Below the pieces are notes generated by a model. The model had not been told where the DNA came from, made no database searches, and saw nothing but the letters and a program-made list of their open reading frames with translations. This document shows positions 1 through 20,744 of a stretch of 20,744 nt of DNA, piece after piece. Source of the stretch: a virus; the IMG/VR virus record IMGVR_UViG_3300032087_003651, positions 1 through 20,744 of that record; one strand, given 5' to 3'. Each line of letters starts with the position of its first letter. Within the stretch, counting starts at the first letter, position 1. A program made the translations under genes and the position numbers.

Positions 1-1367
1 CTAGGTACTGTTGCACCCAATACACGTTGTGCTTCTCTTGCTTCCTTTAAAAACGGAGCTGTTCCTTGGGCCAAACTACGTTTAGTAGGTGCTTGTTGAC
101 GTGCCGCTGTAAATAGTTGTCCGGGTGTAAATTCACCCCCTCCACCAACAGAAGCGGTTGATGCTTTAAGTAGTCTTTGCAATCCTGAATAAGCCTGGTC
201 AGCGTCTCTGAATGACTGCGCTTGTTCAGGATTAGACCTAGCGGCAACATCGCGCCATTCTGTTTGTAATTGACGCATTACCTGCTTAAAATCTTCGTTA
301 GCACCCTTGCTAGCGAGTTTGCCTACTTTTGCGTCCAACTCTTTCCAAGTTTCGGGTAAGATCTTTCCACCCTTTGATATTTTTTCCAAAATAATCTTGG
401 CCTGACGATCAAAAGCAGTTTTAGTCTGCCCAGCATCAGCAACATCTGCAGCCATCTCTGAAAGATTCCTAACATTAGTCAAGAACTCCTCATCAACTAC
501 TACGCCTTTAGTTTTATCAATTGCTTCGTTGTAAGCCTTACCTACTGCTGTATCTAGATCAGAAATAGCATCAGCACCGCTTTTAGCGGTTTTAAACCCA
601 ATTGAACGACCTGCTCGATTAACCATCGCTTTATTAAAAGCTGTCATAGCTTCACCACGACGTGCTGCAATCGCCTCACCCATAACTGGTACACTGACCA
701 ATTTTTCTTCTAATTTACCAGGTACACCACCAAGTGCTTGACCAGGTGTAACAGGTACATCCTGACCACGTAACGCTCTGATAGCTGGATCAATTGAAGC
801 ACGTGGGCTAACTACTCTACTAACGCCTTCAACCGCACCCGCACCTGCCATACCAGCAGCCATACCTAATGCAACGTTTTTAGCTAGCTCTGTTTCATAA
901 TCACCTTCAGTAACGGGTGTAGTACCACCCGCAAAACCACCTAAGCCCATACCCTGAGCAATTCGACCACCCTGAGTGGCTGCACGACCCACCCCGGCAG
1001 TAGCAGGTAATATATTTACTGGTGACGCTACATTACCTAGTATTCGCGCCCAGTCCACACCTTCCGGAGCTTGTTGTGCTATAGCCGCTTCGCGTTGCCT
1101 AACAAATTCGTTATACCCACCAGGAGGCATAGGTGTAGTTAAACCAACATCAGCAGCTTGCTGTGTAAGCCAATTGACACCTCGTTGTGCTGGTTGCGGT
1201 AAAACATTATATAAAAATTGGTTTAGACCTATAACAGGATCGGTTACACCAGTGCCAAGGCGTTCCATGAACCCTGCAGGCTTTTGTTGAGCAGGTTGTG
1301 CTTGCGCCTCAGATCTACGTCTGCGAGCTGCTGCCAGTGCTAAAGCTTTTTGTTGCTCTGGTGTCAT
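1..1367 (-). CDS. Large virion protein, probable DNA-ejection/internal virion protein (3' end outside window)
   Basis: At least 455 codons are open from the ATG at 1367 to the window edge; the C-terminus is missing. The start overlaps the stop of the upstream gene in an ATGA junction, so the two are probably translationally coupled. The N-terminus is Gln/Ala/Arg-rich with RRRR at residues 15-18. Residues 120-185 are a Gly/Ala-rich, hydrophobic stretch that could be membrane-active, followed by a VPVTPGQALGG motif near 204-214 and then a long helical region. This composition, its place after the tail genes and the two neighbouring virion-type proteins suggest a protein carried in the head and ejected with the DNA, as in other podoviruses. 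The role is inferred from composition and position; no catalytic motif such as a lytic transglycosylase is visible in the part present. Confidence 0.6.
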   Translation of the reverse strand, partial: MTPEQQKALALAAARRRRSEAQAQPAQQKPAGFMERLGTGVTDPVIGLNQFLYNVLPQPAQRGVNWLTQQAADVGLTTPMPPGGYNEFVRQREAAIAQQAPEGVDWARILGNVASPVNILPATAGVGRAATQGGRIAQGMGLGGFAGGTTPVTEGDYETELAKNVALGMAAGMAGAGAVEGVSRVVSPRASIDPAIRALRGQDVPVTPGQALGGVPGKLEEKLVSVPVMGEAIAARRGEAMTAFNKAMVNRAGRSIGFKTAKSGADAISDLDTAVGKAYNEAIDKTKGVVVDEEFLTNVRNLSEMAADVADAGQTKTAFDRQAKIILEKISKGGKILPETWKELDAKVGKLASKGANEDFKQVMRQLQTEWRDVAARSNPEQAQSFRDADQAYSGLQRLLKASTASVGGGGEFTPGQLFTAARQQAPTKRSLAQGTAPFLKEAREAQRVLGATVP

Positions 1368-2560
1368 TGAAACAAAGCCCTCTCTTCAGGTGTCATGAAC
1401 TCCCAATCTTGTGGGTCAACTCCTTGTGGTATTTCTACATCGGATACAGGGTCATCTAAACCTTGTAAGAATTCACTTTCAACTTGTCTAAACATGTCTT
1501 TAGCAGAAATAGCTGGTTTAGGTCCTTGATAACCACGTAAAGTACCGTTCTGTTCGTAGTACGCCATCGCTTGCTCTTGATTAGCATATGAATTGCGAAT
1601 TACATCTAACAATCTACCAACACGACGAGCGTTAACTTCTTCAGAAAGTTTAGGATTGTAAGCACGACTGATTAAGCGCTCACCTTCCTTCTCGGTAAAC
1701 TGAGCACCAAGAGTTTCACGTAAGCTACGCTGAACAGTTTGTTCAACAAGTTGCTGCACATCCATAGCCGCCGGTGCAAAAATTGACTTAAGACTTTCTG
1801 GCACCATCCCAAGTAATGGGCCTGTAAGATTCTCTTCACCAGACAACAATCTGTTTTTAACTTCTTCGAGCTGTGCCATTTGCATTTGTTTGTCAGCCAA
1901 CCCACCTTTCATTCCAGCCGGGAAGTAAACCTCAGTTGCAAATTTCTTATCAATAGCCTCTTGAGCAGGTGTTAACGGATCACCCCTACCACCGACAACA
2001 TTTGAGACAGTAGTCGCCCCAGCTTTTTTACGAGCCTCATCAAATTCTCTAAATGTTCCTGTGTAGCCCTGACCACGAGCAAACTCATATTCTTGAATAG
2101 ATGCGGGTTGCTTCTGTGGCGCCGCTGGTTTCTGCAAGACCTCGTAACCCTCACCAGGGGTAAACTGAACTACCGAGCCTTCAGCAAATCCAGCAGGTAA
2201 TTGCTCACCAGACAATATTTCGGGAGTGACGGTCGGCTCCCTCATAGCCTCTTGCAACGCTAATTGTTGCATCATCTGCTGTGCTTGAGGATTATCAGTT
2301 AAACCCGCCAACCTTTCTTGCATACCTTGAGGACCACCTAATAATGCTTGACTTAACTCACTTTGTTGCTGCTGTTGTCTTTGATTAGCTATATTTTGTA
2401 GTCTTCCACCAAGAAAACCGCTAGCCAAATTAGATAAGCCCTGCGCTAAACTAGGTGCTACAAAATGCCCACCAACCATCTGACCTTGTGGTTGTTGCAT
2501 GCCTTGTTGCATTAACGATTGCGCTAATGCTGATTGTTGCTGAGGTGTGAATCCTACCAT
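1364..2560 (-). CDS. Gln-rich putative virion/internal protein (398 aa)
   Basis: No enzyme motif is recognised. The first 30 residues are Gln-rich, followed by a short Gly/Ala/Leu hydrophobic segment (about residues 35-55) and a QRQQQQQ run near 61-67, then a mostly helical region ending in acidic residues. It abuts the preceding 402-aa gene (stop at 2561, start ATG at 2560) and shares an ATGA overlap with the next gene, so it belongs to a tight three-gene block downstream of the tail module. Position and low-complexity Gln/Ala composition fit an internal virion or tail-associated structural protein of a podovirus. The function is inference; mass spectrometry of virions would settle it. Confidence 0.55.
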   Translation of the reverse strand: MVGFTPQQQSALAQSLMQQGMQQPQGQMVGGHFVAPSLAQGLSNLASGFLGGRLQNIANQRQQQQQSELSQALLGGPQGMQERLAGLTDNPQAQQMMQQLALQEAMREPTVTPEILSGEQLPAGFAEGSVVQFTPGEGYEVLQKPAAPQKQPASIQEYEFARGQGYTGTFREFDEARKKAGATTVSNVVGGRGDPLTPAQEAIDKKFATEVYFPAGMKGGLADKQMQMAQLEEVKNRLLSGEENLTGPLLGMVPESLKSIFAPAAMDVQQLVEQTVQRSLRETLGAQFTEKEGERLISRAYNPKLSEEVNARRVGRLLDVIRNSYANQEQAMAYYEQNGTLRGYQGPKPAISAKDMFRQVESEFLQGLDDPVSDVEIPQGVDPQDWEFMTPEERALFQ

Positions 2561-3769
2561 TTAGAATATCCCCGAGAATAATGGCCCAAATCCGCCAGCT
2601 GCTCCGGCTGCGCCTAATACAGACCCGCCTAAACCAGTTAACCCGCCGAATAAACTAGATTGAGCAGCGTTTTGCGCATTAGCCTGATTAAGAGCTGCTT
2701 GATAACCCATTTGACCAGCTTGAAATACGGGAGCGGCCTGAACTTGTGAACCTTGAAACGGTTGAAATTGCGGAATATTTGGTTGTGAACCAGTACGTAA
2801 TGCATTAATCTCGCTAAGCGGTAATTGACGTAATGCCAACGCTTCCTGCAAAGCTCGTCCACGAGTAGCTGACTGTAAACCGTATAATGCTTCTTGACCC
2901 TGTCTTTGCGCCTGTAAATTAGCTAAGTCCATAGCGAATTGACGCTGCTGTTCTTGACCAGCACCTAATATTGCGGAAGTTAACGCATCAGACTCTCTAC
3001 GGGATAAATCTTGTTGAGCAGTTTGCCACGCTCTACCACCACGGCCTTGACCCTGTAGTAATAAAGCATCTTCTTGAGCTTGTCTAGCTTGTTGTAATTG
3101 AGGGTTTAACCGATCCATTAATGCCTGCTCAACCCTTTCACGCATCATTACGTCAGGGGAAATTTGCCGGTCAAATGCTGTCGGATCTATACCTCTTACT
3201 TCAGGCAATATACTTGGATCAAAATCACGCATCATTACGTTAGGGGAAATTTGCCGGTCAAATGCTGTCGGATCTATACCTCTTACTTCAGGCAATATAC
3301 TTGGATCAAAATCCTGACCCATTGCTCTAGCAACACGACCTAGACCACCCTCAGCCACATCACCAAACTGTTGCGAAATTCTCAACTGTTGATCTAATAA
3401 CGCCTGCGCTTCAGGAGTAAGTTCATCACGAACTGTGACCATATCCGGATCGAAACCACCCATAAACATTTCACGAGTCGGTTTAATCGGCATATTGTCT
3501 GTACCAAATTCGCGAGGTCTACCAGATGGATCTAATCGCCATTTCTCAAAATCGCTACGATATTGACGCATTGCTTCTTGATAAGCACCGGCGTTAAATC
3601 TATTAGGATCATTTTCACCACCGTATTGAACGGTTCTCTGACCAAAAGGTGAAAATACATTAGGATTGCTTAACCTACCGCTTAATCTAGCAGCATCAAT
3701 ATTTGCGACGCCTTGTTCTCTTGCAAGACCGGTGTAATCTGGTGCTGGAGGCGCTTTACTCTTACCCAT
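2561..3769 (-). CDS. Virion-associated protein with an internal 29-residue tandem duplication (402 aa)
   Basis: The N-terminus, with a Pro-rich APPAPDYTGLA segment followed by Ala-rich and NPNVFSPFG-like residues, resembles a widespread family of podovirus virion proteins encoded just after the tail genes; this is family recall, not a search. Residues about 153-181 and 182-210 are two nearly identical copies of a 29-aa unit (begins DFDPSILPEV in both), from an 87-bp DNA duplication. A Gln/Ala-rich helical region follows (about 215-350). The last 32 residues are Gly/Ala/Leu-rich and hydrophobic, like a membrane-inserting segment. The start at 3769 has only a weak AGG upstream. It is the first gene after a 74-bp gap holding a good minus-strand promoter, so it may head its own transcription unit with the two ejection-type genes. 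Confidence 0.6.
   Translation of the reverse strand: MGKSKAPPAPDYTGLAREQGVANIDAARLSGRLSNPNVFSPFGQRTVQYGGENDPNRFNAGAYQEAMRQYRSDFEKWRLDPSGRPREFGTDNMPIKPTREMFMGGFDPDMVTVRDELTPEAQALLDQQLRISQQFGDVAEGGLGRVARAMGQDFDPSILPEVRGIDPTAFDRQISPNVMMRDFDPSILPEVRGIDPTAFDRQISPDVMMRERVEQALMDRLNPQLQQARQAQEDALLLQGQGRGGRAWQTAQQDLSRRESDALTSAILGAGQEQQRQFAMDLANLQAQRQGQEALYGLQSATRGRALQEALALRQLPLSEINALRTGSQPNIPQFQPFQGSQVQAAPVFQAGQMGYQAALNQANAQNAAQSSLFGGLTGLGGSVLGAAGAAGGFGPLFSGIF
3141..3314. repeat. Tandem 87-bp direct duplication inside the 402-aa virion gene
   Basis: Copies lie at 3141-3227 and 3228-3314, directly adjacent, with period 87 bp (29 codons, frame kept). By eye they differ at only two positions (C/T at copy position 14 and the last base). 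The near identity, including synonymous sites, points to a recent slippage or unequal-recombination event. Confidence 0.95.
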
Positions 3770-3819
3770 AAAATACCTATGTTTATAGTTAAAATAAGCG
3801 GTTGCGCCTAGTAAATCAT

Positions 3820-3847
3820 ATTATAACTAATATTATCAAAATATCAA
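3820..3847 (-). promoter_or_regulatory. Sigma-70-like promoter for the 402/398/ejection gene block
   Basis: On the minus strand TTGATA (3842-3847) and TATAAT (3820-3825) are separated by 16 bp. The site lies in the only sizeable gap of this part of the module (3770-3843) and its -35 touches the end of the GNAT gene. It would start transcription about 45 bp upstream of the 402-aa gene. The region is AT-rich, which raises the chance of a fortuitous match. Confidence 0.5.
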
Positions 3848-4278
3848 ATCCAGCGACATTCCCGCTTAAGCATTCCGTACACGATTAAATCAGTTCTATC
3901 CTGACCTTCTCTGAGCACACCTTCTTTGATGAAACCTATTCGTTCATCAAACTTTTGAGCGGCTATATTATCTATTCTTACAAGTCCTGTGACTCTAGAA
4001 CAGCCAAGTATATTAAAAGGATAATTAAAAGCGTGAAATAAAAAATCTCGAGTAGCCCATTTTGACCCTGGTCTGGCAGCCACGTGCATTTGGCAATCAT
4101 TCCATACTCGACTATTGTCACTGCTAAAACCATCATAAACAACGGAAACAACAATACCCTTCTCATCAAACATTCCTATGGCTTTAGCGTTTGGTTCGAA
4201 TAGGGGCAATCCTATAATTTCGCTTGCGAATTTTTTTAATCGTTCTTGGTATTCGCCAGAAACAATCTCATAACTCAA
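3844..4278 (-). CDS. GNAT-family N-acetyltransferase
   Basis: The 144-aa length and order of elements fit a single GNAT domain. A central VAARPGSKWATRDFLFHAFN segment sits where the acetyl-CoA pyrophosphate-binding loop and following helix would be. A C-terminal VTGLVRIDNIAAQKFDERIG segment (about residues 95-114) matches the 'neighbour-residue' helix of RimJ-like acetyltransferases, followed by GFIKEGVLRE. These enzymes transfer acetyl from acetyl-CoA to an amine; the substrate here is unknown. Its start overlaps the stop of the tail nozzle gene by 4 bp, so it is expressed with virion genes. GNAT genes inside podovirus tail modules are known, but their role (host protein or virion modification) is unresolved. 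Confidence 0.8.
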   Translation of the reverse strand: MSYEIVSGEYQERLKKFASEIIGLPLFEPNAKAIGMFDEKGIVVSVVYDGFSSDNSRVWNDCQMHVAARPGSKWATRDFLFHAFNYPFNILGCSRVTGLVRIDNIAAQKFDERIGFIKEGVLREGQDRTDLIVYGMLKRECRWI

Positions 4279-5873
4279 ACAATCCCTCCGACCTCAAATA
4301 CATAGTCGTATGCTTGGAGTTTTACGCTGATGCCAGAAGATGTGATCAGTAAACGTAAACTAGCAGCAGTTCCTATGTTTCCGAATGTAGCCCACTCTTT
4401 ACTTATTTGATTACCGCCGGACCAAACAGCTTCATCCCATTTACTAACGTCCCATGTGAATGCTGTTGACGCTGTAAATGATAGAGGTGCACTTGGTGCA
4501 TCAGTATTAAAGTCAACATTTAATGCTGCAAGAATACTCGGTGATCCGGTTGTAGAAAGTATCGGACGTACAAGATTAAACTTTTTAAGTAATCCTCTTA
4601 CTTCCGGTCCGAAGTATGTGAACGCCGGTAGAATATCGCCGTTAATATTAGCACCGTTATCATTCGTTGCGTCTCCAAATAATTCTACAGTACTACCTGA
4701 ACCAAAATATAACTTCTTATTGAATTGAACCCAACAATTAGCTTGCAAATCAGTATATCTACCCCAAGCACCTGTAGTCACATTCATTGCGTATTGTTCT
4801 TGAGTTGTATTCTCTACTGTCGGTATATTAACCACAAGCATTGATCTTTCAGGTAAGAATGATAAATCCCATCCAAAATTACCTCCGTACAAACGACCAG
4901 AGTTCGTCATCGCACCATCAATCTTATCGGTAATAGCCGCTCTAGGATCTACCTGACTTGATTGCAACGCCTTAGATAGCGGAAATACACCTTGTTTGGT
5001 AATAATTAGTAGATCACCAGCGAGTTTCATCATGCAGCGATCACCAATTGGTTCGCCTATATGCCATACACCGCGAATTACAAAATCTGATGCCGGGTTA
5101 GTACCTTGATAGACGGCAACCTCACCCTCTGTGGTAACAAAAACCATGTAGTCGTCGAGACCTTCCCCGCCGTCAATAGTCCATGTTCCTCCAGCGAGAA
5201 GTGAGCCGCCGCGTTTAAACAAACCATAAAGCGCAAATTCAGTCGCAGCACCGCCTACGGCATCGATTGGTAGATACCATGCTGACAAAGTACCACTTTG
5301 AACCATCCATAATCTGCGTTTATGAACCCACGGATTTTTAAGTGATGATGTTGTAACGCCAGTAATGCCTGGTGAACTAGCACCTGTTACTGTGATCCAA
5401 CTTGATCCGTCCCAATATCTGGGTGAGTCGACACCATTAAACGCACATAAATATGAAATCGCACTGGTATTTGTAAAGTTAACAGAATTCCAACGAGCGT
5501 TGGTCAATCCGGTTACAACTGCAGCACCTACTGCTCCCGCGCTTGTTGCATCAAAAAATGAGGTCCCGGCAGCAGCAAATAATGTTTGGGTGCCATCCGC
5601 TTTGTTGTACCCCATTAAACTTTCTACTGCGTTCGCGAATCCTGTGACGTGATTTGAATAACCAGGTCTGAGAGCGACCCCATCTGTTTCAGGGAAAACG
5701 TTATCCAGTATGACTGCATCACTTTCAGGCATTGCAGCAATTGAATCTCTAGCATTCCAACCTCCTACAGGAGCTGCTTTAGTTACAGAAACAACTTTTC
5801 GACTTTGTAATACAGCACCTTGCTTAAAATTAGAAGGAGTGCGCATTAAGCCGCCGCCAGCGGGGCGTCTCAT
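4275..5873 (-). CDS. Tail nozzle / packaged-DNA stabilisation protein (P22 gp10-like role)
   Basis: This 532-aa beta-rich protein lies directly after the tail adaptor gene. The N-terminal KAAPVGGWNARDSIAAMP stretch (about residues 33-50), the IDNVFPETDGVALRPGY-type segment after it, repeated Trp/Gly beta strands (WDGSSW, GVWHIGEP) and a late GAWGRYTD motif (around 370) are typical of podovirus proteins annotated as nozzle or DNA stabilisation protein. These fold as a beta-propeller-like ring below the portal-adaptor stack. By family knowledge the protein closes the tail channel and docks tail fibres or needle. The ATG at 5873 overlaps the adaptor stop in an ATGA junction. A second Met at residue 10 is an alternative start, but the overlap favours 5873. 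Confidence 0.8.
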   Translation of the reverse strand: MRRPAGGGLMRTPSNFKQGAVLQSRKVVSVTKAAPVGGWNARDSIAAMPESDAVILDNVFPETDGVALRPGYSNHVTGFANAVESLMGYNKADGTQTLFAAAGTSFFDATSAGAVGAAVVTGLTNARWNSVNFTNTSAISYLCAFNGVDSPRYWDGSSWITVTGASSPGITGVTTSSLKNPWVHKRRLWMVQSGTLSAWYLPIDAVGGAATEFALYGLFKRGGSLLAGGTWTIDGGEGLDDYMVFVTTEGEVAVYQGTNPASDFVIRGVWHIGEPIGDRCMMKLAGDLLIITKQGVFPLSKALQSSQVDPRAAITDKIDGAMTNSGRLYGGNFGWDLSFLPERSMLVVNIPTVENTTQEQYAMNVTTGAWGRYTDLQANCWVQFNKKLYFGSGSTVELFGDATNDNGANINGDILPAFTYFGPEVRGLLKKFNLVRPILSTTGSPSILAALNVDFNTDAPSAPLSFTASTAFTWDVSKWDEAVWSGGNQISKEWATFGNIGTAASLRLLITSSGISVKLQAYDYVFEVGGIV

Positions 5874-6580
5874 TGACCGTATCCTGTTTGAGGTACAAAT
5901 ATACCAGGCACAAAGTCTGTAATACCTCCGCCACCGTTAAGAATTGGCTTAGTACCGTCTCTAGCAACAATATCAGCGTAATACCTCTCAAATTCGGCAA
6001 ATTCTTCCGAATAATCAAGCTTTTTAGCTGCTCGCCAACGCCAGATTAGATCTAGTGTAAGTAAATCCTCGTCCAATCTAGCAACATCGTCGTCAGCAGC
6101 CCATTTAACTTGACCAGTACCGCCAGACGATTCGCACCACTGTTTAGTAACGTACTCAAAGGCACATGTTTGACCAGCTTTTGGTACAGGATCAAATAAA
6201 ATATTTCCGCCACGAATACGGAATTGATCCCAAGGGCCTGTCACAGGGGATGCTTGTAATAATTGCCAATCCTGAGGGGTTAATGGGCCAAATACCGGAC
6301 GTCTTTCGTCGCGATTCCAAATTGTTTGATTAATAATATATTTATAGTTCGGTGCTATCGTTTCAACCGAACCCTGAGAGGCAGTAGCAACTGTTGTAAA
6401 AGTTGCCTCTTGAACCAATGCCTGCCAACCAGAAGCAGGTCTATTTGCTGTGACTTTACCCCCACGATTGGACAATGCTAATAATTGCTTAACTTGAGCA
6501 TCAGCGTTACCTATAACGGTGGAAGGTTGGTTAATACCTAACTCGTCACAGGCGTCTTGTACAATCGTGAGTAATGTCAT
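5870..6580 (-). CDS. Head-tail connector / tail adaptor protein
   Basis: The 236-aa protein begins MTLLTIVQDACDELGINQPS, a typical N-terminus of short-tailed phage adaptor proteins. Its segments follow the family's order: an early helical region with QLLALSNRGG (about 30-40), a central DERRPVFGPLTPQDWQ loop and FRIRGGNILFDPVP beta segment (about 90-135), then an acidic helix with LDLIWRWRAAKK (about 178-190). By family knowledge it forms a dodecameric ring under the portal and seals the filled head. The start ATG directly abuts the preceding gene's TAA. The sub-family (P22 gp4, T7 gp11 or epsilon15 type) cannot be fixed from sequence reading alone. Confidence 0.8.
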   Translation of the reverse strand: MTLLTIVQDACDELGINQPSTVIGNADAQVKQLLALSNRGGKVTANRPASGWQALVQEATFTTVATASQGSVETIAPNYKYIINQTIWNRDERRPVFGPLTPQDWQLLQASPVTGPWDQFRIRGGNILFDPVPKAGQTCAFEYVTKQWCESSGGTGQVKWAADDDVARLDEDLLTLDLIWRWRAAKKLDYSEEFAEFERYYADIVARDGTKPILNGGGGITDFVPGIFVPQTGYGQ

Positions 6581-7234
6581 TTAAATGTCATCCATGTCTA
6601 AGCTGACTTGACCCTTTTTCGTTTTAGAAACAGGCTTTTTAACTGGTTTGTCACCTTCTAACATTTTAACCTTATTCTCTAATAAAGCAATGTATTCCTG
6701 ATCTTCAGCCACTTGTTTCTCTAACTGTTCAAATTTGAGCTCTAAGTCAATGATTTTCTGAGTTGATTTACCTTGCTCAGAACTCTTTAACCAAGCTTCA
6801 GCTTTATGTTTAAAACTTCTAGCACCCATACCCATATTCATTAAAGCCTCTTCTGAGGCTGCTGCTAGATCCTCAACAGTTCTTATACCGGCCGAAATAA
6901 TAGTCTTACTTTGAGCAGGAGTTAGTACAGGCCAACCTCTAATGGGTGTACCGTCTAAAGGAGTTTCTTCACCCTTTTTGTAGTCCTCAAACATAGATCT
7001 GTATTTAGTCGCAAGTTCCATAGGCATTTGTTTATTACGAACCTTGGCAAATTGCTTTTCAATCCAACTTTCGGCTACATCCTCAAATACTTCTTTACCC
7101 CCTGGTTGCATTACTCGAACAAAAATTACGTCCTTAAAACCATAATGACCCTCATCAATTAACACATTTCGATCTTCAATTCCGCGAGTCTCAAAAGTTA
7201 CATAACATGGTTTTTCATCAAGTAATGGAATCAT
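6581..7234 (-). CDS. Helix-hairpin-helix and coiled-coil phage protein (217 aa)
   Basis: The start is placed at 7234 (MIPLLDEK), preceded by AGGTGACAAT. A longer frame to 7312 is open, but it would begin next to the intrinsic terminator at 7311-7331 and adds an unrelated N-terminus. Residues about 1-60 are a beta-rich domain. Residues 101-150 (WPVLTPAQSKTIISAGIRT onward) read as a helix-hairpin-helix or SAM-like domain with a hydrophobic Gly-Met-Gly turn. Residues 160-195 are a heptad-like coiled coil, and the tail is Lys-rich then acidic. The architecture suggests DNA or protein binding in the virion or during packaging. Similar proteins sit between capsid and adaptor genes in other podoviruses, function unknown. 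It is the first gene after a terminator, so it depends on readthrough or an unseen promoter. Confidence 0.7.
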   Translation of the reverse strand: MIPLLDEKPCYVTFETRGIEDRNVLIDEGHYGFKDVIFVRVMQPGGKEVFEDVAESWIEKQFAKVRNKQMPMELATKYRSMFEDYKKGEETPLDGTPIRGWPVLTPAQSKTIISAGIRTVEDLAAASEEALMNMGMGARSFKHKAEAWLKSSEQGKSTQKIIDLELKFEQLEKQVAEDQEYIALLENKVKMLEGDKPVKKPVSKTKKGQVSLDMDDI

Positions 7235-7310
7235 ATTGTCACCTATTGTTGAATAAGTTAGAAGGGGAAAGCTGACACGTACACAAATGTGAAGAGGTGC
7301 CAGGCGTATC

Positions 7311-7331
7311 AAAAAAGGGGTCGAAGCCCCT
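7311..7331 (-). terminator. Rho-independent terminator after the capsid decoration gene
   Basis: On the minus strand AGGGG (7327-7331) pairs with CCCCT (7316-7320) across a CTTCGA loop and is followed at once by a T run (A run 7311-7316 on plus). Placed 13 bp after the decoration gene stop, it would end most of the head-gene transcript and lower expression of the tail genes. Confidence 0.85.
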
Positions 7332-7343
7332 CGGTGTTACTAC

Positions 7344-7817
7344 TTAGTAAGCAAAGTTAGCTATACACTTATTAGCACTAGCATCTGTTACTTGAGCACA
7401 TACAGGATCATCTGCTGCTGTGGACAGTGTAAGTGTTTTGTCAGTTGTTGACAAGAAAACGGAATCACCGTCAGCAGGTGTACCGGCAAGAGTTTGATTA
7501 GCGGTAAAAGGTCCTGAAACCTGAACCCAAACAAACTCAGCTGTACCTGTTGCGCCTGTAACTGTTGCTTGTAAAACACCGGCACCAACCGGTTTAGTAG
7601 CCGCATCGGTGTTGTCAGTAACTACTGTGTTGTTTTCAGTAGCACTGGGTGAACCCAAATAAGCTACAACATCACCAGAAGCACCGGCAACAGTCGCGGT
7701 CTCATTAAGAAGTTTAACGTATTTATACTTCTTACCGTCGTAGTCTTGAGCAACCGTACCTAGGTCGAATTGCTGCTCACTATCAACTTGTGTAGGAATA
7801 AATCCAGCTAATAACAT
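7344..7817 (-). CDS. Putative capsid decoration / head stabilisation protein (157 aa)
   Basis: The ATG at 7817 is preferred: GGAG lies 6 nt upstream, whereas the longer frame to 7829 would need a TTG inside the ribosome binding site region. The protein is small, acidic, beta-rich and Thr/Ala/Val-rich, with a conserved-looking GVLQATVTGATGTAEFVWVQ strand pair (about residues 78-97) and PADGDSVFLS. It is encoded directly after the major capsid gene and before a terminator. Proteins of this size, composition and position are usually cement proteins on HK97-type capsids. The assignment rests on context and composition, not on a recognised motif. Confidence 0.6.
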   Translation of the reverse strand: MLLAGFIPTQVDSEQQFDLGTVAQDYDGKKYKYVKLLNETATVAGASGDVVAYLGSPSATENNTVVTDNTDAATKPVGAGVLQATVTGATGTAEFVWVQVSGPFTANQTLAGTPADGDSVFLSTTDKTLTLSTAADDPVCAQVTDASANKCIANFAY

Positions 7818-7841
7818 AACATTCTCCAAAAATTAGTTCAA

Positions 7842-8819
7842 TTAAGCCTTAACAATACCTTGTAGCTCACGGTTAGAACATGTCAAGTTGCCCATGAACA
7901 AGATCGGCATTACAACTGCGTCTTGATTAATGGCTGACTTGTCTTCCATTTGAGTCATATCGGCGTCACGGTGGCAGCAAAGCTCTAGATAATCAGTATT
8001 GATAAAATACATACGATCAGCAGGAATACCAGAACCACCATCAAATACAACGTCAGCATTACGATAACGCAGAGCATTAAAACCAGCGGTAACAGTTTTA
8101 GCCTCGTCAGTCGCATAACGCTTCAAGCTTGTTTGACTATTGTTGAAGAAAGTGTAGTAGTTGTTGTCAGCTACGATGAGATCAGGCTCGTCATTACCAC
8201 GTGACAATTGCAAGTACAAAGGAAGCATTAAACTCTCAATTGTAGTTGCGCTAGGAGTAATTGCACCACCACCTTGAATCGGTGAAGCAGCTGATTGAAC
8301 ACCGTTTTGCCAGAAAGTAAATGTGCTTGAATCAATACCGCCAACAGTACCAGTACCGGCATCAGCGATAATTGCTTGTAAACCAGTAATTTGGTTAGCA
8401 GCAGTACCGTCTGAATATAAATCAGAGCTAAATTGGTTCTTGAAAGTTCTCATTGCGTTAGTCAAACGTGACTTAGCAAGTTGAATTATCTGGTTTGCGC
8501 TAGAGTTAATGCGAAGCTCACGGCCAGAGGCAGTGACGTGTACAGCAGCTTGTTTCCAGCTATACTCAGCAGCTGACAATACGTCAGAAGCTTGTACATT
8601 CAATGTGTCGTATCCACTGTAACGTTGGTATGTACCATTCTCAGCGTAATCAAGTTCACAAACAATGCTCAAACCACCGTCTAAAACGCGCTTTTTACCG
8701 CGCTCCATCATGCGAGCTAGTAAAACGTTACGGTTAGACACGTTGTCGGCAAATTCTTTCTTGTGGTTACGGAAAGTAGTCGAAACTAACTCCGTAAAAG
8801 TGCTATTAGGTGAAGCCAT
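7842..8819 (-). CDS. Major capsid protein, HK97-type fold
   Basis: The 325-aa protein lies directly after the scaffold gene. Features include the N-terminal NRNVLLARMMERGKKRVLDGG segment (about 29-49) in the N-arm/E-loop region, a YQRYSGYDTLN motif (64-74), a helix-rich middle, DLIVADNNYYTFFNN (about 215-229) and a C-terminal MYFINTDYLEL segment. These match a capsid family common in podoviruses in which the N-terminus is not removed. It assembles the icosahedral shell on the scaffold. GGAG sits 8 nt upstream of the ATG, the strong site expected for the most abundant virion protein. Confidence 0.88.
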   Translation of the reverse strand: MASPNSTFTELVSTTFRNHKKEFADNVSNRNVLLARMMERGKKRVLDGGLSIVCELDYAENGTYQRYSGYDTLNVQASDVLSAAEYSWKQAAVHVTASGRELRINSSANQIIQLAKSRLTNAMRTFKNQFSSDLYSDGTAANQITGLQAIIADAGTGTVGGIDSSTFTFWQNGVQSAASPIQGGGAITPSATTIESLMLPLYLQLSRGNDEPDLIVADNNYYTFFNNSQTSLKRYATDEAKTVTAGFNALRYRNADVVFDGGSGIPADRMYFINTDYLELCCHRDADMTQMEDKSAINQDAVVMPILFMGNLTCSNRELQGIVKA

Positions 8820-8842
8820 TTTTCACTCTCCAATAAGCGGAA

Positions 8843-9985
8843 CTATCGTGATTGAATTCGTTCCATAGTTTTTCTCAAAGTATCGTCCAAAGAACCTAAA
8901 GGTTCCTGCGTCGAAGCTCGCTGTGTGCTAGGCGTTGTTTTCACGTTAACACTTGCGATCTTTTTCGCTTTAGCAGTTTTCTTAGCCTGTTCCTGTCGCC
9001 TTTTTTCATCAACTCGCTTCTGTTCAGTTGCGCGTATGACTTCATAAGTCGCTGGGTTAGCTCTTACAGCCCGCTCGTAGGCATCTTCGAGGGAGAGTTG
9101 TCTACCCTGTTGCTTAGCCATGTTAATAAGTACCGCCATATCTCCTTCAACATCATCAAAGAATGGATATTTAGGTGTCTTATCTTCGTTTAACGTATTT
9201 CTAAAATTATAAATAAGTTTATCGACACGTTCTTTCTCCTTTTGCTTAGCCAAGGTAGCTTGGTTTTGCGTAAAACCCTCAATCTGAGCAAGTCTTTGTT
9301 CCAGCTGTTGAACATACTCACTCTTAGGTTCATTAGTAGTATTATCGCCTGAACTGACAAGACTTTGCAAGTCTGCGCCAGACTCCATAGCGATCTGTTT
9401 AATAAACTGTGCTTTTTGTTGAGGTGTACCTTGTGAGAGTTTGTAGGCTGCGTTAAGCATAGTCCCTACTACTTGATCAGCTTGTTGTCCGTTAGCGCGC
9501 AACTGCGCTTCATATGGAGCAATCACTTTCTGAAGCTTAGTTCCATAATCAGCAGCTTCTTTATATTTAGCTATACCGTTATGAAAATCTGCTTCACGCT
9601 TCTCTACTTCCGATTGGATGTGATCCGGTAAGTCATAAAATGCCGCTTTAGCTTTAGCCGACCACGAGGACGGGGCTCTAATTGCTGACTTCTGTTTCTC
9701 AGATTCTTCCTGAACAACTTCTTCAGCAGTTTCCTGAGTAACTTCTTCATCTACTTCACCAACCACTTCTTCAGCGCTCTCATCTGTAGACTCATCTACA
9801 CTTTCCTGCGCCTTTTCTTCTACTTCCTTAACACTTTCCTGCGCTTCGGATTCATTTACCTCTAACTCTTGCGATTGTTCTTCCTGTACTTCCTCGACTT
9901 CGTCTCTACTTTTAATGTCTTCTAAAATGCTTTGCATAGATGACTCTAAGTCAAGTTCTTGGTTCTCTGGGTTGCCAGTCGCCAT
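8843..9985 (-). CDS. Capsid scaffolding protein
   Basis: The 380-aa protein has a very acidic, Glu/Val/Ser-rich N-terminal third (about residues 10-105, EEVQEEQSQELEV style). Then comes a conserved APSSWSAKAKAAFYDLPDHI segment (about 104-123), a Gln-rich coiled coil (about 215-250), and a Lys/Arg-rich C-terminal region (about 330-350). Long acidic disorder, coiled coil and basic C-terminus immediately upstream of the capsid gene are characteristic of podovirus scaffolds, which guide shell assembly inside the procapsid and then leave. GAGG lies 6 nt upstream of ATG at 9985. No protease domain is visible. Confidence 0.85.
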   Translation of the reverse strand: MATGNPENQELDLESSMQSILEDIKSRDEVEEVQEEQSQELEVNESEAQESVKEVEEKAQESVDESTDESAEEVVGEVDEEVTQETAEEVVQEESEKQKSAIRAPSSWSAKAKAAFYDLPDHIQSEVEKREADFHNGIAKYKEAADYGTKLQKVIAPYEAQLRANGQQADQVVGTMLNAAYKLSQGTPQQKAQFIKQIAMESGADLQSLVSSGDNTTNEPKSEYVQQLEQRLAQIEGFTQNQATLAKQKEKERVDKLIYNFRNTLNEDKTPKYPFFDDVEGDMAVLINMAKQQGRQLSLEDAYERAVRANPATYEVIRATEQKRVDEKRRQEQAKKTAKAKKIASVNVKTTPSTQRASTQEPLGSLDDTLRKTMERIQSR

Positions 9986-10009
9986 ACGTACCTCGCTAGT
10001 TGCGGTTAA

Positions 10010-10498
10010 TTAATCATCGTTAAAAATATTGAGTGGTTTAGAAGGGTCAGCTTTCTCAACCATATGGTATTTAAGGCCTGCAGCCGTTTTGTCTATTGCA
10101 TCAAGCATTTTTGCCTCAAACTTAGACTCTAATTCAGCTTTATGTGCGTCCGCAACTCGTTGTTCCTGTTCGAACCCTTCATAGATTCGACAGTTGTGTT
10201 GCTTGAGATGATTACGTTCTTGTGATGCACTCTCGATCAGTTCGCCAGTTACGGGACTTTCATAAGGTCGAAATACATGGAAAGTAGGAGCATAAAATTT
10301 AGTACTACGAGCATCGCATGATTTTGCAGGCATCTCGGAAGCAGGAACCCATGTCTGTTTTTCAGGATGCCATTCATATCGGCCCCTCTTTGCCTTCTTT
10401 TTCTTACCGAAAATCTTCTCGTAATTTTCTTCGTACAATTTCTGATTCGACCGTTTGGTCATAATCAAATCACCCGTGTGCTCGTTTTTCGACGCCAT
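10010..10498 (-). CDS. Conserved phage protein of unknown function upstream of scaffold (162 aa)
   Basis: The start at 10498 (MASKNEHTGD) is preferred because AAGG sits about 7 nt upstream; the frame is open further to 10537 without a better site. The N-terminal third is basic (KKKKAKRGRY near 31-40). The middle has a YESPVTGELIESASQERNHL segment (about 79-98) followed by an acidic helical region and DKTAAGLKYHM near the C-terminus. The SPVTGE..S.S.R..HLK.HNC pattern recurs in small proteins next to scaffold genes of several podoviruses (family recall). No known domain or metal site is clear. It probably acts in head assembly, by position only. Confidence 0.6.
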   Translation of the reverse strand: MASKNEHTGDLIMTKRSNQKLYEENYEKIFGKKKKAKRGRYEWHPEKQTWVPASEMPAKSCDARSTKFYAPTFHVFRPYESPVTGELIESASQERNHLKQHNCRIYEGFEQEQRVADAHKAELESKFEAKMLDAIDKTAAGLKYHMVEKADPSKPLNIFNDD

Positions 10499-10515
10499 AC
10501 TCATCCTTGGTAGTA

Positions 10516-10532
10516 ATATCATATAATGATAT
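10516..10532. promoter_or_regulatory. Palindrome ATATCAT-ATA-ATGATAT with possible minus-strand promoter
   Basis: Seven-bp inverted arms are separated by 3 bp in the gap upstream of the 162-aa gene. On the minus strand a TTGCGA hexamer lies 17 bp before TATCAT, which overlaps the palindrome, so an operator over a weak promoter is possible. The AT richness makes chance plausible. Confidence 0.3.
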
Positions 10533-10555
10533 ATCACGCTTAATATTTTCGCAAA

Positions 10556-11386
10556 TTAGGCGGTACTTCTATAGATTAGATCATAACCACCTGTAACTGT
10601 TGTATTATCTCTAGTCGACTGATAAGTTATATAAACAACATCTCTACCAGATAAAGGAATAGGTTTCATGTCTACTATTGAAGTCGTTACATTTGTATCA
10701 AGTATGTACTTCCTAACAATGTAATTAGTATCAGTAAGTCTGTTATAGACCCGTAAAAAGATAGTTACTGTTGGTTCTGTTCCACTTCCTATCCTGGATG
10801 CTGTTATCTTCAATGCATCTATTACCGGAGTAACACTTATTGGACAATTAAATACACTTTGTTGTGTGACACCGTAACCCGCAGGTATGTGTGCTTGAGT
10901 TGTCGCGCTTGTGGTTGCCGTAATAGTTATATCATTTGTGTTTGTGTCCGCTGTACCACTGGATATAACTACAGCTCTATTTACACCTAGGTTATTTACG
11001 CTAATAACGTCACTTCCCGTATTGCTCAAAGTATGAATAGTTGATTGAAGCTCGTTATTTTCATCTAAATAATCGATTAATAAAGAAAGGGCACCTGTTG
11101 TCCCTAGCCCATCCGTTGTGTTGTTATAAGCAACTGTTAAAGTTTCAGCACTTGTTAAAATAGTCAGATTTGTGTTATCAGACCACATCATGGTATCCGT
11201 GTTTGCGGCATTCGTATCCCTGAAGTAGAACTTGCCTACAAAAGTATCTGTAGGATACTCACCATTAATTACACCGATATGATATTCAGTGTGCTTTATT
11301 GACAGGCCGTTACTTATAGAACTAACTGACTCTGGATTACCCCTGCTATCTAAACCGCATATGGTAACCGGATTATGTTCAGCCAT
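10556..11386 (-). CDS. Putative beta-rich virion surface protein (276 aa)
   Basis: No family is recognised. The protein is Thr/Ser/Asn-rich and predicted from its pattern to be almost all beta strand: alternating hydrophobic residues, TVTIFLRVYNRLTDTNYIV near 205-223, and PIPLSGRDVVYITYQS near the end. It begins MAEHNPVTICGLDSRGNP with AGGAG 7 nt upstream. It lies between portal and the scaffold-proximal gene, a position often used for head fibre or decoration proteins. No receptor-binding or enzymatic motif is visible. Virion surface role is inferred; a non-structural beta protein cannot be excluded. Confidence 0.5.
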   Translation of the reverse strand: MAEHNPVTICGLDSRGNPESVSSISNGLSIKHTEYHIGVINGEYPTDTFVGKFYFRDTNAANTDTMMWSDNTNLTILTSAETLTVAYNNTTDGLGTTGALSLLIDYLDENNELQSTIHTLSNTGSDVISVNNLGVNRAVVISSGTADTNTNDITITATTSATTQAHIPAGYGVTQQSVFNCPISVTPVIDALKITASRIGSGTEPTVTIFLRVYNRLTDTNYIVRKYILDTNVTTSIVDMKPIPLSGRDVVYITYQSTRDNTTVTGGYDLIYRSTA

Positions 11387-11402
11387 TGTTAATCTCCTTG
11401 TG

Positions 11403-13490
11403 TTAATTCATTCCGGTAGCTAATTTATCTTGCATTTGTGCTGCTTGTTTGATTTGCTCAGCCTGTGATTGTGCTTGAATCTCGGTCATTCTACGCTCGT
11501 GTTTACGTTGATCGAGTTCATCTTGGAGTTGCATTTTTTTCATTTCGAGGTCGGCTTTCATCTGCATGCTTTGCTGTTCAGCCTGTGCTTCTTGGACGCC
11601 GGGGGGAACCTGTTCAGCACCTTCCGTGCCTCCCTGCTGCTCCCCAATTTTTTCAAGTGCGTCCTCAACTTCAGATCCTAGTTTAAACCTTCTGACGCCA
11701 GACATCAATAGCGCCTTTGCAGCATCCATTGGTAACACACCAACCTGAACCATTGGCGCCACACCATTAATAAATTCAACAATTGACCTAAGCAACTCAC
11801 TGATTTCTTGTTTACTTTCAGTCATTTCCTGATGTAATGTAGAATCAGTCTCAATATCAATTGCGAACTTACGAAGCAAGTCAGACTGCAATACTTCTTT
11901 AATTTCTTCCCAACTTGGTTTTTGTGCTAAATCAGCCATTTGTTGCGCCTGCTCGGGTGCCTGCTGTACAAACATAGGATTCTGTAAGGCTTGCATCGCC
12001 ATCATCTTTTGTTCTTGAGTCGGATAATCTAAGCCAGTCATTTGTTGTAACGTCTCAATACTAAAGTTCTCAGCAATAACCTCTGCTTTAATCCTGATTA
12101 AATCACGTACAAAACGAGCAACCTCATCCTGCCTGTCTTGTAAACGTAAGGTGCCGAAAGCACTCTTAATTTCTTGTGCTCTAGCTGTCTCAATCGCTGA
12201 GCTAGAACCACGCATGATGTCAGCAATACCTGTAATTTGATAGATATTGTCAATTACACCGTTGCGATACTCATATAATTGCAATAATGTATCAGACTTG
12301 GATTTCATATCCTCAGTCCAGATAGCACGATCAAACCCACCGTTTTCAGCATAACGTGCAGCGTTCTCAACCGGTATGTACTGGTTATCACCTTGATCAA
12401 ACATGCGACCAATCTCAGCCAGACTAGAATCATACACACCGCGAACACGGATAGCATCAGTAATGCGAATGATTCTCGCTGTTGCCTTGTCTAATTCATG
12501 AGCTAATGTTTGATATTGTCCATACTCAGGTACAGGAACCATTGTGTTTGTCGTACGGATGAACTGCAGATTCTCAGGAATCGGGAAGAAGTTAACTAGA
12601 TTAAGAGGATCGTCCTCAGACTTGAGAAAGCTCGATTTCATATCCTCACAGAGAAAATAAACCTTCTTTTTCTTCTTGTCCCAGATCTCCCAAACATAAG
12701 CGCGATCTAAGAAATGCTCGTCATCGTAATCAGTGTCACCATTCTTATCGCCACGACCTGGTAGATCAGCTTTAAGATTAAGCGGACATTTCTTACCTTT
12801 TTCTTCGCCAAACTTCTCAATCAGATCCTCACGAGTAAGCTTATGACCAAAAGCTACCCATTGTACTTCTGACCACTTCTGACCAGGGCCAATACGAAAA
12901 TCTTCCCAATAAAAATACTCACACTTAACTTCTTCGTAATCAAGAAACTCTTCTTCTTGAATCTCGATAGCCGTTAACGGATTACCTTCTTCATCTGTCT
13001 CACGTGTATCAACCTCTACCTCAACTTCACGCATCTCAAAGTAAGGCTCGTATCTGACACGGATACCACCTCTGCCGGGCAATAATGCGTCATTAACTGC
13101 GCACTCGATCTCTTGGTTGAAACTATATGATTGCAACGAACTAGTTAAAGCACGTTGTAGAACTTGAGCAGCTGCATCTGAAACACTGTTGTCTTCAGCT
13201 GCGCGTGATATGAACTTCGGCTTACAAACAGGCTTTGGTGTACGAGCATAAACCGCTTTCTTGAGTAACTCGGTGTTGCTCCAGAGAATATTGAATGGGT
13301 TCTTAACGTAAAACTGCCCATGACCGTTATAGTCTGAGCTTTTAGTTTCATCGCCTCGGTACTTCTTTTGAATGAACTGACCTTCTTTGCGCCAGTCTTT
13401 TTCATGCTTTCCCGACTGTTGAAGTTCAGTGACCCATCTTGCAGGGTTGTCTTGTGGGATTTCGTTTTCTACAGGGGGTTTATTACTCAT
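11403..13490 (-). CDS. Portal protein
   Basis: The 695-aa length fits the large P22/epsilon15-type portals (around 550-725 aa). Features seen are an N-terminal basic/aromatic helix (DWRKEGQFIQKKYRGD near 36-51), an acidic EVEVDTRETDEEGN insert (about 153-166), a YFYWEDFRIGPGQKWSEVQW wing-like segment (about 192-211), and a helical TGIADIMRGSSSAIETARAQ stem region (about 420-440) typical of this portal family. A long Gln/Glu/Lys-rich coiled coil at the C-terminus resembles a barrel. As a dodecamer it forms the DNA entry channel and docks terminase. The ATG at 13490 overlaps the preceding stop (ATGA). Confidence 0.9.
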   Translation of the reverse strand: MSNKPPVENEIPQDNPARWVTELQQSGKHEKDWRKEGQFIQKKYRGDETKSSDYNGHGQFYVKNPFNILWSNTELLKKAVYARTPKPVCKPKFISRAAEDNSVSDAAAQVLQRALTSSLQSYSFNQEIECAVNDALLPGRGGIRVRYEPYFEMREVEVEVDTRETDEEGNPLTAIEIQEEEFLDYEEVKCEYFYWEDFRIGPGQKWSEVQWVAFGHKLTREDLIEKFGEEKGKKCPLNLKADLPGRGDKNGDTDYDDEHFLDRAYVWEIWDKKKKKVYFLCEDMKSSFLKSEDDPLNLVNFFPIPENLQFIRTTNTMVPVPEYGQYQTLAHELDKATARIIRITDAIRVRGVYDSSLAEIGRMFDQGDNQYIPVENAARYAENGGFDRAIWTEDMKSKSDTLLQLYEYRNGVIDNIYQITGIADIMRGSSSAIETARAQEIKSAFGTLRLQDRQDEVARFVRDLIRIKAEVIAENFSIETLQQMTGLDYPTQEQKMMAMQALQNPMFVQQAPEQAQQMADLAQKPSWEEIKEVLQSDLLRKFAIDIETDSTLHQEMTESKQEISELLRSIVEFINGVAPMVQVGVLPMDAAKALLMSGVRRFKLGSEVEDALEKIGEQQGGTEGAEQVPPGVQEAQAEQQSMQMKADLEMKKMQLQDELDQRKHERRMTEIQAQSQAEQIKQAAQMQDKLATGMN

Positions 13491-13759
13491 ACATATACCA
13501 CAGTAACAGTTGCAGAAGTCCCGCCAATAACTACATGGAGACCTGTGCCAAAACCTATAGACCCAAGCTCATACCAACCAAGTGCGGGAATCGTAAAAGA
13601 AGCTAAAATTGTAGTACCACTAGCCGCAGTGTTGTCATATATTGTGACAGTGCCTGCATTATTAGCCGAAACAAAAAAACCTTTTATGACCCCACTATTC
13701 GCCTTTAGGGTTGTTGTCGAAGTTATAGAAGTGGAATCAAAACCGTTAGCTACACCCAT
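13487..13759 (-). CDS. Small beta-rich protein between terL and portal (90 aa)
   Basis: Ser/Thr/Gly-rich, with strands such as GVIKGFFVSANNAGTVTIYD (about residues 23-42) and GLHVVIGGTSATVTVVYV at the C-terminus, it looks like a single small beta sandwich. AAGGGG lies about 6 nt upstream of ATG at 13759, and its stop overlaps the portal start (ATGA). Small beta proteins in this position occur in other podoviruses, but their role is not established; head decoration is one possibility. Confidence 0.55.
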   Translation of the reverse strand: MGVANGFDSTSITSTTTLKANSGVIKGFFVSANNAGTVTIYDNTAASGTTILASFTIPALGWYELGSIGFGTGLHVVIGGTSATVTVVYV

Positions 13760-13801
13760 AGTAAACCCCTTGACTTATTAATAAAATAATTATATACGGG
13801 A

Positions 13802-15217
13802 TTAATAATTTTGACTAGCAAGGCGTTTGCGACGATGAGCCGCTATCATTTCGTCGATAGTTTGATTTACGCCGAAGCGTGCTTCCTCAGCAGGTGGTGC
13901 AAGTTGCTTCTCTTGACATGCGATGGCCAAGTAACGGAAAGCATCTGCTGGGTTAGATGCCCAATCATGTAATGGTTTGTCCTTCAATCGTCCTAGTTTC
14001 TCATCGAACTCATAACGATAAGCACGTAATGCGTCAGTGCCCTCAAGACATTTCATGTCAAAATAACACTTGCCTAGAACCTTCCGAGCAGCTTGAATAC
14101 CATCTTGTACAGAAAGAGATGGAGTACGCCAAATGAGTTTCCAACCAAATACTGATGCAAACAACTCCTCAGTACTCTTACCCTTAGCAGCAAAAGTCTT
14201 AGCCTTAGCGTCATGAGGAAGCCAAAGCTTTTCGTATTCGTACTCTTGTCTGTATTTAATTTCTTCGATGTCTGCCCCATATCTTACCCGTATTTGATCG
14301 TACACAATGTCTATTGTGACCTCTTTACCCAATAATTGCGAGGCAAACCAGTCTGGGTCACGTAAGTTATCACAAACATAATCAATGACATGGACTTCAT
14401 TTCCTACGTATTGCCAGAACCAAACAGCAGTGGCATCTGTTCGCCCCAAGTCCCATGCGGTGTAAACAGGGAAACCTTTTTGATGTGGTACGGTGCAAAT
14501 CCGCACATCTTTATCAATCTTACGCATCTCAGCGCCATACACAGCACCTGTTGCAATATCTTGGAATGCGCCCTCCCAAACATGATCGTAGCTATCAGGT
14601 CTCTCACGTTGGTCTTTGATACGTTGTTTATTGAGTACTTCAGGGAATTGTGGATTGTCTGACCAGTTAACCTCAACAACTTTATGGTCTTCATCCTCAC
14701 TGACTCTAAAACGCTTATGTGTCGCCGAATGCTTAGATGCTGGGTTCCATGTGACCCATAATTCTGAATATTCGGTTCGTAGTGTCGGAATCAGTACTTG
14801 CCAGGTCTCTTCACGTACCGGTTCAGCCTCATCAACCCAACAGATTAGGATTTTAGCTTTGGACTTAATCGAGCCGATATTACGGGATAAGCCAACAAAC
14901 TTGTACTCAACCAATCCATTCTTGGTGCGTACATATTTCTCACCGATCTCATAATACTGCTCAAGCCAGGGTATTGAGCGGATGGCGTGTTTGATCTCTT
15001 CAAGGGATGATTCGTCTAGGGAGTTCATGAATTCACGACCACAGAGAATAATACCTCTAATCCCTGCTTCGGCAAACATCATACCCCTGATCGCTGTCAT
15101 GAGCGCAAAGCTCATTGTCTTACCCGAACCCCTACCACCGTAAGCTCCACGAACAAAAGCATCGCCAGTAAAGACAGGGATTAGCTTAGGTGGGAGTTCA
15201 ACGGTTGCTTGGGTCAT
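13802..15217 (-). CDS. terL: Terminase large subunit (ATPase and nuclease)
   Basis: Of 471 aa, typical for TerL. The Walker A motif GGRGSGKT is at residues 27-34, Walker B ILICWVDE at 123-130 with catalytic Glu130, and motif III WVTWNP at 154-159. The C-terminal RNase H-like nuclease starts at AWDLGRTD (254-261, Asp256 and Asp261), and an LPHDAKAKTF segment and a final NPADAFRYLAI provide the later acidic residues. It translocates DNA into the procapsid through the portal and cuts concatemers. The start at 15217 is firm: an in-frame TGA directly precedes ATG, with AAGG upstream. That TGA ends a 12-codon in-frame mini-reading frame beginning at 15256, overlapping the end of the 59-aa gene. Confidence 0.96.
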   Translation of the reverse strand: MTQATVELPPKLIPVFTGDAFVRGAYGGRGSGKTMSFALMTAIRGMMFAEAGIRGIILCGREFMNSLDESSLEEIKHAIRSIPWLEQYYEIGEKYVRTKNGLVEYKFVGLSRNIGSIKSKAKILICWVDEAEPVREETWQVLIPTLRTEYSELWVTWNPASKHSATHKRFRVSEDEDHKVVEVNWSDNPQFPEVLNKQRIKDQRERPDSYDHVWEGAFQDIATGAVYGAEMRKIDKDVRICTVPHQKGFPVYTAWDLGRTDATAVWFWQYVGNEVHVIDYVCDNLRDPDWFASQLLGKEVTIDIVYDQIRVRYGADIEEIKYRQEYEYEKLWLPHDAKAKTFAAKGKSTEELFASVFGWKLIWRTPSLSVQDGIQAARKVLGKCYFDMKCLEGTDALRAYRYEFDEKLGRLKDKPLHDWASNPADAFRYLAIACQEKQLAPPAEEARFGVNQTIDEMIAAHRRKRLASQNY

Positions 15218-15252
15218 TCAAACCTTGACCTTCAACAATAATGCTTCGTATT

Positions 15253-15432
15253 TCATGACTCTCCACCTTCCAGCTTCCTCCTCTCAATATTTCTAGCGAC
15301 AGCTATATTGAATAAATCTTTATCTGTCGCATTCGGTGGTATAGGATGCTTATGATTCACCATTACTTCTATAACAGGATCTACAAATTTGTGTTCGCGT
15401 TTGTCATTATTCAATATCTTTATCAACATCAT
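15253..15432 (-). CDS. Small hypothetical protein just upstream of terL (59 aa)
   Basis: The frame begins MMLIKILNNDKREHKF and ends ERRKLEGGES. ATG at 15432 is preceded by AACGGGGGAACG, the same style of ribosome binding site used by the plus-strand small genes, which supports it being translated. The protein is polar, likely helical at the C-terminus, with HKHPIPPNATDKDL in the middle; no family is recognised. It lies 14 nt after a hairpin terminator that closes the structured region upstream, and 35 nt before terL. Its small size and location between the terminase genes might suggest a packaging accessory role, but that is only positional. Confidence 0.6.
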   Translation of the reverse strand: MMLIKILNNDKREHKFVDPVIEVMVNHKHPIPPNATDKDLFNIAVARNIERRKLEGGES

Positions 15433-15445
15433 CGTTCCCCCGTTA

Positions 15446-15466
15446 AAATTCCCCGTCTTTCCGGGG
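15446..15466 (-). terminator. Hairpin terminator at the end of the structured RNA
   Basis: On the minus strand CCCCG (15462-15466) pairs with CGGGG (15451-15455) across GAAAGA, followed by AATTTTAA. The U tract is short, so termination may be partial, which would allow terL expression. The same CCCCG can instead pair with the CGGGGG of the downstream ribosome binding site (15437-15442). Confidence 0.55.
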
Positions 15467-15827
15467 TGTCAAGCCTTTTTCTTCCTAAGAACTTCACGGA
15501 CTCGAACCGCATCCCTTCCTACCAAGCCTCTGCTAACGAGCCAGAATCGAACTGGCACTTTCTTAGATGGTGGCCCTCGCTGATCTGGGCTTGAGGGGTT
15601 GATAAATTCCTACTACCTCGGCTCTGGCATCCTTGCAAGTCAGCACCTTGCGGTCACCATCAAGTAAGAACCGTATTACTAACCTTAAGTTAAGGCTGTC
15701 TGTTACAGGTAATCAGACTTCTTTACGACTCTTAATTCATAGCGAAGACACCTGGTTATCCTCCGGTAAGGGTGTAGAGTTCCGGCTACACAGACCACCA
15801 AAAGGTCAATCTTTTCCCAAGTGTTCA
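15451..15827 (-). ncRNA. Candidate structured non-coding RNA between terS and terL (~375 nt)
   Basis: No credible reading frame is present on the minus strand, yet the segment has its own near-consensus promoter, ends in a hairpin terminator and is dense in short perfect helices. In transcript order: GTCTGT (15790-15795) with ACAGAC (15698-15703) enclosing a GTGTAG/CTACAC hairpin and a CAGGT/ACCTG arm; CCTTAACTTAAGG (15683-15695); GCAAG-GTGCTGA-CTTGC (15635-15651); CCCTC/GAGGG (15574-15597). A 3' domain (15485-15566) is closed by CTAAGAA/TTCTTAG and contains two 7-nt-loop hairpins with T-loop sequences TTCGATT and TTCGAGT. The size and ornate folding recall large phage RNAs, but I recognise no known class. 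A canonical tRNA, tmRNA or group I intron could not be fitted. Confidence 0.6.
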
Positions 15828-15833
15828 AGTATT

Positions 15834-15861
15834 ATTATATAGCAAACAGATTAGTTGTCAA
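15834..15861 (-). promoter_or_regulatory. Consensus sigma-70 promoter for the structured RNA / terL segment
   Basis: On the minus strand TTGACA (15856-15861) and TATAAT (15834-15839), both perfect consensus hexamers, are separated by 16 bp. The site overlaps the last codons of terS. Transcription would start near 15827, at the 5' end of the structured region. This is the best promoter match in the window. Confidence 0.8.
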
Positions 15862-16168
15862 TCTTTTTATTTTCAAGCGGTGTGAGTACTATTTTCTGCG
15901 GAACAACAGTATTACCCTCTGAATCGACTTGCTCGACTCTAGATAACTTTGGAACAACATATTCCATCATGTTGAGATAAAGTTCGAATGCTTTGGCGGG
16001 ATTTGGTTGAATGTTCTTTTCGGGACATCCTTCAGCAACCTCATAGAGCCACCGTGAGACGTTTTCATGATTACCGTCTATTAGACCTTTAATGGCCTCG
16101 CGAAATTGCGCTGTCGCCTTATTTGGTGTGCCTTTGACCCTTCCACCCGTTTTAATCCCTTTAGCCAT
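15851..16168 (-). CDS. Putative terminase small subunit (105 aa)
   Basis: The protein starts MAKGIKTGGRVKGTPNKATA; the GGRxKGTPNK N-terminus is a basic motif found in small phage proteins encoded next to large terminases. Helices with FREAIKGLIDGNHENVSRWL (about 22-41) and KAFELYLNMMEYVVPKLSRV (about 60-79) follow, consistent with a DNA-binding and oligomerisation layout. By family knowledge TerS recognises the packaging start site and feeds DNA to TerL. ATG at 16168 has AGGG 8 nt upstream. It is the first gene of the minus-strand module and is separated from terL by the structured RNA and a 59-aa gene, which is unusual since terS and terL are normally adjacent. Assignment is from motif and position. 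Confidence 0.65.
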   Translation of the reverse strand: MAKGIKTGGRVKGTPNKATAQFREAIKGLIDGNHENVSRWLYEVAEGCPEKNIQPNPAKAFELYLNMMEYVVPKLSRVEQVDSEGNTVVPQKIVLTPLENKKIDN

Positions 16169-16204
16169 CTAGAAAACCCTACTTTAGATATAAAAGATAA
16201 GTTC

Positions 16205-16233
16205 TTTATATCAAATTTCGTATAAAGGATCAA
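16205..16233 (-). promoter_or_regulatory. Promoter of the minus-strand late module
   Basis: On the minus strand TTGATC (16228-16233) and TATAAA (16205-16210) are separated by 17 bp, about 40 bp upstream of the terS start. It points into the whole virion gene block. Confidence 0.6.
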
Positions 16234-16360
16234 GAAAGCCCCAAGCCAGTTAAAACATCCACGACCAAATTTCTGTTTCAGATTAAATAAAAGTTTAATT
16301 TGCTGACTTGGGATTAAAGAATGCTTTAATAAAAAACAGTAGTCAATACGTATTTTGGGT

Positions 16361-16432
16361 GACCCTCTCAGTTTGGCAGGAATGTCATATTCATTTCCGT
16401 TGTAGTAGAAATGAGACATCAAAGAGAGGGTC
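16361..16432. repeat. Long imperfect inverted repeat (72 nt) beside the DnaA box
   Basis: Nested perfect arms: GACCCTCTC (16361-16369) with GAGAGGGTC (16424-16432), ATGTC (16382-16386) with GACAT (16415-16419), and TCATTTC (16391-16397) with GAAATGA (16408-16414). Together they give about 21 bp of stem with a 10-nt loop. No U tract follows on either strand, so a terminator is unlikely. It ends 8 bp before the DnaA box. Confidence 0.8.
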
Positions 16433-16440
16433 GAAGCCAA

Positions 16441-16449
16441 TTATACACA
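16441..16449 (+). promoter_or_regulatory. DnaA box
   Basis: TTATACACA is a perfect match to the bacterial DnaA box consensus TTATNCACA. Its position between a large hairpin and an iteron array supports a role in replication initiation. A 9-bp match alone could be chance. Confidence 0.55.
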
Positions 16450-16645
16450 TAAATAACAGAATTAGTGACACCTCAGTGACACCTCAAAAAGTAGGTGTCA
16501 TCGCTAAGAGCCGCATGTATAAAGGATCTGTGACACGTGTGCCACCTGTGACAGCAAATAAGCGAAACGGAGAATAAAAAACACTTTACCGCGCTGTGTC
16601 ACCTGTGCCTATGTGCCTATATTTACTATTTCTATTTATATATAT

Positions 16646-16671
16646 AGGTGTCATAGGTGTCATAGGTGTCA
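16646..16671 (+). repeat. Tandem 9-bp iterons (TAGGTGTCA x3)
   Basis: Three head-to-tail perfect copies follow the AT-rich TATATATA stretch. The 9-bp period is close to one helical turn, so bound proteins would sit nearly on the same face. Confidence 0.9.
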
Positions 16672-16740
16672 CAAAACCTTATAAAACAAGGGTTTAAAAG
16701 TGTGCCTCCCCCATTCGGGGGGTGTCACAGGTGTCACTAT

Positions 16741-16773
16741 CAATCAGACGCACCTGTACTTACAATCAGACGC
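16741..16773 (+). repeat. Direct repeat CAATCAGACGC (two copies)
   Basis: Perfect 11-bp copies at 16741-16751 and 16763-16773, 22 bp apart (about two helical turns), lie between the iterons and the plus-strand promoter. The spacing suggests a second DNA-binding protein site. Confidence 0.7.
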
Positions 16774-16810
16774 TACCAAAACCTGGCTCAAATATCCCCC
16801 ATTTTAATGG

Positions 16811-16839
16811 TTGACATTGTTATAAAATAATAAGAATAT
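16811..16839 (+). promoter_or_regulatory. Probable promoter of the plus-strand small-gene operon
   Basis: A perfect TTGACA at 16811-16816 is followed by an AT-rich spacer. At 17 bp lies GAATAT (16834-16839), a weak -10, with other TA-rich choices nearby. It precedes the first plus-strand gene by about 30 bp. Confidence 0.5.
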
Positions 16840-16869
16840 AGTTGTACGGGAACACAAACGGAGTCGACA

Positions 16870-17073
16870 ATGACTAAGAAATTCACACCACAGCAGATTA
16901 AAAACATCAAAAGAACGATGGAAATTAATTTGGAGGTCTATCTGGCTCGCAAGATCATGGACGGCAGCAACATAGGCGGGGAGCACCAGTCATTTTTCAC
17001 ACGGTCTGAGATGCTCGATGCGTATAAAGAAGGATTTGCATGCGGGTTGGAGGCTTTGATGTTAAATCAGTGA
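16870..17073 (+). CDS. Small hypothetical protein, first gene of the plus-strand operon (67 aa)
   Basis: The ribosome binding site AAACGGAG ends 6 nt before the ATG. The N-terminus is basic (MTKKFTPQQIKNIKRTME), followed by an amphipathic helix and a YKEGFACGLEALM helix at the C-terminus (about residues 52-64). No family is recognised. As the first product after the control region it would be among the earliest made, and a host-takeover or regulatory role is possible but unsupported by motif. Confidence 0.65.
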   Translation: MTKKFTPQQIKNIKRTMEINLEVYLARKIMDGSNIGGEHQSFFTRSEMLDAYKEGFACGLEALMLNQ

Positions 17074-17083
17074 GGATTGAAGG

Positions 17084-17149
17084 ATGAATGATGATTTATA
17101 TGCCTTAGTAGTAGTGAGTATATATTTACTTTTAATGTTCACTTTATAA
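17084..17149 (+). CDS. Tiny single-helix membrane peptide (21 aa)
   Basis: The frame MNDDLYALVVVSIYLLLMFTL is nearly all one transmembrane helix after an acidic N-terminus. GAGG lies about 8 nt upstream of ATG, and the frame sits 10 bp after the previous stop and 11 bp before the next gene, filling the gap. No family is known. The short length keeps confidence moderate. Confidence 0.45.
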   Translation: MNDDLYALVVVSIYLLLMFTL

Positions 17150-17160
17150 GGAGAGGAACA

Positions 17161-17328
17161 ATGATCGAAAAACTAGAAACAGCATTTGAAAACGCCAGAT
17201 TTTACATGAGCAACGAATTCTACGAATGGCGTCGCACAAAAGATAACGCGGATTTAGTACTGGACAAAGAAGAAAACCGTGTATTAAAAGCATCAAGTTA
17301 TTTACAAGCAATGGAGTTTTTTAAGTAG
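17161..17328 (+). CDS. Small hypothetical protein (55 aa)
   Basis: ATG at 17161 has a strong AAGGAGAGG 5 nt upstream. The protein begins MIEKLETAFENARFYMSNEF and is charged and helical (DLVLDKEENRVLKASSYLQA at about 31-50), with no transmembrane segment or cysteine. No family is recognised. It lies in the run of same-strand small genes. Confidence 0.6.
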   Translation: MIEKLETAFENARFYMSNEFYEWRRTKDNADLVLDKEENRVLKASSYLQAMEFFK

Positions 17329-17377
17329 TACGTTTAAGTAGTCAAACCGAAGTTAACCAACCTAAACGGGGGCTAAT

Positions 17378-17527
17378 ATGTATACAATATTTGATTTAGA
17401 TTTAAATGAAGTAGTGCCGGGAGCATTATCAAGCAGTGTGAGGTTGACGGAACAGAAAGTGGAGAGACGTAACAATATATGTGGTTATCGTAGGTACATG
17501 ATTACAATAGTGAACATGAAAGGTTAA
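17378..17527 (+). CDS. Small basic hypothetical protein (49 aa)
   Basis: The AAACGGGGG ribosome binding site sits about 6 nt before ATG at 17378. The product starts MYTIFDLDLNEVVPGALSSS and has a basic stretch VERRNNICGYRRYM (about 28-41). No domain is recognised. It is followed by a hairpin with a T run (17531-17554). Confidence 0.55.
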   Translation: MYTIFDLDLNEVVPGALSSSVRLTEQKVERRNNICGYRRYMITIVNMKG

Positions 17528-17530
17528 TTT

Positions 17531-17554
17531 TGTATAGCATGACTATACATTTTT
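17531..17554 (+). terminator. AT-rich hairpin with T run between small genes
   Basis: TGTATAG (17531-17537) pairs with CTATACA (17543-17549) across CATGA, followed by TTTTT. The stem is weak, so it could be a leaky terminator or, as DNA, a palindromic operator. Confidence 0.45.
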
Positions 17555-17579
17555 AACAGAACTTAAACAGGAGAAAGTA

Positions 17580-17891
17580 ATGCAAAAAGTAGTAATTAAT
17601 AACTGTTTCGGCGGTTTCAGGCTATCGAAAAAAGCCGTCGAACTTTTTAATAAATACGCGGGTACTAACTTTGAGTGTGATTACAGCATGAATCGTCACT
17701 TTCGTAAAGATGATAATCGTTATGCATTTAGGTCGCACCCTATTTTAGTGAGAGTTGTTGAGGAATTAGGTACAGACGCAGCCTCCGGATTTACAAGATT
17801 AAGAATCGCAGAAGTGCCTGATGGGGTTGACTGGGAAATAACAGAATACGACGGTAAAGAAACCATTAGGGAGCGGTCTCAATACTTTTAA
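17580..17891 (+). CDS. Conserved phage protein of unknown function (103 aa)
   Basis: The start MQKVVINNCFGGFRLSKKAV and the C-terminal half, with LRIAEVPDGVDWEITEYDG (about 74-92), match a family of small proteins seen in many phage early regions (recalled pattern: KVVIN.CFGGF ... VVEELG ... EIP..V.W.I.EYDG.E). The family is widespread but its function is not established to my knowledge. AACAGGAGAAAGTA supplies the ribosome binding site. It follows a hairpin at 17531-17549, which could regulate it. Confidence 0.75.
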   Translation: MQKVVINNCFGGFRLSKKAVELFNKYAGTNFECDYSMNRHFRKDDNRYAFRSHPILVRVVEELGTDAASGFTRLRIAEVPDGVDWEITEYDGKETIRERSQYF

Positions 17892-17904
17892 ACGGGAGCC
17901 AAAC

Positions 17905-18063
17905 ATGACGGAGAAAGAACTGGAAGCACTTATTAAAAATGGGACGTTAAGTAACGCATTCAAACAAGTAGTGAAAGACGACCCTGAGCTGATCGCAAAG
18001 TTAGTTAAGGAAGACAATAACCGAACGGGAGAAAGTAATGGGATACAACGCAATGATAACTAG
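17905..18063 (+). CDS. Small helical hypothetical protein overlapping the next gene (52 aa)
   Basis: ATG at 17905 follows AAACGGGAGCC. The product begins MTEKELEALIKNGTLSNAFK and is acidic and helical, with a polar tail NNRTGESNGIQRNDN. The tail is encoded over the ribosome binding site (ACGGGAG) and first 26 nt of the next gene, so the two may be coupled. No family is recognised. Confidence 0.55.
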   Translation: MTEKELEALIKNGTLSNAFKQVVKDDPELIAKLVKEDNNRTGESNGIQRNDN

Positions 18064-18334
18064 ACCTATGCCATGCTGTGGTAGTACTGCTGAGATAGGT
18101 AAGGTGGTGCACATCGAAGGTGGCGAACGTAATCCTGATGGTATAGAGGTCAAATGCCATATTTGTGGTAGAACGCATATAACTAACGACGTGAGCTTCA
18201 CAATGTTCGGCGCTATGATACCTACCAGTAGGTTAAAAACACTGCCCGACGCTAATGTGATAGCTGTACGTGATAAATACATGAGGCAGAGAGACGAAAC
18301 TTTAAGGGATTATAAAAGGAGAAACGGGAAATGA
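18038..18334 (+). CDS. Putative zinc-binding CxxC phage protein (98 aa)
   Basis: Cys13-Cys14 in PMPCCGSTAEIG and CxxC at residues 40-43 (KCHICGR) could form a small zinc site. The C-terminus is basic and helical (RDKYMRQRDETLRDYKRRNG). The start MGYNAMITRPMPCCG has ACGGGAGAAAGTA upstream. Such short treble-clef or ribbon-like proteins in phage early regions usually have unknown roles, sometimes nucleic-acid or protein binding. The stop overlaps the next start (ATGA). Confidence 0.6.
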   Translation: MGYNAMITRPMPCCGSTAEIGKVVHIEGGERNPDGIEVKCHICGRTHITNDVSFTMFGAMIPTSRLKTLPDANVIAVRDKYMRQRDETLRDYKRRNGK

Positions 18335-18414
18335 CATTAATTTTAGCAGCATTTATTTTTGCAGCAGTAATTTATTTAACTTTGGATCATATTTATGGAG
18401 ATAACGATGGGTAA
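18331..18414 (+). CDS. Tiny membrane peptide (27 aa)
   Basis: The frame MTLILAAFIFAAVIYLTLDH plus a short acidic tail forms one transmembrane helix. AACGGGAA precedes the ATG, which overlaps the previous stop (ATGA), and it overlaps the start of the secreted protein gene by 8 nt. The tight packing argues for a real gene despite the length. Confidence 0.5.
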   Translation: MTLILAAFIFAAVIYLTLDHIYGDNDG

Positions 18415-19006
18415 GAAATTATTTTTCATTTTAATAAGTTTTGTAATTTTCGCATTGAGTTGTTACTTGATCACGCCAGCTAACGCTACACCAAGGACAA
18501 ATACCACCTCGGAATCTAGTTCCGACAGCAATAGTACGTCTGATAGCACCAGCAAGAGTAGCAGTCGTAGTAAAGCAACAGGTGGTGACGCTAAATCACG
18601 CAGCAGCAGTAAAGCCAAAGGCGGTAAAGCAGTCAGTGAGGCTAATGGTGAGCAATCAGTAAGCGTGGTACAAGAAAAATCGGACATTCCACCACCTACC
18701 GCTAACGCAACACCTGGTACGGTTAACCATCGCGGTTGTCGATACGGTGTTGGCGCAGGTACTCAAAGTAGCGCATTTGGCTTATCACTGAGTGGCTCGT
18801 TCGAAGATGCTAACTGTGAGGCTAGATTAAATGCCGAATCATTCTTGGCTATTGGACACCCTGACCTGGCTTTATTAAGCATGTGTTTCATACCAGAATC
18901 TCGCAAAATGCTTGAGAGTTTCACCTTTGAGAACGGTAAAAGAGTAGATTGCTCGTTTGTTGACGATGTAAAAACAACTAACTATGAAGTAGACAACTCA
19001 AACTAA
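18407..19006 (+). CDS. Secreted Ser-rich phage protein with four cysteines (199 aa)
   Basis: The start at 18407 (MGKKLFFILI) is chosen because GGAG lies 6 nt upstream; an upstream in-frame ATG at 18395 has no ribosome binding site. Residues 1-27 form a clear signal peptide (KK, hydrophobic core, ANA cleavage site). Residues 33-87 are a Ser/Thr/Lys-rich flexible linker, and PPPTANATPG (95-104) leads into a compact domain with Cys111, Cys137, Cys160 and Cys182, probably two disulfides in the periplasm. The DANCEARLNAESFLAIGHPD segment (134-153) resembles a recurrent phage periplasmic protein family (C....L......G....A...C). Function is unknown; envelope modification, superinfection exclusion or lysis are candidates. 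Confidence 0.7.
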   Translation: MGKKLFFILISFVIFALSCYLITPANATPRTNTTSESSSDSNSTSDSTSKSSSRSKATGGDAKSRSSSKAKGGKAVSEANGEQSVSVVQEKSDIPPPTANATPGTVNHRGCRYGVGAGTQSSAFGLSLSGSFEDANCEARLNAESFLAIGHPDLALLSMCFIPESRKMLESFTFENGKRVDCSFVDDVKTTNYEVDNSN

Positions 19007-19019
19007 CCCATAATAGTTG

Positions 19020-19036
19020 TTGCTATTTTATAGCAA
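19020..19036. repeat. Intergenic 7-bp hairpin TTGCTAT-TTT-ATAGCAA
   Basis: A perfect inverted repeat in the 71-bp gap after the secreted protein gene. There is no T run on the plus strand, so it may be a processing site, transcript-stabilising hairpin or operator. Confidence 0.5.
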
Positions 19037-19077
19037 AAGGTATACGATTAACTTACTGAAACGAACGGGAGAACGTT

Positions 19078-19251
19078 ATGATTACATGGCAAGTTGAAAG
19101 TAAATTCGGTGATGTGATGGTTGTACGTAACACACAGAAAAAAGCGATCAAAGCATGCGATCGGTTAAACGCTGAAAGTCGTATACCTAATTGTTACAAA
19201 GTGGTAATGCGAGACGATAAAACATGCTACGGGGGGTGTACTAATGATTAA
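19078..19251 (+). CDS. Small hypothetical protein (57 aa)
   Basis: AACGGGAGAACGTT precedes ATG at 19078. The protein starts MITWQVESKFGDVMVVRNTQ, has KKAIKACDRLNAESRIPNCY (about 21-40) and ends with a Cys-Gly-rich TCYGGCTND. It has one beta-rich and one helical part, and no known domain. It overlaps the next start by 8 nt. Confidence 0.6.
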   Translation: MITWQVESKFGDVMVVRNTQKKAIKACDRLNAESRIPNCYKVVMRDDKTCYGGCTND

Positions 19252-19477
19252 ATTAGAGTTCACATTGATTTTGGCATTAGGTATTTTCGTAACACTTATG
19301 TGTTTAAAAAGCCTTTATGATTTTTCCATTTTAGTGGATCAATTAGAAGACGCTGTTATTGAAAATGAAAAGATACTATTAGATATTGAATGCTCAAAAC
19401 AAACACTACTAAAAGCGGGGTGTGTTGAACCTAACCCAATGGACGATTTTTCAAAAGATTTCGGAGGTGATGATTAA
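19244..19477 (+). CDS. Small membrane protein with coiled-coil tail (77 aa)
   Basis: Residues about 5-25 (EFTLILALGIFVTLMCLKSL) are an N-terminal transmembrane segment, followed by an acidic coiled coil (DQLEDAVIENEKILLDIE, about 32-49) and a polar tail. One membrane anchor plus a helical ectodomain resembles i-spanin architecture, but no overlapping o-spanin, holin or endolysin is seen nearby, so a lysis role is not claimed. GGGGGGTGT lies upstream. Its TAA overlaps the next ATG by 1 nt. Confidence 0.6.
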   Translation: MIKLEFTLILALGIFVTLMCLKSLYDFSILVDQLEDAVIENEKILLDIECSKQTLLKAGCVEPNPMDDFSKDFGGDD

Positions 19478-19710
19478 TGAGCACCAATTTATACTGGAAC
19501 CCTGTAATTAATGATGATAATTGTATAACAAACATCGATTTAAAGCATGCGCTTAGGAAATGTTCGGCATATTGTCACGTGGATATTACTTTAGATAATG
19601 AAGATTTACCGTACTTGCGCGGACTACGTGACGCAGGGATAGAGTCCGCGCAAGAATTAATAGATGCGATAGAAGAAAATGGTCCTATTAAAGTTGAGGA
19701 ACGCTCATGA
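19477..19710 (+). CDS. Conserved small phage protein of unknown function (77 aa)
   Basis: The MSTNLYWNPV start, followed by LKHALRKC and VDITLDNEDLPYLRGLRDAG (about residues 35-54), then AQELIDAIEENG, fits a family of small proteins common in phage early regions (recall: MS.NLYW.P ... LK..L ... L....DV..L.GL...G...A..LI.AI...G). No biochemical role is known to me. The ribosome binding site GGAGG lies in the end of the previous gene, and the stop overlaps the next tiny frame (ATGA). Confidence 0.7.
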   Translation: MSTNLYWNPVINDDNCITNIDLKHALRKCSAYCHVDITLDNEDLPYLRGLRDAGIESAQELIDAIEENGPIKVEERS

Positions 19711-19754
19711 TCCCATTTGACTTAGAATGGTACATCGGGAAACCGGAGGAGTGA
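19707..19754 (+). CDS. Possible 15-aa peptide in an ATGA overlap
   Basis: MIPFDLEWYIGKPEE is read from an ATG sharing bases with the previous stop. GAGG lies 9 nt upstream. Its last codons are the GGAGGAG ribosome binding site of the next gene, so its translation could open that site. It may be only a coupling device. Confidence 0.35.
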   Translation: MIPFDLEWYIGKPEE

Positions 19755-19759
19755 TTAAT

Positions 19760-19936
19760 ATGGAAGAGATAAGTACCGTGTCAGATAAAGCTTGGTTCGC
19801 TTTGAATAAACTCATAGCTAAATACCCACCCATCCACCTGGCTGCAGACGGCATAGTAGTAGATCTGTTTAACCAGTTAGATGAGAACGAAATACATCTT
19901 AAAAAAGTACTTGTACCACTAGTAACTTTAACTTAG
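19760..19936 (+). CDS. Small hypothetical protein (58 aa)
   Basis: ATG at 19760 is preferred, since GGAGGAG lies 8 nt upstream; an in-frame ATG at 19727 lacks a site. The product starts MEEISTVSDKAWFALNKLIA and contains HLAADGIVVDLFNQLDENEI (about 26-45). It is helical and acidic with a hydrophobic end, with no known domain. It lies immediately before the winged-helix regulator gene. Confidence 0.55.
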   Translation: MEEISTVSDKAWFALNKLIAKYPPIHLAADGIVVDLFNQLDENEIHLKKVLVPLVTLT

Positions 19937-19944
19937 GAGGTCTT

Positions 19945-20253
19945 ATGACGGAGAAAAGAAAAGAGCTTATAAGAGAATACGTATTAGATTTTATAAAAAT
20001 TTCAGAAAAACCGGTAAGTGTTAATGAAATAACCGAAGCATACGGATATAACAGGCGAACAGTACTGAGAGCGTTAAATCATTTTCGACAAGAAGGTTAT
20101 ATAAAAATAGCTGTGCCAGGTACTGGTGGAAACCCTGTTCATTACTATACTTACTGTTTTTCTCCAGTGGTTACAGCTAAAAGATTCGTTAATGTGCCCA
20201 TCATCAGTTTTAAACATAAGCAGGGACCTTTTCAATACTTATTGGACAGATAA
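19945..20253 (+). CDS. Winged-helix DNA-binding regulator (102 aa)
   Basis: Residues 1-60 show a winged-helix pattern: an N-terminal helix (RKELIREYVLDFI), a SVNEITEAYG second helix (25-34), a recognition helix YNRRTVLRALNHF (35-47), and a QEGYIKIAV wing strand (49-57). The C-terminal part is Tyr/Phe-rich. A strong ribosome binding site (TAGGAGG) precedes ATG. It is the last gene before a strong terminator, and directly beyond lies a second plus-strand unit with two palindromes (20407-20417, 20452-20464) that are natural candidate operators. Binding targets are not shown by the sequence. Confidence 0.75.
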   Translation: MTEKRKELIREYVLDFIKISEKPVSVNEITEAYGYNRRTVLRALNHFRQEGYIKIAVPGTGGNPVHYYTYCFSPVVTAKRFVNVPIISFKHKQGPFQYLLDR

Positions 20254-20300
20254 AACTAATTATTTTATAATGTTATTACATTGTTACTCCTGTAGTTTTG

Positions 20301-20325
20301 AGCACCCCGAGCGGGTGCTTTTTTT
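20301..20325 (+). terminator. Strong rho-independent terminator closing the small-gene operon
   Basis: AGCACCC (20301-20307) pairs with GGGTGCT (20313-20319) across CGAGC, followed by seven T's. It lies 48 bp after the regulator gene stop. Confidence 0.92.
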
Positions 20326-20406
20326 ATTTATGCAACAATTACTTGCACAAATAGACCATAACGAGAGCATTTACTACAAAATAATACATATCCCCCATAA
20401 ATACTA

Positions 20407-20417
20407 TTGTTAAACAA
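20407..20417. promoter_or_regulatory. Palindrome TTGTT-A-AACAA just upstream of a -10 element
   Basis: A perfect 11-bp palindrome with its end 7 bp before TATAAT (20425-20430). No good -35 is present at 16-18 bp, so the promoter may need an activator binding here. Confidence 0.45.
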
Positions 20418-20424
20418 CACTTTA

Positions 20425-20430
20425 TATAAT
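20425..20430 (+). promoter_or_regulatory. -10 element of a second plus-strand promoter
   Basis: TATAAT with no convincing TTGACA at normal spacing. It lies 70 bp upstream of the zinc-ribbon gene in a gap bounded by the terminator. Confidence 0.45.
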
Positions 20431-20451
20431 ATTATGAGTATATAACTACAT

Positions 20452-20464
20452 CGAGTGACACTCG
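20452..20464. promoter_or_regulatory. Palindrome CGAGT-GAC-ACTCG in the leader of the zinc-ribbon gene
   Basis: Perfect 5-bp arms around GAC, placed about 15-20 bp downstream of the expected transcription start, a repressor-like position. Its core GTGACAC is the same as the core of the iterons at 16.46-16.74 kb. Confidence 0.55.
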
Positions 20465-20499
20465 GGATTTCCTTGCAAATTTAACAACGGGAGTTAGAA

Positions 20500-20744
20500 A
20501 TGCCACGTGTAAGTCCAGATAGAATCAGAAAAGATTTATTTTGTCCAGAATGCGGTCACGCAGGGATGTTTAAAAAACTTGGCGACACAGCCACATCAGG
20601 TAAACCAAGATGGGTTTGTAACAAATGTAAACATAGGACAACCAAACCACTTTACTCAGAGCCGCAAATACTTCCCAAGTTTAGGGTCGGGGAGATACGT
20701 AAGCATAAGCGGTTTATTATTACTTCAGCCGTTAATGACACACC
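20500..20744 (+). CDS. Zinc-ribbon phage protein (3' end outside window)
   Basis: ATG at 20500 follows AACGGGAG. The 81 codons seen begin MPRVSPDRIRKDLFCPECGH. Cys15-x2-Cys18 and Cys40-x2-Cys43 (WVCNKCKHRTTKP) form a zinc ribbon like those of transposase and other DNA-binding N-termini. After the ribbon, KHKRFIITSAVNDT (about 67-80) resembles the start of a phage domain with an ITSA.N.TPV motif that I recall from hypothetical phage proteins. The rest is outside the window, so function is unassigned; a DNA-binding or nucleic-acid-processing early protein is likely. Confidence 0.7.
   Translation, partial: MPRVSPDRIRKDLFCPECGHAGMFKKLGDTATSGKPRWVCNKCKHRTTKPLYSEPQILPKFRVGEIRKHKRFIITSAVNDT

Follow-up and report, generated by a model that had tools for sequence, protein, structure and literature searches.

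The elbow of tRNA contains a pair between residue 56 of the T-loop and residue 19 of the D-loop and a contact between residues 55 and 18; the ribosome, RNase P and RNase Z dock on its outer pair, and TruB docks on the T-loop (PMC4810234). The principle of tRNA mimicry is already known. The tRNA-like module of bacterial Y RNA is circularly permuted (PMC11472068), and GOLLD and ROOL are structured phage RNAs of unknown function that often lie in tRNA islands (PMC12286853). Here we describe double-elbow RNA, a phage-borne family to which the permuted module of bacterial Y RNA is the closest in shape and GOLLD and ROOL are the closest in habitat. Like bacterial Y RNA (YrlA, RF02553), double-elbow RNA is a small and presumably stable RNA built on a permuted imitation of tRNA, but it has two elbows instead of one, is carried by phages and contains a kissing pseudoknot. 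It resembles GOLLD and ROOL as a structured phage RNA often found in tRNA islands. It differs from them in its tRNA-elbow architecture, in occurring also away from tRNA genes, and in size (about 120-200 nt are conserved, whereas many GOLLD members exceed 800).

The viral tRNA-like structures of TYMV and BMV and the IGR IRES are likewise pseudoknotted viral imitations of tRNA. In contrast to these, double-elbow RNA occurs in DNA phages, is not located at the genome 3' end, shows no acceptor or CCA end and does not keep a constant relation to a start codon. Two T-loops per RNA also occur in interdigitated T-loop modules (RNase P, T-box, L1 stalk). Those T-loops grip a tRNA elbow, whereas each T-loop of double-elbow RNA has an internal D-loop-like partner, so the RNA resembles tRNA and not a gripper.

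We analyzed a 20,744-nt stretch of viral DNA (positions 1 to 20,744 of IMG/VR record IMGVR_UViG_3300032087_003651; the window). A first-pass annotation, made from the letters alone, had proposed a dedicated locus at 15451-15861, between terS and terL, for a structured non-coding RNA with its own promoter, possibly of an undescribed class. On the minus strand, the gene order is a promoter at the end of a 105-aa ORF, about 390 nt free of credible genes, a 59-aa ORF and then terL. The perfect promoter named in that annotation is present; the exact TTGACA-16-TATAAT element occurs once across the window and in 4 of 100 shuffles, and it overlaps the end of the 105-aa ORF (15851-16168). We also agree that minus-strand positions 15834-15440 hold no credible gene. 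A short reading frame through T-arm 2 (ATG at about 15512) was rejected, as it is not present in relatives. The placement between terS and terL stands for terL (13802-15217), which is clear from a PHROG terminase match, but the evidence for terS consists of the position of the 105-aa ORF and a weak match (4e-4) to a family of unknown function. Elsewhere in the window, a virion protein ORF (2561-3769) contains an internal near-perfect repeat (DFDPSILPEVRGIDPTAFDRQISPxVMMR, twice), and a GNAT-type acetyltransferase gene (3844-4278) lies within the structural gene block.

The end coordinates proposed for the RNA were close, but the conserved RNA occupies just 15566-15451. For the 5' part of about 260 nt (15828-15567), no relatives were found, matches being confined to the 3' core, and its folding was no better than that of shuffles. 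The minimum free energy of the whole segment behind the promoter gave z -0.57 against dinucleotide shuffles, with 24 of 100 shuffles as good, so its description as packed with short helices is no evidence on its own and fails as a statistical claim. Pieces of the transcript ranged from z -0.80 to +0.04. With z near 0, we set single-sequence folding energy aside as uninformative about the RNA.

Relatives of the core were found in other phages. With blastn against phages, a match of 52 nt (83%, E=7e-5) was obtained in Klebsiella jumbo phages, where it falls in an unannotated stretch beside a tRNA array. The motif AACTCTNGTGAGACAAA from the Klebsiella RNA matched 25 viral contigs, about 20 of them with one common flank plan. 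Plasmid and genome searches yielded Aromatoleum aromaticum EbN1 plasmid 1 (84.6% over 115 nt), Pseudomonas sichuanensis and a Propionibacterium MAG. Short-form viral contigs were found, one of which is an intermediate (L047), and a further motif gave nine more members, all model-confirmed at E below 5e-29. In all, we collected 49 members, among them jumbo phages (OBP, D6, SXP01, Kp24, SA002), smaller phages and a plasmid. Isolated carriers are Klebsiella phages (LPKP23, KpLz and Kp24 types, Centimanus), Shewanella phage SXP01, Pseudomonas phages OBP, D6, Ebordelon and Holyagarpour, and Salmonella phage SA002; the carrier records that we read do not annotate the RNA as such. A downstream extension of the core in the Klebsiella jumbo phages is absent in other members and thus not part of the family. 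The Klebsiella RNA also resembles the 23S sarcin-ricin loop at its 3' end (AGTACGAGAG); this lead was discarded, being a short match with no Rfam rRNA match.

Covariance model R1 was built from 19 long-form sequences with the window left out. Its sole match in the window was at 15559-15477 on the minus strand (50.5 bits, E=1.7e-12). Model R2, built from short forms, in turn finds long forms (best E=2e-18). R1 was also run on 299 Pseudomonas genomes and on 369 genomes of the class; the only match was an already-known member, which indicates that the model is specific and that the RNA is rare in bacterial genomes. Weak R2 matches in 11 bacterial genomes were rejected: of nine that we examined, eight overlap or adjoin tRNA genes, and R1 found none of the R2 matches. 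In the window, both T-arms, both GG hairpins and the kissing pseudoknot are all paired (Table 1), and by sequence comparison the window RNA belongs to the phage-borne double-elbow RNA family.

Table 1. Features of the double-elbow RNA locus in the window.
Feature	Position	Strand	Remarks
Sigma-70 promoter TTGACA-16-TATAAT	15834..15861	-	12/12 exact match
5' part of expected transcript	15567..15828	-	Lineage-specific; only the 3' core matches relatives
Conserved core, short form of the family	15451..15566	-	R1 match; aligned with 9 short-form relatives
T-arm 1 GCCAG-TTCGATT-CTGGC	15540..15556	-	5/5 pairs form; stem covaries in 33 long-form members
Cap hairpin right after T-arm 1, acceptor-like position	15529..15539	-	Loop bears AGC for the kissing pseudoknot
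Kissing pseudoknot, 5' strand AGC	15532..15534	-	Pairs with 15474-15472
D-loop-like mini-hairpin 1 CT-TGGT-AG	15519..15526	-	2/2 pairs; tertiary covariation in relatives
T-arm 2 TGCGG-TTCGAGT-CCGTG	15495..15511	-	5/5 pairs (two G-U); stem covaries
D-loop-like hairpin 2 TTCTT-AGG-AAGAA	15479..15491	-	5/5 pairs
Kissing pseudoknot, 3' strand GCT	15472..15474	-	3/3 kissing pairs in the window
3' hairpin CCCCG-GAAAGA-CGGGG	15451..15466	-	5/5 pairs; the terminator of the first-pass annotation

The fold was compared in an alignment of 33 long-form sequences (A4). In these, 97.5% of the cells of the proposed structure are paired, 34 of the 36 pairs have changes on both sides, and covariation is 0.826, compared with 0.208 in shuffled alignments and at most 0.120 when the structure is slid. 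From 5' to 3', the RNA consists of T-arm 1, the cap hairpin, D-like mini-hairpin 1 (usually with a UGGY loop), T-arm 2, a spacer hairpin (long form only) and D-like hairpin 2, followed by the strand that kisses the cap loop and by a 3' domain. D-like hairpin 2 is CUC-UGGU-GAG in the long form and has freely varying stems in the short form (for example, GGACU-UGGU-AGUCC); relative to the window, its stem differs in sequence and keeps its pairing in members L042, L043, L046, L050 and L052. In the kissing pseudoknot, the loop that follows T-arm 1 pairs with the strand 3' of D-like hairpin 2. The pairs of this pseudoknot are formed in all 33 long-form members, with up to four pair types, and its variable pair in the short forms is A-T, T-A, G-C or C-G in 10 of 10.

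The 3' domain is unlike between the two forms. In the long form, a pseudoknot (the second in the RNA; permutation p 2e-4) accompanies two hairpins; in the subgroup of the window there is one hairpin, whose GAAAGA loop is invariant and whose stem covaries in L042, L044, L046, L047, L050 and L052. This hairpin had been read as a transcription terminator. The hairpin itself is real, but only four T follow it, a terminator scan makes no call, and the GAAAGA-loop hairpin is also found inside the RNA in six other members.

A T-arm is followed by a short capped helix, a linker of two nucleotides and a D-arm, an order that corresponds to a circular permutation of the upper half of tRNA, and the T-arm/D-like pair is present twice per RNA. 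We compared the positions corresponding to the tRNA elbow contacts; R1, which made the alignment, contained none of the 19-56 or 18-55 pairs. Among the 33 long-form members, the 56-19 pair of elbow 1 is CG in 28, AU in 3 and GC in 1, and the 55-18 pair is UG in 28 and GU in 2. In elbow 2, 56-19 is CG in 29 and AU in 2, and 55-18 is UG in 26 and GA in 5. This covariation has a permutation p <= 7.5e-4, a value that ignores the relatedness of members, as do the shuffle tests. Judged by eye, the tertiary pairs were swapped in about nine separate lineages (L009/L010, L021, L020, L069, L077, L031, L033/L034, L011 and L071, L074/L075), and the swaps occur in unrelated contigs. That the 19-56 and 18-55 pairs covary in an RNA other than tRNA strongly indicates that evolution has maintained the elbow twice in one small RNA. 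In the window, the GG at 15523-15522 docks on T-loop 1 with both C56-G19 (15522/15549) and U55-G18 (15523/15550) present, and the GG of D-loop-like hairpin 2 is expected to dock on T-loop 2. Comparison across members thus establishes the family, its helices, both elbow dockings and the kissing pseudoknot. Collecting homologues and testing them for covariation was the check that the first-pass annotation had itself suggested, and both bear out its central claim of a dedicated, promoter-driven structured RNA of an undescribed class.

The family is without an Rfam match; the window RNA had none either at gathering thresholds or at E up to 10, and ARAGORN found nothing in the window. The tRNA test (ARAGORN and Rfam RF00005) revealed no acceptor stem, CCA end or anticodon arm in the window. 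The two programs gave no window match to tmRNA, RNase P RNA or the group I intron, in agreement with the earlier comparison by eye. The GOLLD and ROOL models did not match the window, nor, at E up to 10, the family RNAs in L005, L016, L019, L021, L022, L024 and L031. We found no description of double-elbow RNA in the open literature, as distinct from subscription papers and preprints. As a category the RNA class is apparently new, a prior description elsewhere being possible.

We profiled the surroundings of the members for clues to function. The RNA is present as one copy in each of 31 records. A tRNA gene lies within 1 kb of 17 of the 49 members, on the same strand in all 17, and several members end 2-6 nt before the next tRNA, which marks the 3' boundary of the RNA. 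Members away from tRNA genes are located among genes for exonuclease, helicase, DNA polymerase, SSB, RuvC and virion RNA polymerase. No downstream gene is common to the members, and the neighboring protein genes vary, which favors an action in trans.

We consider it somewhat probable that double-elbow RNA is a trans-acting RNA whose two tandem tRNA elbows make it a tRNA-elbow mimic. The case for such a mimic is built on architecture, single copy, variable neighbors and the company of tRNAs. As a stable free RNA, it would offer two elbows, each with its flat G19-C56 face, to an elbow-gripping host factor; this factor could be the ribosome (L1 stalk, A-site finger, L5), RNase P, RNase Z or an enzyme that modifies T-loops, such as TruB. 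The RNA would often be made together with phage tRNAs, the window copy having its own promoter, and would serve as a competitor, recruiter or decoy during infection. Whether members of this widespread undescribed class use their two permuted tandem elbows to capture or block host tRNA machinery (candidates being the ribosome, RNase P or tRNA-modifying enzymes) or a tRNA-targeting defence seems to us evenly balanced. The family spans jumbo phages, other phages and a plasmid, suggesting that the benefit is general. The question raised is which host elbow-binding factor phages target with RNA, and double-elbow RNA is tool-sized for studies of elbow recognition.

An RNA of this shape could act in cis instead, controlling the processing, stability or translation of its own transcript by attracting tRNA-processing enzymes. 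The position often 2-6 nt from a tRNA gene or directly between two protein genes would suit such an element, and tRNA-like elements can attract RNase P (PMC4810234). Its targets would be, for example, tRNA precursors in jumbo phages and, in the window, terL and the small ORF. However, the downstream gene differs among members, there is one copy per genome, and the window copy carries its own consensus promoter; we therefore regard control in cis as unlikely.

Membership of the bacterial Y RNA (YrlA) class, with the Ro60 (TROVE) protein as partner, is considerably less probable than that, despite the similar permuted tRNA mimicry (PMC11472068). The window has no match to YrlA (RF02553) at E up to 10, the weak YrlA matches of L021 and L016 do not overlap the RNA, and the family has two elbows plus the kissing pseudoknot. 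The TROVE gene was found in none of 16 carrier records (among them eight named phages or plasmids searched over the full record; phage- and plasmid-side genes only), and a control genome was positive.

The first-pass annotation had listed among possible roles a packaging RNA, comparable to phi29 pRNA, and a regulatory leader for terL. This reading is already largely refuted and we give it very little weight. It drew on the position of the window RNA between terL and the small ORF taken for terS, and one member (L050) also has terL about 2 kb downstream. As a rule, however, members adjoin varied genes and not terminase genes. The phi29 pRNA is a phage RNA too, but Rfam gave no match to it and we saw no tie to packaging genes. 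At 28 loci with relatives of the window's portal gene and two with relatives of its terL, part of which stop short of the terS-terL gap, there was no match besides the same phage, which disfavors packaging. A terL leader ending in a terminator finds no support, as the hairpin belongs to the RNA itself. Least probable of all is that the RNA derives from a tRNA gene by decay or recombination, or is an att site of tRNA 3' ends, a reading that the tRNA-like T-arm sequences, an ARAGORN call of tRNA-Ser on L050 and weak R2 matches to real tRNAs might suggest: the RNA lacks an anticodon arm and CCA end, and covariation rules this reading out, as compensatory changes keep the stems, docking pairs and kissing pseudoknot across unrelated phages.

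Double-elbow RNA accounts for gaps left unannotated in phage genomes and for some false calls of tRNA there. The false tRNA-Ser of ARAGORN covers the RNA at L050 5930-6026, so some members may be mislabeled as tRNA in databases. Additional elements were seen in jumbo phages. Those of Klebsiella, Shewanella and Erwinia (L005 2120-2193, L011 2756-2828, L012 1940-2065) share a further conserved element of some 70 nt (CATCTCGGCTAAACACCGGGCGCTG...GGTGTAGATGA), positioned immediately upstream of tRNA genes; it is possibly another unnamed structured RNA. The Klebsiella tRNA region also holds a 160-nt insert (L005 2303-2462) with a closing helix of about 12 bp (TGGACTTAAAAG...CTTTTAAAGTCCA); L009 and L010 lack it at this position, and it looks like an inserted structured module. 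An unusual tRNA with a long anticodon-region insertion (L005 2197-2299; Rfam tRNA 34.4 bits) is labeled tRNA-OTHER in phage MJ359. Downstream of the RNA core, Klebsiella jumbo phages share a 400-nt conserved non-coding stretch (L005 2620-3010) with AGTCAGTACGAGAG and a terminator-like hairpin at its end. In the Aromatoleum plasmid and the Propionibacterium MAG (L042 5450-7200 and L044), some 0.55 kb of sequence upstream of the RNA and the downstream HU-family gene are 90% identical, and from this identity the flanks are a shared mobile segment.
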